From Deltaproteobacteria bacterium (GTDB lineage Bacteria > Desulfobacterota > Desulfobacteria > Desulfobacterales > Desulfatibacillaceae): a DNA stretch of 64,000 nt. Positions 1 through 64,000 of this stretch are shown one piece after another. Position 1 is the first letter of the stretch; the number at the start of each line of letters is the position of its first letter. The translations under genes were made by a program, and so were the position numbers. Location of the stretch: contig JACRLG010000020.1 of assembly GCA_016235345.1 (NCBI GenBank), positions 62,001 through 126,000 of the forward strand, given 5' to 3'. The notes beneath the pieces were generated by a model, which worked only from the letters and a program-made list of their open reading frames with translations, had not been told where the DNA came from and ran no database searches.

Positions 1-28
1 CGTCTTCGGGCCTTTTTTCGATCTTCAT
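1..28 (-). CDS. Possible start of a minus-strand gene running off the window
   Basis: A minus-strand ATG at 28 is preceded four bases earlier by GGGG, a plausible ribosome binding site, and opens a frame beginning MKIEKRPED that leaves the window at base 1. It lies just downstream of the CPBP gene stop (53-51), so it could be the next gene of the same operon. Only nine codons are visible, so the product cannot be named. Confidence 0.3.
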
Positions 29-50
29 TGCGCCCCTTTCGGGTGATTCG

Positions 51-770
51 TCAGGCGATGGGAAAAACCGCGAAAATCACCACGCCCCACACGCTGTGGG
101 AAATAATGAGGGCCGGAACGCGCCCCAGTTTAAGGAACATGAAGCCCCAGAAAAGCCCGGCCACCACCGCCGCTCCCATCAGCATGAAATTTTTGGCGGG
201 CAGGTTCACCAGGGCGTAAAGGGCCGTGGCGAGTGCTATGCCCTTGTACGGGCCAAGCCGCTCCATCAGGTTTTTCTGGAGGAATCCGCGCCAGTAAATT
301 TCCTCGCAAGGACCGGTCACGAAAAGCAGAATCGGCAGAATGAGGCCCGCCCCGGTTCCCTCGCCCTTCTGATATAGCCCGCCCACCTGGATGTCCGCGA
401 ATGAAAAAAGAAGCCTGGACACGGCGTTTCCAGCGAAAAAGATGAAATAAAGGGCCGCCGCTGAGGCGAGTCCCCACAGGAGGTCCTTTTTGGTGAAGGC
501 GAACCACTGCGACGGCCTTTCGCCGAAATACGCAGCAAGGCAGGCCAGGCACGCGGCGGAACATGCTATCTTGATCCAGAAATTTCCCAAGGCCACGTAA
601 AATGAGAAAAACCAAAGAACAGCCGCCACGGCCACGCTGGCGGCAAGAACGAGGCTTGACGGGGCCTTTGAAGCGGAAGACTTTTGAAGAGCAAGCGAAA
701 CCATCGGAAAAACCCCGAAGAACGTTCCAGGAAAGTTACCAGGGGGAAAGGTTTCCAACTTTTGTCGCAT
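51..770 (-). CDS. CPBP-type (CAAX protease/bacteriocin-processing) integral membrane protein
   Basis: A 239-residue polytopic membrane protein. The Abi/CPBP signature is visible: a glutamate pair followed by arginine (EEIYWRGF, about 156-163) for motif 1 and ISHSVWG (about 223-229) near the C-terminus for the last conserved histidine. These proteins are intramembrane metalloproteases or their inactive relatives. The motif 2 position, normally FxxxH, reads YALVN, so the usual metal-binding histidine is absent and catalysis is doubtful. The ATG at 770 has no clear ribosome binding site; the ATG at 704 (residue 23), preceded by GGGG at about eight bases, may be the true start. It lies downstream of the helicase gene on the same strand with a 55-base gap. 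Confidence 0.75.
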   Translation of the reverse strand: MRQKLETFPPGNFPGTFFGVFPMVSLALQKSSASKAPSSLVLAASVAVAAVLWFFSFYVALGNFWIKIACSAACLACLAAYFGERPSQWFAFTKKDLLWGLASAAALYFIFFAGNAVSRLLFSFADIQVGGLYQKGEGTGAGLILPILLFVTGPCEEIYWRGFLQKNLMERLGPYKGIALATALYALVNLPAKNFMLMGAAVVAGLFWGFMFLKLGRVPALIISHSVWGVVIFAVFPIA

Positions 771-825
771 CGCGTCAACGAAATTTTACCCTGGACGGAT
801 TTATGGGGAATTTTCCGGAGAGGCT

Positions 826-2922
826 TTACGATGTGACGTCAATGATCACGTCGGAAGTGTCCAGAGGCCCGTGCATCAATAGATCAATGGCAACATGGGC
901 CGCCTTGGCCTCCTGTGGAAAGACGAAATCCAGCGAGGTCATCTGCCTCAAGTTTTCCGCAACGCGGGTGATGAGCATGGCAAGGTCGCCCTCGGCGATC
1001 CGGGCGTTTTTGGCGGTTTCCTCCCAGCTTTTTCCGCTGGCCCAGTCGTAGACGGCGGCGGCGGGCCAGGGCGAGAGCGAGCGCACGGAAAAGCCCCGGC
1101 TCATCATGAGGTCGGTCAAAGGCGTCAGGCCCTCCACCAGCCTGTTGTAGGCCACAACGAGCTTTTTGGGGGCGTCGCCCGCGCCCGGACCTTCCTCCAT
1201 CTCCTTTTCCTGCACGAAAACAGCCACCATGGCGGCCAGGATGCGCGGATCATTCTTCGGAAGAAGGTTTTTCCTGAAGCACTCGCCGATGAAGAGCGGA
1301 AGGTCCACCCGGAGCCTGCTGGCCCAGATTCCGTCCTCGGTGAGCCTGTCGTCCGGCCCCACGTAGGAAAGCTCCTTCAGAAACTCCAGGTGCCGCAGAA
1401 ACTCCCTCCACAGGAAATTCGGGTTGGCGGCGTCCCTGTACCAGCCGAGACGCTTGTCCTTGGCCTTTTTTTCCCTGTCCATCAAAAATCGCGCGAAAGA
1501 CTGGTCCAGAACGATGTGTACGTCCTCAGGAGTGTGGGACAGAAGAAGGTTCAAGACCATTGAAAAATCGATCTTGAGCCTGGATATCACGGGCCCCGCC
1601 CCTGCCGCCACCAGGGCCCCCACGCGCTCCAGGTCCATGTGTGCGCCCGGAACCATGAGGGCAAAACCAATGCTGTCCAGGCCCCTTCGGCCCGCGCGGC
1701 CCGTCATCTGGTGGAACTCGGTGGGGGTTAGGGGCATGAACTCCATGCCGTTGAACCTGTCCGAGTTGAAGATCACCACGGTCCTTGCGGGAAAGTTGAC
1801 GCCCGCCGCCACCGTTGAGGTTGCGAAAACGGCGTCCAGGAGCCCTTCCTCCATCAGTCCCTCAACCACCAGTTTCCAGGCAGGAAGGTGCCCGGAATGG
1901 TGGGCCGCCGCAGCGCAGGAGGTGAGAAAGGACACCTGCTTGTGGCCCGCAAGATGAGGGTTGCGCTCGAACACACCAGCGAGGCATTCTTTTATGCGGC
2001 GCTGCCTTTCGGGGTCGTACAGAAGGGATTCCGGGCACTGGGTCAGGGCCGCGTCGCAGTCTTTGCGGCTTTTCATGAAAAAGATGGCTGGCAGAAGGTC
2101 GAACTCGGAAAGCACCTTCAAGACGTCCCGGACCGGCGGAAGCCCGCGCGAAAACTGGAATCTGCGTCTCTTGTAATCCTGGTTGAAGGCGGAGACCTTG
2201 CGGTCCAGGCCACCCAGGACCTTCAAGCCCTTCATGGAGGACAAGGGAAGAAGCTCACCCGAAGGATGCAGGAAAAGGGGAATGAGGGGCACCGGCCTTT
2301 GGGTTTCGGCCACCACCACGCAGGGCTCCTGCCTTATTCCGGAAATCCAGCCCGCGTAATCGGCGGCGTTGCCTATGGTGGCCGAAAGCAGAAGCAGCCG
2401 CACCCTCTGTGGCAGGTAGATGAGGGTCTCCTCCCACACCACGCCCCGGTCCGGGTCTGAAAGGTAGTGGGCCTCATCCATGACAACCAGGTCAAAGGCG
2501 AGGTTTTTTCCCTGGTGCATGGAGTCATAAAGCTGGTTGCGCAGAATTTCGGTGGTGCCAACTATGATGGGCGCGTCGGTGTTTTCCTTGCGGTCTCCCG
2601 TGAGGATTCCCACCCTGTCCGGGCCGAATATGCGCCCGAACTCTATTAGCTTGCTGTTGGAAAGGGCCTTCAAGGGCGAGGCGTACCATGCCCTGCCGCC
2701 CTGCTCCAGGATGTGTTCCAGGGCTTTTACGGCTATCCAGGTCTTTCCGCTTCCGGTGGGGGCGGTGACCAGGCAGTCGCTTTCCCGCACGGCCTCCACG
2801 GCTTTGATCTGAAAGGGATCGGGAACGAATTCGCACGCTTCGGGAACGCCGATTTTCGAAAAGGCGCGTTTCAAGCGTGAATCCGCAGAAGGTTTTACCA
2901 CGGGACAGATGAATCTTGACAT
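826..2922 (-). CDS. Ski2/Hel308-like DEAH superfamily 2 helicase
   Basis: A 698-residue SF2 helicase. Visible motifs are the Q-motif region (PDPFQIKAV, about 35), Walker A APTGSGKTW (54-62), DEAH (149-152), motif III LLSATIGN (about 178) and motif VI QMTGRAGRRG (about 405). The MTGRAGRRG form and the roughly 280-residue C-terminal extension resemble the Ski2-like/Hel308 group, which unwinds structured RNA or forked DNA. The substrate cannot be told from sequence. The ATG at 2922 is preceded by GGAG five bases away. The gene is divergent from pdxJ across about 380 bases and may share a transcript with the CPBP gene downstream. Confidence 0.85.
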   Translation of the reverse strand: MSRFICPVVKPSADSRLKRAFSKIGVPEACEFVPDPFQIKAVEAVRESDCLVTAPTGSGKTWIAVKALEHILEQGGRAWYASPLKALSNSKLIEFGRIFGPDRVGILTGDRKENTDAPIIVGTTEILRNQLYDSMHQGKNLAFDLVVMDEAHYLSDPDRGVVWEETLIYLPQRVRLLLLSATIGNAADYAGWISGIRQEPCVVVAETQRPVPLIPLFLHPSGELLPLSSMKGLKVLGGLDRKVSAFNQDYKRRRFQFSRGLPPVRDVLKVLSEFDLLPAIFFMKSRKDCDAALTQCPESLLYDPERQRRIKECLAGVFERNPHLAGHKQVSFLTSCAAAAHHSGHLPAWKLVVEGLMEEGLLDAVFATSTVAAGVNFPARTVVIFNSDRFNGMEFMPLTPTEFHQMTGRAGRRGLDSIGFALMVPGAHMDLERVGALVAAGAGPVISRLKIDFSMVLNLLLSHTPEDVHIVLDQSFARFLMDREKKAKDKRLGWYRDAANPNFLWREFLRHLEFLKELSYVGPDDRLTEDGIWASRLRVDLPLFIGECFRKNLLPKNDPRILAAMVAVFVQEKEMEEGPGAGDAPKKLVVAYNRLVEGLTPLTDLMMSRGFSVRSLSPWPAAAVYDWASGKSWEETAKNARIAEGDLAMLITRVAENLRQMTSLDFVFPQEAKAAHVAIDLLMHGPLDTSDVIIDVTS

Positions 2923-3302
2923 AAGGCTCCGTTATCATATGTAAAAGGAAAGCCTTCATGCTCTCCTTCGAATTTTGGGCAGGCGCATAATCACCTGTAA
3001 CGCCATAGAATAACACGTTTGACAACAGGAATCAATGACGCCCGCCCCGGTGCAAAGCCTCATCATGCGAATAGTTTGAAAGTCCCTTGATTATTTCTTG
3101 ATTTCCGTCATTCAAAATGCCAAATAAAAAGTTTGCGATGCAGACAGGCTCCGGCTTTCACGACAGGAACCAAAACCCTCTCCTGGCCGGGCATCGCGCA
3201 AATCAGGGCAACCGAATTATCCGGCCTTGGCGGCCCGACCCATATTTTTTGCAACAATATCGGATAACTTAACGTTTCAGCTTTTTGAAAGGCGGACTTA
3301 AA
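2923..3302. other. Divergent intergenic region, no gene seen
   Basis: These 380 bases separate the helicase start (minus) from pdxJ (plus) and must hold both promoters. A TTGACA at 3019-3024 has no convincing -10 partner at 16-18 bases on the plus strand. No tRNA, riboswitch or strong hairpin was recognised. Confidence 0.5.
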
Positions 3303-4022
3303 ATGGCGAAACTGGCGGTCAATGTGGATCACGTGGCCACCCTCAGGCAGGCGCGCGGCGGAGTTGAGCCTGACCCGGCCACTGCTGCCATGATGGTGGA
3401 GATGGCCGGGGCCGACGGGGTGGTGGTGCATCTGCGTGAAGACAGAAGGCACATTAACGACCGGGACGCGCGGCTCATCCGGCAGCTTGTGAAAACCAAA
3501 ATGATACTGGAAATGGCCGCGACTTCTGAAATGCTTTCCATTGCTGCGGAGCTGAAACCCCACCAGGCCACCCTGGTTCCGGAAAAACGCCAGGAGATCA
3601 CTACCGAAGGCGGCCTGGACCTTCACGCGAACAAAAAATCCGTGGAGGAGGCCATCGTCTTTCTTCACGAAAACAGCATCCTGGCGAGCCTCTTTCTCGA
3701 TCCCGAACCGGAGGCCATGCGCACGGCGGCAGCCATAGGCGCAGACATAGTGGAGATTCACACCGGCGCTTTCTGCGACGCAAGGCTTCCCCAGGACAGG
3801 GAGCGCGAGCTTTCGAGAATCGCCACGGCGGCCAAGATCGCCCACAAGTCCGGGCTTGTGGTCCACGCGGGCCACGGAATCGGCTACCAGACCATTCAGG
3901 ATTTCGCGGGCATAGGCGAGATAGCCGAGTTCTCCATAGGCCACTCCATCATATCCCGCGCGGTTTTCGCAGGGCTCGACCGGGCGGTGAAGGAAATGTT
4001 GAAGCTGGCCCGAAGGGTATGA
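3303..4022 (+). CDS. pdxJ: Pyridoxine 5'-phosphate synthase
   Basis: PdxJ condenses 1-deoxy-D-xylulose 5-phosphate with 3-amino-2-oxopropyl phosphate to form pyridoxine 5'-phosphate in the DXP-dependent vitamin B6 pathway. The 239-residue TIM-barrel protein opens with the family signature KLAVNVDHVATLRQARG, carries HLREDRRHI with catalytic residues near position 45, and has HAGHGIGY near 190. Its length matches the family (about 240). The ATG at 3303 is preferred over an upstream in-frame TTG at 3285, because AAAGGCGG lies just before it. Seventeen bases separate it from the nnr fusion downstream, consistent with cotranscription. Confidence 0.95.
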   Translation: MAKLAVNVDHVATLRQARGGVEPDPATAAMMVEMAGADGVVVHLREDRRHINDRDARLIRQLVKTKMILEMAATSEMLSIAAELKPHQATLVPEKRQEITTEGGLDLHANKKSVEEAIVFLHENSILASLFLDPEPEAMRTAAAIGADIVEIHTGAFCDARLPQDRERELSRIATAAKIAHKSGLVVHAGHGIGYQTIQDFAGIGEIAEFSIGHSIISRAVFAGLDRAVKEMLKLARRV

Positions 4023-4039
4023 CCGAAAAGGCGTAATCC

Positions 4040-5599
4040 ATGCACCTTGCCACGGCTGCTGAAATGCGGGAGATGGACAAAAAGACCATCGGGGAATTCG
4101 GAATTCCCGGGTGCGTCCTCATGGAGACCGCCGCCCGTGGGGCTTTTGGAATGCTTTTGCGCATGAGGCCCGACCTTGCCCAAAAAAGCGTGGCGGTGGC
4201 CGCCGGAAGGGGCAACAACGGCGGCGACGGATTCGTCATGGCCCGGTGCCTGGCCCAGATCGGCGCGGACGTCAGCGTTTACCTCCTTGCGGAAAAAGAC
4301 GAGGTAAAAGGCGACGCGGCCCTCAATCTGGCGCTTCTTCCAAAGATGGGCGTGCCGGTTTTCGAGGTAACCGATTCCGCAGCCCTCTCGCGGCTTTCGG
4401 GAGCCATGAGCCTTTGCGAGGCGTGGATAGACGCCCTTTTGGGAACCGGGCTGAGTTCTCCGGTCAGCGGCATTTACCGGGAAATGATAGAATTCATCAA
4501 CTCCCGGAAAAAATTCGTTTTCAGCGTGGACGTCCCCTCCGGCCTTTTTTCGGACACGGGTGAGGCTGACGTCTGCATAAAAGCCGACGCCACAGCAACC
4601 TTCGCACTTCCCAAGGTTGGGCTCTGGGTGGAGCCGGGCGCGTCCCTTCGCGGAATAATGGAAGTCATCGACATCGGCATCCCCACGAGCGTAGTGGAGG
4701 AAGTCTCGCCCAGGCATTTCCTGGTGGACCTGGATTACGTGAAGGCCATACTCGTCAAGCGGGACCCATGCGCACACAAGGGGACCACCGGCCACCTTCT
4801 TGTGGTTGCGGGCTCACCCGGAAAGACCGGAGCCGCCTGCCTTTCGGCACACGCGGCCCTGCGCGCCGGGGCCGGGCTTGTCACCCTGGCCGGCCCGAAA
4901 TGCCTGAAGCCGGTTTTTGAGATAAGGGTGACAGAGGCCATGACGGAGGGCCTTTCCGAGACCGACCAGGGCAATCTGAATGAAAACGCTGCGGACGAGG
5001 TTCTGGCGCTTCTTGAGGGGAAAAAATGCCTGGCCCTGGGCCCCGGCCTGGGCCCCGGCCTGGGAACCGCCCCGGAAACCGCCGGGTTCGTGGCCCGCGT
5101 GGTGGCCGAAAGCCCGGTTCCTGTGGTCATCGACGCCGACGCCTTAAATGCCCTGGCCCTTGATCCCACGGTTCTAAAAAAGGCGAAATCAGCCGTAATC
5201 ATTACTCCCCATCCGGGGGAGATGGCGAAGCTTAGCGGCTCATCGACGGCTGACGTCCAAAGGGACCGCATGGGGACGGCCCGGAAATTCGCCACGGAAT
5301 ACGGTGTGACGGTGGTGCTGAAGGGCGCTGGCACGGTAATCGCCCTTCCCGGAGGAAAGGTCGGCGTCAATTCCACCGGAAACCCGGGCATGGCCTCCGC
5401 CGGAATGGGCGACGCACTAACCGGAATCATAGGGGCGCTCATCGCCCAGGGATACGAGCCCCATGACGCAGCCTGCGCCGGTGTCCATCTCCACGGGCTT
5501 TCCGGGGACATCCTGGCAAGGGATAAGGGGCCATGGGGCTTTCTTGCCTCCGAGGTCGCAGACGCCCTGCCCCGCGCCGTCAAACTGGTCTTCGGGTGA
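4040..5599 (+). CDS. nnr: Bifunctional NAD(P)H-hydrate epimerase / ADP-dependent NAD(P)H-hydrate dehydratase
   Basis: A 519-residue fusion that repairs hydrated NAD(P)H. The N-terminal YjeF_N domain (1 to about 215) is the epimerase and carries GRGNNGGDGF at 56-65. The C-terminal ribokinase-like domain (about 235-515) is the dehydratase, with HKGTTGHLLVVAGS at its start and GNPGMASAGMGDALTG for the nucleotide/phosphate site near 450. The dehydratase loop reads GPGLGPGLGT, an apparent in-frame duplication of a GC-rich 12-base unit around 5040-5063. The gene sits between pdxJ and tsaE; tsaE begins only five bases after its stop, so translational coupling is likely. The nnr-tsaE pairing is common in bacteria. 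Confidence 0.93.
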   Translation: MHLATAAEMREMDKKTIGEFGIPGCVLMETAARGAFGMLLRMRPDLAQKSVAVAAGRGNNGGDGFVMARCLAQIGADVSVYLLAEKDEVKGDAALNLALLPKMGVPVFEVTDSAALSRLSGAMSLCEAWIDALLGTGLSSPVSGIYREMIEFINSRKKFVFSVDVPSGLFSDTGEADVCIKADATATFALPKVGLWVEPGASLRGIMEVIDIGIPTSVVEEVSPRHFLVDLDYVKAILVKRDPCAHKGTTGHLLVVAGSPGKTGAACLSAHAALRAGAGLVTLAGPKCLKPVFEIRVTEAMTEGLSETDQGNLNENAADEVLALLEGKKCLALGPGLGPGLGTAPETAGFVARVVAESPVPVVIDADALNALALDPTVLKKAKSAVIITPHPGEMAKLSGSSTADVQRDRMGTARKFATEYGVTVVLKGAGTVIALPGGKVGVNSTGNPGMASAGMGDALTGIIGALIAQGYEPHDAACAGVHLHGLSGDILARDKGPWGFLASEVADALPRAVKLVFG

Positions 5600-5604
5600 G
5601 GCTC

Positions 5605-6090
5605 ATGGACCCGGCAACTGCGGCAGGCCGCAGAGTCCTCACCCAAAGCCCGGAAGAAACCCGCGAGGCCGGAAGGGCGCTTGGAGAAACGCTCGCCCCC
5701 GGAACCGTGCTGGCCCTGGTGGGCGGCCTTGGGGCGGGCAAGACCTGCTTCGCCCAGGGGCTTGCAGTTGGACTTGGGGTCGACCCGGAGGTGGCGGTCA
5801 CAAGCCCCACCTTCACCCTGGTGAACGAGTATCCGGGGCGGGTGCCTTTTGTTCACGCCGACCTCTACCGCCTGGAAAACGCGGCTGAGCTGGACACCAC
5901 GGGCCTTTTCGACGGCCAGGATCCGGACTCGGTAACCGCCGTAGAATGGGCGGACCGGGTGGATGAGGCCCTTTTAATGGCTGACATGGTGGTAAGTTTT
6001 GAGATCACCGGCGAGACCAGCCGGGCTCTAACCTTTATCGATGCCGGTCGGGATATGTTCGATCTGGCGGATGACCTGGATTTTTTCTGA
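5605..6090 (+). CDS. tsaE: tRNA threonylcarbamoyladenosine biosynthesis ATPase TsaE
   Basis: TsaE is the ATPase that supports TsaB/TsaD in making t6A37 on ANN-decoding tRNAs. The 161-residue protein has the P-loop GGLGAGKTCF at 40-49, SPTFTLVNEY at 67-76, HADLYRL at 84-90 and VEWADRVDEAL near 117. These are the family hallmarks, and the length fits (about 150-165). The ATG at 5605 lies five bases after the nnr stop. An upstream in-frame start inside nnr (5533) would add an arginine-rich segment not expected of the family and is rejected. The partner genes tsaB and tsaD are not in the window. Confidence 0.93.
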   Translation: MDPATAAGRRVLTQSPEETREAGRALGETLAPGTVLALVGGLGAGKTCFAQGLAVGLGVDPEVAVTSPTFTLVNEYPGRVPFVHADLYRLENAAELDTTGLFDGQDPDSVTAVEWADRVDEALLMADMVVSFEITGETSRALTFIDAGRDMFDLADDLDFF

Positions 6091-6187
6091 TTGAAAGCCC
6101 CGGATTGATCTATCGGGAAGTCCCCGACGGAGCAGTACCGGAAGTGCAGTGTAACTCAAAGGGTTTCACCAAAAACGAGGTAACGCC

Positions 6188-7414
6188 ATGAGTCTTGTGG
6201 TGCAAAAGTACGGCGGAACGTCAGTGGGCGACATGGTGCGCATCCAGAACGTCGCAAAAAAGGTGGCCGCCACCTTCGATGCAGGAAACGATGTGGTGGT
6301 GGTCCTGTCAGCCATGTCAGGGGTGACCGATCACCTGATCCAGATGGCCGAGGTCATAACCGAAAGGCCGGACCGCCGGGAAATGGACGTCCTGGTGGCC
6401 ACCGGCGAACAGCAGACCGTGGCCCTCATGGCCATCGCTCTCAACAACATGGGCTATAAGGCGCAGTCCCTTCTTGGCTACCAGGCCCAGATACGCACGG
6501 ACAGCGTCTGGTCCAACGCCCACATCACCAGGATCAACCCGGACCCCATCAGGGAACTTCTGGCCCAGAAGAAAATAGTGGTGGTGGCCGGGTTTCAGGG
6601 TGTCGACAAGGAAGGCAACGTGACCACCCTCGGGCGGGGCGGCTCGGACACCTCGGCAGTGGCCGTTGCCGCCGCAGTAAGCGCTGACGTGTGCGAGATA
6701 TTCACCGACGTCAAAGGGGTCTATACCGCAGACCCAGGAGTGGTTCCCAGGGCCAGGATGCTCAAAACCGTAACCCACGACGTTATGCTGGAAATGGCCG
6801 ACCACGGGGCCAAGGTGCTCCAGATACGTTCGGTGGAATTCGCCAAGAAATTCAACGTGCCGGTTCATGTCCGGTCGTCGTTCTGCGATGAGGAGGGCAC
6901 CATGATAGTGAGCGAAAAAGAAGGCATGGAATGCATGGTGGTGGAAGGCGTGACTTCCTCCAAAAAAGAGGCCCGCGTAACGGTCACCAAGGTGCCGGAC
7001 CAGCCCGGAGTAGCATCAAAGATTTTTTCGGCAGTGGCTGACATCGGGGTCTCGGTGGACATGATCATCCAGAACACCCGCTCCGGCAACCTCACGGACA
7101 TCACCTTCACGGTGCCCCGCACCGAGTACAAGCGCACCATGGAAGTGGTCCGCAAGGTCGCGTCCGAGGTCGGCGCGGAGAGCGTGGCCGGTGACGAAAA
7201 CGTGGCCACCGTCTCGGTCATAGGCGTGGGAATGCGCACCAACCGGGGAGTCGCCGCGAAGATGTTCGACACCCTGGCCAAGGACGGCATCAACATCATG
7301 ATGATCTCCACCTCCGAGATACGGATCACCTGCGCCATAGAGGAAAAATACTCGGAGCTGGCAGTTAGAAGTCTTCACACCGCTTTTGGCCTGGACGCCG
7401 TCCAGGAGGCGTGA
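6188..7414 (+). CDS. lysC: Aspartate kinase
   Basis: This enzyme phosphorylates L-aspartate, the first step towards lysine, threonine, methionine and diaminopimelate. The 408-residue protein has the kinase signature VQKYGGTSVGD at the N-terminus, LGRGGSDTSAVA near 150 and a typical amino-acid-kinase fold. Two C-terminal ACT domains (about 265-400) contain VTVTKVPDQPGVASKIF and ISTSEIRITC, which normally bind the feedback effector. The length matches monofunctional class II aspartokinases. AACGAGGTAACGCC precedes the ATG. A 97-base gap separates it from tsaE, and inverted-repeat element R1 begins at the base after its stop codon. Confidence 0.95.
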   Translation: MSLVVQKYGGTSVGDMVRIQNVAKKVAATFDAGNDVVVVLSAMSGVTDHLIQMAEVITERPDRREMDVLVATGEQQTVALMAIALNNMGYKAQSLLGYQAQIRTDSVWSNAHITRINPDPIRELLAQKKIVVVAGFQGVDKEGNVTTLGRGGSDTSAVAVAAAVSADVCEIFTDVKGVYTADPGVVPRARMLKTVTHDVMLEMADHGAKVLQIRSVEFAKKFNVPVHVRSSFCDEEGTMIVSEKEGMECMVVEGVTSSKKEARVTVTKVPDQPGVASKIFSAVADIGVSVDMIIQNTRSGNLTDITFTVPRTEYKRTMEVVRKVASEVGAESVAGDENVATVSVIGVGMRTNRGVAAKMFDTLAKDGINIMMISTSEIRITCAIEEKYSELAVRSLHTAFGLDAVQEA

Positions 7415-7542
7415 CCTGGAGGCGTGAAAGCGATGAAATGCAAGGCGCGCAAGCGAGTGGCGAGGGAGAGTACGTTTTTGTACGTGACCGAGCCGCGAGG
7501 CGACGTGCGAACGCTGCCAGTTCGCGCTTTCACGCCTCCAGG
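7415..7542 (+). repeat. Dispersed inverted-repeat element R1
   Basis: This 128-base element has perfect 18-base terminal inverted repeats (7415-7432 and 7525-7542). Inside are the family signatures GCGATGAAATGCAAGGCGCG (left), a GTACG-TTTTT-GTACGTGACCG inner hairpin, and CCAGTTCGCG (right). It starts at the base after the lysC stop. The left arm nearly repeats the last 13 bases of lysC (GGAGGCGTGA in both). This is the only copy whose left end, rather than right end, faces the preceding stop codon. Confidence 0.85.
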
Positions 7543-7658
7543 ACGAGGCTTCGATGAGAAGGGTGGAGCGACGATCGAAAAAATATGACGTGATGCGCTT
7601 CATCGGGTTTAATACTTCACAAGAACCGGTCTATCCTCATCTCTCGATCGGACAATGA

Positions 7659-8843
7659 ATGGAAAAGGCCGAAAAACGTTTTCGGGCTGAGTCAGTGGCC
7701 GAGCCCCTTGGCGGCATTGCCGATGGGGTGACCGATCTGGAACTGGCTCTTTTTTTCGAGACCGTGGAAACCGGCCTTTCGCAGGAGCAGGAGGAAAGAA
7801 TCGCCGTTCCGGGCCTCACCTTCCCCCGCCAGGAGGAGGTTCTGGCCGTCCACTGGCACCCAGAACACGTTCCGCTGAATCTCGTTTCAAGGCGCATGGA
7901 CACCATGTTCCCGGCGCGCCGGGAGGAACTCGTCATCCCCACCCAGCACAACGAGATAATGGAATACGGCGACTATGCAGGAGTCGAGGTTGATTGCTAC
8001 TCGCGGGGCTTCAACCAGAAGGTCCAGCTTCTGCTGCACTTTCAAAAGGAGCGGGTGAAGGACGCCCCGGTGCTGAAATCCATGCTCGCCCACACCTTCC
8101 GTTACCGGGCGACCCAGCTCTTCGATCTGATACACGCCATCACCCTGCCGGACGCCATCATCGTCAGCAAGGCCGCTTCGGAAACCGGGGCCACGCCGGT
8201 AATAGTGGATTTCACGCGGGCCATGGTGAAAAAAATCGAGATCATGCTCTCCGAAAACTGGGACCGGGTGCCCAAAGAAGCCCTGAAAAACAAGCTGTTG
8301 CCCCACTATTTCAGCCGGTTGAAGCCGATCTACGGCAAGGCTCCAATAGAGCGGGCCGTCAATTTCATGCGAGCGGTAAAGATGGGGGTCAAGGCCGGTT
8401 TCAGCCTCCAGTATTTCTACCGCACAAGCGAAATCATAGAGGAGGCCAGGAGCCTTGGCGGCGGCGTGGTGATACCACACCCGGAGCAGTTCTGGCCCAT
8501 ACTTCTGGCCGAATACGACGTTGACGGCTACGAGGTGTGGAATCCCCAGTCAAGGCGCTACACCGACTTTCTGATTTCCGTGGTGAACGAAAAAAACAGG
8601 AAATGCGGGATTTCCGGAAAAAGCATCCTCATATTCATGGGCGATGACACCCACATGGGGGAAAAGGTGCTGGACCCCGCCCTCGCCAATCCCGAAAAAG
8701 CCTTGAGGGAGGTGGGAGTCCAGCCAGCCTGGGACGACCTCATGATAAGAAAAAAACTCATACTGGCGGGCATGGACAGGCCACGGGTCATAGCCGAGTA
8801 CAAGGGGCGGCTTGCCATCGACAGGCGGGAGCCTTCCCCCTAA
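7659..8843 (+). CDS. Uncharacterised PHP-like protein at the head of the GAK-type cluster
   Basis: A 394-residue soluble protein I do not recognise as a named family. Metal-ligand-like motifs follow the order expected of a PHP-type phosphoesterase: HWHPEH (65-70), IPHPEQFWP (272-280), EVWNPQSRRY (about 292) and GDDTHMGE (328-335). The middle is mainly helical with several basic clusters. The resemblance to PHP is inference from motif spacing only, and the fold could be different. It is followed by repeat R2 and then the amphi-Trp gene on the same strand. The ATG at 7659 has no strong ribosome binding site, and another ATG four bases upstream is out of frame. The cluster context suggests a hydrolase acting with the neighbouring ATP-grasp and kinase proteins. 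Confidence 0.6.
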   Translation: MEKAEKRFRAESVAEPLGGIADGVTDLELALFFETVETGLSQEQEERIAVPGLTFPRQEEVLAVHWHPEHVPLNLVSRRMDTMFPARREELVIPTQHNEIMEYGDYAGVEVDCYSRGFNQKVQLLLHFQKERVKDAPVLKSMLAHTFRYRATQLFDLIHAITLPDAIIVSKAASETGATPVIVDFTRAMVKKIEIMLSENWDRVPKEALKNKLLPHYFSRLKPIYGKAPIERAVNFMRAVKMGVKAGFSLQYFYRTSEIIEEARSLGGGVVIPHPEQFWPILLAEYDVDGYEVWNPQSRRYTDFLISVVNEKNRKCGISGKSILIFMGDDTHMGEKVLDPALANPEKALREVGVQPAWDDLMIRKKLILAGMDRPRVIAEYKGRLAIDRREPSP

Positions 8844-8964
8844 CAGGCTGTCGAAAAACGCGATCCGCTGTGTTGTGCGTCAAAGCCAATTCCGTCACGT
8901 ACTTTTAGTACGCTTGACTCATTGGCTTTTCGCACGCCTTGCGGCTCATCGTTTTTCATCAGCC
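8844..8964 (-). repeat. Dispersed inverted-repeat element R2
   Basis: This copy is in reverse orientation. Read on the minus strand it begins GGCTGATGAAAAACGATGAG, contains the GTACTAAAAGTACGTG inner hairpin and ends GCGTTTTTCGACAGCCTG. Its family 'right end' therefore directly follows the TAA stop at 8841-8843. A direct repeat AACAGGCTGT recurs at 8842-8851 and 8983-8992, bracketing the element like a duplicated terminus. Confidence 0.8.
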
Positions 8965-9007
8965 TTTATAATTCGAGTTTTCAACAGGCTGTTAAAGGAA
9001 AAATTGC

Positions 9008-9271
9008 ATGGCGGAAAAAACCAGTTTCACCTTCGAATCCTTTCAGGACGCCCAGAGCATAAGGACTTTCCTGGAAAACCTGACTGAAGGCATTGCTTCG
9101 GGCAGGATTTCCTTAGCCTCCGGGGAGGAGAAAATCGATCTCGCCCCCGGCGGTCTCCTGTACTTTCAGGTAAAGGCCAAAAAGAAAAAGGACGAAAGCA
9201 GGATATCCATCAAAATAGGATGGAAGGATTCCGCCCCCGCCGGAATCGGGGCCATAACGATATCATCCTGA
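9008..9271 (+). CDS. amphi-Trp domain protein
   Basis: An 87-residue protein made almost entirely of one amphi-Trp domain. It has a leading amphipathic segment (TFLENLTEGIASGRI), a strand-rich middle (LAPGGLLYFQVKAKKKKDES) and the conserved tryptophan in the C-terminal strand IKIGWKD. No enzymatic activity is known for this domain. As I recall, NCBI family models place it next to ATP-grasp and kinase genes in the so-called GAK neighbourhood of deltaproteobacteria; this was not checked. The ATG at 9008 is preceded by AAAGGA at a good distance. The PhoU-kinase fusion begins 40 bases downstream, so the two are probably cotranscribed. Confidence 0.8.
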   Translation: MAEKTSFTFESFQDAQSIRTFLENLTEGIASGRISLASGEEKIDLAPGGLLYFQVKAKKKKDESRISIKIGWKDSAPAGIGAITISS

Positions 9272-9311
9272 AATCCGAATGCTTTACCCAAAAGCTGCGC
9301 AGAAGGTCATA

Positions 9312-10964
9312 ATGGTCACCTTCGAAGGCATAGAAGAAAATTTCCGCTTTATAGTGATCGAGGTTCAGAACCAGGTGGAGGCCGCGTTCCGCTACCTGAC
9401 GAGCCCCGATGAAGACGACTCCCTGCGTCGGCGCATCATCGAAAAAGACGACTACATAGACAATTTAAAAACCATCATAGAAAACAAGTGCTTCACCCTC
9501 ATCCACCGGGAACGCGGCCTTGCCCGCCGTGAAGTGGACCGCATCAGGAGCATTCACATAATCTGCGTCAACCTGGAGCGCATAGCCGATTTCTGCGTCA
9601 ACATGGTGCGCCAGGTCGAACACTTAAGGGAAAGGGACTTTCTCGGCTGCTTCTCCTACTCGGAATTCTTCACCCAGGCCATAGACAGCCTTTCCAGGCT
9701 GCTTCCGGCCTTCCAGCGCGGAAACCTGGCAGGGGCTCTCTCAATCTGCAAGTCGGAGGCGATCCTAGACCGGCTCTACAAGGAAAACTTCGACAGGGTC
9801 ATGGCGAAGCTGCGCCGGGGAGACTGCGTCGAAGACCTCATAACCATCCTCTTCATCTATCGCTACCTGGAAAGGGTTGGCGATTCCCTCTTAAACATCG
9901 GGGAAGCCATCCTTTTCGTGATCCTGGGGGAAAAAATAAAGATCGAGCGGTGGGACGCCCTAAGGCAGACCCTGGAAGACGCAGGCCTTGCCGAAACCCT
10001 GTCCCAGGGGGACTTCGAGGCCGTGTGGGGCACGCGATCCGGCTGCAACATAGGCGTGGTGGGCAGCAGAACCTTAAGAGGCGGGGACGGCGAAAACACC
10101 CCCAAAATCTACAAGGAGGGCATGGTCCAGAAAATAGAGGCTGAAAGGGACAGCCTTTTACGCTGGAACGGCTTTCTTCCAGGCCTGGCCGCAACCGTCT
10201 ATAATTTCAGGAGATCCGAGGACAAGGCCGCCCTTTTGGTGGAATTTCTGCCGGGCAGGACCCTGGACGAGGTGATACTGACGGCTGACGACAGAACCCT
10301 CTCCACGGCCCTCACCAGGCTTCAGCAGATACTTAGGATAGTCTGGGAAAACTCCAAGAAAAAAGAGGACGTGGCCACTGATTTCGTGGAACAGATAAAG
10401 AGCAGGCTGAACGCGGTAACAAGCATCCATCCACATTTTTCCAGGCCGTCCTTCTCGGTGGGAAGCGCCGCAGCCCCCTCGACCGGCGAGCTTCTGGAAA
10501 GGCTTAAGCGCGTTGAGACGGAGCTTTCGGCGCCCTTTTCCGTTTTCATCCACGGCGACTGCAACATAAACAACCTCCTGTACAACGAGGAAACCGAGGC
10601 CGTACATTTCATTGACCTCTACCGGTCAAGGCAGTACGATTACGTCCAGGACGTATCGGTCTTTCTCGTGTCCAACTTTCGCATCCCCCTTTTCGACACG
10701 GTTCTGCGCAAAAGGCTGGACCGGATAATAACCGGCTTTTACGGTTTCGCCACCACCTTCGCCCAAAGAAACGCGGACCCCACCTTCGAGGCGCGGCTGG
10801 CCTTGGGCCTTGCCCGGTCCTTTTACACTTCCACGCGGTTCGAGCAGAACGCGGCCTTTGCCCGCAACATGTTTTTGAGATCGCACTTTCTCCTGGAAAG
10901 GCTTCTGGCTCATTCTGGCCCCTGGGAGGACTTTTCACTGCCGGAAACCATTCTCCATTACTGA
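9312..10964 (+). CDS. PhoU-domain / aminoglycoside-phosphotransferase-fold kinase fusion
   Basis: A 550-residue two-part protein. The N-terminal 220 residues resemble PhoU: two helical repeats each carry the ExxxD metal-binding pattern (NLERIADFCVNMV near 85 and YLERVGDSLLNIGEAI near 180). The C-terminal half is an APH-type kinase with the Brenner motif IHGDCNINNLL (His414-Asp416) and a metal-binding FIDLYRSRQYDY about 20 residues later. ATP and a small molecule or protein side chain are the likely substrates, but the acceptor is unknown. The start at 9312 is chosen because AGAAGG precedes it by five bases; an upstream ATG at 9279 has no ribosome binding site. The gene lies in the GAK-type cluster between the amphi-Trp and ATP-grasp genes. 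Confidence 0.8.
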   Translation: MVTFEGIEENFRFIVIEVQNQVEAAFRYLTSPDEDDSLRRRIIEKDDYIDNLKTIIENKCFTLIHRERGLARREVDRIRSIHIICVNLERIADFCVNMVRQVEHLRERDFLGCFSYSEFFTQAIDSLSRLLPAFQRGNLAGALSICKSEAILDRLYKENFDRVMAKLRRGDCVEDLITILFIYRYLERVGDSLLNIGEAILFVILGEKIKIERWDALRQTLEDAGLAETLSQGDFEAVWGTRSGCNIGVVGSRTLRGGDGENTPKIYKEGMVQKIEAERDSLLRWNGFLPGLAATVYNFRRSEDKAALLVEFLPGRTLDEVILTADDRTLSTALTRLQQILRIVWENSKKKEDVATDFVEQIKSRLNAVTSIHPHFSRPSFSVGSAAAPSTGELLERLKRVETELSAPFSVFIHGDCNINNLLYNEETEAVHFIDLYRSRQYDYVQDVSVFLVSNFRIPLFDTVLRKRLDRIITGFYGFATTFAQRNADPTFEARLALGLARSFYTSTRFEQNAAFARNMFLRSHFLLERLLAHSGPWEDFSLPETILHY

Positions 10965-11130
10965 CACAACCGGCCAGTCATGCCTGTAAATACGCCAGGG
11001 CCGGGGTAAATCCGAGTTTATCGGTACAAAACTTGCATTATAAATGGCGTGGCGATTCAGGAAGGACTCCCGACCCAGGCGGCGTTGGAGGAGTTTTTCG
11101 CCAAAGCCTCAGCCACACCGGGAAAAATCC

Positions 11131-12027
11131 ATGAAAAAAGGGTTGCGCATAGGGGTTGTGGGAACGCCCGGAGGCTGGTCCTCCGAGCTTCTGGCCGATA
11201 CCGTGGAAAGGCGCACCGGCTTTCGGCTTCTGATCGAAATGAAAAAGGCCAGGCTGGAGCTTCCATCCGGCAGGGTGCTTTTCGGTGACCACGATCTTTC
11301 CACATTGGATGGACTCATTGTAAAAAAAATTGGCGCAAGGTACTCGCCCAACCTTCTGGACCGCCTGGAAATTCTCCGTCTCCTGGAGGGAAGGGGCCTG
11401 CCGATTTTTTCCGCGCCCTCAAAAATCATGAGGGTGCTTGACCGCCTAAGCTGCACGGTTACCCTGAGCCTGGCGGGGATACCCATGCCGCCCACCACCA
11501 TTACGGAAGACCCCGTCATGGCTGCGGAAACCCTGAAGCAATACGGGGAAGCGGTTTTAAAGCCCCTTTACACATCAAAGGCCAGGGGGATGGTGCTTTA
11601 TCCCCAAAACGGGCTTTCGGCCCGCGAAACCATAGAAAATTACAGGCGGGACAACACGGTAATCTACATCCAGAAAAAAATTGATCTGGCGGGAAAGGAC
11701 CTTGGCGTGGTATTTTTAGGTGGCGAGTACCTCACCACTTATTCCCGTGTAAAATTATCCGACGCGTCCTGGAACACCACCACGGAATCGGGCGGGCGCT
11801 ATGCGTCCTTCACGCCCGAATCCGAAATAATAGCCCTGGCGAAAAAGGCCCAGGAGCCCTTCGGCCTTTCCTTCACCTGCGTTGACGTGGCCCTTGGGCC
11901 CACCGGCCCATGCGTGTTCGAAGTTTCGGCCTTCGGAGGCTTCAGGGGAATGGCCGAAACCAGCGGCATGAACGCCGCAGAAATATTGACCGACCACTGT
12001 ATAAGCATGATCACCCGAAATCACTGA
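11131..12027 (+). CDS. RimK-like ATP-grasp ligase (GAK-type)
   Basis: A 298-residue ATP-grasp protein of the RimK/glutathione-synthetase type. IGVVGTPGGWSS at the N-terminus begins the Rossmann-like pre-ATP-grasp domain. MRVLDRLSCTVTLSLAGIP (about 96) starts the grasp fold, AVLKPLYTSKARGM (about 145) supplies the ATP lysine loop, and CVDVALGPTGPCVFEVSAFGG (about 250) is the metal-binding end. The usual EVNSSPG is replaced by EVSAFGGFRG, so the terminal Asn metal ligand is changed. ATP-grasp enzymes join a carboxylate to an amine or thiol through an acyl phosphate; the substrates here are unknown. The ATG at 11131 is preceded by GGGAAAAATCC. The gap after the PhoU-kinase gene is 166 bases. Confidence 0.82.
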   Translation: MKKGLRIGVVGTPGGWSSELLADTVERRTGFRLLIEMKKARLELPSGRVLFGDHDLSTLDGLIVKKIGARYSPNLLDRLEILRLLEGRGLPIFSAPSKIMRVLDRLSCTVTLSLAGIPMPPTTITEDPVMAAETLKQYGEAVLKPLYTSKARGMVLYPQNGLSARETIENYRRDNTVIYIQKKIDLAGKDLGVVFLGGEYLTTYSRVKLSDASWNTTTESGGRYASFTPESEIIALAKKAQEPFGLSFTCVDVALGPTGPCVFEVSAFGGFRGMAETSGMNAAEILTDHCISMITRNH

Positions 12028-12378
12028 TCCGGGCCGCGCCCTGCTCTCCCCCAAAAGCATCCGCCCCGTCCGGAACAGGCCAACAGAGGGTGCATTTGCG
12101 GCTGACCCTGACTGATACTCACTATATTACCGGGAGCGCAATTTATTTCCATTTTTAGTTTTCCCGAAAATGACGGGGAAGGAAGACTGTGGCATTTCTT
12201 CCTTTTGCCGGATTCCTTAAAAAATGGAAAAGAACCATGCTCCGCTTAATATGCCCCGCTTTGCCAGGCAGCCATTCAACATGCTCCAAAAGGGGCGCTT
12301 CATAACCACGCCATCCGGGGATCACGAAAACCTTTCAGCACTTTTTGCGGGCTTATAAAAAAATCGAAGAGGCATCCC
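12028..12378. other. Intergenic region after the ATP-grasp gene
   Basis: No gene is seen in these 351 bases. They hold the possible terminator at 12179-12206 and presumably the promoter of the hybrid kinase that starts at 12379, which I could not locate confidently. Confidence 0.5.
12179..12206 (+). terminator. Possible rho-independent terminator after the GAK-type cluster
   Basis: An 8-base inverted repeat, AAGGAAGA / TCTTCCTT, with a 10-base loop is followed by only two further Ts. The stem is AT-rich and the U-tract short, so this is a weak candidate. Confidence 0.35.
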
Positions 12379-15300
12379 ATGATAGCGGAAAACATGGATT
12401 ACATCTTCTTCGTTTACGGCCTCGCGTTTCTTATGCTGGCCTTTCTTCTGCAAGAAAGGCCAGCCGGAATCGAAGCGCCCTTTCCGTGGCTGTGGCTGTC
12501 GGGTTTCGGGCTTTCGCACGGCATCAACGAATGGCTGGACATGCTGGCCCTCTCCACGGGGGATTACCTTTGGCTTAAAATCGTAAGGCTTGCGGTGCTT
12601 GCGATTTCCTTCATCCTTCTTTGCGAGTTCGGACGCCGGGGCGCAATGTTCCAGGGCGTCAGGATGCCGGGGCCCTGGATTGTGATGCTTCTGGCTGCGG
12701 CTGGGGCTATGGGGGCTTTATTGGGCGACTCCGCCGGCGCAAACGCCGGGTTGCGGCACGCCTTGGGCCTTCCGGGCGGAGTCCTGTCCGGCTTGGTGCT
12801 GTGGAGGATGGCAAAAAGCGCCTCAGGGGCGCAGAGCAAGGCGTTTAAAGTTTCGGGGGCGGGCTTTTTGGTTTACGGCCTTGCTACGGGGCTTGTAGTG
12901 CCAGACGCGGGCTTCTTTCCGTCCTCGATTTTAAACCAGGAACTGTTTCTGGAAACCGCCGGTTTTCCCATCCAGATCATAAGGGCGGTCTGCGCCGCCA
13001 CGTGCGCCACGGCCCTCTACATCGCCCTTAACCCGCCAGGTGCCCAGGAGGAATCATCCCGCCCCTGGCGCTGGAGCATACCCGCCATTCTTCTGGTGCT
13101 CCTTTCCACCGGATTCTGGGCCGTAAACCGCCAGGGCGAACTGATTGATCGTGAATCGCGCCAGTCGCTTCTGCACCAGGCGGCTGCCATCGCCAGGACC
13201 ATAAATCCAGACCGGGTAAAAGCCCTTTCGTTCACCATAAAAGACAAAAAAAGAAGCGAGTTCCAACGTCTGCGGGCCTACATGGTGGCCTACCGCCAGG
13301 CAATAGACTGCCTGGGCATCTATACCATCGCCTTACGGGACGACAAGCTGATTTTCGGGCCGGAATCCTACGATGAAAAGGACCCGATGGCCTCTCCGCC
13401 CGGCACGGTTTACGTACAGCCGCCAGCCAGAACATGGGGTATTTTCAGATCCGGCCAGGCCTTCGTCCATGGCCCCTACACGGACGAGTACGGGACTTTC
13501 GTCTCGGCCCTGGCCCCGGTCAAGGACCCCCGCGACGGCAAGGTTCTCATGGTGGTCGGCCTCGATATAGACGCCTCCGCATGGAAGGCATCGGTGATGC
13601 GGCACCGGCTCATGGCGATTCTGGCGGTGATGTGCCTTGCGACGATATTACTTGCGGGCGCATGGCTTTTTCAGATGCGGGCCCTGATCCCGCCCGAAAA
13701 GCAGGGGTGGCTGAGACATTTCGAGGTCTACTTGCTGGCCGCCTTCGGCTTGGCGCTGACCGCCACAATGACGTTAGTGATGCATTCCCAGGAAATCCGG
13801 TCGCACAGGGATATTTTCGCACAACTCGCCGAGAGCGACGCCATACGAGTGACGAGCATGTTCCAGAACTTCCGGGACCGTGACCTGAAATCCCTGGCGG
13901 GTTTTTTCGAGAGAAGCGATTTTGTGTCCAGGGGCGATTTTCACGGGTTTTCCAGCCACATATATCAAAAATACTACGTGGCGGGGATAGGCTGGGCTCC
14001 CCGTGTGCCTGTAATCCAAAGAGCCGCTTTCGAGACCGGAATCAGAGATGCCGACATCTACGATTTCACGATCTTCCAGAAAGACCCATCCGGCAGGACA
14101 AACCCCTCGGCCATGCGGGGCGACTCCTACCCCCTGCTCTACGTGGAGCCCTTCGACGAGGCCAGGAGCGCAATAGGCTTTGACCTCACCACGGAACCCG
14201 CAAGGTGGCGGGCTGTTTCAACCACGATCAACACCGGCATGGCCACGGCCACCGACGTAATCCGTCGGATAAGCAACAACGAACCCGCCATCAATATCTA
14301 TGCGCCTGTTTACAGGGGCGAGGCCCATCATTCCGGACGCAGCAGCCCCGACAACACCCTTGGGGCGGTGTTCCTGACCCTTCGCATCAACGAGATGCTG
14401 AAGGATACGCTTGCAAGCCACGACCCGGAAAGTTCGGTGACCGTCGCTGATCTGATCCAGGTCAACTACGGAGACGACCCACAGCTTCTGGCGTCAACAA
14501 GCCCGATCAATGGCCGCCACAACGGCTCCGTCGCCCGTCCCGTCACCTGCGCCGCCATGAAGGCCCACGAAATCTGCATACTCCACCCGATATTCATGTT
14601 CGGGAAAACCTATGTCCTCGCCATTCAGCCGGGCCCGGCCTTCTCAGCCACCTATCCCAGGCGGGCCAAGTGGTCCACCGCCGTAACCGGAGTCCTGATC
14701 ACGGCGCTTCTGTCAATCCTGGCGTCCTTTCTCACCATCAGGAGGGCCGACCTGGAAACCAAGGTGGCCGCCCGCACAGCCCAGCTTGCAGCCAGCGAGG
14801 CCCGCCTGGGCGCCACCCTGCGCTCCATCGGAGACGGAGTCATAAGCACCGATTCCAAAGGCAATGTAAGCAACTTGAACGCCGCAGCCGAAGCCCTCAC
14901 CGGCTGGACCACCCTGGAGGCCAGCGGGAAGCCCATCACCGAGGTCTTTGTCATAGTATCCTCCCAAACCCGCGCGCCGGTGGAAAATCCAGTGTTCCGC
15001 GCCCTGGAGGAAGGCCGGGTAATAGGCCTGGCCAATCACACGGCTCTCATCGCCCGCGATGGCGCCGAAAAGCAGATAGCGGACAGCTGCGCCCCCATCA
15101 GGGATATGGAAGGCGGAATAATGGGCGCGGTCCTGGTTTTCAGGGACGTTACCGCCGAATACGCGGCCAGGGAGGAAATCAGGGCCGCCAACGAAAGGTT
15201 CCATCAGCTGGCCGTCCAGGGTCGAATAGTTGCATGGGAAGTTGACAGCAATGGGCTTTTTACCTACGTCAACCCGGTCGTCGAGACCGTCCTGGGTTAC

Positions 15301-15621
15301 AAACAAGAGGAAATCACCGGAAAGCTGCACTTTTACGACCTGCATCCCGAAGCCGGGCGCGAGTCCTTTATCGAATCGTCGTTCAAAATATTCGATCGCC
15401 AGGCTCCCTTCCGGGACCTGGAAAGCCGTGAGGTCACGAAGAGCGGCCAGGAAATCTGGATATCCACAAGCGGCTTTCCCCTGTTCGACCATTACGGGGT
15501 CTTTATCGGCTTCCGGGGCGCCAACATAGAAATCAGGCCGAAGCCGAGATACTGCGGAGCCGGGAGCAGTTCATGCTCGCGGTTGACGGGTCCAACGACG
15601 GCATATGGGACTGGAACATAA
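12379..15621 (+). CDS. Sensor half of a giant hybrid histidine kinase, frameshifted (TM-CHASE-PAS-PAS)
   Basis: The N-terminal part of what looks like one hybrid kinase of roughly 1880 residues. Residues 1-230 form about seven membrane helices. A periplasmic sensor segment follows (about 250-410), then another helix, a CHASE-like domain (about 470-730, with IYDFTIFQKDPSGR), a last helix near 775, and two PAS domains (about 810-925 and 935-1050). The frame is coherent to ATAGAAATC (15526-15534) and then becomes nonsense to a stop at 15621. The expected PAS tail (TERK-like, then QAEAE) resumes in another frame at 15534, which suggests loss of about 13 bases. AAGAGGCATCCC precedes the ATG. The kinase half continues at 15573. 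Confidence 0.75.
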   Translation: MIAENMDYIFFVYGLAFLMLAFLLQERPAGIEAPFPWLWLSGFGLSHGINEWLDMLALSTGDYLWLKIVRLAVLAISFILLCEFGRRGAMFQGVRMPGPWIVMLLAAAGAMGALLGDSAGANAGLRHALGLPGGVLSGLVLWRMAKSASGAQSKAFKVSGAGFLVYGLATGLVVPDAGFFPSSILNQELFLETAGFPIQIIRAVCAATCATALYIALNPPGAQEESSRPWRWSIPAILLVLLSTGFWAVNRQGELIDRESRQSLLHQAAAIARTINPDRVKALSFTIKDKKRSEFQRLRAYMVAYRQAIDCLGIYTIALRDDKLIFGPESYDEKDPMASPPGTVYVQPPARTWGIFRSGQAFVHGPYTDEYGTFVSALAPVKDPRDGKVLMVVGLDIDASAWKASVMRHRLMAILAVMCLATILLAGAWLFQMRALIPPEKQGWLRHFEVYLLAAFGLALTATMTLVMHSQEIRSHRDIFAQLAESDAIRVTSMFQNFRDRDLKSLAGFFERSDFVSRGDFHGFSSHIYQKYYVAGIGWAPRVPVIQRAAFETGIRDADIYDFTIFQKDPSGRTNPSAMRGDSYPLLYVEPFDEARSAIGFDLTTEPARWRAVSTTINTGMATATDVIRRISNNEPAINIYAPVYRGEAHHSGRSSPDNTLGAVFLTLRINEMLKDTLASHDPESSVTVADLIQVNYGDDPQLLASTSPINGRHNGSVARPVTCAAMKAHEICILHPIFMFGKTYVLAIQPGPAFSATYPRRAKWSTAVTGVLITALLSILASFLTIRRADLETKVAARTAQLAASEARLGATLRSIGDGVISTDSKGNVSNLNAAAEALTGWTTLEASGKPITEVFVIVSSQTRAPVENPVFRALEEGRVIGLANHTALIARDGAEKQIADSCAPIRDMEGGIMGAVLVFRDVTAEYAAREEIRAANERFHQLAVQGRIVAWEVDSNGLFTYVNPVVETVLGYKQEEITGKLHFYDLHPEAGRESFIESSFKIFDRQAPFRDLESREVTKSGQEIWISTSGFPLFDHYGVFIGFRGANIEIRPKPRYCGAGSSSCSRLTGPTTAYGTGT

Positions 15622-18014
15622 GGGAAGGCAGCCTCTACCTTTCCCCCAAGTGGAAGCGAATGATAGGCTACGAGGACCACGAGCTTGACAACACCTTCGA
15701 ATCATTTGAAAAAAATCTGCACCCCGAAGACAGGCCCTACGTTATGGGTTACATTGAAAGGTATCTGCGCGGGGATTTCCAGCTGTACAGCATAGAATTC
15801 CGATTCATGAAAAAGGACGGGGATTACCTGTGGATTCTGGCCAGGGGCGCGGCTCTTCGAGATGATGAGGGCAAACCCTGCCGCATGGCCGGTTCCCTCA
15901 CCGACATCACCGAGCGCAAGCGGGCCGAGGCCCAGCTCATAGAAGCCAACCGAAGGCTTGAGGCCTCCACCGACCTGGCCCGGAGAATGGCCGAGAAGGC
16001 GGAAGCGGCCAACCAGGCAAAAAGCGAATTTCTGGCCAACATGAGCCACGAAATACGGACGCCCATGAACGGGGTGATCGGCATGACCGGCCTTCTCCTG
16101 GACACGGATCTCAACCCGGAACAGATCCAGTACGCCCAGATAGTGCGCACAAGCGGAGAGGCGCTGCTTGCGCTCATAAACGACATCCTGGACTTTTCAA
16201 AGATAGAGGCGAAAAAACTTGATCTGGAGCACCACAACTTCGACCTCCGCGAGACCCTTGAGGACATCACGGACCTCATAGCCGTGAAAGCCCAGGAAAA
16301 GGAGCTGGACATTGTCTGCCTCATAGACCCCAAGCTGCCGCTCAATCTGAAGGGCGATCCGGGTCGCCTTCGCCAGATACTGGTCAACCTGGGTGGAAAC
16401 GCCGTCAAGTTCACGGACAGAGGCGGGGTGACCATCGCGGCCCAGCTCGACCACGAAGAGGGAAACCGGGTCGGGATTCTTTTCTCGGTCACCGACACGG
16501 GCATAGGCATACCATTTGACAAGCAGGCCAATCTCTTCAATCCTTTTTTCCAGGTTGACGGGTCCACAACCAGGCGCTTCGGCGGCACGGGGCTTGGGCT
16601 CGCCATCTCCAGGCAGCTTGCGGAACTGATGGGCGGAGCGATCGGGGTGTCCAGCGAAGAGGGGCGCGGGGCCACATTCTGGTTCACCGCCATTTTCGCA
16701 AAACAGGCGGGGGTGGCGGAAAACGAATACGCTCTCGATGTCAACATAGCCGGGGCCAGAATCCTTGTGGTGGACGATCACGAGGTCAACCGGCTTCTGG
16801 TCACCACCCTCCTTGCCGGCTGGGGCTGCCGTTTCCAGGAGGCTACGGGCGCGGGGGAGGCCATCACCCTGTTAAACCAGGCCATAAGGGACAACGACCC
16901 CTTTGACGCGGCCCTCTTGGACATGCAGATGCCTGAAATGAGCGGCGCAGAACTGGGCCATAGGATCAAGATGAGCCCCCAGTTGAGGGCGACCAAGCTG
17001 ATAATGATGACCTCCATGGCCGAGCAGGGCGACGTCCGAAGGCTCACCGGCATGGGCTTTGCGGGCTACCTCACCAAGCCCCTGCGCCAGTCCCTTCTCA
17101 GGGAATGCCTGGTAATGGTCCTCGGACGCCAGGAAAGACCCCAGGAATGCATGGCTCCCGTTCAGGAAGCCGCCTCCGAAAGCCCCGCCACCGCCAGGAA
17201 ACAGGCCCGGATTCTCTTGGTGGAAGACAACGCAACCAACCAGCTTGTGGCGCTGAAGATTTTGGATAAATTCGGCTACCGGGCCGATGCTGTGGGCAAC
17301 GGCAAGGAGGCCCTGGATGCCCTTGCGGCCATGCCTTACGACCTGGTTCTGATGGACTGCCAGATGCCCGAAATGGACGGTTTTGAAGCCACGCGGGTTA
17401 TAAGAAGCTGGCGGGGCGAACCCGGAACAAAGATGGACCAGCAGGCGATTTTCAAGGATCAGGTTTCGCGCATACCCATCGTGGCCATGACCGCTCACGC
17501 CATGAAGGGCGACCGGGAAAAATGCCTGGATGCCGGAATGGACGATTACGTCAGCAAGCCCGTCAATCCGCGTGACCTTGCCCAGGTCATCAAGCGCCGC
17601 CTTGCAAAAACCCGCGCGGCGCATCCGGCTTTTCAGCCGGCCCCGGATTTCCATGAGGCGGATCAGGCCCCCCCCAAGGATTACGACAGGCCGGGTTTCC
17701 TGGCCCGCATCATGGGCAAGGAGGATCTGGTAAAAACCATTGCTGACATCTTTCTTGGCGACATGCCCGTGCAGATCGAAAGACTGGCTTCCGCGCTTTT
17801 GGCGGGCGATCTTCCGGCAGCCGAACAACAGGCCCACAAGATAAAGGGAGCTGCTGCGAACGTGGGGGGGGAGGCTTTAAGGTCCACCGCCCTTGAAATG
17901 GAGGCTGCGGCAAAGGCTGGCGACGCAGAATCCCTGAACCTTTTGATGCCTGAGTTGAAAAAGCGCTTCAACCGCCTGAAAGAGATCATGGAAAAGGAAA
18001 ACCGGGATGAGTGA
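15573..18014 (+). CDS. Kinase half of the giant hybrid histidine kinase (PAS-HisKA-HATPase-REC-REC-HPt)
   Basis: An 813-residue continuation of the split kinase. In order it has a PAS domain (DGSNDGIWDWN, about 5-115), HisKA with phospho-acceptor SHEIRTPMNGVIGM (about 158), HATPase_c with DTGIGIPFDK and GGTGLGLAI (about 305-340), a first REC domain (DALLDMQMPEMSG), a second REC domain (DLVLMDCQMPEMDG) and a C-terminal HPt domain (AHKIKGAAANVGG, about 755). The frame upstream of the ATG reads NQAEAEILRSREQF and joins naturally to the preceding PAS. GGAG six bases before this ATG could allow re-initiation, which would give a soluble kinase. Signal output would be a multi-step phosphorelay. No dedicated output regulator is obvious, but a REC protein follows at 18098. 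Confidence 0.8.
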   Translation: MLAVDGSNDGIWDWNIREGSLYLSPKWKRMIGYEDHELDNTFESFEKNLHPEDRPYVMGYIERYLRGDFQLYSIEFRFMKKDGDYLWILARGAALRDDEGKPCRMAGSLTDITERKRAEAQLIEANRRLEASTDLARRMAEKAEAANQAKSEFLANMSHEIRTPMNGVIGMTGLLLDTDLNPEQIQYAQIVRTSGEALLALINDILDFSKIEAKKLDLEHHNFDLRETLEDITDLIAVKAQEKELDIVCLIDPKLPLNLKGDPGRLRQILVNLGGNAVKFTDRGGVTIAAQLDHEEGNRVGILFSVTDTGIGIPFDKQANLFNPFFQVDGSTTRRFGGTGLGLAISRQLAELMGGAIGVSSEEGRGATFWFTAIFAKQAGVAENEYALDVNIAGARILVVDDHEVNRLLVTTLLAGWGCRFQEATGAGEAITLLNQAIRDNDPFDAALLDMQMPEMSGAELGHRIKMSPQLRATKLIMMTSMAEQGDVRRLTGMGFAGYLTKPLRQSLLRECLVMVLGRQERPQECMAPVQEAASESPATARKQARILLVEDNATNQLVALKILDKFGYRADAVGNGKEALDALAAMPYDLVLMDCQMPEMDGFEATRVIRSWRGEPGTKMDQQAIFKDQVSRIPIVAMTAHAMKGDREKCLDAGMDDYVSKPVNPRDLAQVIKRRLAKTRAAHPAFQPAPDFHEADQAPPKDYDRPGFLARIMGKEDLVKTIADIFLGDMPVQIERLASALLAGDLPAAEQQAHKIKGAAANVGGEALRSTALEMEAAAKAGDAESLNLLMPELKKRFNRLKEIMEKENRDE

Positions 18015-18041
18015 AAGCGCTCCTGTCCGTTCAATTCCTCC

Positions 18042-18071
18042 TTGCGAAAAACCTGGTAAAAGATGTATAAT
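18042..18071 (+). promoter_or_regulatory. Candidate sigma-70 promoter for the 18098 response regulator
   Basis: TTGCGA (18042-18047) and a perfect TATAAT (18066-18071) are separated by 18 bases and lie 27 bases upstream of the ATG. The transcript would start just before the AAAAGGA ribosome binding site. Confidence 0.5.
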
Positions 18072-18097
18072 GGCCTTTCCAATAAAAGGATTCCGCC

Positions 18098-18715
18098 ATG
18101 AAAGCCCTTATTGCGGAAGATGACGCCACGAGCCGCGCCCTTTTGACCGCGATTATGAAAACATGGGGCTACGATCTTTCGATCGCCGAAGACGGCGGCA
18201 AGGCATGGGGGCTCATGCACCGGCTGGACGCTCCCAAGCTGGCCCTCATAGACTGGAACATGCCGGAGCTTGACGGACTTGAGGTGATCCGCAGGATCAG
18301 GTCCCTGGAAACCCAGGAACCCCCGTACATCATCCTTTTGACTGCCAGGAAAGAAAAGGGCGACATAGTTCTTGGCCTGGAGGCCGGGGCCAACGACTAC
18401 CTCGTCAAGCCCTTCGACCACCAGGAACTGAAGGCCCGGCTGAACGTGGGACGCCGAATGGTAGAGCTTCAGTCGTCCCTTGTGCTTAGCATGAGAAAAC
18501 TGGAAACGGCCCTTGCCGACTTGAAAACCCTTCGGGGCATCATCCCCATCTGTGCAAGCTGCAAGAAAATCCGCGACGATACGGGCTTTTGGAACCAGGT
18601 GGAGGAATACATCCGGGACCACTCCGAAGCCCGGTTCAGTCACGGAATCTGCCCGGACTGCATGAAAAGGCTGTATCCCGATGTCTCGTGGGAGGACGCG
18701 GAGGAATCGAAATGA
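18098..18715 (+). CDS. Response regulator with C-terminal double CxxC tail
   Basis: A 205-residue protein. The N-terminal REC domain (1 to about 120) has the acidic pocket EDD near 8, phospho-acceptor Asp in LIDWNMPELDG (about 52) and KPFDHQELKARL (about 107). A short helix leads into a tail with CASCKKIRDDTGFW and FSHGICPDC, two CxxC pairs that could bind metal. This tail is common at the ends of deltaproteobacterial sensors and regulators; its function is, to my knowledge, unassigned. There is no DNA-binding domain. AAGGATTCCGCC precedes the ATG. Its TGA overlaps the ATG of the next kinase (ATGA), so the two are translationally coupled. Confidence 0.88.
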   Translation: MKALIAEDDATSRALLTAIMKTWGYDLSIAEDGGKAWGLMHRLDAPKLALIDWNMPELDGLEVIRRIRSLETQEPPYIILLTARKEKGDIVLGLEAGANDYLVKPFDHQELKARLNVGRRMVELQSSLVLSMRKLETALADLKTLRGIIPICASCKKIRDDTGFWNQVEEYIRDHSEARFSHGICPDCMKRLYPDVSWEDAEESK

Positions 18716-21084
18716 CCGGCGAAACGGAAAACGGGCGCTCCCCGCTTGTGGCGGTGGTAAACGACGACGCAACCCAGCGCAACATGCTGATCGGGCTCAT
18801 GCGTCAAAACGGTTTCGAAACACTGGCCTTTGAAGGCCCGGAGGCGGCCTTTGCCGGAATGAGCCACAAGTCGCCGCCGGACATCATAATCACCGATCTT
18901 TACATGCCGGGAATCGACGGCTGGCGCTTCTGCCGGCTTTTGCGCTCCCCGGAGTACAAGGCGTTCAACCGCGTCCCTATTCTGGTGGTTTCCGCCACCT
19001 TTTCCGGCGAGGAGGCGGCCCAGGTAACCGCCGACACAGGGGCGGACGCCTTCGCCATTATGCCGCCTGACGTTCCCCACCTCCTCGCCACGGTCCACAA
19101 GCTCCTGCGCGGCGAAACCGAGGGTTACAGGCCTAGGGTTTTAATCGTCGAGGACAGCAAGGCCCTTGCGCAAATATTGCAGCACACCTATAACACCCAC
19201 GGCTATCAGGCCCGGACGGCTGCCTCACTCAGGGAGGCCCTGGAAACCTTCCGGCAGGCCGACTTCGACCTGGCTCTCATCGATTATTACCTTTCGGACG
19301 GGCACGGAGACACGCTTCTTACAACCTTTTCGTCAATCAGGCCGGATTGCGTCTGCATAATGATGACCGCAGACCCCGACCCCGGCCTGTCCCTGGGCTG
19401 GATGAAAAAAGGGGCCTCCGACTATCTGCGCAAGCCCTTTGATCCCGATTACCTCATGGAGGTCTGCGCCCGCGCCCGAAGGGAGACGGCCCTCCTGCGC
19501 GTTGAACACATCCTGGAACGCCGAACCCTGGAACTGAGGAAAAGCGAGGCGCTTCTGGCCTCGACCCAGCGCCTGAGCAAGATAGGCGGATGGGAATTCG
19601 ACGCAAGGTCCCAGACCATGTCCCTCACCGAGGAAGCCCTGCGCATCCACGGCCTTGAACACAAGGACTTCACCTACGGCTCCAGCGATCACCTGGACAA
19701 GACCCTGGCGGGCTACGAACCGGAGGACCGGCTCACCCTGATGGAGGCTTTCACCAGATGCCTTGAGTCGGGTGCGCCCTACGACATGGAATTTCCCTTC
19801 ACCAACGCCATCGGGCAGAAACTCTGGGTGCGAACCGCAGCCAGCGCGATAATGGCGGACGGCATAGTGACAAGCGTGTCGGGCAACATAATGGACATAA
19901 CCGAACGGAGGCAGGCCGCAGAGGAAAGAGCCAGGCTGGAGGAAAAGATCAACCAGGCCCAAAGGATGGAATCCATAGGCCGCCTTGCCGGCGGGATGGC
20001 GCATGATCTCAACAATCTTCTCATGCCCATACTTGGCTACGGGGAAATACTCCAGGGAGAGTTCGACCTTGACGACGAACGCAGGCAGTTCACCGACGAG
20101 ATAGTGAAGGCGGCCCTGCGTGCAAGGGATCTGGTGCGCCAGCTTCTGGCCTACAGCAGAAAGCAGATACTTGAATTCCGCCCCATAGACTTAAACAGGC
20201 TCATCACGAATTTCGAGTTCATAATCAAACGCAGGCTGCCTGCAACCATCAATCTCAATTTCGCCCTTGCGCCCAAACTCCCCCACATTGCAGGCGATGG
20301 AATCCAGTTGGAACAGGTGATAATGAACCTTCTGGAAAACGCCAGGGACGCAATGCCGGAAGGCGGCCAAATCACCATAACCACCGGCCAGACCCAGGTT
20401 GACAAGGAAAAGGCGGCATTCCACGGCATACAGCCCGGCAGTTACGTCATCCTTACGATAGAGGACTCAGGGACAGGAATGGACGCTTTGACCTGCGCCC
20501 AGATTTTCGAGCCCTTTTTCACCACCAAGGAGCAAGGCGCCCGGTCCGGCTTAGGCCTTGCCACGGCTTACGGAATAGTGAGGCAGCACGGCGGGAGCAT
20601 CTGGGTAAACAGCGAGACAAGCCGAGGCTCGGTCTTCACCTGCCTTTTTCCGGTAACGGAGGAAAAAAACGGAGAGGAATACCCGGCGCCAAGACCCCAG
20701 GCCAAATACGACGAGACGATACTTCTTGTGGAAGACAACCCGCAGGTGAGAAACCTTACCAGGGCCATTCTTTTAAGGAAAGGCTACACGGTGCTTGCGG
20801 CCCATAATGCGGAACACGCGCTTTCCATGATGGAAAATCATGAAGGCGAGATTCACCTTTTGCTCACCGACATGATGATGCCGGGAATGAATGGAATCGA
20901 GCTTTACGGCGAGCTGAAAAAGAAGGCCCCTGGCATAAGGGTGCTCCTGATGTCAGGTTACGCGGCGGGAGTTTTCGATCCCGACAACCAGCCCGAAATC
21001 AGGCTCGATTTCCTGCAGAAGCCCTTTCCCCTGGAAAGCCTGGAAAAAAAGGTGAGGGAGCTTTTGGACAGGCAAGACGCCTGA
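18712..21084 (+). CDS. Hybrid histidine kinase (REC-REC-PAS-HisKA-HATPase-REC)
   Basis: A 790-residue soluble sensor kinase with no membrane helices. It has REC1 (about 8-125, VAVVNDDATQRN, DIIITDLYMPGIDG), REC2 (about 140-255, LIVEDSKAL, LALIDYYLSDG), PAS (about 280-400), HisKA of the type AGGMAHDLNNLLMPILGYGEI (about 425), HATPase_c (EDSGTGMD, GLGLATAYGIV) and a C-terminal REC (TILLVEDNPQVRN, LLLTDMMMPGMNG). The HDLNN phospho-acceptor box is typical of kinases in sulfate reducers and related bacteria. The ATG at 18712 overlaps the previous stop, and an upstream start at 18589 would lie inside the preceding gene. It is the last gene of the plus-strand signalling run and converges with the kinase at 21106-23439. 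Confidence 0.88.
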   Translation: MTGETENGRSPLVAVVNDDATQRNMLIGLMRQNGFETLAFEGPEAAFAGMSHKSPPDIIITDLYMPGIDGWRFCRLLRSPEYKAFNRVPILVVSATFSGEEAAQVTADTGADAFAIMPPDVPHLLATVHKLLRGETEGYRPRVLIVEDSKALAQILQHTYNTHGYQARTAASLREALETFRQADFDLALIDYYLSDGHGDTLLTTFSSIRPDCVCIMMTADPDPGLSLGWMKKGASDYLRKPFDPDYLMEVCARARRETALLRVEHILERRTLELRKSEALLASTQRLSKIGGWEFDARSQTMSLTEEALRIHGLEHKDFTYGSSDHLDKTLAGYEPEDRLTLMEAFTRCLESGAPYDMEFPFTNAIGQKLWVRTAASAIMADGIVTSVSGNIMDITERRQAAEERARLEEKINQAQRMESIGRLAGGMAHDLNNLLMPILGYGEILQGEFDLDDERRQFTDEIVKAALRARDLVRQLLAYSRKQILEFRPIDLNRLITNFEFIIKRRLPATINLNFALAPKLPHIAGDGIQLEQVIMNLLENARDAMPEGGQITITTGQTQVDKEKAAFHGIQPGSYVILTIEDSGTGMDALTCAQIFEPFFTTKEQGARSGLGLATAYGIVRQHGGSIWVNSETSRGSVFTCLFPVTEEKNGEEYPAPRPQAKYDETILLVEDNPQVRNLTRAILLRKGYTVLAAHNAEHALSMMENHEGEIHLLLTDMMMPGMNGIELYGELKKKAPGIRVLLMSGYAAGVFDPDNQPEIRLDFLQKPFPLESLEKKVRELLDRQDA

Positions 21085-21105
21085 ACCCTGAAAAACCGGA
21101 ACCGT

Positions 21106-23439
21106 TCAGGCGGCCTCGTCCAGAAGCCTTCTCACGAGGTTGGTGAAATGGTGCAGGTCCAAAGGCTTGAACACGAATTCCTTTATTCCCATTGCCACGA
21201 GATCGTCGCTGGCCACACGGTCCTGGTAGCCGGTGCATATCACCACGGGCATGGAGGGTTTGATGGTCATCACCCTCAAGGCCAGTTCATCGCCCGTAAG
21301 GTGGGGCATGGTCATGTCGGTGATGACCATGTCGTAGGCTTCGGGTTTTTCGGTAAAGGCCTTAAGGGCCTTTAAAGGGTCGGTTTCGGCCTGCACCCTG
21401 TAGCCCAGGCCGGTGAAGGTCTGGCGTATGAGGGCTGAAATCAGCGGGTCGTCATCCACGAACAGGATGCTTTCCGAACCCCTTGGCATGGGAGTCGCCT
21501 CCACCACCACGGGAGCCGCGCCCTCCCCTTTTTCCACCCTGAACAGAACGGTGAACGAGGTTCCCCGCCCCACCTCGCTTTCCACCGATATGGAACCGTT
21601 CACCCCCTCAACGATGCCCCGCACGATGGCCAGTCCCAGGCCGGTTCCCTGGCCCACCTCCTTGGTGGTGAAGTATGGATCGAAAATGCGGTCCACCACG
21701 CTCTGCTCAATCCCCACCCCTGTATCGGCAATTATGAGGGCCGCGTATCGGCCGGGCTCTATGTTTTTGGCCCTGGCCTTTTCTTCGGTTACCGCCACTT
21801 CCACAAGGTCCACGGACAGGACCCCGCCCTTTTCGGCCATTGCATGACCGGCGTTGGTGCAAAGGTTCATCACCACCTGGTGTATCTGGGTGGGATCGGC
21901 CATTATCCTGGCCCTGGTCTGCAGATTGGTTTCTATTTCGATGGTGGAAGGAAGCCCGGACCGGATGAATTTGACCACCTCCTTGACTATGGGCTGCATT
22001 TCGATAACAGCTCGGCCCTTCTCGGTCCTCCTGGTGGAGGAAAGCATCTGCTGAACAAGGTCCCTGGCCCTGTTGCCGGCGTTCAAGATGGCCTTGACGT
22101 TGCCGTGAACAGACGAGCCGGGGGTCAGGCGGGGCAGCACCAAATCCGCGTAGCCGATGATGGAGCACAGGATGTTGTTGAAGTCATGGGCTATTCCCGC
22201 AGACAGTGTGCCGATGGCCTCCATCTTCTGGGCCTTGCGCAACTGGTCCTGCATCTTCATCTCTTCGGAAAGGTCCTGGGCGGTTATTGTCCAGGCAAGC
22301 GGGCCGCCCGATTCGTCCTCCACGATGCTTGCGGACATGCGCGACAAAAACTCGCCGCCCGCTCTTGTTGAGTGCTTTACAAGGGCCTCGGACCGGCCCT
22401 CCTTCGACAGCCTCTCAAGAAAGGGGGACATTTCGTCCGCATAGGCCTCGGATGAGGCAAAATCGCTCAGATGGCTGCCTTCAACCCTGTTTTCCGGCCA
22501 TTGGTGCATCTGTGCCCAGGCCCGGTTGGCGAAAACGATCCGACCCGAAAGATCGGTCACGGCCACGCCGTCAAGGGCCTGGTCCAGGGCCCGGCCAAGA
22601 AGCAGAAGTCTTCTTATGCTTTCATGCCGCCTGGTGATATCCTGAAATATGAAAAGGATATTCCCGTTTTCCTCCTCCTGTGAGGGCACAAGGGTGAAAC
22701 GGGCCTCCACCCGGTAGCGGCTGCCGTCGCTGCGGATCATTTCATACTCGCGGGTGAGAACCGCCCGGCTGCGCCTCAACTCCTCGACATCTGCGAGGGC
22801 TCTCCCCCTCGATTCCGGGGCTATCCACAAAAAACCCTGGGAGCCCAGAACGTCCAGCTCGCTTTCATAGCCGCCCATGGCCAGGGCCTGGGAGTTCACG
22901 AACAGGATGCCGCCGTCGTGATCCCAAAGGGCTATGCCGTCAGGCGAGGCCTCCACCAGTACCCGGTAGCGGTCTTCGCTTTCGCGCAGCGCACGGGTCT
23001 TCTGGGTCAGCATCTCGGACATCTGGTAGGCTTTTTGCTCCTTTTGGGCCTCCAGTATCTCTTTTTCATCCCCTTCCTTCTTGTCTGTCACCGCCTTTTG
23101 AACGGTTTCCAGCACCGTTTCCTTGGAAAAGGGCTTGTAGAGATATTCAAAGGCTCCTGAAAGGAGGGAATCCTTGACCGTATCCAGGGAAGGGGCGCCG
23201 GTCATCATTATAACCCTGGCGGTGGGAGACAGGCTTCTGATGGCCTTTAGAAGGTCCACTCCGGAAATGCGGGGCATGACGATGTCGGTGAGCACGACGT
23301 CGTAGATGTTTTCACCCAAAAGCTCCAGAGCGGATTCGGCGTCCTGGGCCGTGTCCACCTCGTAACCCTCTTTTTTGAGAAAGGAGGCCAGGGTGAACCT
23401 TATGCTTTTCTCGTCATCCACCACCAGTATGCGGGCCAT
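21106..23439 (-). CDS. Hybrid histidine kinase (REC-PAS-PAS-HisKA-HATPase-REC)
   Basis: A 777-residue soluble kinase. It has an N-terminal REC (ILVVDDEKSIRF; VVLTDIVMPRISG), a short coiled coil (about 125-165), PAS domains at about 165-285 and 290-405, HisKA with AGIAHDFNNILCSIIGYADL (about 425), HATPase_c (IADTGVGIEQ; GTGLGLAIV) and a C-terminal REC (ILFVDDDPLISAL; MVITDMTMPHLTG). The mixed receiver/kinase layout suggests it both receives and passes phosphate. GAGAGGTG precedes the ATG at 23439. It is convergent with the kinase ending at 21084 and lies downstream of a hairpin at 23484-23534. Confidence 0.88.
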   Translation of the reverse strand: MARILVVDDEKSIRFTLASFLKKEGYEVDTAQDAESALELLGENIYDVVLTDIVMPRISGVDLLKAIRSLSPTARVIMMTGAPSLDTVKDSLLSGAFEYLYKPFSKETVLETVQKAVTDKKEGDEKEILEAQKEQKAYQMSEMLTQKTRALRESEDRYRVLVEASPDGIALWDHDGGILFVNSQALAMGGYESELDVLGSQGFLWIAPESRGRALADVEELRRSRAVLTREYEMIRSDGSRYRVEARFTLVPSQEEENGNILFIFQDITRRHESIRRLLLLGRALDQALDGVAVTDLSGRIVFANRAWAQMHQWPENRVEGSHLSDFASSEAYADEMSPFLERLSKEGRSEALVKHSTRAGGEFLSRMSASIVEDESGGPLAWTITAQDLSEEMKMQDQLRKAQKMEAIGTLSAGIAHDFNNILCSIIGYADLVLPRLTPGSSVHGNVKAILNAGNRARDLVQQMLSSTRRTEKGRAVIEMQPIVKEVVKFIRSGLPSTIEIETNLQTRARIMADPTQIHQVVMNLCTNAGHAMAEKGGVLSVDLVEVAVTEEKARAKNIEPGRYAALIIADTGVGIEQSVVDRIFDPYFTTKEVGQGTGLGLAIVRGIVEGVNGSISVESEVGRGTSFTVLFRVEKGEGAAPVVVEATPMPRGSESILFVDDDPLISALIRQTFTGLGYRVQAETDPLKALKAFTEKPEAYDMVITDMTMPHLTGDELALRVMTIKPSMPVVICTGYQDRVASDDLVAMGIKEFVFKPLDLHHFTNLVRRLLDEAA

Positions 23440-23483
23440 GTATCACCTCTCGCGCATCCGCGATTCGATCCTGAAGCGCTCAA

Positions 23484-23534
23484 AAAGTCCGGCCATGCTT
23501 TGAAGGGCGATTGGGTTTCGAAAACCCGGACTTT
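23484..23534 (-). terminator. Nested hairpin with U-tract, candidate terminator
   Basis: Read on the minus strand, AAAGTCCGG and CCGGACTTT (9-base perfect arms at 23526-23534 and 23484-23492) are followed by two more Ts, giving a five-T run. Inside lies a second hairpin, GGGTTT/AAACCC, at 23513-23527. It sits about 200 bases past the 23728 gene stop and before the kinase start at 23439, so it could end the upstream transcript. Confidence 0.4.
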
Positions 23535-23727
23535 AAACTTTTTAACCGATAAAACACTATGTTGTAGGCCAAGCGCCATGGCGGGCCACCGGGAGTCCCG
23601 AAGGCCTTTAATGGCTTTTTCGCGGACCCGTTAAAAATTGCGTGAAACGGAAAAAATGAAGAAAAAAAGCAGGCGCCGGATTTCAAAAACCGATGCAGCT
23701 CTTTCCGGCGGAAGGTTTAAGGAAGGC

Positions 23728-24168
23728 TTACGACAGAAATTTTTTGGTCACCATGCGCGAGAAGGAGCGCAGCTTGGAGTACTCGTCGTTTTCCCCGGAT
23801 TCGTTGTTCTCCAGGTATTTGCGCCTGTAATCCAAAAGCGCCACCAGGTTTTCGACCGGTAGGGCGAAGCTGACGTATCCCTTTTCCTCGAATATTCCCG
23901 CCTCCCTGATCTTGGCGTAATTCTCCACCAGCTTGCAAAGGCTCTGAAAGGCCACAACCTTGTCCATTCCTTCCGGGAGAACCACGATTATTTCAAACTC
24001 GTAGAGCTGCTTTTTTTCGTTGTACCGCTTTCTGCCGGACTTCTTCTGTTCGGTTATGGTGGAAAGGCCCAAAAATGCCCATGTGACGATGTTGAAATCG
24101 TCAAATTTCGAATACAGGCGTGGACGCACCTTTTCTACCTCGTCGCCCTTCCAGTATGCATCGCTCAT
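23728..24168 (-). CDS. Uncharacterised protein downstream of a DnaK-like chaperone
   Basis: A 146-residue soluble protein with no family I recognise. It starts MSDAYWKGDEVEKVRPRLYS, has a strand-rich middle (YEFEIIVVLPEG) and a basic C-terminal helix ending MVTKKFLS. There are no membrane segments or cysteine motifs. The ATG at 24168 is preceded by GGAGCAACTGAA and is preferred over upstream in-frame starts. It follows the DnaK-like gene by 38 bases on the same strand, so it is probably cotranscribed and may be a client or cofactor of that chaperone; this is inference from position only. Confidence 0.6.
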   Translation of the reverse strand: MSDAYWKGDEVEKVRPRLYSKFDDFNIVTWAFLGLSTITEQKKSGRKRYNEKKQLYEFEIIVVLPEGMDKVVAFQSLCKLVENYAKIREAGIFEEKGYVSFALPVENLVALLDYRRKYLENNESGENDEYSKLRSFSRMVTKKFLS

Positions 24169-24206
24169 TTCAGTTGCTCCTGCGGCCATGAATTGAATGG
24201 CATTTT

Positions 24207-25919
24207 TCAAAAATCAAAGGTGTCGGAAATGGGTTCCCGAGTCTGCTTGCGCCCCTTGGAACGAACGGTGAAATCCCGCTTAATGAAAACGGAAATCTCG
24301 CTTCCCGTGGTGCGTTCCTTGGCTGTGATCTCCAGGCGGCCCTCCCGGTTGATGATGAACACGATTTCCACCGGCGCGCGCACAGGAAGGCCTTTTGGAA
24401 GCTCGAAGGTGGCGTAGCCCAGAAGGCGGCCGAACTCGATGGGCGCCCATTCCTCGGACGAATCGTTTTCCACGATCTGGACCACCACGACCTTCTGGTT
24501 TTTCTCGCTTGTGTGGAACAGGCGGCGGACGCTTACGGGAGTCTCGGTGTTTTTCAGTACGAGGTTGACTATTCCCTCCTCCTCATCCCGGTTTAGGGCC
24601 ACCACGCCGAAGCTCTTGCTGGTCACGTCCACAATGTCCACGAGGCTCTTGCGCACGGCGCTTTCGCTGTAGCCGCTCTTCTCGGCCAACTCCTTCGCCA
24701 CATCCTGGGTGATGCGCTCCAGGTCCTCCAGGGTTACCTCAACCTCGTCGGCGGATCCTTCATGTCCGGCAGCTTTTGCGGCAGAAGCGAAGGCTCCAAA
24801 ACCCGGCTGCGCGTTTCCGGGCGCCACATGGCCGCCCAATTTTTCGGAGATATTGCCTTCAACCAGAAGTTTCCAGCCGCAAACAGCGGCCCCGCACACA
24901 ATGGCCTCGTCCGGGTTGTAGAGCCTGGGCTTCTTGCCGAATTCCCGGATCAGACGCTCGTTCACCTGGGGCATCCTAGATGAGCCGCCCACCATTATAA
25001 TTTCGTTTACGCCGTAATACCCCTTTTTCCTGGCCTCTTCCAGCATTGCGTGGGTGAGAAGAACGGTCCGTTCCAGAAGGTCGCGGGTCAGGTGCTCGAA
25101 GGTGCTGCGAGCTATGGTGAAGCGCTCCCGCCGCCCCCCATAGGTGACCGCCACGTCGCAGTTCTCCCTCTGGGACAGCACCTTCTTGGCCCGCTCGGCA
25201 GTGGCCACCAGATCCTGGCAGGTCACCGGGTCATCCAGGATATCTTCCCTTATCCCGGTCTTTTGCGAAAACATTTCAGCCATGTAAGCGGCCAGGCGGT
25301 TGTCCCAGTCGTTTCCGCCAAGCTGGTGATCGCCTCCGGTGCAGATGACCTTGACGGATTTATGGTCGATATCCATCATGGTCACATCAAAGGTTCCGCC
25401 TCCCAGGTCATAGACGAACACGACGCGCTTCTCGTCGCTTTCCAAAAAACCGTATGCGAGGGCCGCAGCTGTGGGCTCGTTCAGGATGTGGCGGACGTTG
25501 AGGCCTGCCAGCTCCCCCGCCTGCCGTGTGGCCTCCCTTTCGTTTATACCGAAATAGGCCGGGCAGGTGATTACTACATCCTTAATCTTTTCCCCCAGGG
25601 TGAGGGCGGCGTCATCCACCACCTTTTTTAAAATGAGCGCCGAGATTTCCTCAGGCCTCCAGGCCTTGCCCCTGTTTTCAAAAAGAAAATCAGGGTCTCC
25701 CATGGAGCGCTTGATGAAATTCACCACGTCGTCGGGACGGGTCAGGATGAACTCCCTGGCGGCGTCGCCCACCACGACCTGATCACCGTCAAACAGCACC
25801 ACGCTGGGCGTGGTGCGCTTGTTTTCGGCGTTAAGCGCCACCACTGGTTTGCCGTTGGCGTCCACATAGGCGATGGCCGAAAACGTCGTCCCCAGGTCGA
25901 TTCCATATATGCGTTTCAT
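24207..25919 (-). CDS. DnaK-like Hsp70 family chaperone, short form
   Basis: A 570-residue Hsp70-family protein. The ATPase domain (1 to about 375) has YGIDLGTTFSAIAYVD, VFVYDLGGGTFDVTMMDI (about 180) and IIMVGGSSRMPQV (about 315). After a linker of about 75 residues comes an atypical substrate-binding region ending in a beta-rich segment (about 455-560). The helical lid found in canonical DnaK (about 640 residues) is missing. It is therefore likely a specialised paralogue rather than the housekeeping DnaK. No grpE or dnaJ is nearby. The start at MKRIYGIDLGT (25919) gives the normal N-terminus; an extension to 25952 is unlikely. The small gene at 23728 follows directly. Confidence 0.85.
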   Translation of the reverse strand: MKRIYGIDLGTTFSAIAYVDANGKPVVALNAENKRTTPSVVLFDGDQVVVGDAAREFILTRPDDVVNFIKRSMGDPDFLFENRGKAWRPEEISALILKKVVDDAALTLGEKIKDVVITCPAYFGINEREATRQAGELAGLNVRHILNEPTAAALAYGFLESDEKRVVFVYDLGGGTFDVTMMDIDHKSVKVICTGGDHQLGGNDWDNRLAAYMAEMFSQKTGIREDILDDPVTCQDLVATAERAKKVLSQRENCDVAVTYGGRRERFTIARSTFEHLTRDLLERTVLLTHAMLEEARKKGYYGVNEIIMVGGSSRMPQVNERLIREFGKKPRLYNPDEAIVCGAAVCGWKLLVEGNISEKLGGHVAPGNAQPGFGAFASAAKAAGHEGSADEVEVTLEDLERITQDVAKELAEKSGYSESAVRKSLVDIVDVTSKSFGVVALNRDEEEGIVNLVLKNTETPVSVRRLFHTSEKNQKVVVVQIVENDSSEEWAPIEFGRLLGYATFELPKGLPVRAPVEIVFIINREGRLEITAKERTTGSEISVFIKRDFTVRSKGRKQTREPISDTFDF

Positions 25920-25992
25920 AGGCCCGGTTTTTCTTCCTGGCGTTAGGGGCATGTTAAAAAATTACTGTTACATTCGGCTGCGGGTGCGATAT

Positions 25993-27663
25993 TCATTTCC
26001 TCCGGTTCATCACGCTTCTTATCATCTGGCTCACCTTGTCCAGGGTGGGCGGCTTGCTCACAACGCTGTCCACGTACTGGGCCGCGCCCTGCTCTTCCAG
26101 CATCTGGGCGCTCCAGCCCGAAAACATTATCACAGGCGTATCGGGCGAGGCCCCCTTGATGGCCATGGCCACCGCGCGTCCGTCAACCTCCGGCATTCCC
26201 ATGTCGGTAATGACCAGGTCAAAGGGCCTGCCCGATTCGATGGAGGCTGCAAAGGCATTGATCCCCTGGGAGCCTCCGGCGGCCACCTCCACCTCGTGCT
26301 CCAGTGTTTCCAGTATCTGGCGCATGACTTCCAGGACTTCGGGCTCATCGTCCACGTAGAGGATTCTGTGGCGACCGTCGCCTTCCTGGGACTTTGCTGC
26401 GGGAGCCTTGAGGCTTTCGCCCGGAATGGGGAAACGAAGGCTTACCGTGGTTCCCCGGCCCTTTTTGCTTTCTATGACGATCTCCCCGCCGTGGCGATGC
26501 ATGACGCCGTAGGTGACCGCAAGGCCCATGCCCGCGCCTTCCTTCCGGGTGGAGAAAAAGGGCTCCAGGCAGCGCTCCATGGATTCGGCGTCCATTCCGG
26601 TCCCGGTGTCGGAAACGGAGAAGACCACCTGATCCTTCTGCCTCGAAAGGCCCACCTTGATCTCGCCGCCCCTCGGCATGGCGTCCACGGCGTTTATAAG
26701 TACGTTGGTCATGGCCTGGCGTATCTCGGTGTCATTGCCCACGATGAGGGGCATCTCGGAATCCAGGTCGGCGGTGAGATTAACCTTTACGCCGTTTCTT
26801 TGGGGCATGTCCTTCCAGTAGGGCCGAGTCATTTCCAGAACGTCCCTTGCCAGCTCGGATATGGAAACCGGGGGCATTTTCTCGTTGGACCCAAGTTTTC
26901 TGGAGAACTGGTCGAGCCTAAGCACCATGTTGCCGATGTCCTTGCCGCTCTCCCGGATGATTTTCAGTGACCTCCGGGCCTGCTCGGAAAGTCCCTTTTC
27001 CGAGCGGATCAGCATGTCGGCGTAGCCCGTGACCGGGCTTAGGGCGTTGTTCACGTTGTGCGCGATGCCCATTGCAAGGACTTCCAGGGCCTTGATCCTC
27101 TCCTCGTTCATGGACGCCCTCTGGTTTTCCATCATGACCTCGCGGGAAATACGGGCGTCCGAGGCCGTGCGCACCACCATGAGCGCCAGGGCGGTCCATC
27201 TGCCAAGGCTTGCTAGAAAGGATTTTTGCGGATCGTCAAAATTTTGCTGCTGGTTAAACCCCACCATGACGCTTCCCAAGGTTCCGTCGATCCCTTGAAG
27301 GGAAGCAAGAAATGCGCTTTTGATGCCTGCCTGGGCAAAGGAGGAAAGGCTTGGAGGGCCGCCTGCGACGTCTTCCACAAAAAGGCCCTCGTCCGGCAGG
27401 GCCTGATCGTGCGCGGCCTTTAAAATTCCCGCAATTGCGGAATCCGAGCCACCCCCGTCGGATTCGGGAGAATCCAGCGTGCTCGCCAGAAAATCGGAGG
27501 GGCCGCCGGAAACGCCTGCGACCTTGATGCTCATGTAATCGACGAGTCCCCTGCGGCTGAGCTGCCGCAAAATATCGCGGCATGCGCTTTCCACGTCGTA
27601 GAGTGAAGCGGCTGACACGGCGATTTCGCCGATGGTCTCCAGGGACGCAAGATAACGGGACAC
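25993..27663 (-). CDS. GAF-domain hybrid histidine kinase with C-terminal receiver
   Basis: A 556-residue soluble protein. It has a GAF-like sensor domain (about 1-175), HisKA with GIAHNVNNALSPVTGYADML (about 205), HATPase_c (NVLINAVDAMPRGG; VSDTGTGMDAE; GAGMGLAVTYG) and a C-terminal REC (ILYVDDEPEVLEVM; LVITDMGMPEVDG). The HNVNN box is a variant of HDLNN that keeps the phospho-accepting histidine. I place the start at the GTG 27663, because GGAGGACTC stands directly before it on the minus strand; no comparable site precedes longer starts. It lies 70 bases upstream of the DnaK-like gene, and shared transcription is possible. Confidence 0.85.
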   Translation of the reverse strand: MSRYLASLETIGEIAVSAASLYDVESACRDILRQLSRRGLVDYMSIKVAGVSGGPSDFLASTLDSPESDGGGSDSAIAGILKAAHDQALPDEGLFVEDVAGGPPSLSSFAQAGIKSAFLASLQGIDGTLGSVMVGFNQQQNFDDPQKSFLASLGRWTALALMVVRTASDARISREVMMENQRASMNEERIKALEVLAMGIAHNVNNALSPVTGYADMLIRSEKGLSEQARRSLKIIRESGKDIGNMVLRLDQFSRKLGSNEKMPPVSISELARDVLEMTRPYWKDMPQRNGVKVNLTADLDSEMPLIVGNDTEIRQAMTNVLINAVDAMPRGGEIKVGLSRQKDQVVFSVSDTGTGMDAESMERCLEPFFSTRKEGAGMGLAVTYGVMHRHGGEIVIESKKGRGTTVSLRFPIPGESLKAPAAKSQEGDGRHRILYVDDEPEVLEVMRQILETLEHEVEVAAGGSQGINAFAASIESGRPFDLVITDMGMPEVDGRAVAMAIKGASPDTPVIMFSGWSAQMLEEQGAAQYVDSVVSKPPTLDKVSQMIRSVMNRRK

Positions 27664-28188
27664 GAGTCCTCCTGTAGCATTTTCTGTTGTCGGCCTCTCC
27701 CGACAAGGATTACAAACCGGCGGGCGCTGGCGCAGATGCGCCAATCATCAATCAGGCTGCCTGAAAAAACCGGCCAAAATCAGCGTCAGCGGAGTTCTTG
27801 CCTTATATGCGGGGCAGTCTCGCCAAAACCGGAACGGGTCTTTTTCCAAACAGGTCGAACCGCCCTTCAAAAAAAGCAGATGGGCTGGTATTTCAGTGAA
27901 GTGCGTGGGATCAAAGCTATCATGGGCCGACCTTTCCTGTCAATGGTTCTGGCGTGGGTCGCAACCGGTTCATGCGATTGAAGGCCCTGGCAGGTAAACG
28001 AATCGGTCGGAAACCTCCCCATCCAGATTTTTATGTAAATCAGGCCGCCTTTGGTGTAAGAAAGAACACTTACAGGGGCCGTCCGGCCCCGGCCCGGTTA
28101 TTCAGCCATTAATTTTGAAGCAAGATACGTGCCTGACTCACCCAAGCCAGCATAAAAAACTTACAACCACCGCGAACGGGAACATCTC
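27664..28188. other. Long divergent intergenic region
   Basis: These 525 bases separate the GAF kinase (minus) from the dedA-family gene (plus). I see no convincing gene: the small open frames lack ribosome binding sites and family signals. A dyad and hairpin at 28055-28090 are listed separately. A short hairpin GGCGCA-GA-TGCGCC also occurs near 27729-27742. Confidence 0.5.
28055..28090 (+). promoter_or_regulatory. Dyad plus tight GC hairpin upstream of dedA-family gene
   Basis: TGTAAG (28055-28060) and CTTACA (28069-28074) form an operator-like dyad with an 8-base spacer. Directly after it, GGGGCC-GTCC-GGCCCC (28075-28090) is a perfect six-pair hairpin. The ATG lies about 100 bases downstream. 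Function is unknown. Confidence 0.3.
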
Positions 28189-28854
28189 ATGGATTTCTTT
28201 GAACTTCTGCGCAACTTCATTTCGATCTTCCTGCACCTCGACAAGCATCTTGGCGAAATCATCCGGGATTACGGCACTTGGACCAATCTCATACTGTTTC
28301 TCATAGTTTTCTGCGAAACGGGCCTCGTGGTAACCCCCATCCTTCCCGGAGATTCCCTTCTGTTCGCGGCGGGGACCTTTGCGGCAAGAGGGGATTTGAG
28401 CATAGGACTGCTTCTTGTGCTGCTGTACGTCGCCGCCATTTTGGGAGACGCCGCGAATTACACGGCGGGCTGGTATCTGGGACCGCGCATGAACCCGGAG
28501 GGCGGGCGTTTCATCAAAAAGAAGTATCTTGACCGGACCCACCGGTTTTACGAGAAGTACGGCAAGATGACCATAATCCTCGCCCGGTTCGTGCCCATAG
28601 TGCGCACCTTCGCGCCCTTCCTGGCCGGTGTCGGAACCATGCGCTACGTGGAATTCGCGGCATACAACATAATTGGCGGCATAAGCTGGGTAAGCCTGTT
28701 TCTGGTGAGCGGCTATTTTTTCGGAAACATAGACGTTGTGAAGAACAACTTTTCCCTCGTGATAATGGGCATAATCCTGGTTTCGGTGATGCCCATCGCC
28801 TATGAATACTTAAGGCACAGGCGGGAGGAGGCCGCGCGGGCCAAGGCGGAGTAA
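28189..28854 (+). CDS. DedA-family (VTT-domain) membrane protein
   Basis: A 221-residue polytopic protein. It has the DedA hallmarks: ETGLVVTPILPGDSLLFAAG (about 43-62), GDAANYTAGWYLG (about 86-98), FYEKYGKMTIILARFVPIVRTFAPFLAG (about 122-150) and GGISWV near 165. DedA proteins are inner-membrane lipid transporters/scramblases, including undecaprenyl-phosphate flippases, and need acidic and arginine residues of the kind seen here. A charged, alanine-rich C-terminus ends the protein. GGGAAC precedes the ATG. Repeat R3 follows, and the gene converges with the transglutaminase gene. Confidence 0.9.
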   Translation: MDFFELLRNFISIFLHLDKHLGEIIRDYGTWTNLILFLIVFCETGLVVTPILPGDSLLFAAGTFAARGDLSIGLLLVLLYVAAILGDAANYTAGWYLGPRMNPEGGRFIKKKYLDRTHRFYEKYGKMTIILARFVPIVRTFAPFLAGVGTMRYVEFAAYNIIGGISWVSLFLVSGYFFGNIDVVKNNFSLVIMGIILVSVMPIAYEYLRHRREEAARAKAE

Positions 28855-28946
28855 CAGGAAAGATGTTGGGTGAACATGGCTCTTCGCGCTTAAACCTCCC
28901 GACCGTGCATCGGGTATTTCAATCGGCCTTCAACTTGGTACACGGC

Positions 28947-29097
28947 AGGCCGATCACAAGCGGCGTCAGATGCAGGCCGATCACAAGCGATGAAATGCAA
29001 GGCGGGCGGGTCCGGGCGGGGCGGAGTAGTACAAAACGTAGATGACGACCCCCCCGAACCCGCCCAACACAGCAGTTCGCGCTTGTGGACGGCCTGA
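28947..29097 (+). repeat. Dispersed inverted-repeat element R3
   Basis: The left arm GGCCGATCACAAGCG occurs twice (28948-28962 and 28975-28989). The second copy runs into GATGAAATGCAAGGCGGGCG. The right end is AGCAGTTCGCGCTTGTGGACGGCCTGA, complementary to the left arm apart from a few positions, and abuts the TAA stop (29100-29098) of the minus-strand transglutaminase gene. The arm sequence is shared with R5, which marks a subfamily. Confidence 0.8.
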
Positions 29098-30795
29098 TTA
29101 TCTAGAAACAAGGCCGCGCACTCTATAGTTGAACTCATACGCCATGCTGCGGCTCCAGGTGGTGTCGTAGATGGTCTTGTACCGGGTTCCGTCCCTGGGG
29201 CCCACGGGCCGCCCGTAGCGGTAGAACCAGTTGATTATGGGGCTTCCGGCAAAACCCATCCCAAGCCAATAGGTTCCGGGCGAAAGAACCGGGCCGTCCT
29301 TGCCGAAGGAAAAATCCACCCAGAAATATCCAAGTTTTTCGGGCATTTCCCCAAGGTCCTGCACCTCGCTTGTCGCCACCACCTCGCCAGGCATCCCTCC
29401 GGTGTCCTTGAAAACCTCCACCCAAAGCTGGCCCTCTCCGCCGAACTTGTGAAGGGCAAGGCCTAGTTGGGTCAGCTTCATGGGCTTTTCCACCACAAAG
29501 GCCTGGGAATACTGGCGGCCCAGGGTGGTGACGTACTCGGCGGTTTCCACCACGAAATTGCGGCGCATGGAAAAATCGTTGTCGCCGGTTTTTTCCGTCG
29601 GCCCCTTGGTGGCCAGAAAATCCATGTTTTCAGGAAACTCCACGTTGCCGAACTCGAAGGGAGTATCGAAAACCATTTTTTTGACGACCTCGGGCGGCGG
29701 TATCACCGGAGGCAGAGGTTGCGGGGGCGGCTCCACCTTTGCGAAAACCGCGTCCATCTTGGGCCCCAAAAGAAGGGCCTGTGGGCCGTAGGCCGCTTTC
29801 TGGCCGGAAATGGCCACCTTGTCGGATGAAAACGCGGGCTGGATGAGTTCCCGGAATTCCGGCCTTCCGTCAGCGCCGGCCATGGTGCTCCATCGGATAA
29901 GGCCGTCGTGGCTGGTTTCCTCGTTGTCCACCCCCACCTCTATCCTTATGAAGCGGTTGCTCACGTAAAGCTGGGTGTTCTGGGGGTCGAAGGGCATCCA
30001 GCCAAGGTCCGGGAACCACACCTCTATCCAGGAATGGCGTCCCTGGGCCATCTTGAGAGTAAGCACCGAGCGGCCCATGTCGATGTCGTAAGGCTCGGAA
30101 AGGGTGACGCCGTTGACTATGCGCGCGGGAATGCCCACTGCCCGCATGAGGGCTGCGGCAAGGTGGGAGTAATTCTGGCAGTTGCCCTTGCCGGAGCCGA
30201 AGGAATAGGTGGCCTCGTAACTCTGGGGGGTGAGCACGTAGCTCATGTGATCCACCACCCAGGTGAGTATTTTCTGGGTCGCGTCGAACTGGGTGGTGGA
30301 GCTTCTCGTAAGCTCCCTGGCCTTGGCCGCAATGCCCTGGTGCTTCACGTCCACCTGGGCCGTGGAGGAGAGGTAGGGCTTCATTGACGGCGGCGTGTTC
30401 GCAAGGGGAAACGGGGCCGTGGACCGGAGCGGGGAGAGCTTGACGGAATTTTTCGCGGTGAGGGTGAGGGTGGTCTGGATTGGCCCCGCCGGTGAATCGA
30501 AAAAGGCCTCCTCCACCACGTTCCCGCGCTCGTCCGTGCTTTTTTCGCGGCGGGTGGGCTTTGGGGAAAATTCCAGCGACATGTCCGTGATCCGCTGGAC
30601 GTAGGTGGGCGACTCGAAGGTATTGGGCGTGACGAAGCTGACCACGAGCCTTTTGGTGGCGGCCTTGGGGACCACCTGCTGAATCAGCTGGTACTCGATG
30701 ACCGATTCCTGGCCGCCGTTTAACAGGTAGTTTTCCGCGTGAACGGGCGCGAGGGCGGCAAGCCAGAAAAAAAGCACCGCAAGGGACTTTTTCAC
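29098..30795 (-). CDS. Secreted transglutaminase-like protease-fold protein with C-terminal beta domain
   Basis: A 565-residue exported protein. A signal peptide (KKSLAVLFFWLAALAPVHA) is followed by an N-terminal beta domain and a transglutaminase core with the triad Cys206 (GKGNCQNYSH), His254 (GRHSWIEVW) and Asp270 (PFDPQNT). A proline-rich linker (about 385) leads to a C-terminal domain of about 150 residues with many aromatic strands (GTYWLGMGF), perhaps a jelly roll. Such proteins act in the periplasm or outside as proteases or crosslinkers; the substrate is unknown. The start is the GTG at 30795 with GGGAGG five bases upstream; longer frames would place charged residues before the signal peptide. 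R3 abuts the stop. Confidence 0.82.
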   Translation of the reverse strand: MKKSLAVLFFWLAALAPVHAENYLLNGGQESVIEYQLIQQVVPKAATKRLVVSFVTPNTFESPTYVQRITDMSLEFSPKPTRREKSTDERGNVVEEAFFDSPAGPIQTTLTLTAKNSVKLSPLRSTAPFPLANTPPSMKPYLSSTAQVDVKHQGIAAKARELTRSSTTQFDATQKILTWVVDHMSYVLTPQSYEATYSFGSGKGNCQNYSHLAAALMRAVGIPARIVNGVTLSEPYDIDMGRSVLTLKMAQGRHSWIEVWFPDLGWMPFDPQNTQLYVSNRFIRIEVGVDNEETSHDGLIRWSTMAGADGRPEFRELIQPAFSSDKVAISGQKAAYGPQALLLGPKMDAVFAKVEPPPQPLPPVIPPPEVVKKMVFDTPFEFGNVEFPENMDFLATKGPTEKTGDNDFSMRRNFVVETAEYVTTLGRQYSQAFVVEKPMKLTQLGLALHKFGGEGQLWVEVFKDTGGMPGEVVATSEVQDLGEMPEKLGYFWVDFSFGKDGPVLSPGTYWLGMGFAGSPIINWFYRYGRPVGPRDGTRYKTIYDTTWSRSMAYEFNYRVRGLVSR

Positions 30796-30876
30796 ATCCA
30801 CCTCCCACGGTATCGATTTTTGAAGAAAAATGGCAGGTTGACCACAAGGCCCCGCCTGACGCAGCATCTCGCGCCC

Positions 30877-31260
30877 TCAGTCCCTCTGGCGCACACTCAG
30901 AAAATCCTTCATCTTCTCGATGAGCTTGGCAAGATCGAAGGGCTTGGGCAGGAAACCGTCAAAACCCGAAGCAAGCAACCGCTCCTCGTCTTCATCGCTG
31001 GAAAAGCCGGTCAGGGCCACCACTGGGATGGCCCAGGTCTCCCGGTCATTTTTCAATATCCTGGTGGCGGTGACGCCGTCCATAACCGGAAGCCCAACGT
31101 CCATGAGAACGAGGTCGGGCTTGATTTCCTTCACGCGGTCCACGGCCTCCTGGCCATCGTTCGCGGTAACGACTTCGCAATAAAACACCTTTTCCAGAAG
31201 ATCGTGCAAAAGGTGCCGGTTTATTTCGGAATCTTCCACAACAAGCACGGATTTCAACAT
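30877..31260 (-). CDS. Single-domain response regulator
   Basis: A 127-residue REC-only protein. It has VLVVEDSEINRHL with the acidic pocket at about 9-11, phospho-acceptor in LVLMDVGLPVMDG (about 54), VALTGFSS (about 87) and KPFDLAKL (about 107). It lacks an output domain, so it probably relays phosphate or binds a partner. The ATG at 31260 is chosen, since an in-frame TTG at 31278 has no better signal. It lies 81 bases upstream of the transglutaminase gene and about 190 bases downstream of the kinase gene at 31452, which is a plausible cognate partner. Confidence 0.88.
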   Translation of the reverse strand: MLKSVLVVEDSEINRHLLHDLLEKVFYCEVVTANDGQEAVDRVKEIKPDLVLMDVGLPVMDGVTATRILKNDRETWAIPVVALTGFSSDEDEERLLASGFDGFLPKPFDLAKLIEKMKDFLSVRQRD

Positions 31261-31451
31261 CCTTTTACCCCACTGCAATATTCGAACTCATCTCAAAAAC
31301 ATAATTCGCTCAATCCCATGGCGAAAATATTTTCAAGACGGGTTCTACCCGGACCGGAAATAAACGCCTGCGCGAGCCCGCCTTTCGATTCAGTCCCGGC
31401 TGAAACGAAAAAACGGCCACGCCAGGCCCGGCAGCTCCGCTGCCTCAAACC

Positions 31452-32819
31452 TCAGCCAGCCCCCAGAGGCAGCGCCACTATGAACCTGCTGCCTTTGCCC
31501 ACCCCTTCGCTTTCCACCCACAACCGGCCCTGGTGGAGCAACACAAAACGCCTTGCCAGGGCCAGCCCCAGTCCGGCTCCGGGGGTCTTTCCAGACAAGC
31601 CCCGGCGAACCTGGTAAAAATCCTCGAAAATCCTTTCCTGATCCTGTTTGGCCACTCCCTGCCCGGTGTCCTCCACGAAAATTTCCAGTCGGCAGGAGGA
31701 AAGTCCGGCCTTTGGATCCCTGCCTTCGGAAGGCGAATGGCGGTCGCCGTCCTCCGCGAGCCTTGCGCCCAAGGTCACTCGCCCGCCGTCCGGGGTGAAT
31801 TTCACCGCGTTTTGCAAAAGGTTCAGAATCGCGGTTTTCAGTTTTTTCTCATCCGCAAAAATATCCAGGCATTTTACGGAATCGTCGATGCTGGTTTCCA
31901 GGCTGATGCCGTGTTTGAAGGCCTTTTCACGGATCATGAGGAACATGGATGAAAGAAGCCCGCCAACACTTACCGGGGACGCATCGAGGGTGTCGATGCC
32001 CATGTCCGCGCGGGAAAGGTCCAGAATCTCGTCGATAAGGGCCAGAAGGCGCTTGCCGCTTTCCAGGATGTCGTTTACGTGTTCCTTCTGCTTGGCGTTC
32101 AAGGGCCCGAAATACTCGCCCAGAAGCACCTGGGAAAAGCCGATGATGGGATTTAGCGGCGTGCGAAGCTCATGGTTCATGCTTACCAGAAAATCCGTCT
32201 TGGCGTCCCTTGCCTGGGCCAGGGAAAGCTCGGTGAGTGACAGCTTTTCCTCGCACCTTTTTAGGGAGTTGCGCAGGTCCTCGTTCCAGGAGGCCGTGGC
32301 CTTCCGTGTAAGGGCGCGATCCAGGACGGTTCCCAGAAAAAAACACATCCTGGAAAGGGATTCCATCACGTCCGGGGAGACTGCGGCCCCCGGCTCCAGC
32401 AGGGAATGCCATACGCCCACCAGCTTTCCGCCACGGGCCATGATGGGGACGCTGAGGTCGCCGTGATCCTTCGACGTTTTCGGCGTGATCTTGTGGAGCC
32501 TGTCATCCGTGACGTTTGCGACAAACACGGCCTTTTGATCGAAGGCCGCCCGACCGCAGACGCATTCCCCCGGCCTTACGCTTCCCCGGCAGGCCATTAG
32601 CGTGGCCGGGCCACCCCTGTGGGCGGTAAGGGTTAGGATGCGGTTTTCAGGATCGTAAAGAAAGATGGACGAGGTGTTTTCGGAATAGGGAAGGTCCAGG
32701 CGGAGGAAGAAATCCAGGGCGAAATCCAGGATATCTTCCGGCTCGGAAACGGAAAGAAGCCCGGAAAGGAACAGGCTGGTTATCTCGCTCTGGTGGATGA
32801 AGCCTTCCTGGTTTTTCAA
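31452..32819 (-). CDS. GAF-domain sensor histidine kinase
   Basis: A 455-residue soluble kinase. It has a GAF domain (about 15-170, with a RPGECVCGRAAF segment), a short coiled coil (about 190-215), HisKA with MNHELRTPLNPIIGFSQVLL (about 223) and HATPase_c (NLLQNAVKFTPDGG; VEDTGQGVAKQD; GAGLGLALARRFV). The start is a TTG at 32819. An in-frame stop lies a few codons upstream and no ATG or GTG gives a complete GAF domain, so the rare start seems real. GAGGAAG lies about ten bases before it. The response regulator at 30877 follows on the same strand. Confidence 0.85.
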   Translation of the reverse strand: MKNQEGFIHQSEITSLFLSGLLSVSEPEDILDFALDFFLRLDLPYSENTSSIFLYDPENRILTLTAHRGGPATLMACRGSVRPGECVCGRAAFDQKAVFVANVTDDRLHKITPKTSKDHGDLSVPIMARGGKLVGVWHSLLEPGAAVSPDVMESLSRMCFFLGTVLDRALTRKATASWNEDLRNSLKRCEEKLSLTELSLAQARDAKTDFLVSMNHELRTPLNPIIGFSQVLLGEYFGPLNAKQKEHVNDILESGKRLLALIDEILDLSRADMGIDTLDASPVSVGGLLSSMFLMIREKAFKHGISLETSIDDSVKCLDIFADEKKLKTAILNLLQNAVKFTPDGGRVTLGARLAEDGDRHSPSEGRDPKAGLSSCRLEIFVEDTGQGVAKQDQERIFEDFYQVRRGLSGKTPGAGLGLALARRFVLLHQGRLWVESEGVGKGSRFIVALPLGAG

Positions 32820-32900
32820 GCCTTGTCTTCCTCAAGCAACTATTTATCAGCCCGGTAAAAAAGCCGACGCTTGCAGCCTGGATATCAATTTGAACTTGGG

Positions 32901-33009
32901 CAATGAAGCGCGAAGGTTCGCGAGCGGCGCGGGGAGAAATAATACTTTTCGTATATGATGACCCGCTCCGCGACGTGTGACACAGCGATTCGCGTTTTTA
33001 GACAGGCTG
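32901..33009 (+). repeat. Dispersed inverted-repeat element R4
   Basis: The left end is degenerate (CAATGAAGCGCGAAGG). The interior ATAATACTTTTCGTATATGATG and the right end CACAGCGATTCGCGTTTTTAGACAGGCTG match the family. The right end lies four bases from the TGA stop (33016-33014) of the minus-strand HD-GYP gene. Confidence 0.75.
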
Positions 33010-33013
33010 AAAA

Positions 33014-34123
33014 TCAGTCGTCATCCATCAGTCCCACCATCTCCACCAGCCTGCTTTTGCTGGCGTCGGGAAACTGGTTCATGATTTCCAGGATTTCATC
33101 GATGCCCGAAAAAAAGGCGTCCACCACCGCCGGGTCAAAGCGGATTCCCCTGCCCTCCGAGATGATGGAGCAGGACTCGTCCACCGAGATGGGCTCCTTG
33201 TACGGCCTTCGGGAAGTGAGAGCGTCGAACACGTCCGCCACGGAGGTGATGCGGCCCACCAGGGGTATGGCGTTTCCGGCAAGGCCCTTGGGGTAGCCGT
33301 TGCCGTCCCATCTTTCGTGGTGGGTCATGGCTATGACCTCGGCGAGCCTTATGAAGCCCACGTCCGAGCCCTGGAGAATCTGGCCGCCTATTATGGTGTG
33401 GCGCTTCATGATCTTCCACTCGTCGGGCTTCAGCTTGCGGGGCTTCAAAAGTATCCGGTCGGGGATGCCGATCTTTCCGATGTCGTGCATGGGCGCGGCG
33501 TAAAGGATGGAATCGAGGACCTTCTGTCCGAGGCCCATGCGCTTGCCCACTGCCACGCAATAGCGGCTCATGCGCTGGATGTGGTCGCCCGTGTGCTCGT
33601 CCTTGTATTCAGCCGCCTTGGACAGGCGATGGATGGTATCTAAGGAGGCGTTCTGAACCTTCAGGTAAGCCAGGTGAAGCTGGGCCGTGCGAACCGCGAT
33701 GTCGGCTTCGAGCTTCTTCTGGTAGTTCATCATGTGATCGTTGTAAGCCTTGATTTTTAAGGACGAGGCCACCCGAGCCCGAAGCTCCATGGCGTCCACG
33801 GGCTTGGTGAGAAAGTCGTCCGCGCCAGCTTCCAGGCCCTTCACCCGGTCCTCCACGTCTTTCAGGGAGGTGACCATGACGATGGGGATGATGCGCTGCA
33901 AAGGGTCTGCCTTGAGCCTTCGGGCCACCTCGAAGCCGTTCATTCCGGGCATCATGATGTCCAGAAGAATGACGTCGGGAGGGTTGTTCCTGATTTCCTC
34001 AAGGGCCTCCTCACCGTTTCGGGCCATTACCACGTCGTAACCCAAGGGCAGGAGCATGGCCTCCATGAGCCTGAGATTCCGGTCCTCATCGTCAACGGCG
34101 AGAATTTGGGGCTTTCCGTCCAT
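33014..34123 (-). CDS. HD-GYP response regulator (RpfG-type c-di-GMP phosphodiesterase)
   Basis: A 369-residue regulator. The N-terminal REC (1 to about 120) has ILAVDDEDRNLRL and phospho-acceptor VILLDIMMPGMNG (about 53). A short helix leads to an HD-GYP domain with HTGDHIQRMS (about 184), MHDIGKIGIPD (about 213) and HHERWDGNGYPKGLAG (about 275), all expected catalytic residues for c-di-GMP hydrolysis being present. The ATG at 34123 is used; the codon before it is a TTG. Its ribosome binding region overlaps the stop of the nitroreductase gene only seven bases upstream, which suggests one transcript. Repeat R4 follows the stop. Confidence 0.9.
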   Translation of the reverse strand: MDGKPQILAVDDEDRNLRLMEAMLLPLGYDVVMARNGEEALEEIRNNPPDVILLDIMMPGMNGFEVARRLKADPLQRIIPIVMVTSLKDVEDRVKGLEAGADDFLTKPVDAMELRARVASSLKIKAYNDHMMNYQKKLEADIAVRTAQLHLAYLKVQNASLDTIHRLSKAAEYKDEHTGDHIQRMSRYCVAVGKRMGLGQKVLDSILYAAPMHDIGKIGIPDRILLKPRKLKPDEWKIMKRHTIIGGQILQGSDVGFIRLAEVIAMTHHERWDGNGYPKGLAGNAIPLVGRITSVADVFDALTSRRPYKEPISVDESCSIISEGRGIRFDPAVVDAFFSGIDEILEIMNQFPDASKSRLVEMVGLMDDD

Positions 34124-34130
34124 CAAGGGC

Positions 34131-34685
34131 CTACCCCTTCCGCCCGAAGGCTTCGGTGTGGACGAATTCGGAAAGCTCCCGGCGCTTGGGGGCGCTGGTG
34201 CCCCTTTCTGGATAGCCGATGGGAATCATGCTGACAAGCTCGCAACCTTCGGGAACGTTCAGCAGGGCCTTGGCCTTGTCGTGATCGAAGAGCCCGGTTA
34301 TGAGGGTTCCCAGGCCTAACGATTGGGCGCAGAGGCAGAGGCTTTGGGTTGCGATGCCAAGATCGAACATGAACCAGTCGCCGAACTTGGTGGTCACCAC
34401 GTTGTTGTAGAAGCCGCTGGTTCCCAGCCTGCCGCAGATGACAAGCACCACCGGGGCCTTTAAGATGGCCTTTTTTCCCGGGTTACCCTTGGCCAGGGTC
34501 TCGCCCAGGGCCGCCCTGGTTTCCGGGTCTTTCACCACGATCACTTCCCAGCACTGGGTGTTGGCCCAACTTGGCGACCAGCGCACGGCCTCCAGAACCT
34601 GGGAGAGCATCTCGTCGGGAATGGGAGTTTCCAGGTAATTGCGGATGCTTCTGCGCTCGGTTATGTTTTTCATAAGCTCGTTCAT
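34131..34685 (-). CDS. Nitroreductase family flavoprotein
   Basis: A 184-residue FMN-dependent oxidoreductase. The family signature ERRSIRNYLETPIP starts near residue 10, and WSPSWANTQCWEVIVV (about 36) and LGLGTLITGLF (about 120) match the FMN-binding and dimer regions. These enzymes reduce nitro groups, quinones or enones with NAD(P)H; the substrate is not predictable. A very strong GGGGGAG lies before the ATG at 34685. It is probably cotranscribed with the HD-GYP gene downstream. Confidence 0.88.
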   Translation of the reverse strand: MNELMKNITERRSIRNYLETPIPDEMLSQVLEAVRWSPSWANTQCWEVIVVKDPETRAALGETLAKGNPGKKAILKAPVVLVICGRLGTSGFYNNVVTTKFGDWFMFDLGIATQSLCLCAQSLGLGTLITGLFDHDKAKALLNVPEGCELVSMIPIGYPERGTSAPKRRELSEFVHTEAFGRKG

Positions 34686-34794
34686 CGACTCCCCCCTCTA
34701 ATTCATAGGCATGATGGCCCGTCAAAAAAGACCGTCAAACGGATTATTCCTATATAAGTCTTGCCCTTTTTCAGGCCCCAAAGTCAACGAGATT

Positions 34795-35718
34795 TTAAGC
34801 CGCGCAGCAAGGCATCAAGGCAAGGGCGCACCATTCGCCTGTGTCGTTCACTTCCAGGACCCTCATGCCCAAAGCATCGAGCCTTTCCAGCACCCAGTCC
34901 CTCTTTTCGGTGATTATGCCGGAAAGAATGACCACAGCGTCCCTGGAAAGGCGTCCCGCCATCATCTCCATAAGGCTCACCACGGGCTTTGCCTCAAGGT
35001 TGGCGACGATGAGGGGAAAGGTTTCCACGTCAACGCCCCTTGCCAGATCAGCAAGGCGAAGGTCGAACAGGGTTTCCGGCACGGAGTTTGCCGCAAGGTT
35101 TTCACGCGCCACCATCAGCGCGTCCGGGTCGAAATCGGTGCCAAGAATCCATCCCGCGCCCAGTTTTGCGGCGGCCACCATCAGTATGCCGCTTCCGGTC
35201 CCCACGTCCCACACCCTCTGGCCGGGGCGAAGCCATTTTTCCAGAAGTTTAAGGCACATGGAGGTGGTGGCGTGGCCGCCTGTTCCGAAGGCCATTCCGG
35301 GGTCTATTTCGATGACTATCTCGTCAGCCGACGCCTTGTAATCCTCCCAGGACGGCTTTATCACCAGCCGGTCGGTCACCTTCAGGGGATGGAAGAAACG
35401 CTTCCAGGTTTCGCTCCACTCCTCGTTACGGCGAGTGTCGGTACGGATTTCGCAGTCCACGGAAAGGTTTTCGGCCAGCCGCATAAGGTCGGCGGAAAGG
35501 CTTTCCAGTACTTTTCCGCCTTCCGCGTCGTCCGGAAGATGCCCGGTGACCGAGTATTCACTGTCCCGGTCGTCAACAAGCCCGGTCCTTCCGGGCTCGG
35601 TAAGTTCCACCTCGTCGATTCCGTGGCCTACGAAGACCTGGGCCGCAAGTTCCTGAAAAATCAGGGCGTTTTCACCCTCGAAAACCGCCTTCACCATAAG
35701 CCAGCTACTTGTTTTCAT
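34795..35718 (-). CDS. prmA: Ribosomal protein L11 methyltransferase
   Basis: PrmA methylates lysines and the N-terminus of ribosomal protein L11 using S-adenosylmethionine. The 307-residue protein has an N-terminal substrate domain and a C-terminal Rossmann methyltransferase: DPGMAFGTGGHATTSMCL (about 150), VWDVGTGSGILMVAAAKLGA (about 180), GTDFDPDALMVAREN (about 203) and IVANLEAKP (about 240, equivalent to the NILA-type catalytic loop). The length fits the family (about 295-310). The start at MKTSSWLMVKAVFEGE (35718) is chosen; a longer frame from 35781 runs into the R5 repeat region. Confidence 0.92.
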   Translation of the reverse strand: MKTSSWLMVKAVFEGENALIFQELAAQVFVGHGIDEVELTEPGRTGLVDDRDSEYSVTGHLPDDAEGGKVLESLSADLMRLAENLSVDCEIRTDTRRNEEWSETWKRFFHPLKVTDRLVIKPSWEDYKASADEIVIEIDPGMAFGTGGHATTSMCLKLLEKWLRPGQRVWDVGTGSGILMVAAAKLGAGWILGTDFDPDALMVARENLAANSVPETLFDLRLADLARGVDVETFPLIVANLEAKPVVSLMEMMAGRLSRDAVVILSGIITEKRDWVLERLDALGMRVLEVNDTGEWCALALMPCCAA

Positions 35719-35770
35719 CACTAAAGCTTTCCGTTCCAAATTACCCTCTGAAAAAAATAAGGCGGCATAG

Positions 35771-35828
35771 AGGCCGATCACAAGCGATGAGCCGCAAGGC
35801 GCGCAAGCGGATCGCGCTTTTGGACGGC
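35771..35828 (+). repeat. Dispersed inverted-repeat element R5 (shortened)
   Basis: A 58-base copy that keeps both ends but lacks the middle: left AGGCCGATCACAAGCGATGA, then CCGCAAGGCGCGCAAGC, right GGATCGCGCTTTTGGACGGC. Its right end lies one base from the dnaB stop (35832-35830). The left arm is the same as in R3. Confidence 0.75.
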
Positions 35829-35829
35829 A

Positions 35830-37206
35830 TCAACGATCCCTTTCGGCTTCCTCGAACCGGGTATACTCGCCGAAAAAGAAAAGGTTCACGGTTCCGGGCG
35901 AGCCCTGGCGGTGCTTGGCGATGATGAGCTCGGCGGGCTTCCCCTGGCTTTTGTCCGCTTCGCCGGCAGCGTCCTTGTCTTCCCGGTTTATGAACATCAC
36001 CATGTCCGCGTCCTGCTCCAAAGCTCCCGATTCCCGAAGGTCCGAAAGCATGGGACGCTTGTTCTCCCGGCCCTCGATCTTCCTGTTCAACTGGGAAAGG
36101 GCGATTATGGGGACCGAAAGCTCCTTGGCAAGGCTTTTGAGCGAGCGCGATATGAAGGAGATTTCGAGGTCCCGGCGCTCGGCCTCGGAAGGGCCTTTCA
36201 TGAGCTGGAGATAATCCACGATTATCATGGAAAGGCCCTTTTCCTTCTTGATCCTCCTGGCCTTGGCCCGGACGTCCAGGGCCGTCAACATGCCGGAGTC
36301 ATCAAGAAACAGCGGGATGCCGTCCAGGTTTCCCACCGCGTCCCGGAGCCTTCCGTAATCGTCGTTGTTGAGATATCCGCCCCTTACGTTCCAGGCGTTC
36401 ACCCTGGCCTCGGCGCACAGGACGCGCTCGACAAGCTGGTCGTTGGACATTTCGAGGCTGAAAAAAAGCACCGGCTCGCCCTTTTTGGCCGCATGGGAGG
36501 CGAAGTTCAAGGCCAGGGCGGTCTTACCCATTCCGGGCCGGGCCGCCAGAATTATCAGCGCCCCGGGCTGGAAGCCGCTGGTCTTGCGGTCCATGTCTGG
36601 AAAGGGCGTGGGAACGCCCGTGAGGGGGCTACGGTCGTCCTTGCGCTTTCCTATCTTTTGGAGGGACTCGTGCAGAAGCGGAGTCACCGGGGAAATTGCG
36701 GAGGCGTTCTCGTCGTCGGATACCGAGAAGATGGCGTTTTCAGCGAAATCCACTATCTCGCGCACGTCGTCGTCTTCCTCGAAACAGTGCCGCACTATCC
36801 TGTGGGCCTGCTCGATGAGGCGGCGCAAAATGGCCTTGTCCTTCACGATTTTAGCGTAATGGGGGGCGTTCACCGCCACCGGCACTTCTTCGTTGAGGCG
36901 CGCAAGATAGGGGTAGCCTCCTATGGCCTCCAGCTCCTTTTTGCGCTTTAACTGGTTTCCTATGGTGATGATGTCGGTGGGCTCGCCCCTGCCGAAAAGG
37001 TCCAGCATGGCCCCGAAGATTTTCCTGTTGGCCTCGGAGTAGAAATCGCCCGGCTCCAGGTGCTCCATAATTACCGGAAGAACCGACTCGCCCACCAGGA
37101 CCGATGCCAGAAGGGATTCCTCGGCCTCCAGGTTCTGGGGCGGAACCCGGCTCAGGGACGGGTCATCCAGGGCGGTCTTCTGCTTTTTCCTGCCTTTTTC
37201 GGCCAT
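35830..37206 (-). CDS. dnaB: Replicative DNA helicase
   Basis: DnaB is the hexameric helicase that unwinds the chromosome at the fork. The 458-residue protein has the N-terminal helical domain (PPQNLEAEESLLASVL, about 21), Walker A ARPGMGKTALALNF (about 218), PVLFFSLEMSNDQLVERV (about 245), IIVDYLQLM Walker B (about 325) and ALSQLNRKIEGR (about 370), with the C-terminal KHRQGSPGTVNL. The length fits. GGAAGCC stands before the ATG at 37206. No intein or insertion is visible. Confidence 0.95.
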   Translation of the reverse strand: MAEKGRKKQKTALDDPSLSRVPPQNLEAEESLLASVLVGESVLPVIMEHLEPGDFYSEANRKIFGAMLDLFGRGEPTDIITIGNQLKRKKELEAIGGYPYLARLNEEVPVAVNAPHYAKIVKDKAILRRLIEQAHRIVRHCFEEDDDVREIVDFAENAIFSVSDDENASAISPVTPLLHESLQKIGKRKDDRSPLTGVPTPFPDMDRKTSGFQPGALIILAARPGMGKTALALNFASHAAKKGEPVLFFSLEMSNDQLVERVLCAEARVNAWNVRGGYLNNDDYGRLRDAVGNLDGIPLFLDDSGMLTALDVRAKARRIKKEKGLSMIIVDYLQLMKGPSEAERRDLEISFISRSLKSLAKELSVPIIALSQLNRKIEGRENKRPMLSDLRESGALEQDADMVMFINREDKDAAGEADKSQGKPAELIIAKHRQGSPGTVNLFFFGEYTRFEEAERDR

Positions 37207-37262
37207 GACAAGGCTTCCTTGCTGTCGGGGAAAAGAGACTGATTACTTCGCGTACACAGGCG

Positions 37263-37370
37263 GCATAAAATGATAAAATATTTTATGCTTCTATACTATT
37301 CTCAGTTTTCCCGTAAAATGAACAGGTAACTTTCACCCTTGGAGCGCTGGCGGGACGCCCGCGCTCCAAG
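37263..37370. promoter_or_regulatory. AT-rich palindrome and GC-rich hairpin between dnaB and a divergent gene
   Basis: GCATAAAA/TTTTATGC form an AT-rich dyad at 37263-37288. A strong hairpin with arms CTTGGAGCG/CGCTCCAAG occupies 37338-37370. A short perfect palindrome AAAGCGCTTT follows at about 37374. They lie in the divergent space between dnaB (minus) and the isomerase-like gene (plus). No U-tract follows the hairpin on either strand, so a regulatory rather than terminator role is more likely. Confidence 0.35.
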
Positions 37371-37482
37371 GAAAAGCGCTTTGCTGAAAATTGTTCGTAG
37401 CCACGAAATATTTTGACACCAAAAAATAGTCCGACCGTGTTAAAATTTTGGTCTACTGCTTTTATCGACAAAGGAGCCAACC

Positions 37483-38259
37483 ATGAAGATAGGCCTTATG
37501 AACGACCCGGCAAAGCCGGTTGCGGACGAAATCCGGCGCATTGGCCGGGCTGGCTTTGATTTTATTGATCTAACGCTTGAAGGACCATGCGCCTTTTCCA
37601 TTGATCCCAAAGAGATAAAGCCAATACTGTCCGATTGCGGCCTTTTTGTGGTGGGCCACACGGACCCGCTTCTTCCCTGGGCCTACCCCGTGGAGTCGGT
37701 GCGGCGGGCCTGCATTTCGGAATTCGCCAGGGCGGCGGAGACCTTCGCCGCGCTTGGGGCGAAGCTCATGAACATCCACCCCTGCTACGCGGCCCCGGTG
37801 CTCATGAGAAACGATGTGGTTGAATTCAACCGCTCCTCCCTGCCCGCCATAGCACAGGCTGCAACATCTTTTAATCTAAGCCTTATGCTGGAAAACTTCA
37901 TGTTTCCCTTCAATACGGTGGAGGTCATGAAGGGCCTCATGGACGCCGTCCCCGGCCTTCTGCTTCATCTCGATTTCGGCCACACAAACCTTGGCGGCGA
38001 CGGCCCGGATGTCTTTCTTGACCGGCTTGGGGCGGACCTCGCCCACGTTCATTTTTCCGACAACCGGGGATGGGCCGACCACCACATGCCCCTGGGGGTT
38101 GGAACCGTTGACTGGAAAAAAATGGTGTCGGCCCTTAAAAAATCGGGCTACGACGGAACCATCACCCTTGAGGTATTCTGCTCCGACCCGGATATGGGCA
38201 TGGAATATTGCAAAATGAGCCGGGACTATGTGCGCAGCCTGTGGGATGAGGCAGGCTGA
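37483..38259 (+). CDS. Sugar phosphate isomerase/epimerase-like TIM-barrel protein
   Basis: A 258-residue protein of the xylose-isomerase-like/AP-endonuclease-2 TIM-barrel superfamily. Conserved metal-site features are HPC (about 97), LENFMFP (about 132), HLDFGHTNLGG (about 157), HVHFSDNRGWADHHMPLGVGTVDW (about 187) and TLEVFC (about 228). These are the His, Glu and Asp ligands of the family. The substrate cannot be assigned. AGGAG lies seven bases before the ATG. It converges with the gene at 38269 with only nine bases between stops. Confidence 0.82.
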   Translation: MKIGLMNDPAKPVADEIRRIGRAGFDFIDLTLEGPCAFSIDPKEIKPILSDCGLFVVGHTDPLLPWAYPVESVRRACISEFARAAETFAALGAKLMNIHPCYAAPVLMRNDVVEFNRSSLPAIAQAATSFNLSLMLENFMFPFNTVEVMKGLMDAVPGLLLHLDFGHTNLGGDGPDVFLDRLGADLAHVHFSDNRGWADHHMPLGVGTVDWKKMVSALKKSGYDGTITLEVFCSDPDMGMEYCKMSRDYVRSLWDEAG

Positions 38260-38268
38260 GAGGACCGG

Positions 38269-39456
38269 CTACCTGTATGGGTCTTTCGTGCCCTTTTTAA
38301 AGAACATGAAGCGGTTGCCCTCGGCCTGATGGGTTTCCACGGCTACACCCTTCTGCCTGGAGACCCTGAAAAGATCACGCTGGAAGTCGAAGGGCTTTCC
38401 CTGGTACATCACATCCACCTTGAAATTTCCCGGAGACTGGTTGCGCACTAGGGTGTCTTTGACCCCGTCCAGGTTTTCCAGTATGTCGGCCAGGACGAAA
38501 AGGTCCTCTTCGGAAAAATTTTTGAACCACACGTCAAGGCGCGCGCCCTGGTGAACCTGCCTCTGCCAGTAGTCCAGAACCTGGCCAAGAAGTTCGTTGG
38601 CCGCCCCGCTGGCAGTTTTGGCCGCAGCCTTGGCCGCCTCCTCGTTTTCGTAGTGCTCGCCCTGGTTTACCAGCATGGGCGAAAAATTCCTGCCGCCCTT
38701 CTGGGCCAGAATGTCACCGGTTGAGGGAGACACTATCCTGATGGAAAAGACGGTGTCCAGGCCCGCGAAATAGGACGAATCCGTCTTGGCCTTCGCGGTT
38801 TTGACGTCATAGACGAGAAGAAGGTCCGCCTGGTACTCCAGGGCCATTTTCGCCAGATCGTCCACGTCCGCCGCTATCTGCCCGGCCCTCTCAATCCTTT
38901 TATAAACCTCCGCCGTGAAACGGGGGTCCAGGATAACGCAGCCCTTTTGAAGAAAAACGTCGGTGATGGCCTTTTCCGCCGCCGTCACCGCAGGCGCGCT
39001 CCTTGAAAGGGGGTTTTCGGTTTCGGGCAGATATACCGCCATGAACCGGGGGTTGCCCGCGAATTTCAATTGAATGCCTATGGCGTTCAAGTCGTTTGCT
39101 ATGGAGGCGGTTTCCACCTCGGCCTTTATGGTGATTTCATAGGTCTGACCGTCGGCGGCCGGACCTTCGCCTGTAACCTGATAGGTTTTGACGTAGCCTG
39201 ATGCCTTGGAATAAATGGAATCCCTGATCACCGTGAAGTTGGCCGCCTGGGTCTGGGAATCGATGAAAACGCCAATCCCCTGCTCAACGGCGCTTCGCAG
39301 GGCCTGCTCCAGGGCCTTTTGCCGGGCCGAAGCGGTGTTTCCGTCAACTATGGAGGCTGAGCCCGTTACCTTTTCCACCTTCTCGGCCCACGCGGGCAGG
39401 CAGAAAGCCAGGGCAAAGAGCGAAACGGCAAGGAGGGCAAGGATAATGCGTTTCAT
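38269..39456 (-). CDS. Exported FlgT/LPP20-like protein
   Basis: A 395-residue secreted protein. A cleavable signal peptide (MKRIILALLAVSLFALAFCLPAWA) is followed by a domain with VTGSASIVDGNTASARQKALEQALR and repeated alternating strands, resembling the FlgT N-terminal domain found in periplasmic flagellar or lipoprotein-associated factors. A second part (about 130-280) looks like the FlgT middle domain, and a C-terminal domain (about 300-390) has a duplicated alpha/beta look (LDVWFKNFSEEDLFVLADIL). No lipobox cysteine is present. No flagellar genes lie in the window, so the link to flagella is only by domain similarity. GGAG lies before the ATG. Confidence 0.65.
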   Translation of the reverse strand: MKRIILALLAVSLFALAFCLPAWAEKVEKVTGSASIVDGNTASARQKALEQALRSAVEQGIGVFIDSQTQAANFTVIRDSIYSKASGYVKTYQVTGEGPAADGQTYEITIKAEVETASIANDLNAIGIQLKFAGNPRFMAVYLPETENPLSRSAPAVTAAEKAITDVFLQKGCVILDPRFTAEVYKRIERAGQIAADVDDLAKMALEYQADLLLVYDVKTAKAKTDSSYFAGLDTVFSIRIVSPSTGDILAQKGGRNFSPMLVNQGEHYENEEAAKAAAKTASGAANELLGQVLDYWQRQVHQGARLDVWFKNFSEEDLFVLADILENLDGVKDTLVRNQSPGNFKVDVMYQGKPFDFQRDLFRVSRQKGVAVETHQAEGNRFMFFKKGTKDPYR

Positions 39457-39514
39457 GGGAAATCTCCTCTTCCGGTAAATTTCTCCCGATCGTTGGAAAA
39501 CCAGGCCGCTTTTT

Positions 39515-42500
39515 TCATTTTTCCGTCTGAGACCCCCACTTTACAGGGACCTCCACCAGCTTTTGCGCCTTGTTGGTGAAAAGGAGATGCCCCTTTTCAG
39601 CGCCGTATAAATAAAGGTCGCGGGTGACGGCCACGTCCTTGCGGCAGTACTCGACGATCTCGGCCACCCGGCCCTCTTTCCACCATTCCAGGGCCACAAG
39701 GCCGTCGGCGGATTTTTCAGTTCCAAGGGTTGCCTTGGCAAGGCTGTTCAAACTTAACCTGTATCCCAGGGTCTTGTAGATTTCGGCCAGCATGTCCAGC
39801 GTGGGCAGCTTGCGGAAATTGCCCCGGCTGTGGGCCGAAAGCACCTCGTAGTCAAAGCGCATGATGTTGAAGCCCACCACGAGATCAAAACCCGTAAGCC
39901 TTGCGTAAAGCTCCTCAATGCCCTCCTGGGGAAAATCGAAAAATTCGTCCCGCACGGAATCGTAAAGCACGGCTACGCTCACCCCCATTGACCGGGCCTT
40001 GTGCCAGCCGCCGACCTCCTCGGCGCTGCGCCTGGTTTCCACGTCCAACACCGCGAAATTGACCGATTTTGCCATCACCCGCCCCATCCCGCCTGTTTCA
40101 GTTTTCGGTTCCGCGCGGCTCACACGGCTTTCCTTCAAACCATAAAGGTTCTCCGGCAAAATCGGCTTTCCACGCCCCGCCGTTTTTGAGGGCTTTCCGC
40201 CGGAAACCGAGCTTGGGGGCTCCTCATGGGCCGCAGCTTCCGAAATGCCGCTTAAAAACATCCCAAGGGGGCCGGTTTCGTCCAATTTATCACGCTTAAC
40301 GGTCGGAACCTGCTTTTGAGAAATGTTACGCCCCCCTGCCCCGCCCTTTTGCATGGCGGTAAGAATAAAGAGACTGGCTTTTTTGTCAATAGGCCGGTTT
40401 CCGCTGCCGCACTTGGGGGAATGGACGCAGGACGGGCAACCCAGCTCGCACCTGCATGATTCTATCACCTTCCGGGTTTTTTCGAGGAGTTCTGCGGCCT
40501 TCACAAAGGCGATGTCGGACAGGCCCACCCCGCCGTGGGCGGAATCGTAAATGAAGACCGCAGGCCCCCCTACCTGGGGGTGCAGGGGCGTGGATATGCC
40601 GCCAAGGTCGTTTCTGTCGCACATGACGATAAGGGGCAGAATGCCTATGGCGGCATGCTCCATTGCGTGGATTCCGCCCATGAAATGAAGTTTTTGGGCC
40701 TCGGCCTGCCGCATCACTTCCTTTGGAACGGCGAACCACAGGCCACGGGTCTCGAAAACGCTGGGGGGAAGGTCCAAGGGCGTGATTCCAAGGCTTTTGC
40801 CGCCCTTCACCTGCTTTTTCTCGTAACCCGTAACCTGATCGGTTACCTTAAGCCTGCCCCTATAGACTCGCGCCCCGCCCACCTGTTTTTCCTCGAAAAC
40901 CTCAAGGATTTCCGTGTCCTTCTCGGCCCGGACCGTTGTGTAGTAATCGACCCGGCAGGATTTTACCCCGGCGGTCTTTCCGGCAAGGTCCAGGCTTTTC
41001 ACCAGGTGGGTCTTTCCCTGGTGAAGATAGACCGCGCCCGGATGGGTCTCCCGAAAGACCCGGTTGCCGTCGATATGGCCGATGGTGGGTCCGCTCAGTC
41101 CGTCCTCGCCTTCCTGCCCGGTCAGAAGCGCTATTCTGTACTGGTCGCCGGAGCCCCTTAGGTCAACCTCCCGGTGAATGCCCCTTTTGGCGGCGTAAAA
41201 GCTTTCCTCAAGATGGTCCCGCAGAAGCCTTCCTTCCCGCACCAGCCGAAAAAGAACGGACTTCACCACGGAGTCGCTCAGAAAAGGGTCGCCCACAGTA
41301 AGCGGCAGCTCGCTTGCCGCGCATTCCACGTGCCTTGCCGCAATGATGGGGTTTTCCGGGTTTATGACCGCAGCCTCGGCACCGCGCGAGAAAAAATCAT
41401 CCGGGTTATTCATGAAATACTGGTCAAGGGCGTCCTCACCCGCAACCAGGATCACCGCCGAATCGGCCATCTGTCGCCCCACCCTGCCTCCCCGCTGCAG
41501 GGTGGCCATCACGGTTCCCGGATACCCGGCCAGAAGGCAGAGGTCCAGGTTTCCTATGTCTATGCCAAGCTCCAGGGCGCTTGTGGAAACCACGGCCAAA
41601 AGCTCGCCTGAAGCCAGGCGCGACTCGATGTCCCGGCGCTCCTCCGGCAGATACCCGGCCCGGTAGGAGCAGATTTTACGGGAAAAATCCCCCACCCGGC
41701 TCGACGTCCACATGGCAAGAAGCTCCGCGAGCTTCCGGGACTGGGTGTCGACGATGGTGCGCATCTGGCGCTTTACTGCGGCCTTCAGAATTCTTATGGC
41801 GGCGCGCGGCATTGATGAATCCGGGTTGACGAAAATGAGGTGCTTTTTGCCGGCACCCGCCCCGGTCTCGTTCACCAGTGAGATTTTTTGCCCGATGAGC
41901 CGCCCGCCAAGCTCCGCCGGGTTGGCTATTGTGGCCGAGCACAGCACGAAAACAGGGTTTGCCCCGTACCACGCGCAAATTCTCGCAAGACGGCGGAACA
42001 CCCAGGCCATGTGGCTGCCCATTACGCCCCGGTAAGTGTGCATCTCATCCACCACAACAAAGGCCAGGTTGGAGAAGAACTCCCTCCAGAGGCTGTGAAA
42101 GGGCAGAAGCGCCAGGTGGAGCATTTCCGGGTTGGTGAAAAGCGCGTTGGGTGGATTCGCCCGAATCTTCCTCCGGGCCGCGTCCTTGGTGTCACCATCG
42201 TAAACCGCCGCCGTGGGCGGGTTGGGAAAAAGCGCCGCCAGGGCCTCGAAGGTCTTCAACTGGTCCTGGGCCAGGGCCTTCAAAGGAAAAAGGTACAGGG
42301 CGCGGGCCTTGGGGTTTTTTAAAACCGCCTCCAAAAACGGTAGGTTATAGACGTGGGTCTTGCCGCTTGCCGTGGCTGTGGCTATGGCCACGTTGCGCCC
42401 GGCCCGCACCTCGTCGATGGCCTTGGCCTGATGGGAGTAAAGACGCCCGACGCCGATCTTATCCAGAAGAGACGATATTTCATCCGGCCAGGGCTCGGAA

Positions 42501-42622
42501 ACGTCCGCATACCTTGCCTTTTTGGCCGGAATCTCCCTGTGGTGGACCACAAGCCGCCCCATTGACGGTGACGACTGGATGTCCGAAACGAATCTCTCAA
42601 TTTCATTGATGCGCCTGGGCAT
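39515..42622 (-). CDS. MrfA-MrfB-like fusion: DEAD/H helicase with DUF1998 cysteine module and DEDDy exonuclease
   Basis: A 1035-residue protein. The SF2 helicase core has TATASGKTHVYNLPF (about 80), VVVDEMHTYRGVMG (DEMH box), LCSATIANP and GRVGRQ. It is followed by a DUF1998-type module with a four-cysteine cluster CRCELGCPSCVHSPKCGSG (about 722-739), as in Bacillus MrfA (YprA). The C-terminal 200 residues form a DEDDy exonuclease domain like MrfB (YprB): FAVLDVETRR (about 857), GFNIMRFDYEVLS and YCRKDVAVTRDLY. In Bacillus, MrfA and MrfB are separate and remove mitomycin C lesions. The start at MPRRINEIE (42622) is chosen; an upstream start at 42673 has no better ribosome site. A role in DNA crosslink/adduct repair is inferred. 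Confidence 0.85.
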   Translation of the reverse strand: MPRRINEIERFVSDIQSSPSMGRLVVHHREIPAKKARYADVSEPWPDEISSLLDKIGVGRLYSHQAKAIDEVRAGRNVAIATATASGKTHVYNLPFLEAVLKNPKARALYLFPLKALAQDQLKTFEALAALFPNPPTAAVYDGDTKDAARRKIRANPPNALFTNPEMLHLALLPFHSLWREFFSNLAFVVVDEMHTYRGVMGSHMAWVFRRLARICAWYGANPVFVLCSATIANPAELGGRLIGQKISLVNETGAGAGKKHLIFVNPDSSMPRAAIRILKAAVKRQMRTIVDTQSRKLAELLAMWTSSRVGDFSRKICSYRAGYLPEERRDIESRLASGELLAVVSTSALELGIDIGNLDLCLLAGYPGTVMATLQRGGRVGRQMADSAVILVAGEDALDQYFMNNPDDFFSRGAEAAVINPENPIIAARHVECAASELPLTVGDPFLSDSVVKSVLFRLVREGRLLRDHLEESFYAAKRGIHREVDLRGSGDQYRIALLTGQEGEDGLSGPTIGHIDGNRVFRETHPGAVYLHQGKTHLVKSLDLAGKTAGVKSCRVDYYTTVRAEKDTEILEVFEEKQVGGARVYRGRLKVTDQVTGYEKKQVKGGKSLGITPLDLPPSVFETRGLWFAVPKEVMRQAEAQKLHFMGGIHAMEHAAIGILPLIVMCDRNDLGGISTPLHPQVGGPAVFIYDSAHGGVGLSDIAFVKAAELLEKTRKVIESCRCELGCPSCVHSPKCGSGNRPIDKKASLFILTAMQKGGAGGRNISQKQVPTVKRDKLDETGPLGMFLSGISEAAAHEEPPSSVSGGKPSKTAGRGKPILPENLYGLKESRVSRAEPKTETGGMGRVMAKSVNFAVLDVETRRSAEEVGGWHKARSMGVSVAVLYDSVRDEFFDFPQEGIEELYARLTGFDLVVGFNIMRFDYEVLSAHSRGNFRKLPTLDMLAEIYKTLGYRLSLNSLAKATLGTEKSADGLVALEWWKEGRVAEIVEYCRKDVAVTRDLYLYGAEKGHLLFTNKAQKLVEVPVKWGSQTEK

Positions 42623-42659
42623 GGGGCTGTCTTGGTGAAAAAGGAAAGGCCGTAACGGT

Positions 42660-43448
42660 CTATTTTCCCTCAAACTTCGCGGCTCGGCGTTCCACGAAGG
42701 AGGCCACGCCCTCGGCGGCGTCCCCGGATTTCATTATGGGACGTATGTCCGGCATGAGGCGAGCGAAGGCCGCCCGTTCGCCGTCAAGCCTCGCCATGCG
42801 GGAGGACAGAAGGCTAGCCTTTACCCCCAGGGGGGCCTGGGCCGCGATGGTTTGGGCGATCTCAACGGCCCGGTCAAGCTCTTTTCCGACAGGCGTCACT
42901 TCCTGCACGAGCCCGATTCGCAAGGCTTCTTGGGCGTTGATCTCGTCTCCCGTCAGAAGATAGCGCTGGGCGTTGCCCCAGCCCACTTCCTGGATGAGCC
43001 GGACCGTTCCGCCGCCCACGGGGTAGATTCCGCGCTTTATCTCTATCTGGCCGAACCTCACGTTTTCCGCAGCCACCCTTATATCCGTGGCCAGCAGCAG
43101 TTCAAGGCCGATGGTGAAGCAGATTCCCTGAACGGCCATCACTATGGGCTTGGTGAGGGGGCGAAGGTCCGAGCGATTCAAGGGATCGACGCCTTTTTCG
43201 GGAAGGTCGGGAAAGCGGCCCGCCGCAAAATAATCCTTCCACTGGGTAAGCTCCACGCCGCCGGTGAAGTGTTTTCCGTGGGCGAAAAGGACCCCCACCC
43301 TCAAGTCGTCGTCATCCTCGAGTTCGGCATAGGCGGCGGAAAGCGCCCGCCAAAGCGCGCCGTCAAATGCGTTGGCCTTGTCCGTCCGGTCAAGCCCCAT
43401 AAGAAAAACGTGGCCTTTTCTCTCGGTTGTCACCTTTCCTTCGCTCAT
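42660..43448 (-). CDS. Enoyl-CoA hydratase/isomerase (crotonase) family protein
   Basis: A 262-residue crotonase-fold protein. RTDKANAFDGALWRAL (about 21), VGVLFAHGKHFTGGVEL (about 51; first oxyanion-hole peptide) and KPIVMAVQGICFTIGLELLLA (about 100; second oxyanion hole) are visible. The catalytic glutamate pair of classical hydratases is not clear, so the reaction may be another CoA-thioester conversion (isomerase, hydrolase). AGGAG precedes the ATG at 43448; longer frames are rejected. It lies downstream of an acyl-CoA dehydrogenase gene, separated by repeat R6, so a fatty-acid degradation context is likely. Confidence 0.85.
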   Translation of the reverse strand: MSEGKVTTERKGHVFLMGLDRTDKANAFDGALWRALSAAYAELEDDDDLRVGVLFAHGKHFTGGVELTQWKDYFAAGRFPDLPEKGVDPLNRSDLRPLTKPIVMAVQGICFTIGLELLLATDIRVAAENVRFGQIEIKRGIYPVGGGTVRLIQEVGWGNAQRYLLTGDEINAQEALRIGLVQEVTPVGKELDRAVEIAQTIAAQAPLGVKASLLSSRMARLDGERAAFARLMPDIRPIMKSGDAAEGVASFVERRAAKFEGK

Positions 43449-43570
43449 GTCTTTCTCCTTCGGTTTTTCGGATGTTGAAAATTCCTTATAAATGATTCGG
43501 GGGGCGAAAGAAACCCGCCCCCCGAAAAAATCCGCCGCAAATTTTTCAATCAATAACACGGGCACCCTTA

Positions 43571-43690
43571 ACCTGGATAAAAACGATGAAATGCCACGGT
43601 TGGACGGAAGCGCGGGGAGGAATAATTCTTATCGTATATGACCGGCCCGCGCTTCGAAGCCCGACACAGCGGTCCGCGTTTTTAGACCGC
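43571..43690 (+). repeat. Dispersed inverted-repeat element R6
   Basis: The left end is ACCTGGATAAAAACGATGAA, the interior AATAATTCTTATCGTATATGACC and the right end CACAGCGGTCCGCGTTTTTAGACC. The right end lies three bases from the TAA stop (43696-43694) of the minus-strand acyl-CoA dehydrogenase gene. Confidence 0.8.
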
Positions 43691-43693
43691 CGC

Positions 43694-45496
43694 TTAGAAG
43701 GTGAAATGTTTCTGCTGCATTTGAAGCGTTATCGGGTCTTCATCAGAAAGCCTAGCGAAAAGCCCCAGGGTCTTTGGAAGCTCGTAGGCGAAAAAGTAGC
43801 GGCAGGTTAAAATCTTTCCCTCGTAGAAGTCCTTCTCGCCGCCTGAGGGGTTCTTCCCCAGGGCCGCCGCGGCCGCCAGGGCCTGCTTGAGCCATTGCCA
43901 TGAAACTGCGATGTGGCCGAAACATTCAAGGAAAAGCGTCGCGTCCGCCAGAAAGGCGTCCGGCCCCTTGGCCTGGGCCCTGCCCACAAGGATCATCACG
44001 GTGTTCTGAAGGCTTTCCAGGGCATCCCCAAGCTTTTTTGCAAGGGGGGCCAGGGCGGAAACGCCAAGGCCTTCCGCAACCGTTTTTCCTGCCTCACCCA
44101 TAAAGGCCATGAAGGCCTTTCCCCCGTTCATCACGCACTTTCTTCCCAGAAGGTCCATGGCCTGTATGCCCGTGGTGCCCTCGTGGATGGGGTGTATCCT
44201 CATGTCGCGGTAGTACTGCTCAACGGAGAAATCCTCGCAGAAACCATAGCCGCCAAGGCACTGGATGGCCTGGCTGCACGAGAGAATCCCCATTTCGCTT
44301 GGGTAGGTCTTGGCGATGGGAGTGAGTATTTCAAGGAGCATCTCCCATTTTTCCTTTTCCTCGCCCGTCTCGGTCTCGGCCTTGTCGAGGGCCATGCAGC
44401 ATTCCAGGATGAGGCTGATTCCGCCTTCCACAACGCCCCTCTGAAACAAAAGCATCCGCTTCACGTCCGCGTGCTCGATTATGGGAATCTGCGGAAGCGC
44501 GGGGTCCTTGGATGCGATGTTGCGGCCTTGGGTGCGCTTTTTAACGTATTCCAGGGCCTCGTGGTAGGCGGCGGAGGCGATTCCCGCCGCCCCAGTTCCC
44601 ACCCCCAGCCGGGCCTCGTTCATGAGCTGGAACATGTATTTGAGGCCATTGTTGGGCTCGCCCACAAGGTAGCCCCGGCACCCGCCCTTCTCCCCAATGG
44701 AAAGCTCGGTTAAGGGCGCTCCCCGGTATCCCAGCTTGTGGAAGACCTGGGTGACGGTGACGTCGTTGGGAACGAATCCGCCCGCTTCGGGCCGGAGCTT
44801 GGGCACCACGAACATGGATATGCCCTTGACCCCTTTGGGCCCGCCGGGAATTTTGGCCAGCATTAGATGAACCACGTTTTCCGCGCCGTCGTGGTCGCCC
44901 GCCGAGATGAAGATTTTGTGCCCGGAAATGCTGTACCATCCCTCTTCGGTGGGTTGGGCCTCAGTTGTGATATCCGAAAGCGAGCTTCCGGCCTGGGGCT
45001 CGGTCAAGGCCATGGTCCCCTGCCAGCGGCCGGCCAGCATGTTGGGCACGTAGATTTCGTTAAGCTCCTTCGAACCGAAGGACGTTATGAGCCGGGCCGC
45101 GCCCGAGGCCAGTTCCGGAAAAATGGCGGCCGAGTAGTTGGCGGCGTTGAAGATGAAATGATTCATGATGGTGACAGAAAATGGCAGGCCGTCGCCGCCC
45201 TGCTCGGGAGGAAAGGCCGCGCTGGTCCAGCCGCCTTCCCCAAGCTCCCTCATGATGCGGGAAACATTGGGGTGAACCTTAACCACTCCGTTTTCCAGGT
45301 AAGGAGGATGTTCGTCCATCTCGCCGCAGATTGGAAAAAACTGGTCCCGTGCCAATTTGAAGGTGGCGTCCAGAATCATGTCGAATGTCTTTTTCGTGTG
45401 CCCGGAAAAACGCTTTGTTTCGCACAGGGATTGGACTCCGAACACCTCGTAGAGCAGAAACCGCACGTTTCGCATACTGACAAACCGTTCAGCCAC
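43694..45496 (-). CDS. Acyl-CoA dehydrogenase, long (about 600-residue) type
   Basis: This FAD enzyme introduces the alpha-beta double bond in acyl-CoA. The 600-residue protein has MALTEPQAGSSLSDITT (about 155), YSISGHKIFISAGDHD (about 180; FAD site), QAIQCLGGYGFCEDFSVEQYYRDMRI (about 410) and HEGTTGIQAMDLLGRK (about 440; catalytic-region glutamate area). A C-terminal extension of about 120 residues, as in the DUF-tailed long ACADs of proteobacteria, ends QLQMQQKHF-like. The start is GTG at 45496 with a strong AAAGGAGG. Substrate chain length is unknown. R6 follows the stop. Confidence 0.9.
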   Translation of the reverse strand: MAERFVSMRNVRFLLYEVFGVQSLCETKRFSGHTKKTFDMILDATFKLARDQFFPICGEMDEHPPYLENGVVKVHPNVSRIMRELGEGGWTSAAFPPEQGGDGLPFSVTIMNHFIFNAANYSAAIFPELASGAARLITSFGSKELNEIYVPNMLAGRWQGTMALTEPQAGSSLSDITTEAQPTEEGWYSISGHKIFISAGDHDGAENVVHLMLAKIPGGPKGVKGISMFVVPKLRPEAGGFVPNDVTVTQVFHKLGYRGAPLTELSIGEKGGCRGYLVGEPNNGLKYMFQLMNEARLGVGTGAAGIASAAYHEALEYVKKRTQGRNIASKDPALPQIPIIEHADVKRMLLFQRGVVEGGISLILECCMALDKAETETGEEKEKWEMLLEILTPIAKTYPSEMGILSCSQAIQCLGGYGFCEDFSVEQYYRDMRIHPIHEGTTGIQAMDLLGRKCVMNGGKAFMAFMGEAGKTVAEGLGVSALAPLAKKLGDALESLQNTVMILVGRAQAKGPDAFLADATLFLECFGHIAVSWQWLKQALAAAAALGKNPSGGEKDFYEGKILTCRYFFAYELPKTLGLFARLSDEDPITLQMQQKHFTF

Positions 45497-45685
45497 TTAA
45501 AGCCTCCTTTATCGCCTTTTGACCGAAAAAATGACATGGCCGCAAACCCGCCGGTTCTTTCTTTTCCCGTGAGCTTTTTTGAGCTTATCACAACCCGTTT
45601 CCGAAATCAAAATTATTACGAGCGCTCTATATATTGCAATATTTTGAGCGCCTTTTCCCAGCCGATTCGACCTTGATTTAATACC

Positions 45686-46249
45686 TCAACCTGGGCCGTG
45701 GATTTTTGGCACGGACTTGAAATATTGCCTTGCCTCAATTTCACTGATCGGAGTATCTGAGTACTTGGAGCCCTTAAAAACTTTTAGAATGGTGAATCGA
45801 ACCTTTCTTACCGGCTTGTCATATCCTTTTACGGTCAACAACCAGGTTTTTCCTGGAATGTCTTTAAAAGAAAATAGTTCAGTATGCTCGCCGTTGATGC
45901 ATATCGAAAGTTCCGCTACCCTGTTGTTTGCTTGGTACATGTCCCAGGATTTTCCATAGCCAGGGTACACCGCAAACTGATTTACCGGAACCGGAACCTT
46001 GTATTCATAGATTACCGACTCTCCCACCCCATCATTTTTTCCCGGCACCCAGGCCGTATCCAGCTTTCCATCCGACAGATTGCCAGCCCGGTATTCACTG
46101 GTATCTTCCTTAAGCGTTGAAGATGCCTTCATGGCTTGCGGCCTGTAAATCAAATAATAATAGTCATCGCCAATCCTATGGTACGGGACAGTGCCTGGAT
46201 GGCTGTAATGGTGAAGCAGGGATCTTTTTTTCCCAAGGGCCACCGTCAA
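45686..46249 (-). pseudogene. C-terminal fragment of a frameshifted exported protein (discoidin-like domain)
   Basis: A 187-residue open frame without its own convincing start (TTG, no ribosome site). It carries a discoidin/NADase-type glycan-binding-like domain: LSDGKLDTAWVPGKNDGVGESVIYEY (about 57-82) and NQFAVYPGYGKSWDMYQANNRV (about 90-112) match the usual pattern. In the same frame the sequence reads further upstream (VWEFKDLKPSIADDLTV), which joins to the gene at 46269-46793 if one frameshift near 46284-46300 is repaired. Base composition is clearly lower in GC than the neighbours, suggesting acquisition. It is probably the back half of one gene, broken or mis-sequenced. Confidence 0.65.
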
Positions 46250-46268
46250 ATCATCGGCAATCGATGGC

Positions 46269-46793
46269 TTAAGGTCCTTGAACTCCCATACGAGAACGAT
46301 AGCTTATGCTGATGATCCGTCGTTCGTTTTCCCTGAAAGGAATACTGGATACCAGCCATTCGAACCTGACAAATTCGCCAGCATCGGAAGAGTCCTCCAT
46401 TAAAAAGTCCAAATATTGATCTTCGATCTGTTTTGCCGCCCTCCTGCTTCCCGTTTCCCTTGAAAATGAAACGGGCGAGCCGTCGGCATCGATATTGTAA
46501 TCTTCGACCTCTTTCCTGCCCATGAAGCTTGTGAACACGCGCGACGGAAAACCAGCCTTCACCATCACGTCAGGGCCGGTGTTATGAAAAACGTAACGTA
46601 AGCTGACCAAAGCGAAGTTCTGCCTGAACTCAATCTTAAGGTCTTCATCCACAAGTTCGACCTGACCGGTTCCAAAAATGTTGAGATTTCCTGTGGAATG
46701 CGCGCCTTCAATATATCCGCCCCAGTTTGCCTCGGCTACAAATGGCATCACAACGATTAAAAAGAGAAGACCGGCCTTTTTTAGGTTGAACAT
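46269..46793 (-). pseudogene. N-terminal fragment of a frameshifted exported protein
   Basis: A 174-residue frame starting at ATG 46793 with GGAGG upstream. It has a signal peptide (KKAGLLFLIVVMPFVAEA) followed by a strand-rich domain (LVSLRYVFHNTGPDVMVKAGFP, about 64-85). The frame ends with RRIISISYRSRMGVQGP, where the last few residues look out of frame. The adjacent frame continues the protein into the 45686-46249 fragment. Function is unknown; such proteins are periplasmic or surface. The region is AT-richer than its surroundings and has a large dyad 67 bases upstream. Confidence 0.65.
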
Positions 46794-46859
46794 TTTTCCT
46801 CCTTCATTTCCAAACAAATCGAAAAATCAGAAAACCATAGGAAATTACGTGAGAAAGTC

Positions 46860-46900
46860 TTTAAGGGTTGATATGGTAATACTATATCAAAAGCCTTAAA
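46860..46900. promoter_or_regulatory. Long imperfect palindrome (operator-like)
   Basis: TTGATAT-g-GTA-a-TAC-t-ATATCAA at 46868-46890 is a near-perfect 23-base palindrome. It is flanked by outer arms TTTAAGG (46860-46866) and CCTTAAA (46894-46900). This size and symmetry fit an operator for a dimeric or tetrameric regulator, or a hairpin. It lies upstream of the minus-strand exported-protein gene. Confidence 0.45.
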
Positions 46901-47077
46901 AATTGTCCAAGCAAACAGGCCACGACGAAGGATGGAAGCGACGGCCAGTGCCGTATTCCAGATGCACGATAACCTATCGATCTTTTATGGATTATTGGAA
47001 ACCCCATCCTCCCCGGCCCATCAGATTTCTTGCAAACAGGAAAGCTACGGGCTATATGTCGCGCATCAAGGATTGAC

Positions 47078-47093
47078 TCGATATTAATATTGA
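47078..47093. promoter_or_regulatory. 16-base palindrome before the ferredoxin-nitroreductase gene
   Basis: TCGATATTAATATTGA is palindromic except for one pair and ends 19 bases before the ATG at 47113, next to GGAG. It is well placed to be a repressor site for the nitroreductase gene. Confidence 0.3.
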
Positions 47094-47112
47094 ATAAAAC
47101 AGGAGCCTTACC

Positions 47113-48009
47113 ATGAACTGGCAAACAAATGCAGCCCCCGTCGCCCATGTGGAGGAAGAGTGCCTTTCCTGCGGGGCCTGCGTAAGGGCGTGCTCCAGAA
47201 ATAATTTTTCGTTCGACCAGTCCCGCAAGGTCAGGCTGGCCGCCGATGCCGGTTCGTCCTGCATCATTTGCGGCCACTGCATGGCGGTCTGCCCCCAGGA
47301 AGGCGCGATACTGCTTTCGGGCCGGGACGGCTCCGCTCTCAGGAAAATTTCCGAACTGCCAAGCCCGGAGGCCGTCCTCAACCTCCTGGCCTCAAGGCGG
47401 AGCATCCGAAACTTCGAGGATACCCCGCTTGCCACGGAGCAGATCGAGGCCCTTCTCGACGCGGCCCGGTACGCCCCGTCCGGCCACAACAGCCAGGATT
47501 ACCGTTTCGCGGTGGTTCTGGGAAGGGAAAGTGTCGGGGACATCGGCAGGGCGGTTCTGAAGTTTTACAGGAGGATTCTGGGGCTCCTGGACTCAAGGGC
47601 CGGGTCGGGCATAGTTCGTCTGGCCGCCGGAAAAAAGACCTACGGGGTTTTGAAGGTCATGGAGTCAAGGCTTCGGCAGCACGTTTTGGCCTATAAAAAT
47701 CACGGGCAGGTGCACCTGGTGTGGGACGCGCCCTGCCTGGTTTTCATCCACGGGCCCGACCGCGACGATTCAAAAACCAACGCCATCTTAGCCGGTTACA
47801 ACATAATGCTGGCGGCCCACTCCGCAAACCTTGGGACCTGCGTCCTTGGCCTTTTGAGGGGAGGGATAAAGCACGCTAAAAAGGAGATGGAACAGGCTGG
47901 AGCAAGCATCCCCAAGGGGCACGCCATCCACATGATCCTGTGCGTAGGCGTTCCCAAAAATTCCATAAAATTTCTGAAGATTCCCCCCCGGAACCCGCCC
48001 GGAGCCTAA
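47113..48009 (+). CDS. Nitroreductase fused to a 2[4Fe-4S] ferredoxin domain
   Basis: A 298-residue flavoprotein. The N-terminal ferredoxin domain (about 10-65) has CLSCGACVRAC and CIICGHCMAVC with flanking cysteines for two [4Fe-4S] clusters. The nitroreductase domain follows with ASRRSIRNFEDTP (about 94), AARYAPSGHNSQDYRF (about 118) and a glycine-rich LAAHSANLGTCVLG (about 236). Such fusions pass electrons from ferredoxin to FMN for reduction of an unknown substrate and are common in anaerobes. GGAG precedes the ATG. It lies upstream of carB but is separated from it by about 210 bases and a hairpin. Confidence 0.9.
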   Translation: MNWQTNAAPVAHVEEECLSCGACVRACSRNNFSFDQSRKVRLAADAGSSCIICGHCMAVCPQEGAILLSGRDGSALRKISELPSPEAVLNLLASRRSIRNFEDTPLATEQIEALLDAARYAPSGHNSQDYRFAVVLGRESVGDIGRAVLKFYRRILGLLDSRAGSGIVRLAAGKKTYGVLKVMESRLRQHVLAYKNHGQVHLVWDAPCLVFIHGPDRDDSKTNAILAGYNIMLAAHSANLGTCVLGLLRGGIKHAKKEMEQAGASIPKGHAIHMILCVGVPKNSIKFLKIPPRNPPGA

Positions 48010-48040
48010 TTTGCCGGAAACCCGCAGCAGTAAAAACCAG

Positions 48041-48079
48041 GTGGGCGCAACCTGAAAATTCTTTTTCAGGCTGCGCCAC
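48041..48079 (+). terminator. Strong hairpin after the nitroreductase gene
   Basis: GTGGGCGCAACCTGAAAA (48041-48058) pairs with TTTTCAGGCTGCGCCAC (48063-48079) with a few interruptions and a short loop. No long T-tract follows on the plus strand, so termination may be rho-assisted or the hairpin may serve RNA stability. Confidence 0.45.
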
Positions 48080-48133
48080 CGCCCTTGTCCTTCCGCCGAT
48101 TTTCGCCCCCGCCCTCCCCGCCCTTACCCGTCC

Positions 48134-48160
48134 TTGACTTGCCCTAAGTTTCCATATATT
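48134..48160 (+). promoter_or_regulatory. Weak candidate promoter for carB
   Basis: TTGACT (48134-48139) and TATATT (48155-48160) are 15 bases apart, shorter than ideal, and 61 bases upstream of the carB ATG. No pyrimidine-responsive leader was recognised. Confidence 0.25.
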
Positions 48161-48220
48161 GCCTTTTGGCTTCTTAAATTTAAGTACAACTCAACCAAAA
48201 CTGCAATTATGGAGTGAGCC

Positions 48221-51200
48221 ATGCCAAAACGCCTGGATATTCAAAAGGTTCTCATCATCGGTTCCGGCCCCATCATAATCGGCCAGGCCTGCGAGTTCGA
48301 CTACTCCGGCACCCAGGCCTGCAAGGCCCTGCGGCAGGTGGGCTACCAGATAGTATTGGTGAACTCCAACCCGGCAACGATAATGACCGACCCCGGAATG
48401 GCCGACTTCACCTACATCGAGCCTTTGAACGTGGAAAGCCTGACCCGGATAATCGAGCGGGAGCGGCCGGACGCCCTTCTGCCCAACCTTGGCGGCCAGA
48501 CGGGCCTGAATCTTTCCTCACAGCTTGAAAAAGCCGGGATTCTGGACAAGTTCGGCGTGAAAATCATAGGGGTCAAGGCCGAGGCCATCGAACGCGGCGA
48601 GGACCGGCTGGCGTTCAAGGAGACCATGACCCGCCTGGGGATCGAGATGCCCCAAAGCAAAATCGCCTACTCTGTTGACGAGGCGGAGGAAATCGCCCGT
48701 GAGCTCGGTTTTCCGGTGGTTGTGCGCCCCGCATACACCATGGGCGGCACCGGGGGCGGGCTGGTCTACAACGTGGAGGAGCTTCGCACCGTCACCAGCC
48801 GTGGGCTTTCGGCCAGCTTCGTTGGGCAGGTTCTCATCGAGGAATCCGTGCTTGGCTGGGAGGAACTTGAGCTTGAAGTTGTGCGCGACTCCAAAAACCA
48901 GCGCATCACCGTCTGCTTCATCGAAAACGTGGACGCCATGGGCGTTCACACCGGGGACTCCTACTGCACCGCACCAATGCTGACCATAGCCCCGGAGCTT
49001 CAGGCAAGGCTCCAGAAGCATTCCTACGACATTGTGGAAGCCATCGAGGTCATAGGCGGAACCAACATCCAGTTCGCCCACGACCCGAAAACCGGGCGCG
49101 TGGTGGTGATCGAAATCAACCCCCGCACCAGCCGGTCCTCGGCCCTTGCCAGCAAGGCCACGGGCTTTCCCATCGCCTACGTAAGCTCCCTCCTGGCGGC
49201 GGGGCTGACTTTGGACGAAATCCCCTACTGGCGCGACGGGACACTTGAAAAATACACCCCCTCCGGCGATTACGTGGTGGTGAAGTTCGCCCGCTGGGCA
49301 TTCGAGAAGTTCGCCGACGCCAAAGACCTTCTTGGAACCCAGATGAGGGCCGTGGGCGAGGTCATGTCCATAGGCAAAACCTACAAGGAGGCCATGCAGA
49401 AGGCCATAAGAAGTCTGGAAAACGGGCGCATGGGCCTGGGGTTCGCGGCGGACTTCAACGGAAAGAGCCTTGCCGAGCTTATGGACATGCTGGCGGAACC
49501 GACCTCCGAGCGGCACTTCATTCTTTACGAGGCCCTCAGGAAGGGAGCGGACATAAATGAGCTTTACGCCAAGACCCACATAAAGCCCTATTTCCTTTCA
49601 CAGATGAAAGAGCTTGTGGAGCTTGAGGAAGAAATTCTGAAAACCAAGGGCGGCATTCTTCCCGACGAGCTTCTTTCGCGCGCCAAAAAGGACGGGTTTT
49701 CGGACAAGTACCTTTCAAAAATTCTCGGCATTGACGAAACAGGAATCCGCAAGCGCCGCACCGCCTTGGGCGTTGTGGAAGGATGGGAGCCGGTGCCGGT
49801 TTCGGGCGTGGAAAACGCGGCCTACTATTTTTCCACCTACAACGCGCCCGACAAGGTTGAGGCAAGCACGGGCCGCAAGATCATGGTTCTGGGCGGCGGC
49901 CCCAACCGCATAGGCCAGGGCATAGAGTTCGACTACTGCTGCGTTCACGCGGCCTTCGCACTGCGCGATTCCGGGTATTCGTCCATCATGGTCAACTGCA
50001 ACCCGGAGACAGTCTCCACCGATTACGACACCGCCAACCGACTCTATTTCGAGCCTCTCACGGTGGAGGACGTGCTTTCCATTTATGAGAAGGAAAAGCC
50101 CGAAGGCGTAATCGTTCAGTTCGGCGGCCAGACTCCCTTGAATATCGCTTCCCAGCTCGAAGCCGCAGGTGTCAAAATCCTGGGAACCTCAGTTGAGGCC
50201 ATCGATCTTGCCGAGGACCGGGACCGCTTCCGCAAAATGATGGACGATCTCAATATTCCCATGCCCGCATCAGGCATGGCCGCCACCCTCGAGGAGGCCC
50301 TCAAGGTCGCGGCCCGCATAGGCTACCCGCTCATGGTGCGGCCCTCCTACGTTCTGGGCGGGCGGGGAATGCAGGTGGTTTACGACGGGGAGTCCCTTGC
50401 GGGCTACGTGGCAAAGGCAACCGGCGTCACCCCGGAGAGGCCCATTCTAATCGACCGGTTCCTTGAAAACGCCCTTGAGGCCGAGGCCGACGCCCTGGCC
50501 GACGGCTCTGACGCCTTTGTTCCTGCGGTGATGGAGCACATAGAGTTCGCCGGTATCCATTCCGGGGATTCGGCCTGCGTTATTCCGCCCATAAGCATTC
50601 CGGCCAGGCACCTTGAAACCATAAGGGAATACACGAAAAAAATCGCGGTGGCCCTCAAGGTGAAGGGCCTTTTGAACGTGCAGTACGCCATCTGCAAGGA
50701 CACCGTCTTCGTGTTGGAGGCCAACCCAAGGGCATCCCGCACGGTTCCCCTTGTTTCCAAGGTCTGCAACGTCTCCATGGCCCGGCTGGCCACAAGGCTC
50801 ATGATGGGCGAAAAACTGGCCGACCTTAATCTTTCGCATCACACCGTGCCCCATTTCGGAGTGAAAGAGGCCGTGTTCCCCTTCAGCATGTTCCCTGAGG
50901 TTGACCCTATTCTGGGGCCTGAAATGCGCTCCACGGGCGAGGTCCTTGGCATGGCCGCCACCTTCGGGCTTGCTTACGCCAAGGCCCAGTCAGCGGCGGG
51001 ACAGGGCCTGCCCACCGAAGGGGCGGTGCTCTTTACCGTAACCGACGCCGAAAAGACCTCGGCCCTGGAGGCGGCCCGGCGTTTCCACGACATGGGCTTC
51101 AAAATCTTCGCCACCAACGGAACCCAGAAGTTCCTTTCGGAAAACGGGATACCCGCCATAGCCATCAAAAAGCTCCACGAGGGGCGTCCCAACATCACGG

Positions 51201-51421
51201 ACGCCGTGATGAACAAGGAGATAGCCCTTATCATCAACACACCTTCGGGCAAGATGAGCCAGTACGACGATTCCTACATCAGGAAAGCCGCCATAAAGCA
51301 CAAGATTCCCTACATCACAACCACTGCGGCGGCCATCGCGGCGGCCAGGGGAATAGCGGCTCTCAAAAACTCCCAGGAGCCGCCCAAGAGCCTACAGGAA
51401 TACCACGGCGACATACGGTAG
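48221..51421 (+). CDS. carB: Carbamoyl-phosphate synthase, large subunit
   Basis: CarB makes carbamoyl phosphate from bicarbonate, ammonia and two ATP for pyrimidine and arginine synthesis. The 1066-residue protein has two homologous ATP-grasp halves. The first has IIGSGPIIIGQACEFDYSGT (about 12), VVRPAYTMGGTGGG (about 168) and EINPRTSRSSALASKATG (about 296). The second has VLGGGPNRIGQGIEFDYC (about 558), MVRPSYVLGGRGMQVV (about 706) and EANPRASRTVPLVSK (about 830). A C-terminal MGS-like allosteric domain (from about 935) follows. GGAG precedes the ATG. The small subunit gene carA is not in the window. Confidence 0.97.
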   Translation: MPKRLDIQKVLIIGSGPIIIGQACEFDYSGTQACKALRQVGYQIVLVNSNPATIMTDPGMADFTYIEPLNVESLTRIIERERPDALLPNLGGQTGLNLSSQLEKAGILDKFGVKIIGVKAEAIERGEDRLAFKETMTRLGIEMPQSKIAYSVDEAEEIARELGFPVVVRPAYTMGGTGGGLVYNVEELRTVTSRGLSASFVGQVLIEESVLGWEELELEVVRDSKNQRITVCFIENVDAMGVHTGDSYCTAPMLTIAPELQARLQKHSYDIVEAIEVIGGTNIQFAHDPKTGRVVVIEINPRTSRSSALASKATGFPIAYVSSLLAAGLTLDEIPYWRDGTLEKYTPSGDYVVVKFARWAFEKFADAKDLLGTQMRAVGEVMSIGKTYKEAMQKAIRSLENGRMGLGFAADFNGKSLAELMDMLAEPTSERHFILYEALRKGADINELYAKTHIKPYFLSQMKELVELEEEILKTKGGILPDELLSRAKKDGFSDKYLSKILGIDETGIRKRRTALGVVEGWEPVPVSGVENAAYYFSTYNAPDKVEASTGRKIMVLGGGPNRIGQGIEFDYCCVHAAFALRDSGYSSIMVNCNPETVSTDYDTANRLYFEPLTVEDVLSIYEKEKPEGVIVQFGGQTPLNIASQLEAAGVKILGTSVEAIDLAEDRDRFRKMMDDLNIPMPASGMAATLEEALKVAARIGYPLMVRPSYVLGGRGMQVVYDGESLAGYVAKATGVTPERPILIDRFLENALEAEADALADGSDAFVPAVMEHIEFAGIHSGDSACVIPPISIPARHLETIREYTKKIAVALKVKGLLNVQYAICKDTVFVLEANPRASRTVPLVSKVCNVSMARLATRLMMGEKLADLNLSHHTVPHFGVKEAVFPFSMFPEVDPILGPEMRSTGEVLGMAATFGLAYAKAQSAAGQGLPTEGAVLFTVTDAEKTSALEAARRFHDMGFKIFATNGTQKFLSENGIPAIAIKKLHEGRPNITDAVMNKEIALIINTPSGKMSQYDDSYIRKAAIKHKIPYITTTAAAIAAARGIAALKNSQEPPKSLQEYHGDIR

Positions 51422-51444
51422 AATATCTTCAAGCGGAAAAAAGA

Positions 51445-51478
51445 GAGGGCGGCCCCCGGAAAAGGGAGCCGCCCTCTT
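51445..51478 (+). terminator. carB terminator hairpin
   Basis: GAGGGCGGC (51445-51453) and GCCGCCCTC (51468-51476) form a 9-pair GC-rich stem, 24 bases after the carB stop and between convergent genes. Only two Ts follow on the plus strand. On the minus strand CTTTTTTCCG follows the stem, so it may also serve the radical SAM gene. Confidence 0.6.
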
Positions 51479-51512
51479 GCGTCAATGCGGGATTGACTCG
51501 GCTTGCCGCCGC

Positions 51513-52826
51513 TCAGGCGGAGCACAAACCTTTCAGACGGGATAGCGCCTCCCAGTTGAAGGACGGGCGGCAGGGAAAGACCGAGTTGTTGGTCGAAAGG
51601 GGCTCGTTTTCGATATCGTAGCGGGACGAGGCCCTGGCCCGTTCCCACAGGGCGGTGCGGGGCATGGGGCTGAAGTGGGCAAGTATTGGGGTGACGCCGG
51701 CCTCCTTAACAACTCTTATGCCTTCCTCAACCTCCCGGTCTTCGTGGTCGGGAAGCCCGCACAAAAGATAGGCTCCCAGCGTATTTTTATCGAATCCCGC
51801 CCTCCTGAGATTTTCAGCAGAGCGCCGGAACTCGGACAGGGTCACCTTGCCGTCCAGCCCCTCCCGGCTTGAGGTTGTTTCAAGGCCGAGCCGGAGGGTT
51901 CTGACGCCGGCCCGGAACATCTTCTCCGCAAGTTCCGAAGTGATGAACCTTGCGTGGACGGCATTCGGAAGATGGATTCTGATGTTCATCCCCCGCCCGA
52001 TGATTTCGTCGAAAACCGGGCCGATTCTCTTATCAGCGTCAACCAGAAGGGCGTCGTCGTAAAAGGCGAAATCCGTGACGCCGGATTTCACACGATGCAT
52101 GATTTCTTCTATGATCGCATCCGCGTTTTTCGGCCTGAACTGGGGTTGAAGGAAATTTGAGGCGCAGTAGGCGCAGCGGTACGGGCAGCCAAGGGAGCCC
52201 AGGACCGGCGCGAAACGGGTGTCGGAAAGCCCGATCAGCGGCCAGGACGAGATATCGGAATAGTCGGGGAGGGTTTCCGGTCGCGCTCCGGTGAAGCGCT
52301 CCGCGATGGAGAAGATTTCGTTTTCGCAAGCGCCCTGGGCCACGAAATCGGCCCCTGAAAATTGTCCGGCGTGTTCGGGAAACAGAGTGGCGTAGATTCC
52401 GCCCAAGACCACGGGAACGGAAGGAAAGGCCTCCTTCACCATTTTAATGACCTCAAAGGCTCCGGGGTACCAGTAGGTCATGAGGCAGGTGACCAGAATA
52501 AGGCTTGGCGGGCTTTCAAGGCTTTTGAGATAAGCCAGGAATTCTTCGGGATCAACGCCGTAGCGGCTGTAGGTGCGGGGAACGTCGGAAAAAACGGCGG
52601 GTTTCGGGATGGCGGACTTGCGATAAGGCCCCCGCCCGAATCTTGGGGATGACGAATTTTTTGACGGGCTGGCCAGGCAGTCGAAATAATCAACCGGAAA
52701 GCCCGCCCTGCGGAGCATGGCGCAAAGGGAGAGGAGGCCCATGGGCCTTGCCCAGAAATCGTAAGCCGCGAAATCGTGAATCCACGGGTTGACGGCGAGG
52801 ATTCGCACCGTCTCAGTCGTCCTCAT
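51513..52826 (-). CDS. Radical SAM protein with N-terminal B12-binding domain
   Basis: A 437-residue enzyme of the cobalamin-binding radical SAM group. The N-terminal part (about 1-170) is a B12-binding-like Rossmann domain (VRILAVNPWIHDFAAYDFW; PVVLGGIYATLFPEH). The radical SAM TIM barrel has the cluster motif CPYRCAYCASN (about 211) and continues with LRLGLETTSSREG (about 300) and LCGLPDHEDREVEEG (about 350). Such proteins methylate or rearrange unreactive carbons, or have other roles; the substrate is unknown. Its ATG overlaps the end of the siroheme-decarboxylase-like gene by 14 bases, so the two are translationally coupled. Confidence 0.85.
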   Translation of the reverse strand: MRTTETVRILAVNPWIHDFAAYDFWARPMGLLSLCAMLRRAGFPVDYFDCLASPSKNSSSPRFGRGPYRKSAIPKPAVFSDVPRTYSRYGVDPEEFLAYLKSLESPPSLILVTCLMTYWYPGAFEVIKMVKEAFPSVPVVLGGIYATLFPEHAGQFSGADFVAQGACENEIFSIAERFTGARPETLPDYSDISSWPLIGLSDTRFAPVLGSLGCPYRCAYCASNFLQPQFRPKNADAIIEEIMHRVKSGVTDFAFYDDALLVDADKRIGPVFDEIIGRGMNIRIHLPNAVHARFITSELAEKMFRAGVRTLRLGLETTSSREGLDGKVTLSEFRRSAENLRRAGFDKNTLGAYLLCGLPDHEDREVEEGIRVVKEAGVTPILAHFSPMPRTALWERARASSRYDIENEPLSTNNSVFPCRPSFNWEALSRLKGLCSA

Positions 52827-53295
52827 CTGCCGGAAAATACCCCATGGAGGTTTTCTTCAACTCCTGGACGGAGAAAAGAACCAGAAAATCGGCCACCTTG
52901 ACCTTGGCCGTCAGGGAATCCGCCATTTTGCGGCACGCGTCCTCGTCCGGCCCGTGGATCATGGCGTAGAGGTTGTAGGGCCATTCCTCCCTGCCCGGCC
53001 TGTGGTAGCAGTGGGTGACCCCGGAAAAGCCCGCCACCGCCTCGCCCACCTCGTCCACCCGGTCGCCGTCAACCTTCATGGCAACCATGGCGTTGGCCCC
53101 GAAACCGGCGGACTGGTGAAAGAGAGTGGCCCCAAGGCGGCGCATCACTCCCTTTTTCTGCAGGCCCACAAGGACGCCCAGAACCTCGTCCTCGGTGAGG
53201 CCAAGCTCTTCGGCCACTGCGGCGTAGGGGCGATCGCACACGGGGATGTCCCCGGCCATCTTTCCGATCACGCGCTTTTCAAGACTGGTGAGCAT
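52813..53295 (-). CDS. Lrp/AsnC-like protein, probable siroheme decarboxylase subunit
   Basis: A 160-residue protein of the Lrp/AsnC fold. The N-terminal winged helix (about 1-60, VAEELGLTEDEVLGVLVGLQKKGVMRRLGA) is followed by a ferredoxin-like domain with VTHCYHRPGREEWPYNLYAMIHG (about 92-114). The HCYHR and YNLY features are those of AhbA/AhbB, which remove two acetate carboxyls from siroheme in the alternative heme/d1-heme pathway of sulfate reducers and archaea. Which subunit it is cannot be decided, and the partner is not in the window. A transcriptional regulator is the alternative reading. AGGAAAG precedes the ATG. Confidence 0.7.
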   Translation of the reverse strand: MLTSLEKRVIGKMAGDIPVCDRPYAAVAEELGLTEDEVLGVLVGLQKKGVMRRLGATLFHQSAGFGANAMVAMKVDGDRVDEVGEAVAGFSGVTHCYHRPGREEWPYNLYAMIHGPDEDACRKMADSLTAKVKVADFLVLFSVQELKKTSMGYFPADEDD

Positions 53296-53315
53296 GAATC
53301 ATCTTTCCTGGCGGC

Positions 53316-54431
53316 TTAACCGCGCTTGACCTTGTCTGGAAAAAGGGCCGCTATACCGTCAGCGGTTGCCGGGCAGACCCCACGCTCGGTGATGAGCCCC
53401 GTCACCAGCCGAGCCGGGGTCACGTCAAAGGCGTAATTGGCGCATGGGCTTTTTTCGGGCGGAACCAGCACCTGCACAGTCTCGCCCCTGTAAAGGCCGG
53501 GCACGAAGGCCACCTCGGCGGGGTCGCGCAGTTCTATGGGAATCTGAGCCACGCCGTCGGTCATTTCCCAGTCTATGGTTGACGACGGTAGCGCCACGTA
53601 GAATGGCACCTTGTTGTCCTTTGCCGCCAGGGCCTTCAGATAGGTGCCGATTTTGTTGGCCACGTCACCGGTCTTGGTGGTGCGGTCCGAGCCCACGATG
53701 ACGATATCCACCATTCCGTGCTGCATGAGGTGCCCGCCGGTGTTGTCCGCAATGACCGTGTGGGGCACTCCGTGCTGCAAAAGCTCCCAGGCGGTGAGCC
53801 GCGCGCCCTGGTTCAGGGGCCTTGTCTCGTCAACCCACACGTGGATTTTGACGCCCTTTTCAAAGGCCGCGTACATTGGGGCGGTGGCGGTGCCGTAATC
53901 CACGCAGGCAAGCCAGCCCGCGTTGCAGTGGGTGAGAACGTTGACGACCGCCCCGCCCTTTCTGCGGCTGATCTCCTCGATGAGGCCCACGCCGTGACGC
54001 CCTATGGCCCGGCAGTTCTCGACCTCAAGGTCGGTTATGCGCCCGGCCTCTTTGAAAGCGGCCCCGGTCCAGGATGCTGAATCGGGCTCGGCCAGAATCG
54101 CCGCCTTCATGGTCTCCACCGCCCAGGCTAGGTTCACCGCAGTGGGCCGGGCCTCGCTGATGCGCGCACAGGCAGCTTCGAGGTAGGATTCGGGCTCGGC
54201 TCCGGGGGGCCTGTTCACCAGGGCGAGATAGACCCCGTAGGCCCCGGTGGCTCCGATAAGAGGCGCACCGCGCACGGTCATGTCCTTGATGGCGGCTATG
54301 GTCTCATCTTCGGTGCGAAGACCGATCACCGAAAATTGGTGCGGCAGAAGCCTCTGATCGATTATTCGGATAACGGCGTCGTCATGTTCATCGGGCCAGA
54401 TCGCGCGGCAGGGCTTACCGTTTACGTTCAT
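53316..54431 (-). CDS. mtnA: S-methyl-5-thioribose-1-phosphate isomerase
   Basis: MtnA converts 5-methylthioribose 1-phosphate to the ribulose form in methionine salvage. The 371-residue protein has AIKDMTVRGAPLIGATGAYGVYLA (about 46), VLTHCNAGWLACVDYGTATAPMYAAFEKG (about 165; catalytic Cys in HCNAG), DETRPLNQGARLTAWEL (about 202) and DIVIVGSDRTTKTGDVANKIGTY (about 243; catalytic Asp). Family length is about 345-370. An eIF2B-alpha relative is less likely given the HCNAG box. It lies 21 bases upstream of the siroheme-decarboxylase-like gene and is divergent from larB. Confidence 0.94.
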   Translation of the reverse strand: MNVNGKPCRAIWPDEHDDAVIRIIDQRLLPHQFSVIGLRTEDETIAAIKDMTVRGAPLIGATGAYGVYLALVNRPPGAEPESYLEAACARISEARPTAVNLAWAVETMKAAILAEPDSASWTGAAFKEAGRITDLEVENCRAIGRHGVGLIEEISRRKGGAVVNVLTHCNAGWLACVDYGTATAPMYAAFEKGVKIHVWVDETRPLNQGARLTAWELLQHGVPHTVIADNTGGHLMQHGMVDIVIVGSDRTTKTGDVANKIGTYLKALAAKDNKVPFYVALPSSTIDWEMTDGVAQIPIELRDPAEVAFVPGLYRGETVQVLVPPEKSPCANYAFDVTPARLVTGLITERGVCPATADGIAALFPDKVKRG

Positions 54432-54554
54432 TTCAATCCGCCTTATCGCTGATTTTCAGGCTTGGGCTGCAAACACTTCTTCTTCGGTTGACTATGACTT
54501 TATCCGCATACTACATTTCGGCGAAATTCTGAATACTCAAATATGAGGCCTGCC

Positions 54555-55304
54555 ATGAACCGGGACCAATTGAAGGAACTTTTACAAAACGTGGCCGACG
54601 GCAAGACCGGCGCTGACGACGCCGCCCAGAGGCTACAGAACATATTTTTCGAGGACTTGGGCTTCGCCTGCCTGGATCATCACCGCTCGCTCCGAAAGGG
54701 CTTTCCCGAAGTGATCTACGGCGAAGGAAAGACCGTAGCCCAGGTGATTGGCATAATGGAGCGGATGGAAGCCCACGGCGACGTGATTCTGGCCACAAGG
54801 CTTTCGCCGGAAAAGGGCCTTGCCGTAATCGAACGATTTCCGCTCGCGGTATACCACGAGGACGCCCGGATGGTGATACTGGAGCCGACGCCGCTTCCAA
54901 AGACCGGGCGCGGCCCCATAGCGGTGGTGGCCGCAGGAACCAGCGACATGCCCGTGGCCCGCGAGGCGTCTCTTACGGCCCGCGCCATGGGAAACGAGGT
55001 CTCCGAGATTTACGACGTGGGCGTGGCCGGGCTTCACCGGCTTTTCATCCACAAGGAGGCTCTCTCAAAGGCCACCGTGATCGTCGTCGCCGCAGGCATG
55101 GAGGGCGCGCTTCCCTCGGTGGTGGCGGGCCTTTTCCCCAAGCCCGTGATCGCCGTTCCCACCTCCGTCGGCTACGGGGCCTCCTTCGGGGGTGTCACCG
55201 CGCTCCTGTCGATGCTCAACTCCTGCGCCTCCAACGTTGCAGTGGTGAACGTGGACAACGGCTTCGGCGCGGGCTACATGGCGAGCATAATCAATCACAG
55301 CTGA
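54555..55304 (+). CDS. larB: Nickel-pincer cofactor biosynthesis carboxylase LarB
   Basis: LarB carboxylates and hydrolyses nicotinic acid adenine dinucleotide in synthesis of the nickel-pincer nucleotide cofactor of lactate racemase and other LarA-type enzymes. The 249-residue protein has LDHHRSLRKGFPEVIYGEGKT (about 41), a PurE-like domain with VVAAGTSDMPVAREA (about 120), YDVGVAGLHRLF (about 153) and VVAAGMEGALPSVVAGL (about 175), then PTSVGYGASFGGVTALLSML (about 200). The length fits. The ATG at 54555 has GAGG six bases before it; an upstream ATG at 54543 lacks this. larC, larE and larA are not in the window. Confidence 0.92.
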   Translation: MNRDQLKELLQNVADGKTGADDAAQRLQNIFFEDLGFACLDHHRSLRKGFPEVIYGEGKTVAQVIGIMERMEAHGDVILATRLSPEKGLAVIERFPLAVYHEDARMVILEPTPLPKTGRGPIAVVAAGTSDMPVAREASLTARAMGNEVSEIYDVGVAGLHRLFIHKEALSKATVIVVAAGMEGALPSVVAGLFPKPVIAVPTSVGYGASFGGVTALLSMLNSCASNVAVVNVDNGFGAGYMASIINHS

Positions 55305-55434
55305 TGCAGCAATTGCCAAAACATCAGCAACGACCGTATTTAAAAAATATGTAACGAAATCAACTTGTTGGGCTTCGTTTCTCAGCCCAACCTACGAGAC
55401 TGGCCATCAAATATTGTTTTCCCGCGCCGCAAAA

Positions 55435-55555
55435 GGCTGGTCAAAAACGATGAAGAGCAAGGAAGAGTGAAGCGGGCGGGGAGGCATAGTACTAAAGGTA
55501 CATGACGACCCGCAAAGCTTTCCCCTGACACAGCTATTCGCGTTTTTGGGCAGCC
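55435..55555 (+). repeat. Dispersed inverted-repeat element R7
   Basis: The left end is GGCTGGTCAAAAACGATGAA, the inner hairpin TAGTACTAAAGGTACATGACG and the right end ACACAGCTATTCGCGTTTTTGGGCAGCC. The right end stops one base short of the TAG stop (55559-55557) of the minus-strand HIT gene. Confidence 0.8.
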
Positions 55556-55556
55556 G

Positions 55557-55892
55557 CTATCTGCCGCCGAGAAGGTGCAAGTGCAGGTGAAACACCCTCT
55601 GCCCCCCTCCCCACTCCACGTTGAACAGGAGGTTGTAGCCCTTCTTGTCGGTATCCATCTTTTTGGCAAAGTCCCTGCCCAAAAAAACCATCCGGGCCAC
55701 AACATCGTGGTCGGCGTCTTCCAGGTCGTTGATGCTCCGAATGTGCTTTCTGGGAACGATAAGAAGGTGCACCGGGGCCAGGGGGCGGATGTCTTTGAAC
55801 ACGATGATGTCATCATCCTGGTAAAGGAATTCGGCGGGGCTTTCGCCTCTTGATATCTTGCAGAAAATGCAGTCTTCCGGTTTATGCTCCAC
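55557..55892 (-). CDS. HIT-family nucleotide hydrolase/transferase
   Basis: A 111-residue histidine-triad protein. CIFCKISRGESP (about 8) with the CxxC zinc pair opens the domain, PVHLLIVPRKHI (about 43) follows, and the catalytic triad is in FHLHLHLLGG near the C-terminus. HIT proteins hydrolyse purine nucleoside phosphoramidates or similar AMP-linked compounds. The length (about 110-115) fits the HINT branch. The start is GTG at 55892 with AGGAGG six bases upstream on the minus strand; a longer frame from 55985 has no ribosome site. Repeat R7 lies directly downstream. Confidence 0.9.
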   Translation of the reverse strand: MEHKPEDCIFCKISRGESPAEFLYQDDDIIVFKDIRPLAPVHLLIVPRKHIRSINDLEDADHDVVARMVFLGRDFAKKMDTDKKGYNLLFNVEWGGGQRVFHLHLHLLGGR

Positions 55893-56027
55893 TTTGTTCC
55901 TCCTAAGAGCGCCAAGGCGGTGCTGGTGCTTGAGATAAAACGGAAGCAGGTTGAACCTGCCCGTCAATTTTTCCACAATGCCCATATCATCCCCGCACTG
56001 ATGATTTTTCTGCTGCCCGCTGCCGAC

Positions 56028-56717
56028 TTACACCACCAGTTCGCCCCAATTTACCAGCAGGGTTTCGGTGTCCATGGCTTCCCGGAGCATTTGCATGAAA
56101 TGCCTTCGGGATACCGTTCGCCCGCCCATTTTCCGCATGTGGGGGGTGTCCTGCTGGCAGTCTATGAACGAAAAATTCCGGGACGCCAGAAAGGCCGCCA
56201 GGGTGACAAGGGCCGTTTTCGAGGCGTCCGGCTTTGAAAAAAACATGGATTCGCCGAAAAAGCAACGCCCAAGGGAGACGCCGTAGAGTCCGCCCGCAAG
56301 CCTGCCGTCCTGCCACGTCTCGACGCTGTGGGCGTAACCTAAGCGGTGCAGGTTCTCGTAGGCCGCGATCATCTCCGGCACCAGCCAGGTGCCCTCCCCC
56401 GCTCTGTCCCCCGTCGTTGCGCAGGCCTTTATGACATCCCCGAAGGCAGTGTCGAAGGTGACGGAAAAGTGCTCTCTTTTCATGCTTTTTATAAGGCTTC
56501 GGGGAACGTGGATGCTTTTGGGAACTATGATGAGGCGGGGAGACGGCGACCACCAGAGTATGGGGTCTCCCTCGTTGTACCAGGGGAAAATACCAAGGCT
56601 GTAGGCCAAAAGAAGGCGCGCGGCGGAAAGGTCGCCGCCCACGGCCAGGAGCCCGCTTCGGCTGGCAAGCCCCGGATGGGGAAACATGAGCTCTGGGCTT
56701 AGCGCATATACGGGCAT
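56028..56717 (-). CDS. aat: Leucyl/phenylalanyl-tRNA-protein transferase
   Basis: Aat adds Leu or Phe from aminoacyl-tRNA to N-terminal Arg or Lys of proteins, marking them for ClpS/ClpAP degradation. The 229-residue protein has FPHPGLASRSGLLAVGGDLS (about 13), LLLAYSLGIFPWYNEGDPILWWSPSPR (about 35), AHSVETWQDGRLAGGLYGVSLGRCFFGESMF (about 133) and FIDCQQDTPHMRKMGGRTVSRRHFM (about 184). The length matches (about 230). It lies between the HIT and fusA genes on the same strand. Repeat R8 separates it from fusA, so readthrough from fusA is uncertain. clpS and clpA are not in the window. Confidence 0.95.
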   Translation of the reverse strand: MPVYALSPELMFPHPGLASRSGLLAVGGDLSAARLLLAYSLGIFPWYNEGDPILWWSPSPRLIIVPKSIHVPRSLIKSMKREHFSVTFDTAFGDVIKACATTGDRAGEGTWLVPEMIAAYENLHRLGYAHSVETWQDGRLAGGLYGVSLGRCFFGESMFFSKPDASKTALVTLAAFLASRNFSFIDCQQDTPHMRKMGGRTVSRRHFMQMLREAMDTETLLVNWGELVV

Positions 56718-56749
56718 TTATTCTGTGAGCATAGTGTTTAAGGGCGTTG

Positions 56750-56861
56750 ATAATCCTGGATAAAAACGATGAAATGCAAGGCGCGCGAGCGTACGCTTTT
56801 GTACGTGACCGAGCCGCGAGGCGAAGCGCAACAAAGCAGTTCGCGTTTTTATACAGGATTA
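56750..56861 (+). repeat. Dispersed inverted-repeat element R8
   Basis: The left arm is ATAATCCTGGATAAAAACG and the right arm CGTTTTTATACAGGATTA, complementary except at one position. The interior GATGAAATGCAAGGCGCGCG and GTACGCTTTTGTACGTGACC match R1 closely. The right arm includes the fusA stop codon (56861-56859). Confidence 0.85.
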
Positions 56862-58901
56862 TTGGGCTTTGTCGTAGTGCGAGAACTGCAGCGTAAAGGT
56901 GCCTCTGCCCTGGGTGGCGCTTCGCAGTGCCGTGGAGTAGCCGAACATGTGGGACAGAGGCACCTGGGCCAGGACCGCCTGGATGTCCTTCCTGGCCTCG
57001 ATGGCCTCCACCTTGCCGCCCCTGCTGTTGAGATCGCCTATGGCCTCGCCCATGAAGGAGTCGGGAACCAGAATCTCCACGTTGACGATGGGCTCCAGAA
57101 GGAAGGACTGGGCGTTTTTGAGGGCCTCCTTCACCGCCATCTGGGCCGCAACCTTGAACCCAAGCTCCGTGGCCCCTGTCTCCCTGGCCGTTACCGCGCT
57201 TAAGGTCGCGGCCACGTCTATGACCGCGTATCCCATGATGACGCCGGTCTGAAGGCTCTCGGAGATTCCGGCAAGCGCCGCGTTCACCAGGTTTTCCGGC
57301 AGGGTTCCGGCCTTTAAGCCCGATTCCACGGTGTTTCCGCTCTTCCGGGGACGCGGGGAAAGGGTCACCTCAACCTGGGCGAAGTGATGGCTTCCGGCCA
57401 CGTCCTGGTCGAAGAGGGCCATGCCGGAGGCTGTCTCAGCCACGGTCTCCCGGTGCACCACCTGGGGCTTTCCCACGTTGACCGCTGTGTTGTAGTCCCG
57501 CTGCATGCGGCTGACTATGATCTCAAGATGAAGCTCGCCCATGCCGGAAATTATGGTCTGGCCGGTTTCGTTATCCTCGCGCACCTTGAAGGTGGGGTCT
57601 TCGGCGGAGAGCTTTTCCAGCACCGAGGGCAGCTTTTCCTGGTCGGCGTGGGTCTTGGGCTCCACCGCCATGCTCATGACCGGCTCATAGGTGTCGATGC
57701 GCTCCAGGATCACCGGGTGGGCCTCTTCGCAGAGGGTGTCGCCTGTGGATGGAACCTTGAGTCCCGTTACGCCCACTATGTTTCCGGCCCCGGCCTCCTC
57801 GATTCTCTCGTGCTTGTTGGCGTGAACGGCGAAGATGCGCGAGGGCTTTTCGCGGGATTTGGTTATTGGGCTGTAGACGTCGACGCCTGCGGTGATCTTG
57901 CCGGAATAGATGCGCACGAAACAGAACTTGCGCCCCTCCTGCATGGAAACCTTGTAGATCAGGGCTGCAAGGGGCTCTTTTTCCGTGGCGGCAAATTCCA
58001 CCACTTCGCCGGTTTTGGGGTGGACGCCTTTCACCGGGGGCACGTCCGCCGGGCTTGGGAGATAGCTCACCACCGCGTCGATAAGGGGCTGGACGCCCTT
58101 GTTGCGAAGAGCCGCGCCGCACAGCACCGGAACCCCAAGAAGGCCTATGGCGGCCTTGCGTATGCCGGCGTTCAGTTCGGCGACGCTTATTGGTTCTTCG
58201 CCAAGGTATTTTTCCATGAGTACGTCGTCCAGCTCGCACACGTCCTCAAGGAGCTTTTCCCGGTGAAGGGCGGCTTCCCCGGCCAGATCGTCCGGGATGT
58301 CGTCCTCCTTCATCACCGCCCCCAGGCTGTCCGCCTCGAAGGAGAGACGCTTCATGGAAACGAGATCGATTATGCCCGAAAAGGAATCCTCGCTTCCGAT
58401 GGGAATCTGGAGAACCAGGGGACGGGCCTTCAGGCGGTCCTTCATTTGTTCTATGACGCTGAAAAAATCCGCGCCTATGCGGTCCATCTTGTTGATGAAG
58501 GCGATCTTGGGCACCCGGTAGCGGTCGGCCTGCCTCCACACGGTCTCACTCTGGGGCTGGACCCCGCCCACGGCGCAGAAAACGCCCACCACGCCGTCCA
58601 GCACCCGGAGGCTCCGCTCCACCTCTATGGTGAAGTCAACGTGCCCGGGGGTGTCTATGATGTGGATTTCGTGGTCGTTCCAGACGCAGGTGGTGACGGC
58701 GCTTGTAATGGTGATGCCGCGCTCCTGCTCGTCGGCCATCCAGTCCATCACGGCCTCGCCGTCGTGGACCTCGCCCATCTTGTGGACCTTGCCTGTATAA
58801 TAAAGGATGCGCTCGGTCACCGTGGTCTTGCCCGCGTCTATGTGGGCTATGATCCCGATGTTGCGCATCTTTTGAAGCGGTGTCTTTTTCCTGGCGCTCA
58901 T
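56859..58901 (-). CDS. fusA: Translation elongation factor G
   Basis: EF-G is the GTPase that drives translocation and, with RRF, ribosome recycling. The 680-residue protein has G1 [13 protein letters not shown] (about 19), [10 protein letters not shown] switch I (about 62), [21 protein letters not shown] (about 87), NKMDRIG (about 141) and domain IV/V motifs such as [10 protein letters not shown] (about 455) and [16 protein letters not shown] (about 655). The family norm is about 690-700 residues. No str-operon neighbours (rpsL, rpsG, tufA) are present, so it may be a second EF-G paralogue; this cannot be settled here. The stop lies inside the arm of repeat R8. Confidence 0.95.
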
Positions 58902-59223
58902 GACCGTAACTTAACTCGTGGGTTAAAAAGAGAGGGAAATATGGTGCAAGAAGCCGGGAATGTCAAGACGCCACAACATTATGATGAGCCCGAATCAAGT
59001 TTTGGCATTGCCCCGGCTCGCATGATATCCTTATAAGGATGAACCGCGCCAAGGTTTTCTTGACGTAAGCCGCCCTTTCGGGTGACAATGGGGAGTCGGA
59101 ATCAGCCCGAAAAAGCATGGCGGGTTCTCCAAGACTGACAGATGTGGTATGCAAGAGGCATACTCGCCGCAGCCGATAGTGTTTTCATTCGATTTAACGG
59201 AGCATTTCAAGAGTTTGACAATC
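58902..59223. other. Divergent intergenic region between fusA and the HD-GYP gene
   Basis: These 322 bases hold the fusA promoter on the minus strand and a candidate plus-strand promoter at 59060-59089. No RNA gene or strong hairpin is seen. Confidence 0.45.
59060..59089 (+). promoter_or_regulatory. Candidate sigma-70 promoter for the HD-GYP gene
   Basis: TTGACG (59060-59065) and GACAAT (59084-59089), part of TGACAAT, are 18 bases apart. They lie 135 bases upstream of the chosen start. Confidence 0.35.
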
Positions 59224-60732
59224 ATGGCCGCTAATCCAAGCCATATCGAAAGGCTCAACCGGATAGGAATCGCCCTTTCCAGCGAAACCAACCTGGACAG
59301 CCTTCTTTCCCTCATCGTCACCGAGGCTAGGGGCTTCACCCACGCCGACGCGGGAAGCCTCTACACCCTTGAAAACGACACCCTTTTCTTCCGGGTGGCC
59401 CAGAACGACACCTTAGACGCCAAGGGGGCCAAAAGCGCCTTCAAGCCGGTTCCCATCGCCCTTTCCAACTTGAGCATCGCCGGATACGTGGCGCTTTCCG
59501 GCAAACTTCTGCACATAGAGGACGTTTACAGCCCTCCGGCGGACGCCCCCTACTGCTTCAACGCCGACTTCGACCGCCAGAGCGGCTACCGCACCCGGTC
59601 CATGCTGGTGGTCCCCATGCGGGACCCCGCCGGAAACATACTGGGGGTGCTTCAGCTTATCAACGCAAGAGACGAGGAAGGCCGGGTTACCACTTTTTCG
59701 CGCCGCTTCGACTCCCTCAACATGTCCCTTGCCTCACAGGCCGCCGTTGCCATACGTAACGCCCGCCTCATAGCCTCCATAAAGGGCCTTTTCGAGGCGC
59801 TCATACGCTATTCGGCTTCCGCCATCGACGCCCGGAGCCCCCACACCGCCGGCCATTCCAGGCGGGTGGCGGCTTATTCCCTGATAATTGCAAGGGCCAT
59901 GAACGACGCCTCAAGCGGGCCTTTCGCGGAAACCGAATTTTCCAGGGACTCCCTGGAACGTATCGGCTACGCGGCATGGCTTCACGACATAGGCAAAATC
60001 GGGGTTCCCGAAAACATCCTGGACAAGCGTTTCAGGCTTCCCGCCGGTAAGGAGGAAATCCTGGAAAGCCGTTTCAGGCTGGCAGGAACCCTTGCGGAAC
60101 TCCACGCCCTCAGAAAGGGATGCGGCCCAAAGGAGATGGAGGAGGTCCGCGCCCTTCAGGACCGGCTTTCCCAGGCTCTTGAAAGGATTCTGGCCATAAA
60201 CGCCGGAAACTGGCTGACTGATGAAGACAGGGCGCTTTTAAGCGAAATAGCGGAAACCTGCTACATCGACCTGGACGGAAACCCGCAGCCCCTTCTGACG
60301 CCCTATGAGATGGCCTATCTTTCGGTGCAGAAGGGCAACCTTACGGGCGAGGAATACTCCATCATGCAGGGACATGTCCTGCACACCTTGAAAATCGTCG
60401 AAAACATCCCCTTCACCGGGCATCTGGCCAGGGTCCCTGAAATCGCGTCCAGCCACCACGAGATGCTGGACGGCTCCGGCTATCCCCAAAAGCTCGCCGG
60501 GGCCAGAATTCCCCTTGAAGCACGGATTCTGGCCATGGTGGACATCTTCGACGCCCTTACAGCCTCCGACAGGCCCTACCGCAGGGCCATGCCGCCTGAA
60601 AAAGCCTGCGCAATACTGGAGTCGGACGCCTTGGCCGGGCGGCTGGACCCGGACGTGGTGGATCTGTTCGTTAAAAACCGGCTTTACGAGGGGCTTTCGG
60701 AGGAACTTGCCAGGCAGGGGGAACAATCGTGA
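59224..60732 (+). CDS. GAF and HD-GYP domain protein (predicted c-di-GMP phosphodiesterase)
   Basis: A 502-residue soluble protein. The GAF domain (about 5-170) has ALSSETNLDSLLSLIVTEARG at its start and STMLVVPMRDPAGNILGVLQLIN-like core strands. The HD-GYP domain (about 185-480) has HTAGHSRRVAAYSLI (about 208), WLHDIGKIGVPE (about 256) and HHEMLDGSGYPQKLAG (about 412; GSGYP). A 110-residue helical insert separates the HD motif from the later residues. The likely role is c-di-GMP hydrolysis controlled by a ligand of the GAF domain. The start at 59224 gives a compact GAF domain; 59149 is an alternative, and neither has a clear ribosome site. It overlaps the next gene by four bases. Confidence 0.85.
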   Translation: MAANPSHIERLNRIGIALSSETNLDSLLSLIVTEARGFTHADAGSLYTLENDTLFFRVAQNDTLDAKGAKSAFKPVPIALSNLSIAGYVALSGKLLHIEDVYSPPADAPYCFNADFDRQSGYRTRSMLVVPMRDPAGNILGVLQLINARDEEGRVTTFSRRFDSLNMSLASQAAVAIRNARLIASIKGLFEALIRYSASAIDARSPHTAGHSRRVAAYSLIIARAMNDASSGPFAETEFSRDSLERIGYAAWLHDIGKIGVPENILDKRFRLPAGKEEILESRFRLAGTLAELHALRKGCGPKEMEEVRALQDRLSQALERILAINAGNWLTDEDRALLSEIAETCYIDLDGNPQPLLTPYEMAYLSVQKGNLTGEEYSIMQGHVLHTLKIVENIPFTGHLARVPEIASSHHEMLDGSGYPQKLAGARIPLEARILAMVDIFDALTASDRPYRRAMPPEKACAILESDALAGRLDPDVVDLFVKNRLYEGLSEELARQGEQS

Positions 60733-61109
60733 AAAATTTCCAGGCCATAAGGGCCTTGTCCATCTACGCCGGAATAGCCTTAATGCTTTCGGGCATCAAC
60801 CTGATAGTCATCCAGCATTCAAAGCTTTTTGCCGTGGCCATGCTCCCGGTGAGCTTCTACGCGGTGGCTCTCGTGGCCGTTCGGGTGGCGGCCCCCTGGG
60901 TGGTGCGGAAAAAAATTCTGGATTACCTGGACGCCTACGGGGGCGAGGTTTCCTTCGAGGCCCTCATGAACCGCTTCGCCGGAGCCGACAACCCGGAAAC
61001 CACGGCCACCAACGCCGCCGTCCTCACCCCCATAATCGAGGACATGGAAAACAGGGGGATCGTCTCCATCAAAAACAACATGGTCACCCGCAACACTCCA
61101 CAAAAATGA
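60729..61109 (+). CDS. Small inner-membrane protein of unknown function
   Basis: A 126-residue protein with a GTG start (GTGA overlap with the preceding stop). Two hydrophobic segments (about 9-27 and 33-55, ALSIYAGIALMLSGINLIVI and AVAMLPVSFYAVALVAVRV) are followed by a soluble domain resembling a small winged-helix-like fold (VLTPIIEDMENRGIVSIKNNMVTR). I do not recognise a family. Translational coupling suggests it works with the HD-GYP protein, perhaps as a membrane anchor or readout, which is inference. Confidence 0.7.
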   Translation: MKNFQAIRALSIYAGIALMLSGINLIVIQHSKLFAVAMLPVSFYAVALVAVRVAAPWVVRKKILDYLDAYGGEVSFEALMNRFAGADNPETTATNAAVLTPIIEDMENRGIVSIKNNMVTRNTPQK

Positions 61110-61203
61110 ACAAGGGCCGACCGGTTACCGAACCGGAGAGCCCTGCAAAATGAAGTCACGAGCCGCATACCGCAAAAGACCGTTGAAGAAAGCTGAACCG
61201 AAA

Positions 61204-61325
61204 GCCTGAATAAAAACGATGAAATGCAAGGAGAGCGAAAAGCCAGTGAGCAAGCGTACTAAAAGTACGTGGCGGAATTGGCTTTGAAGCTCGACACCGC
61301 AGTTCGCGTTTTTAGGCAGGCTGTT
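61204..61325 (+). repeat. Dispersed inverted-repeat element R9
   Basis: The left arm is GCCTGAATAAAAACGATGAA and the inner hairpin is CGTACTAAAAGTACGTG. The right arm CAGTTCGCGTTTTTAGGCAGGCTGTT ends three bases from the TGA stop (61331-61329) of gltX on the minus strand. The middle shares GCGAAAAGCCA and GGAATTGGCTTTG with R2. Confidence 0.85.
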
Positions 61326-61328
61326 AAC

Positions 61329-62720
61329 TCAGGACATCAGGGGAAGCGCCGCGTTAAGCCTCTCCAGGGTCTTTTCCTTTCCCAGGGCCATCAGCATCTC
61401 GAACATACCGGGGCTCGCCGTGCGCCCGGTAATGGCCGCTCTCACCGGCCCGGCGATTTTGCCGAACCCCAGGCCATGAGCCTCCATGACCGTTTTGAAC
61501 ACCTCTTCCAGCGCAGCGTGATCCCCGAAATCAGCTACTTCAAGCCTTCCGAGAAGATCGGACACCGCAGGTTTCAAATCCGTGGTGAAGCACTTTTTCG
61601 CCTTTTCGTCATATTCCACCCTGTCCTGATAATAAAACAGCGCCTTCTCGGCCATTTCCACCAGGGTCTTGGAGCGAATCTTCAGAGTGTCCATCACCAT
61701 TATAGCGCGGTCCCGGTCGTCGATTCCAACCCCCAGCCTTTCCATCTGAAAGGCGAAGGGCGCGACAAGGTCGGCAGTCCCGGTTGCGCGGATGTGCTCG
61801 CCGTTCAAGTCCATAAGCTTTCCCGGATCGAAGACCCCGGCGGATTTCCCTATGTTTTCAAGGTTGAATTTTTCGACAAGGTCGGAAAGTGTGAAGAACT
61901 CCTGGTCCCCGAATGACCAGCCCAGGCGGGCAAGGTAATTGATGACCGCTGCGGGCAGGTAGCCCATTTCCCGGTACTCGGTGACGGAGGCCGCGCCGTG
62001 GCGCTTGGAAAGGCGCTTCTTGTCCGCGCCCAGAACCATCGGCACGTGGGCGTAAAGGGGCAGGGGCTCGTTTAAGGCCTTGTAGATCATCACCTGCCTT
62101 GGGGTGTTGCTCACGTGGTCGTCGCCTCGAATGACCGTGTTGACCGCCATGGAGATGTCGTCCGCCACCACGGCCAGATGGTAGGTGGGGGTTCCGTCCG
62201 AGCGCCAGATGACGAGGTCGTCCAGTTCCGAATTCTCGAAGGCTATGGGGCCTTTCACCGTGTCCGTGAAGGAGGTGACGCCGGTCAAGGGGGCCTTTAA
62301 GCGCACCACCGAGCCCGGCAACTTTGAAAGGCCAGCTTCCCGGCAGCAGCCGTCGTACTTGGGCTTGCCCCCGGTCCTCATGGCCTCCTCGCGCTTTCTT
62401 TCAAGCTCTTCGGGGGTGCAGTAGCACCAGTAGGCGTTACCGGAATCCAAGAGCCTTTGAACGAAGCCCCAGTGGATATCCGCCCGCTCGGACTGGAAAT
62501 AAGGCCCCTCGTCCCAGTTGAGGCCAAGCCATTTGAGGCTGTCAAGAATCGTGTCGGTGGATTCCTTTGTGGAGCGCTCCTTGTCGGTGTCTTCGATGCG
62601 GAGGATGAATTTTCCGTTGTTTCTCCTGGCGTAGAGCCAGTTGAAAAGCGCGGTCCGCGCGCCGCCCACGTGAAGGGAGCCCGTGGGGCTCGGCGGAAAT
62701 CTCGTGACTACCTTGCTCAT
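61329..62720 (-). CDS. gltX: Glutamyl-tRNA synthetase
   Basis: GltX charges tRNA-Glu with glutamate, needed for translation and for tetrapyrrole synthesis. The 463-residue class I synthetase has TRFPPSPTGSLHVGGARTAL (about 6; HIGH-type), KFILRIEDTDKERS (about 36), NTVIRGDDHVSNTPRQVMIYKAL (about 200), KKRLSKRHGAASV (about 244; KMSKS-type) and a C-terminal anticodon-binding cage. Length and motif order match bacterial GluRS. The start at MSKVVTRFPPSP (62720) is used; a longer frame to 62828 is rejected. The cysteine set in the middle (YCTPEELERK...CCREAG) resembles the zinc-containing GluRS type. R9 lies three bases beyond the stop. Confidence 0.95.
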   Translation of the reverse strand: MSKVVTRFPPSPTGSLHVGGARTALFNWLYARRNNGKFILRIEDTDKERSTKESTDTILDSLKWLGLNWDEGPYFQSERADIHWGFVQRLLDSGNAYWCYCTPEELERKREEAMRTGGKPKYDGCCREAGLSKLPGSVVRLKAPLTGVTSFTDTVKGPIAFENSELDDLVIWRSDGTPTYHLAVVADDISMAVNTVIRGDDHVSNTPRQVMIYKALNEPLPLYAHVPMVLGADKKRLSKRHGAASVTEYREMGYLPAAVINYLARLGWSFGDQEFFTLSDLVEKFNLENIGKSAGVFDPGKLMDLNGEHIRATGTADLVAPFAFQMERLGVGIDDRDRAIMVMDTLKIRSKTLVEMAEKALFYYQDRVEYDEKAKKCFTTDLKPAVSDLLGRLEVADFGDHAALEEVFKTVMEAHGLGFGKIAGPVRAAITGRTASPGMFEMLMALGKEKTLERLNAALPLMS

Positions 62721-62841
62721 TTCGTTTTCCCGTTCTTTCCTCTTTAAGCGGCGCGGCCCGGAAGCGTTCGGATGCTTCCGGGCCGACATGGCGTAAGTGT
62801 AAATAAAACTTCGGAGTCGGTAAAACAAAAACCATCCCAGT

Positions 62842-64000
62842 TTACGGGGCCGGCTGCGGCTCAGGTTTCGGCTGCGGCTGAGCGGGCTCCGCCTCGGAGG
62901 GCGGCGCCTCCTCCGGGGCCTCCTCCTCCGCTCCTGGCTCCTCTGCGCCTTCCGGAGACGCGTCGACGTCTCCGGTGAACAGCTCCTCCTCGTCCACCTG
63001 GGGGCCTTCCGGGGCGTACTCGGAAGGCGCGGTATCCTTCTTGAAAGCCGAAAAAACGGCGTCCTTGGCGTCAGGGGAAGCCAAAAGCCCAGTTTTGGGG
63101 TCGATATTGGCGAACTGGATTTCCTCCGGCGCGGTGAAGTCCACCACCGGCTTGTCCTTTAAAATGTCGGTCATGAACGTGAGCCAGATGGGAGCCGCAG
63201 TGTGCCCGCCGCTGGAACCCGCAGGCAGGACCTTATTGCCGTCGAAACCCACCCATACGCCCGACACGTACTGGGGAGTGTAGCCTATGAACCAGGCGTC
63301 GTTACGCTTGTTGGTGGTGCCGGTCTTGCCCGCAGCCGGGCGGCCCAGGGCGCGGGCCTCGGTGCCCGTACCGTACTGCACCACGTTCTGCATGAGATTG
63401 GTCATTACAAAGGCGGTGTCCGGGCTTATTGCGGTCCTGGGCGCGGGAACGTACTGCTCCAGCACCCTGCCGTCCCTGTCGGTAATCTTTCTGACAAAGC
63501 AGGGGGGCACCAGGAGCCCGTTGTTGGCGAAAACCGAGTAGGCCGTCACCATCTCCAGCATGGAGACCTCGGATGAGCCCAGGGCGAGGGAGAGCCGGTT
63601 GATGAGCGGCGAGGTTATGCCGAATTTCCTGGTGTAGTCGATGGCGTAGTCCACGCCTATGGAATCCAGGATTTTTATGGTCACGATATTTCGGGAGTAG
63701 GCAAAGGCGTTCCTGAAAAGGGTCGCCCCGTAGAAACGGTTGCGTTCGTTCCTGGGCCGCCAGATTTCGCCGCCGTCGTCCTCTATGGCCAGAGGGGTGT
63801 CGTAGATGACGGTAGTGGGCGTGTAGCGCTTCACAGGGCTATCCAGGGCCGCCGCGTAAATGAAGGGCTTGAAGGCCGAACCCGGCTGGCGCATGGCCTG
63901 CACCGCCCGGTTGAACTGGCTTTGGGTGAAATCGTAACCGCCTATCATGGCCTTTACCTGGCCCGTGGCGTTTTCCATGCATAGAAGGGAGGACTGGACC
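62842..64000 (-). CDS. Penicillin-binding protein 1A-type transpeptidase, C-terminal part
   Basis: The frame remains open to the window edge, so only the last 386 residues of a class A penicillin-binding protein are seen. The transpeptidase domain has QPGSAFKPFIYAAAL (active-site SxxK serine in GSAFKP), SRN near FAYSRNIV and KTGTTNKRNDAWFIG (KTG box). The C-terminal 70 residues are an acidic proline- and alanine-rich tail (EEAPEEAPPSEAEPAQPQPK) of a kind seen at the end of some PBP1a proteins. The glycosyltransferase domain should lie beyond base 64000. The product crosslinks peptidoglycan in the periplasm. Confidence 0.9.
   Translation of the reverse strand, partial: VQSSLLCMENATGQVKAMIGGYDFTQSQFNRAVQAMRQPGSAFKPFIYAAALDSPVKRYTPTTVIYDTPLAIEDDGGEIWRPRNERNRFYGATLFRNAFAYSRNIVTIKILDSIGVDYAIDYTRKFGITSPLINRLSLALGSSEVSMLEMVTAYSVFANNGLLVPPCFVRKITDRDGRVLEQYVPAPRTAISPDTAFVMTNLMQNVVQYGTGTEARALGRPAAGKTGTTNKRNDAWFIGYTPQYVSGVWVGFDGNKVLPAGSSGGHTAAPIWLTFMTDILKDKPVVDFTAPEEIQFANIDPKTGLLASPDAKDAVFSAFKKDTAPSEYAPEGPQVDEEELFTGDVDASPEGAEEPGAEEEAPEEAPPSEAEPAQPQPKPEPQPAP

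Follow-up and report, generated by a model that had tools for sequence, protein, structure and literature searches.

A possible role in phosphate homeostasis for the GAK module, viewed from a reduced locus of a deltaproteobacterium

Four full-length open reading frames (ORFs) are read on the plus strand at 7659-12027 of the stretch of 64,000 nucleotides analysed here (contig JACRLG010000020.1 of assembly GCA_016235345.1), hereafter called the window. Judged by its sequence, this locus is a reduced GAK module. We propose, with a probability of about 0.5, that the GAK module acts in phosphate homeostasis through a PhoU-controlled cycle of phosphotransfer and phosphoester hydrolysis, leaving substrate, product and chemistry unspecified; any one particular chemistry is given much less weight than this general role. 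The GAK system is defined by the NCBIfam models TIGR04354-TIGR04358 (amphi-Trp, HprK-related kinase B, ATP-grasp, CofD-like and XXXCH), so that curated family models exist already. Added here are the place of a PhoU-APH fusion kinase in the core of the system, the membership of a PHP-like family and the position of some loci after pst genes, which together allow a function to be proposed and tested. In the open-access literature, phrase searches returned no paper on amphi-Trp, the HprK-related kinase or the GAK system, and none joining a PhoU domain, an aminoglycoside phosphotransferase (APH) and an ATP-grasp enzyme.

Gene layout and assignment to the GAK system

The first gene (7659-8843, plus strand) encodes a putative PHP-like phosphoesterase of 394 residues, which belongs to no Pfam or NCBIfam family and was recognised by its predicted fold and motif positions. 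It is followed on the same strand by genes for an amphi-Trp domain protein of 87 residues (9008-9271; TIGR04354, PF20068), a PhoU-APH fusion kinase (561-residue ORF at 9279-10964; PF01895, PF01636) and a GAK ATP-grasp enzyme (327-residue ORF at 11044-12027; TIGR04356). Because their relatives begin there, the last two genes probably start later than their ORFs open, at 9312 and 11131, respectively. With these revised starts the intergenic gaps measure 164, 40 and 166 bp. The first gap, between the PHP-like and amphi-Trp genes, holds a long imperfect hairpin (8845-8965, plus strand) revealed by its folding energy: the segment 8843-9001 folds with -58.2 kcal/mol (z -6.1), a stability equalled by none of 200 shuffled sequences. 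Rfam and tRNA scans of the window gave no match, and promoter-like sites numbered 3 where 1.9 were expected. The 14 terminator-like sites (expectation 8.7, standard deviation 3.2) were not used as evidence.

A first-pass annotation had named these four genes from the letters alone, and its identifications hold: the ORFs are real, profile searches support the amphi-Trp, PhoU-APH and ATP-grasp proteins, and the PHP-like assignment is backed by structure prediction. The same annotation had linked the cluster to GAK and had said that missing ATP-grasp or amphi-Trp matches, or genes not conserved together in any other genome, would speak against its reading. Both proteins score over the curated cut-offs, the ATP-grasp enzyme with 420.2 bits against TIGR04356 (grasp_GAK, cut-off 300) and the amphi-Trp protein with 68.1 bits against TIGR04354 (cut-off 31) and 34.2 bits against PF20068 (cut-off 27); the latter protein is the only TIGR04354 match in its genome. 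Moreover, the four genes occur together in 18 of the 50 other loci compared and their grouping is thus not due to chance.

These comparisons draw on 147 genomes of the class, 19 of which encode the ATP-grasp enzyme over its cut-off (the GAK genomes below), and on 52 loci: 29 collected by sequence, the 19 over-cut-off stretches of the class genomes, three plasmid loci and the window. The loci were searched with profiles built in this analysis and reduced to 51 by dropping L063, a copy of L001; the near-identical L016 and L021 were both retained. One further stretch (L078), with a match below the cut-off and none of the four proteins, was excluded. The tree was built from 49 ATP-grasp proteins, leaving out L021, L028 and L063. 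As for distribution, the first-pass statement that GAK lies mostly in deltaproteobacteria is right that it is found there and too narrow beyond that, as the system is also present in alpha- and gammaproteobacteria and in planctomycetes, partly on plasmids.

PhoU-APH kinase and missing GAK components

The third protein combines a PhoU domain (PF01895, 87.6 bits over two stretches) with an APH domain (PF01636, 38.3 bits); with TIGR02135 it scores 98.8 bits, below the cut-off of 130. PhoU domains carry a repeated E-x-x-x-D motif, read here as NLERIAD and YLERVGD and degenerate in the gammaproteobacterial versions. APH-type kinases have an HGDxNxxN loop and a metal Asp; H425, G426, D427, N429, N432 and D446 (numbering of the 561-residue ORF) are invariant in all 20 PhoU-APH sequences.

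PhoU-APH has no model among those that NCBIfam provides for GAK, yet it is a core member: wherever a locus has sequence upstream of the ATP-grasp gene (50 loci), the PhoU-APH gene is there, and it is present in all 19 GAK genomes. The distance is 200 bp or less in 45 of the 51 loci. Five more have the gene upstream on the same strand: another gene intervenes in L015, L065 and L072, 335 bp separate the pair in L073, and in L076 the distance measure covers only part of the protein. The sequence of L013 begins 39 bp before the ATP-grasp match, and L077 has retained the APH part alone. At the level of genomes, the PhoU-APH profile matches 108 of 147 at E up to 0.001, in most cases because of PhoU proteins that stand alone. 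Above 100 bits, a limit of our own choice (the next best score being 86), it is found in 19/19 GAK genomes against 1/128 others, the exception (G075) having its gene at a contig end; within the 19, G139 contributes an 89-residue fragment, located at a contig end, and the protein of G107 is without PhoU. Fisher tests of co-occurrence with the ATP-grasp enzyme gave P values of 5e-23 for PhoU-APH, 4e-15 for the PHP-like protein, 2e-17 for HprK-related kinase B (HprK-B) and 7e-9 for the CofD-like protein, all of which overstate independence, the genomes being related.

It had been supposed that the PhoU-APH protein takes the place of the HprK-like kinase. This does not fit the loci, where PhoU-APH is constant and usually stands beside HprK-B: the window differs through the missing HprK-B and CofD-like genes, not through an exchange of kinases. 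Indeed, HprK-B lies directly downstream, within 200 bp, in 44 of the 51 loci and 4.2 kb away in L023; the sequence of L028 ends at the HprK-B site, and in L070 a shortened HprK-B runs on into the CofD-like frame. Four of the 51 loci searched (the window, L061, L072 and L077) gave no HprK-B, and the genome of L061 carries a second, complete GAK locus (L060). HprK-B is over its cut-off in 16/19 GAK genomes against 1/128 others. The CofD-like protein is over its cut-off in 11/19 (two more being partial at contig ends) against 4/128. In the genome of the window, which is 97% complete, HprK-B (TIGR04355) gave no match at E up to 0.001, and neither the CofD-like protein (TIGR04357) nor the XXXCH protein (TIGR04358) was matched; XXXCH, recognised in 8 of the 51 loci, had no match in any control genome either.

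These losses could mean that the locus of the window derives from a full GAK operon, is decaying and no longer works. Fragments of GAK genes in other genomes (G127, G081) show that loci do decay, and the sole genome of the same genus, 83% complete, is without a match. Against this, all four ORFs of the window are full length with their conserved residues, and loci lacking HprK-B recur: the four such rows need four changes on the tree, of which two or more are forced by well supported and well separated branches, and the four genes of the window are all retained in L072. We consider decay to be quite unlikely.

ATP-grasp, amphi-Trp and PHP-like proteins

The ATP-grasp enzyme also matches the RimK family of Pfam (PF08443, 34.8 bits), and its next best NCBIfam models are MptN (129 bits), the RimK family (96) and LysX (75), all below their cut-offs; its solved relatives are LysX and RimK. 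Amphi-Trp, found in 43 of the 51 loci, has in several of them a second gene copy placed after the CofD-like gene. Such relationships suit a pathway of protein or peptide modification in which the ATP-grasp enzyme would ligate an amino acid, in the style of RimK, LysX or MptN, onto amphi-Trp or another peptide and the kinases would regulate or activate it; the first-pass annotation had thought of a pathway modifying a peptide or a small molecule. However, four residues that we take to form the catalytic phosphate and metal site of RimK and LysX have changed in every one of the 35 GAK enzymes aligned: the arginine of D-x-R (Gly in 34, Ala in 1), the asparagine of E-x-N (Ser in 35), and both the arginine (Asn in 32, Asp in 3) and the asparagine (Thr in 34, Ala in 1) of F-R-x-N. 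Among ten RimK-family relatives these positions are kept in all, except for the F-R-x-N arginine, kept in nine. The ATP lysine Lys140, Asp248 and Glu260 (numbering of the aligned domain) are conserved in 35/35 GAK enzymes. At the level of sequence, the substitutions speak against ordinary amino-acid ligation, and the C-terminal end of amphi-Trp is not conserved, so that the peptide-modification proposal is weakened and we regard it as unlikely.

A phosphorylated small cofactor, built like the tails of F420 or methanopterin by a CofD-like transferase and an MptN-like ligase, would make use of the same relationship to MptN and of the CofD-like gene, which is present in 29 of the 51 loci (PF01933, 127 bits in L029). 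The genome of the window would then make a truncated product. Its lack of a CofD-like match and the substitution of the RimK-family residues both count against this possibility, and we know of no tie of PhoU, Pst or CHAD to a cofactor of the F420 or methanopterin kind; we find it clearly improbable.

The structure predicted for amphi-Trp consists of one helix and four strands (mean pLDDT 82.8). It had no Foldseek match under E 0.001, and the best row of a second structural comparison reached Z 3.1 over 52 residues.

For the PHP-like protein, neither Pfam nor NCBIfam gave a match at E up to 1, nor did a PDB sequence search with its profile. Its AlphaFold model, built with five sequences, has a mean pLDDT of 64.9, residues 274-378 being below 50. 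Foldseek placed PHP phosphoesterases in its first three ranks (E 0.011-0.031), with no entry under 0.001. In the second comparison five PHP structures stand out with Z 8.7-11.0 (rmsd 3.3-4.7 over 151-228 residues), the other listed rows reaching at most 4.0. H65, H67, H97, E110, H127, H274, D330 and H332, which include the motifs H65-x-H67 and D330-x-H332, are invariant in all 18 PHP-like sequences. Profile alignment with hhalign put the expected motifs of TrpH-type PHP proteins in register at weak significance (P 0.026, probability 1.9%); HisK-type PHP proteins gave P 0.3 and the unrelated PhoU-APH alignment P 0.13. A PHP fold is likely, from a weak model and with sequence profiles that do not confirm it, and the activity is a predicted one.

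PHP-like proteins are present in 15/19 GAK genomes against 2/128 others, one of these two being an 80-residue fragment, and none was found in the plasmid collection searched. A gene for a PHP-like, calcineurin-like or histidine phosphatase accompanies 37 of the 51 loci: the PHP-like kind is found in 20, calcineurin-like and/or histidine phosphatases in 17, both kinds together in none and neither in 14, a group that includes loci truncated by contig ends. PHP-like genes are found in Desulfobacterota-type loci and the other phosphatases in those of alpha- and gammaproteobacteria and planctomycetes. Lineage therefore accounts for this exclusion no less well than functional exchange. NUDIX or SixA-NUDIX genes were seen in 15 of the 51 loci, one of them (L065) also having the PHP-like gene. 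Inositol-monophosphatase genes beside two Marinomonas loci were seen as well and, coming from a single genus, were not used.

Phosphate-related neighbours, proposed role and relation to known systems

The phosphate link hinted at in the first-pass annotation is strengthened by Pst and CHAD neighbours. The stretches fetched for five loci (L066, L067, L071, L073 and the planctomycete L012) each contain at least two pst genes, and that of L064 contains pstS only. In the remaining 45 of 51 no pst gene was recognised, matches to generic ABC ATPases being disregarded and the genes having been sought among simple gene calls that could miss some. In L066 and L071, pstS-pstC-pstA are followed on the same strand by the GAK genes, with 274 and 220 bp, respectively, from pstA to the PHP-like ORF. 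One of the three planctomycete loci has pstSCAB downstream. Among the 19 GAK genomes, four have an over-cut-off pstA within 10 kb (3.4-7.4 kb) of the ATP-grasp gene where 0.106 such loci are expected (Poisson P 4.8e-6, or 1.8e-4 if a congeneric pair is counted once), in a post hoc test made after the association had been noticed and with the 10 kb limit set by the fetched flank. In the genome of the window the true pstA is on another contig (C28, the GAK genes being on C20).

All three planctomycete loci have a CHAD protein encoded upstream in the same orientation, with an intervening NUDIX gene in two of them; these loci form one branch of the ATP-grasp tree and the association therefore counts as one event. 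The CHAD profile, which was built from these three proteins and could miss distant ones, had no other match in the locus set. One study describes CHAD as a polyphosphate-binding domain and notes that CHAD genes of the stand-alone type often share an operon with polyphosphate enzymes (PMC6537752).

A search upstream of 43 rows for CTGTCAT-N4-CTGTCAT, which we take to be the PHO-box consensus, gave no support: a shuffle P of 0.01 or less was obtained in only two (L003, L023) and the window gave 0.995, the rows including one duplicate and perhaps some intra-operon stretches where the first gene caller had missed genes. The flanking genes are otherwise mixed: the commonest Pfam family among the first 25 families listed, a transport permease, accounts for 7 of the 133 proteins scanned, out of 152 flanking genes (19 were left out), after a pre-filter that removed seven loci as well as genes shorter than 80 or longer than 1000 residues.

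In the role that we favour, the PhoU domain would couple the fused APH-type kinase to the phosphate status of the cell, perhaps via the Pst transporter as with ordinary PhoU. The kinase and the divergent ATP-grasp enzyme would move phosphoryl groups, or make a phosphoryl-activated intermediate, with a small molecule or the amphi-Trp protein as acceptor; amphi-Trp may thus be a carrier, scaffold or substrate. The PHP-like protein, as a putative metallo-phosphoesterase, would hydrolyse the phosphoester and remove or recycle phosphate, its place being taken by calcineurin-like and histidine phosphatases in other phyla. The net role could be phosphate storage, signalling or a phosphate-saving cycle. 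A more detailed version, which we hold to be quite unlikely in all its parts, would make GAK a hitherto unrecognised phosphate module of bacteria. Its PhoU-gated kinase would work with an ATP-grasp enzyme no longer devoted to amino-acid ligation, the two building a new phosphate-rich metabolite or phosphorylating an amphi-Trp carrier; phosphoesterases of different folds would recycle the product, and the whole would be linked to uptake by Pst and, in planctomycetes, also to polyphosphate. There is, to our knowledge, no settled account of how PhoU passes on phosphate status, and its fusion to a kinase offers a direct handle on this signalling.

Compared with the GAK system of the curated models, the locus of the window shares the ATP-grasp and amphi-Trp proteins and the gene order of related loci; it differs by a genome without HprK-B and CofD-like proteins and by having PhoU-APH and PHP-like proteins, neither of which is matched by any GAK model. 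PhoU-APH has solved relatives among PhoU proteins and aminoglycoside kinases; compared with the PhoU signalling protein and APH-type kinases, it has the two domains fused in one chain, PhoU N-terminal and APH C-terminal. The PHP-like protein shares its predicted fold with RNase AM-group PHP phosphoesterases (3o0f, 3e0f, 9etk, 7ug9 and 2yb1, the last presumably a 3',5'-nucleotide bisphosphatase), and its HP and D-x-H motifs are collinear with theirs, whereas at 394 residues it has no significant sequence match to them. Finally, the GAK ATP-grasp enzyme is a relative of the RimK, LysX and MptN ligases in which D-x-G/A, W-N/D-x-T/A and E-x-S stand in place of the ligase motifs.

Features between and beside the GAK genes of the window

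Between the PHP-like and amphi-Trp genes lies a long imperfect hairpin (8845-8965, z -6.1), whose ends resemble CAACAGGCTGTT. This end motif was matched in none of the other fetched loci, and the one further stretch with it, L140, covers the very place where this hairpin lies. The hairpin may represent a mobile repeat, or it may serve as a site of processing. The hybrid sensor kinase (12379-18014) that lies downstream of the GAK cluster is split into two reading frames, 12379-15621 and 15573-18014. The protein passes from the first frame to the second near 15530-15570, and the split is therefore likely a frameshift or a sequencing error.

GAK gene fragments in other genomes

The GAK ATP-grasp gene is present as fragments in genome G127 (locus L050, contig C6), and pieces of the HprK-related kinase B (HprK-B) and PHP-like genes are carried by genome G081 (contig C5, 193602-194325). 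Both look like GAK loci in decay.

Gene arrangement and neighbours in other loci

The GAK operons of loci L081, L082 and L083 are carried by rhodobacterial plasmids, and in them the PhoU-APH, ATP-grasp and HprK-B genes overlap. In two Marinomonas loci, an inositol-monophosphatase family gene is divergent from PhoU-APH (L025, 7348-8211; L026, 7421-8245). Finally, four Desulfovibrionaceae loci (L016, L018, L020 and L021) contain a cation P-type ATPase 3' of HprK-B, called by clustering in all four and from the Pfam table for L018.
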